Origin: an uncultured Eubacteriales bacterium
GTDB lineage: Bacteria > Bacillota_A > Clostridia > Oscillospirales > CAG-272
DNA: 7,382 nt
Direction of reading: 5' to 3'
Assembly (NCBI GenBank): GCA_900555345.1
Contig: USKS01000066.1
Span: 1-7,382 of the forward strand
The notes beneath the pieces were generated by a model, which saw only the letters and a list, made by a program, of their open reading frames with translations, was not told the DNA's origin and ran no database searches. The translations under genes and the position numbers were made by a program. Positions 1-7,382 of the stretch are shown piece after piece; the stretch's first letter is position 1, and each line of letters begins with the position of its first letter.

Positions 1-11
1 ATAAGAGACAG
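1..11. other. Probable leftover Tn5/Nextera mosaic-end adapter at contig edge
   Basis: The first 11 bases, ATAAGAGACAG, are identical to the 3' end of the 19-base Tn5 mosaic end AGATGTGTATAAGAGACAG, which is added to fragments in transposase-based library preparation. The match lies exactly at the window start. It also explains why an otherwise good CvpA reading frame meets a TAA at 2-4: that stop is inside the adapter, not the gene. Genomic sequence probably starts at about base 12. A chance 11-base match at this exact place is possible but unlikely. Confidence 0.8.
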
Positions 12-490
12 ACCTTACAAAGCTTTGCGAGAGCGATCAGTTTCTCGGCGTTCTTACAAGATACGGAGCCGACCGCGATAAGGTGCAGGAAGTTATCGAC
101 AGCGTAGGCGTCGGCGGAGAGGACGCGGTACGCCGCGTGTCCGATATAGTCGCGGCACCCCTTGCGACGACTGTCGCAAACATAATAGCTTTTGCGGCGG
201 TGTTCATCGCAGCTTTTGCGGTCCTGCGCCTTTTGACATTTATTATAGGTCTTATATTCAAAATGCCCGTGCTCAGAGGGCTCGACAGAACTTTGGGACT
301 TGTTTTCGGATGTATTGAAGCTCTGTTCTTTGTGTGGATATTCGCCATGATAGCGGCAGTTACCGTAACGGCTCTCAGCTGCGCATATCCGGCAACGTTT
401 TCCGCCGATATACTTGAAAAGAGCATACTTCTGAAATTCTTTGCAAAATATAACGCCGTCGGAGCTGTCTCCCAGGCGTTGGGATTCTGA
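12..490 (+). CDS. CvpA family membrane protein, 5'-partial
   Basis: This is the C-terminal part of a small integral membrane protein of the CvpA (colicin V production) family. In E. coli the founder is linked to colicin V export, but the exact function in Clostridia is not established. The readable frame starts with the codon at 14 and ends at TGA 488-490. Counting from the GTG at 83, residues about 31-57 and 71-99 are two hydrophobic helices. They are joined by the family-like segment FKMPVLRGLDRTLGLVFG, a short basic loop followed by a glycine-rich helix start. CvpA proteins are usually about 160-220 residues with around four helices, so the first helices are missing here. The loss is most simply explained by the contig edge at base 12 and not by mutation. 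GTG 83 is an unlikely true start: it has no convincing ribosome binding site and coding sequence continues upstream of it. The gene precedes pgsA by 18 bases, in the same likely operon. Confidence 0.8.
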
Positions 491-508
491 TAAACCGAAG
501 GGGAACTT

Positions 509-1081
509 ATGAAAGCCAAGTACATTCCTAACATTTTGTCCGTTCTGCGCCTTCTCATGTCATTTGCTTTTGCGGCAGTGTTCATCTGGGCGCCCGATGA
601 AAAGCTTTATATAGCGGTCATCATCTTTGTTGTCGCGGGCATAACCGATGTCGTGGACGGCATCCTTGCGAGACGCAACAACTGGATAACCGAGGCGGGC
701 AAAATACTGGATCCGCTTGCGGATAAGCTGATGCAGTGCACGGCGCTCATCTGCGTTGTGGCGAGAAAGCTTGTGCCGTGGTGGATACTTATACCCATAA
801 TTCTGAAAGAGCTTATCATGGGCGTCGGCTCCGTGGTGTTCTATAAAATGTTCAAACAGATAGGCGTTGCCAAAAACTACGGCAAGGCTTATACTGTCAT
901 ATTCTACGTTGTGATAGCCGCAATAATAGTATTCTACAAACCGTGGTTTCAGTATAACGAGTGGGCGATATACGCGCTGTGCATAATCACGGCCGCAGCC
1001 GGCTTTGTTGCCATAGTTCTTTATTACAAAAGCTATCTCAAAGGCAAACTGGGCAAGAAAAACAGAAAGGTTGAAAACTGA
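509..1081 (+). CDS. pgsA: CDP-diacylglycerol--glycerol-3-phosphate 3-phosphatidyltransferase
   Basis: This integral membrane enzyme condenses CDP-diacylglycerol with sn-glycerol 3-phosphate to give phosphatidylglycerol phosphate and CMP, the committed step to phosphatidylglycerol and cardiolipin. The product has 190 residues, normal for PgsA. The complete CDP-alcohol phosphotransferase signature is visible: D47, D50, G51, A54, R55, G64, D68 and D72, matching DxxDGxxAR(x8)GxxxDxxxD. These aspartates bind the metals and the CDP group. Hydrophobic segments lie at about 8-28, 33-47, 77-110, 127-144 and 152-174, and the C-terminus is a basic tail. The start ATG at 509 has a good ribosome binding site, GAAGGGG at 497-503, five bases upstream. 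Its TGA (1079-1081) shares one base with the ATG of the next gene, so translation of the two is probably coupled. I see all key residues and no defect. Confidence 0.95.
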   Translation: MKAKYIPNILSVLRLLMSFAFAAVFIWAPDEKLYIAVIIFVVAGITDVVDGILARRNNWITEAGKILDPLADKLMQCTALICVVARKLVPWWILIPIILKELIMGVGSVVFYKMFKQIGVAKNYGKAYTVIFYVVIAAIIVFYKPWFQYNEWAIYALCIITAAAGFVAIVLYYKSYLKGKLGKKNRKVEN

Positions 1082-3414
1082 TGGTAATGTGTGCAAGATG
1101 CCACAAGCGCATGGCGGTCGTTTTTATAACGAGAGTGGAAAACGGCGAGTCCAAGCAGGAGGGCATTTGTATAAAGTGCGCCAAGGAGCTGGGCATAAAG
1201 CCCGTTGACGATATAATCGCCAAAATGGGGCTCACCGACGAGGACGTTGACCGTATGTCCGACGAAATGCAGGACATTATGGACAGCGTTGAAAACGGAG
1301 AGGATCCGCTGGGGCTTTCCGGTCTTGTCTCATCCGACGACGGCATCGGAGATGAATCCGATGCCCCCGCCGTCGATCTGGCGCGAATAATGCGGGAGGG
1401 CATGGCAAATGCCGAATCCGGCGGCACGAAAAACGATAAGAAGAGCGACAAAGCCGACAAGGACGCGTCCGCTCACCGCAAGAAAGAAAAGAAATTTCTC
1501 TCGGCATACTGCCAGAATATAAACGAAAAGGCGGAGATGGGCAAGCTCGACAACATAGTCGGACGCGAGCGCGAGCTTGACCGCATAATCCAGATACTTT
1601 GCCGCAGGCAGAAAAACAATCCCTGCCTTATAGGTGAACCCGGAGTGGGCAAAACGGCTATCGCCGAGGCGCTGGCGCAGAAGATCGTGCGCGGCGACGT
1701 ACCTTATAAACTGAAAAACAAGGTGCTTTACCTTGTGGATCTTACGGCTCTCGTTGCGGGCACGCAGTTCAGAGGACAGTTCGAGTCGAGAGTTCTCGGG
1801 CTTCTCAACGAAGTAAAGGCTGCCGGCAATATAATCCTTGTCATCGACGAGGTCCACAATATCGTCGGTGCAGGAGACGCCGAGGGATCCATGAACGCCG
1901 CAAATATCATGAAGCCCGCGCTTTCCCGCGGGGAAATACAGGTGATAGGCGCCACCACCCTTGCGGAGTACCGCAAGTATATCGAAAAGGATTCCGCCCT
2001 TGAGCGGCGTTTCCAGCCGGTAACGGTAAACGAACCCGGCATCGACGAAAGCGAAAAGGTGCTTCGCGGCATAAAGCACTATTATGAAGAGTTCCACGGT
2101 ATCAGAATTCCCGACAGGGTGCTCCGCTGCGCCGTAACGCTCAGCGAGCGGTATATAACCGACAGATACCTTCCCGATAAGGCAATAGACCTTATAGACG
2201 AGGCGGCATCCCACATTGCGCTTTCAAGCCCCGAGATAAACGAGCGCTGTGAGCTTGCCGACAGGCTGAAAGAGGTAAGCACAAAGCGCGCCGAGCTTGA
2301 GGCAAAGGCGGAAAGCGGCGAGGCTGCGGATGACGCAACGTATAAAACTCTTGCGGATCTTAAAGTCGAAGAGCTTCAGCTGAAAAGCCGTATCGGTGAG
2401 CTTAAAAAGCTCTGCGCCGATGTGGAGATGAAAGAAAGCGACCTTGCGGACGTTATAGAGATATGGACGGGCATCCCCGCATCCACCATAACAGAGGACG
2501 AATATACACGTCTTGAGGGTCTGGGAGATCGCATAAAAAGCCGCATAGTAGGGCAGGATGAAGCGGTGGACGCGGTCGTCAGAGCCGTCAGACGCTCCCG
2601 CACGGGCGTTTCCCCCAAGCGCAAACCGGTTTCGTTTATATTTGCCGGTCCTACCGGAGTCGGCAAGACCGAGCTTGTAAAGGTTTTGGCAAACGATCTG
2701 TTCTCGTCTCCCGAGACGCTCATACGCCTTGACATGAGCGAGTTTATGGATAAATTTTCCGTTTCCCGCATTGTGGGAGCGCCTCCCGGATACGTGGGAT
2801 ACGACGACGGCGGTCAGCTGACGGAGAAGATACGCCGCAGACCCTATTCCGTGGTGCTTTTCGACGAGATAGAAAAAGCGCATCCCGATGTTATGAACAT
2901 CCTTCTTCAGATACTTGACGACGGACGCATAACGGACGCTCACGGCAAGACCGTAAGCTTTGAGAATACAATACTTGTAATGACGACTAACGCCGGCAGC
3001 AGCGGCGGCAGCGCTCCCGCGGGCTTCGGCGCCGCCGAGGGTAGCCTCAGCAGAGAAAAGACCATGAAAGCGCTGGGCGAGTTCCTGCGTCCCGAGTTTA
3101 TCAACCGCGTGGATGAGATAATCACATTCCGCGCTCTTGATAAAAAGGATTTCGCGCGAATCGCGAAGATCATGCTTTCCGATCTGAAAGAGGCGCTTTC
3201 CGCGCGCTTTATAAGCCTTACCTATACGGACGCGGCAGCGGAGCGCATTGCCGACGAATCGTATTCCGCAAAGTTCGGCGCGAGAAATATGCGCCGCTTT
3301 ATACAGACTGCAATTGAGGATAAGATTGCCGAAAAAATCGTGGCAGCCCACGGAAGTGTCAGCGCGGTCACCGTCGATGCCGACGGCAGCGGGCTGATCA
3401 TCGCCGCAATATAA
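1081..3414 (+). CDS. Zinc-finger Clp/Hsp100 AAA+ unfoldase (ClpE/ClpC-like)
   Basis: Hsp100 unfoldases of this class form hexamers that pull proteins through a central pore, usually into the ClpP protease. The 777 residues begin with a four-cysteine zinc finger (C4, C7, C30, C33), as in ClpE and McsA, in place of the double Clp-N repeat of ClpC. A charged, low-complexity linker follows at about 82-138. The first AAA+ domain (about 155-375) has Walker A GEPGVGKT 185-192, Walker B D256/E257, pore loop F230-R231-G232 and arginine fingers R309/R310. A short charged helical middle domain spans 385-450. The second AAA+ domain (about 485-700) has Walker A GPTGVGKT 523-530, pore loop GYVG 570-573, Walker B D595/E596, sensor-1 N637, arginine finger R676 and sensor-2 GAR 733-735. 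A loop with AGF at 647-649 sits where ClpP-binding ATPases carry an I/L/V-G-F tripeptide. ATG 1081 is preferred over ATG 1087 because GAAAGG (1065-1070) is better spaced. Both ATPase sites look intact. No ctsR, mcsB or clpP is visible here. Confidence 0.92.
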
Positions 3415-3427
3415 GCGGGCGCTGCCC

Positions 3428-3446
3428 GGAAAGGCGGAGCTTTTCC
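3428..3446 (+). promoter_or_regulatory. Small hairpin holding the ribosome binding site of the P-type ATPase-like gene
   Basis: GGAAAGG (3428-3434) can pair with CTTTTCC (3440-3446), giving seven pairs including one G-U around a five-base loop, CGGAG. The Shine-Dalgarno core GGAG (3436-3439) is in the loop and the ATG at 3449 follows two bases after the stem. Such a fold could tune initiation, but a stem this short is weak and may be incidental. Confidence 0.25.
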
Positions 3447-3448
3447 AT

Positions 3449-6169
3449 ATGGAACAGCATACAAGAAACTGGCACCGGATGACAAATGCGGAGCTTGAAA
3501 AGGTTCTGCACAGCGATACTGCCACCGGTCTGTCGGAGGCTGAGGCCGCGCGGCGGCTCAGACGGAAAAAGAATACCGTTTGGCGTCTGAAAGGCACAAG
3601 CGTTAAAAAATACGCGGCAAAAAGCTTTATGGAATTTACCACCGTATTGCTCATCGCCGCAGTTATCACGGGCGCCGTATTTGACGGCGCACTGGGAGCT
3701 GTCCTTGTCTGCATAATGCTTTTTGCATGCAGAGCGGCAAGGATAGGCGCGTACATATGGGCGCAGCGAAAGCTTGAGAAAAATGCTGCCGAGGCGCTGC
3801 CGCGGGCGCGAGTCGTTCGGGGCGGAAGCGTCAGAAGCATCCCCGCCGACATGATAGCCCCGGGAGATGTTATAATTCTGGATACGGGAGATACCGTTCC
3901 GTGTGATATACGCCTTACGGCGGCGGATAACCTGCTTGTGTCGGAGGGAACGGTCACCGATAACGACGGCATAGTCTCCAAAAATTCCGAGCCTGTTGCC
4001 ATAGGCGGCGAAGTGCCCGTGACCATGCGCTCGAATATGCTTTACGCAACAAGTGCCGTTATCAGCGGCTTTGCCGTCGGCATCGCCGTGGCGACCGGCA
4101 GGGATACGCTTGTCTGCGCGCGCGAGGGCGAAGTGGTGCTTTCGGGCGGCGACGATGTTCCCGTGCTTGCAAAGCTTGCGGACTGGAGCCGCATATGCAG
4201 CCTGAGCCTTACGGCGGCATCCCTTGTAATAACGGCGGCAGGCGTTGCCGTCGGACATAAAACTCTTGCCGAGGCATTTGTTCCCGCCGTCGCGATGGCG
4301 GCTGCCTGCCTCAGCGAATATCTCGGCGCTGTGGGCGCCGTGGCATGGGCTGCGGCTCTCAGACCGGACAGCGACGGCGCGGTCATGCGAAGCGCTGCCG
4401 CGGCTGAATGCGCCGCAAACGCGGACATACTCGTTCTGCGCTCTCCCGCAGTCATGAAAAGCGGGAAAAACACGCTTCATTCTTATTATAAAGATTCAAA
4501 GCTTACTATGATAGGCACAAAGGGCGCGGGCATTCCGTACAGGCTGCTTTCCCTTGCGTGCTACTGCACGGGCATGTCGCCGCGCGGCAGTATTGCCAAA
4601 GGCTCGTTCGGCAAAAAGACGAGACACACGGGCGTGCTCGCATACAGCGTCGTGCGCGCTTTGTGGGATGAAAACGGCGACGCGAAATACGATCCGAACT
4701 ATACTGTGGTATCCCACGTTGCCGCGGGGGAGGAAAACTCCGGCGGACTTGACAACGTTCTGCTCGCGCGGGCAAACGATATGTTCTTTGCCGCGTCCGG
4801 CAGCGTCGCGAAAATTCTGCCCCTTTGCAAAACACAGCGTATAGGCAACGAAATAGTTCCTCTTGACGCCGACGCGAGAAGACGTATATCCGAATTCGCC
4901 GCGGGGCTTATGCAGCGCGGAGTTACGGTATGCGCCGTGGGCTTCAGACGCTCGCATTACAATAATCTCAGACGTATGTCAGTTCTGCAAAGCGATCTTT
5001 GCTTTGAGGGATTCTTCGCCGTGTCGCAGAGGCTCGGCGAGGGAGCGCTTGAAAGACTTTCCGACTTCAGAAAAAGCGGCGGCAGGGTCGTGCTGTTCTC
5101 AAATGCCGACGCTGCGGAGGAAGAGCTTTACTTCTGCCGCGCGGAGGGCATATACTCCGTAAACGATACATACATCGGCTTCGATGACAGCAAAAAAACC
5201 AACGTCCTGCCTCTTGAGGCGGGCAGCCTTACCGTAGTATGCACGGGCGGCGGCGCCGACGGCATACGCGAGCGGCTGAGATACGTTAAAATGTGCAGCG
5301 AGGCTGGTAACTGCGCCTACATAGGCTTCGGGGTTGAAGATATGTGGAGCATGCAGGCGGCGGATGTTTCGTTTGCCGTACTGTCCCCGGGCAGTGACGG
5401 CGTACCGCAGGCTCTGCGCCAGGCGGCGGACGGTATCGTATCGTCGCAGGACGGCTTTGCCGCGTGTATGCGCCTTACGGATAAGTGCAGACTTGCCCTT
5501 GTCAATATAAGGCATATCCTCAAATATCTCATAGTCTCCCATGCGGCAAGGCTTATTATAATGCTGCTCACAGCCCTTACGGGCATGATGCTGCTGTCCC
5601 CGCCGCAGCTTGTATTCTGGGGAGTTGTGATCGATCTTCTCGCTGCGCTGGCAATTGCCTTTGTGCCCTATGACCGCACAAGAAAAGGCGGCAGGGAATA
5701 TGTCGGCACCGTGGGTGCCGTGCCGGATACTGCGGCGGAAGTGCTGCTTCCCACGCTATACGGTGCGCTTACAGCCGCGCTCAGCTTTGCGGTTCCGTTT
5801 ATATCCCGCCTTATATGCTCAGCCGCGTCGGTGCCGCTTGAAATGAGCAGCGGCGGCATGCTTTCGTGCATATATATTTCATGTATACTCGCAATGCCCG
5901 TCGCGGCGGCGGAATTTGCGGGCGGCAACGGTCTGTTCGGCAAAAACAGCACATACGGCAAAGCGTTTATCGCGCCGTTTGCGGCAGTCGTTACAGGCGC
6001 CGCGGCAGCGCTCACCCCACTGTCGGCTTCCGCCTCCGGCACAGCATTTCCCGGCTGGATATCTCTTGCGGTCTGCTTTTTGCCGGTGCTCGTTCTTATC
6101 GGAGTAATGTCCGTGGCGCGCGCACTGAAAAACCGAAGTATATCGCAGAAAAGCGGTTCAATACTATAA
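3449..6169 (+). CDS. P2-type cation ATPase-like membrane protein lacking the catalytic motifs (probable pseudoenzyme)
   Basis: The 906 residues follow the layout of a P2-type cation pump. An N-terminal domain (about 7-57, with NWHRMTNAELEKVL and GLSEAEAARRL) resembles Cation_ATPase_N. Helices lie at about 60-78 and 81-103, an actuator-like domain at 115-225, helices at 248-268 and 274-304, nucleotide-binding and HAD-like cytoplasmic domains at about 305-680, and six C-terminal helices at about 686-889. Active P-type ATPases pump ions by transient phosphorylation of the aspartate in DKTGTLT. Here that block aligns as SPAVMKSGKN (332-341), with proline 333 (codon 4445-4447) replacing the aspartate. 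TGES is TDND (170-173), PEGL is SEYL (289-292), KGAPE is SGSVA (450-454), TGD is SNA (551-553), and GDGVND is GFGVED (626-631). It therefore should not be able to form the phosphoenzyme. The frame is uninterrupted, codon use matches its neighbours, and it starts 34 bases after the Clp gene with a ribosome binding site (GGCGGAG, 3433-3439). Its function is unknown. A regulatory, scaffold or receptor role is inference. Pump activity is unlikely. Confidence 0.85.
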   Translation: MEQHTRNWHRMTNAELEKVLHSDTATGLSEAEAARRLRRKKNTVWRLKGTSVKKYAAKSFMEFTTVLLIAAVITGAVFDGALGAVLVCIMLFACRAARIGAYIWAQRKLEKNAAEALPRARVVRGGSVRSIPADMIAPGDVIILDTGDTVPCDIRLTAADNLLVSEGTVTDNDGIVSKNSEPVAIGGEVPVTMRSNMLYATSAVISGFAVGIAVATGRDTLVCAREGEVVLSGGDDVPVLAKLADWSRICSLSLTAASLVITAAGVAVGHKTLAEAFVPAVAMAAACLSEYLGAVGAVAWAAALRPDSDGAVMRSAAAAECAANADILVLRSPAVMKSGKNTLHSYYKDSKLTMIGTKGAGIPYRLLSLACYCTGMSPRGSIAKGSFGKKTRHTGVLAYSVVRALWDENGDAKYDPNYTVVSHVAAGEENSGGLDNVLLARANDMFFAASGSVAKILPLCKTQRIGNEIVPLDADARRRISEFAAGLMQRGVTVCAVGFRRSHYNNLRRMSVLQSDLCFEGFFAVSQRLGEGALERLSDFRKSGGRVVLFSNADAAEEELYFCRAEGIYSVNDTYIGFDDSKKTNVLPLEAGSLTVVCTGGGADGIRERLRYVKMCSEAGNCAYIGFGVEDMWSMQAADVSFAVLSPGSDGVPQALRQAADGIVSSQDGFAACMRLTDKCRLALVNIRHILKYLIVSHAARLIIMLLTALTGMMLLSPPQLVFWGVVIDLLAALAIAFVPYDRTRKGGREYVGTVGAVPDTAAEVLLPTLYGALTAALSFAVPFISRLICSAASVPLEMSSGGMLSCIYISCILAMPVAAAEFAGGNGLFGKNSTYGKAFIAPFAAVVTGAAAALTPLSASASGTAFPGWISLAVCFLPVLVLIGVMSVARALKNRSISQKSGSIL

Positions 6170-6274
6170 ATAAACACACAAAAAGCTGCTGCGCTGCCCC
6201 GGTGCACTTCATTGAGACAGCGATTCCGCAGCAAACATTGCTTTTGTGCATAAAAGAAAGGATAGGTGACATTT

Positions 6275-7114
6275 ATGTCCGAAAACAACGAATGCACACA
6301 TGATTGCTCCTCCTGCGGAGCAGACTGCCCCTCCAAGGGCGGCGGTGCAATTGAAAAGGAAAAGCTCAATCCCGCGTCCGAGGTGCGCCATGTAATTGGC
6401 GTGGTGTCAGGCAAGGGAGGCGTGGGCAAATCCATCGTGACCTCCATGCTCGCGGTCGAAATGCGCCGCAGAGATTTCGGCGTTGCTGTGCTTGACGCGG
6501 ATATTACGGGTCCCTCCGCACCGAAGGCGTTCGGCGCGGGCGCGGACGCAGGCGTTGAGGTAAGAGACGAAGTGATGCTTCCCTATATGACCAAAACGGG
6601 AATACAGCTTATGTCCGTAAACCTTCTTCTCGGCGACGAGACAAGCCCCGTAGTATGGCGCGGACCGGTCATTGCGGGCGCCGTAAAGCAGTTCTGGACG
6701 GATGTTATCTGGAACGACGTAGACTATATGTTTGTCGATATGCCTCCCGGAACGGGCGACGTTCCGCTGACGGTGTTCCAGTCTCTGCCCCTTGACGGCA
6801 TCATAATAGTAACAACGCCGCAGGACCTTGTTTCCATGATAGTGGAAAAAGCGGTGAACATGGCAAAGCTTATGAACATTCCGATCCTGGGACTTGTGGA
6901 GAATATGTCATATGCCGTATGTCCCGACTGCGGAAAGCATATTGACATATTCGGAAAAAGCCGCCTTGAGGAGACCGCCGCAAAATACGGCATAGCGCCG
7001 CTTGCCCGTATTCCTCTCGATCCCAGACTCACGGCGCTTATCGATAAGGGCGCGATCGAGCTTATGGACAACGACTACGTAAAGTCGGCGGCAGACGCCA
7101 TAGAGGGACTGTAA
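6275..7114 (+). CDS. mrp: Mrp/NBP35-type iron-sulfur cluster carrier ATPase
   Basis: Mrp/ApbC proteins are cytoplasmic P-loop ATPases of the MinD/NBP35 group that carry Fe-S clusters and hand them to target proteins. From ATG 6275 the product has 279 residues. The deviant Walker A SGKGGVGKS lies at 45-53, followed by the LDADITGPS segment at 73-81, the switch-like VDMPPGTGD at 154-162, and ENMSYAVCPDCGK at 209-221, whose C216/C219 pair holds a bridging 4Fe-4S cluster between two subunits. The N-terminus carries four further cysteines (C7, C11, C14, C18), recalling the N-terminal cluster of NBP35. The frame stays open to a GTG at 6266, but ATG 6275 is preferred because AGGTGA at 6264-6269 is then a ribosome binding site five bases upstream, and it gives the usual MSEN-type start. 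The gene lies 105 bases after the P-type ATPase-like gene, with no clear promoter of its own. All core motifs are intact. Confidence 0.93.
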   Translation: MSENNECTHDCSSCGADCPSKGGGAIEKEKLNPASEVRHVIGVVSGKGGVGKSIVTSMLAVEMRRRDFGVAVLDADITGPSAPKAFGAGADAGVEVRDEVMLPYMTKTGIQLMSVNLLLGDETSPVVWRGPVIAGAVKQFWTDVIWNDVDYMFVDMPPGTGDVPLTVFQSLPLDGIIIVTTPQDLVSMIVEKAVNMAKLMNIPILGLVENMSYAVCPDCGKHIDIFGKSRLEETAAKYGIAPLARIPLDPRLTALIDKGAIELMDNDYVKSAADAIEGL

Positions 7115-7131
7115 TATAGTCATATTATCGC

Positions 7132-7181
7132 AAATGCGGCGCGGGAAACGCATAATTTATTGCCGGTCTTGCGTCGCATTT
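7132..7181 (+). terminator. Long hairpin after mrp, possible transcript end
   Basis: Bases 7132-7146 can pair with 7167-7181. The stem has fifteen pairs, three of them G-U, with a core of AAATGCGGCGC against GCGTCGCATTT, around a 20-base loop. It begins 18 bases after the mrp stop, a natural place for a terminator. There is no real U-run after the stem, since the sequence continues as CGGATAAAAAATG, so it is not a standard intrinsic terminator. It may protect the 3' end of the message or end transcription inefficiently. Confidence 0.35.
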
Positions 7182-7204
7182 CGGATAAAAAATGCCGATT
7201 TCAC

Positions 7205-7238
7205 CGCGTTTTGAGTTAAAAATAGACTAAAAACCGCG
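7205..7238. repeat. Imperfect inverted repeat in the intergenic region
   Basis: CGCGTTTT (7205-7212) pairs with AAAACCGCG (7230-7238) with one bulged C. After one mismatch, a further AGTT/GACT step (7214-7217 with 7225-7228) can form, closed by a seven-base A-rich loop. There is no U-run directly after it. The structure lies about 60 bases upstream of the promoter, so it could be a regulator site, a processing structure or chance. Confidence 0.25.
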
Positions 7239-7284
7239 TACAAGCTTACATATTTTTATATATGGGGGCAAAATTTCAGAAAAT

Positions 7285-7302
7285 AATCAAAAGCTCTTGA
7301 TT
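7285..7302. promoter_or_regulatory. Palindrome overlapping the -35 box, candidate operator
   Basis: AATCAAAAGCTCTTGATT is an 18-base inverted repeat in which eight of nine positions pair (AATCAA against TTGATT, and AGCT in the centre). Its right arm is the -35 box of the promoter at 7297-7325. A protein bound here would be expected to block RNA polymerase. I do not recognise the motif. It is not the FNR site order TTGAT-N4-ATCAA, which has the arms the other way round. Confidence 0.4.
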
Positions 7303-7325
7303 TTACCGTTTTTCTCTGTTATAAT
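7297..7325 (+). promoter_or_regulatory. SigA-type promoter with extended -10 for the next gene to the right
   Basis: The -35 box TTGATT (7297-7302) and the perfect -10 box TATAAT (7320-7325) are separated by exactly 17 bases. A TG one base before the -10 (7317-7318) makes it an extended -10 promoter. Transcription should start near 7331-7333, leading rightward. The window ends in a GGGAG-type ribosome binding site (7374-7378), so the gene it drives probably starts just beyond base 7382, with a leader of about 50 bases. Confidence 0.8.
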
Positions 7326-7343
7326 CATGAAGTAGTAAATAGC

Positions 7344-7366
7344 TGCCGAATTGCGGCAATTTTTAT
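7344..7366 (+). promoter_or_regulatory. Leader hairpin followed by a U-run, possible early attenuator
   Basis: TGCCG (7344-7348) and CGGCA (7354-7358) form a five-pair stem with loop AATTG, followed at once by AATTTTTAT. This looks like a very small intrinsic terminator about a dozen bases after the predicted transcription start and before the ribosome binding site at 7374-7378. It could cause early termination or simply shape the 5' leader. The short stem makes it weak. Confidence 0.3.
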
Positions 7367-7373
7367 AAATCTC

Positions 7374-7378
7374 GGGAG
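7374..7378 (+). promoter_or_regulatory. Possible ribosome binding site for a gene starting beyond the right edge
   Basis: GGGAG lies 4 bases from the window end and about 42 bases after the predicted transcription start. A start codon at about 7383-7388 would have usual spacing. The downstream gene itself cannot be seen. Confidence 0.4.
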
Positions 7379-7382
7379 TATC

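Follow-up and report, generated by a model that had tools for sequence, protein, structure and literature searches.

A P2-type ATPase-like protein lacking catalytic motifs, encoded behind a ClpE-like gene, is almost certainly a member of an old pseudoenzyme family

The genes considered here all lie on the forward strand of the window, that is, the whole stretch of DNA analysed (7,382 nucleotides). A CvpA-like membrane protein (83..490) is followed by a PgsA-like CDP-alcohol phosphatidyltransferase (509..1081) and by a ClpE-like AAA+ unfoldase with an N-terminal cysteine zinc ribbon (1081..3414), the conserved upstream neighbour of the gene that is the subject of this work. The latter (3449..6169) encodes a pseudo P2-type ATPase of 906 amino acids, and an Mrp/NUBPL Fe-S carrier ATPase with a likely ATG start (6275..7114, in an open reading frame from 6266) lies downstream.

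P-type ATPases are defined by a phosphorylated Asp. The window protein is a homologue of the P2-type (P2A) enzymes, its sequence and the fold of its A, P, N, and ten-helix M domains all matching, with the actuator (A) core at residues 115-234 (3791..4150) and the nucleotide-binding (N) domain at approximately residues 337-522 (4457..5014). This agrees with the initial annotation, which had described a protein of P-type ATPase shape with altered catalytic motifs. For the motif and ion-site positions, the SERCA residue numbers and the roles ascribed to them are those we assume to apply. Alignment with intact relatives places the phosphorylatable Asp of DKTGT at R331 (4439..4441), which excludes P333, previously proposed as the former Asp. 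The other assignments stand as first given: TDND 170-173 (3956..3967) at the TGES dephosphorylation motif, with N172 for the catalytic Glu; SGSVA 450-454 at KGAPE; the replaced DPPR block near 526-529; SNA 551-553 (5099..5107) at TGD; and GFGVED 626-631 (5324..5341) at GDGVND, where D631 (SERCA D707) is retained. The phosphorylatable Asp and the TGES Glu expected of an active P-type ATPase are thus both missing, as are intact TGD and GDGVND motifs of the HAD-like P domain. With the SERCA-type equivalog TIGR01116 the protein scores 98.8 bits, below the curated cut-off of 703.4 bits.

The same losses are found throughout the relatives. A protein search returned P0001-P0050 at no less than 456 bits, the next match scoring 132 bits (among the best 120 of 139 matches), and a second search with a wide alignment gave no further full-length members. 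The partial sequences P0006 and P0041 were dropped before all counts, leaving 48 full-length database members, which were combined with the genome loci L002, L010, and L014-L082 into a set of 119 sequences; the intact pumps L006 and L008, the partial loci L003, L004, L007, and L009, and the loci from L083 onward are outside this set. The phosphorylation Asp is present in 0 of the 48 members of this first clade, and neither DKTGT nor an intact TGD at its site occurs in any of the 119 sequences. An Asp occupies the aligned DKTGT column, with the motif itself absent, in two of them (L043 and L069), the TGES Glu is present by position in six (L043, L048, L056, L061, L063, and L073), and D703 is present in 6/119. 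When five features are scored (D351, K352, E183, D703, and G626 with D627), 79/119 sequences have none and the maximum is two; the same catalytic sites are complete in all 14 intact comparison pumps. The dropped P0006 is a database protein of 658 aa that matches 58% of the query at 99% identity and carries two extra Pfam domains, PF17762 and PF23552, which we take to be ParB-related; it may be a chimeric contig or a frameshift fusion.

We have also considered that the proteins could be active by other chemistry, through a different phosphorylated residue or driven by nucleotide without phosphorylation. Such a possibility could build on the D707 position, which is Asp in 81/119 and Glu in 29/119 sequences, and on R500, which is invariant in the 48 full-length members and which we aligned by eye with what we take to be SERCA R560. 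However, the phosphorylation site has no conserved Asp, the conservation of the P domain is mostly gone, and some members have the N domain deleted, which makes this alternative very improbable.

The dN/dS of the pump-like gene (NG86) is 0.085-0.275 in seven pairs of relatives; with dS of 1.0-2.0, near saturation, these values are rough, and the window copy's own branch lies outside these pairs. Clp gives 0.014-0.122 in the same seven pairs and Mrp 0.045-0.048 in three, showing that the pump-like gene evolves faster than its neighbours. The initial annotation had read the protein as a pseudoenzyme kept by selection and had named intact motifs in homologues and a dN/dS near 1 as signs to the contrary; neither was found, in support of its reading. 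High divergence and degenerate motifs might also be expected of a decaying pseudogene or an assembly artefact. Such an origin is extremely improbable, since open frames of about 900 aa occur in many genomes, dN/dS is far below 1, and the synteny is conserved at an identity of 22-30%; given the dN/dS and the presence in many genomes, we reject a decaying pseudogene or a sequencing error. The open frames are those of a large old clade and not of a single gene. An enzyme fold without its catalytic residues, held under selection, is what characterizes a pseudoenzyme, and, judged by sequence, this is what we find. The window protein therefore almost certainly belongs to an old pseudoenzyme family of P2-type ATPase origin.

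The distribution of the remaining conservation was evaluated at a matched overall identity of 25-40%, with 250 pseudo pairs against 60 pairs from the 14 intact sequences. Under these conditions, the two P-domain parts are 31% and 30% identical in the pseudo pairs versus 77% and 54% in the intact ones. The A core is the best conserved part of the pseudo pairs, with 42% versus 48%, while M5-M6 shows 35% versus 46%, M3-M4 35% versus 39%, and the N-terminal part with M1-M2 no drop. When dN/dS is calculated for each domain separately, the lowest value is that of the actuator in three of five pairs (0.024, 0.043, and 0.069) but not in the other two. In a tree of 57 rows, a single branch separates 35 pseudo from 22 intact sequences with a support of 100/100 and in 100% of 200 bootstrap trees. 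The intact pumps again stand apart in a quick tree of 75 rows, which has long branches and where the loss of the N domain takes three changes. As the tree is unrooted, a single catalytic loss is likely but not proven.

In the membrane part, the SERCA-type Ca2+ site II (E309, N796, and D800) is incomplete, the Glu and the Asp being kept and the Asn replaced by Gly. The M4 Glu, E290 in the window protein (4316..4318; SERCA E309), is kept in 113/119 sequences, and the M6 Asp, D729 (SERCA D800), in 117/119, the two exceptions (L069 and L078) ending short of the M6 region. The N796 position, G725 at the start of the same M6 segment (5621..5635), is Gly in 116/119 sequences and Asn in 14/14 intact pumps, and the E771 position in M5, R701 (5549..5551), is Arg in 113/119, compared to 11 Glu and 3 Ala in the intact pumps. 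The intramembrane Arg together with the Glu and the Asp (R701, E290, and D729) could replace the cation, either locking the helices into a single state or rendering them responsive to pH or ions. Before M5, at residues 668-669 (5450-5455), the window protein has Asp-Gly where intact pumps have Asp-Asn (D in 14/14, N in 11/14), most relatives having Gly-Gly (108 and 113 of 119, respectively).

These residues would be compatible with a passive sensor or channel, in which the actuator reports on a membrane part that either senses pH, a cation, or voltage or lets an ion leak through. A parallel comes from P3A pumps, where, according to a review, an Arg in TM5 sets the proton affinity of a TM6 residue (PMC10654040). 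However, the M4 Glu, the M5 Arg, and the M6 Asp are lost in a branch of four proteins outside the family sample (L168-L171), such that the charge-triad idea is not valid for all members, and the membrane part of the forms without an N domain has diverged strongly. We thus consider a passive sensor or channel distinctly unlikely. In L168-L171 the catalytic motifs are gone, and, with the three charged residues, even the ion site.

The N domain is absent in 6 of 23 P-ATPase-like open reading frames found behind ClpE in genomes without a match above threshold, and 11 database proteins, 683-688 aa long, lack it too. Other variants were seen as well. One open reading frame (L107:610-2772) retains the N domain and stops after M6, without M7-M10, and L112 and L126 have, at the pseudo-pump position, open reading frames that measure 1090 and 1160 aa between stop codons, which suggests that additional sequence may have been acquired by some members. 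Genome G002 has two loci with clp and a pseudo-pump (L002 and L010) on separate contigs, the pseudo-pumps being 70% identical, which reflects either a duplication or a mixed assembly.

As to the spread of the family, 67 of 196 sampled genomes of the GTDB family of genome G001 match a first profile at E<=1e-90, and 90/196 match a wider profile at E<=1e-142; the loci from all 90 were inspected, and DKTGT is present in none. A further 40 genomes were taken that have a ClpE-like gene and no match at E<=1e-142. In 23 of these, a P-ATPase-like open reading frame (62-885 bits, three cut by a contig end) lies directly behind ClpE, again with DKTGT in none, and the remaining 17 ClpE loci have mrp (4), another gene (12), or a contig end (one) behind. 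At L103, L104, L106, and L135, mrp comes directly after clp, as if the pseudo-pump gene between them had been lost. Among the genomes of the same order that gave an order-level match, we picked 30 that had not entered the family sample; 24 of them have a ClpE-like gene (E<=1e-230), six of these 24 with a P-ATPase-like open reading frame behind it. Four of the six were extended, to 916-1062 aa stop to stop, and all are motif-less. Motif-less ClpE-anchored loci outside the family sample refute a clade limited to one GTDB family, and such forms also overturn an earlier view of order-level matches below 472 bits as intact pumps. The genomes of these loci likely lie outside the family, with some uncertainty because a larger group was the source of the family sample. 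Among 295 genomes of the order, 25 of them in the family sample, scores above 480 bits occur in 10/25 versus 0/270 of the others. At the class level, 24/391 genomes are above threshold, and the 16 loci read there (from 15 of the 23 genomes besides G001) all have DKTGT and GDGVND, 15 with TGES. The score threshold is thus imperfect, intact pumps reaching up to 515 bits at the class level, and for this reason only motif-checked loci were counted. The relatives are labelled, as deposited, Clostridia, Clostridiales, Ruminococcus sp., and Ruminococcaceae MAGs.

A ClpE-like gene lies immediately upstream on the same strand in 85/87 loci, namely those with at least 400 nt upstream among the 89 chosen by the pump-like gene (L014-L102), L094 and L098 (2/87) having no Clp upstream. 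The gap between the two genes has a median of 24 nt and a maximum of 482 nt over 108 loci with Clp, including 23 chosen by ClpE. Near the N terminus, 47 of 48 full Clp open reading frames have a CxxC...CxxC pair, which we take to fit ClpE. No intact pump directly behind clpE, as the ancestral state would have it, was found among the loci read, about 500 residues being visible in the order-level loci. Speaking against a link to ClpE, the ClpE-like gene is present without a pump-like gene in 17/40 ClpE loci taken from genomes with no match at threshold (a contig end cuts one of the 17), as do the two loci that have no Clp upstream.

Two alternatives would assign the protein another partner. It could be a scaffold for PgsA, CvpA, Mrp, or a membrane client encoded elsewhere, ClpE being a mere neighbour on the transcript; cvpA does precede clp in 36/49 loci, and mrp lies at most 600 nt downstream in 21/94. 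As such neighbours are less constant than Clp, we regard this as unlikely. The other is a regulatory subunit, i.e., a dead copy that pairs with and modulates an active Ca2+/Mg2+-type P2 pump of the same cell. In this direction, 36 of 40 gene-bearing genomes also match a P2-type ATPase at E<=1e-70 (by score, motifs aside), and the intact L006 and L008 come from G003 and G002, both of which have pseudo copies. Yet four of the 40 genomes, whose assemblies may be incomplete, have no such match, and the stable neighbour is clpE, such that a regulatory subunit appears quite improbable. The idea that G001 has no other P2 pump was overturned by one match.

The initial annotation had also suggested a role as a sensor, scaffold, or regulator at the membrane, which is a matter of inference. 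Motif loss, selection, synteny, and N-domain loss are established at the level of sequence comparison. From a gene order that is stricter with clpE than with any other neighbour, and from the retention of actuator and membrane parts, we infer an ATP-independent, membrane-embedded scaffold or adaptor that would act with ClpE; the lower conservation of M3-M4 and M5-M6 relative to intact pairs speaks against it. In the proposed scenario, an ion pump sited behind a ClpE-like gene would have lost its phosphorylation and ATP chemistry, probably once, and would have retained its actuator, its membrane helices, and an ion site in rewritten form, some lines afterwards shedding the whole nucleotide-binding domain. 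The protein could bring the ClpE unfoldase to the membrane or present membrane-protein clients to it. The partnership with ClpE is a candidate drawn from gene order, and operon neighbours can be functionally unrelated. Taken as a whole, the statement of an old P2-type pseudoenzyme family that works with ClpE as such a scaffold or adaptor is put forward tentatively, at somewhat below an even chance. Dead pumps of calcium-pump shape have been kept for long by related gut bacteria, nearly always after an unfoldase gene, and the pump shape has thus probably been reused otherwise.

A further-reaching possibility, a new class of membrane proteins in which former pumps are ATP-independent partners of AAA+ unfoldases and hand membrane clients to ClpE, we consider improbable. 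If true, living genomes would display a series from a dead full-length pump through a rewritten ion site to the loss of the ATP-binding domain, and a fold known for moving ions (in P5A, transmembrane helices) would deliver membrane-protein clients to ClpE.

Compared to the P2A ATPases LMCA1 (lmo0841), SPCA1, and SERCA, the family has in common the whole fold, the domain order, the actuator, the M4 Glu, and the M6 Asp. It differs from them in lacking DKTGT and TGD, in having lost the TGES Glu and GDGVND in nearly all members, in the replacement of N796 by Gly and E771 by Arg in most, and in the missing N domain of some. The P5A-ATPase Spf1, a transmembrane helix dislocase, is a P-type ATPase tied to membrane-protein quality control; unlike the family, Spf1 is catalytically active and eukaryotic. 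For Plasmodium guanylyl cyclase beta (PfGC-beta), a degenerate P4-ATPase-like domain is described (PMC6592433), and for alveolate cyclases another report states that activity of the P-type part had not been demonstrated (PMC5746546). PfGC-beta is eukaryotic, cyclase-fused, and P4-like, whereas the window protein is bacterial, separate, P2-like, and adjoins clpE. A 2014 survey gives DKTGT in 99.77% of P-type ATPases with no new class, and point changes of the motif in 22/9,634 sequences, these being single mutations and some possibly sequencing errors (PMC3896382); such point-changed proteins are likewise without an intact DKTGT. We found no P-type ATPase pseudoenzyme family in the open-licence literature searched; older or subscription work may exist.

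A large, old, and selected family without the catalytic motifs, and in part without the ATP-binding domain, shows that a pump scaffold can be retained to serve a different purpose. Its members are natural experiments on the parts of the scaffold that matter without ATP, and, as the gene order with clpE is fixed, one partner is open to a direct test. Databases name some members (P0013 and P0022) 'cation-transporting P-type ATPase', which would mislead genome-based predictions of transport.
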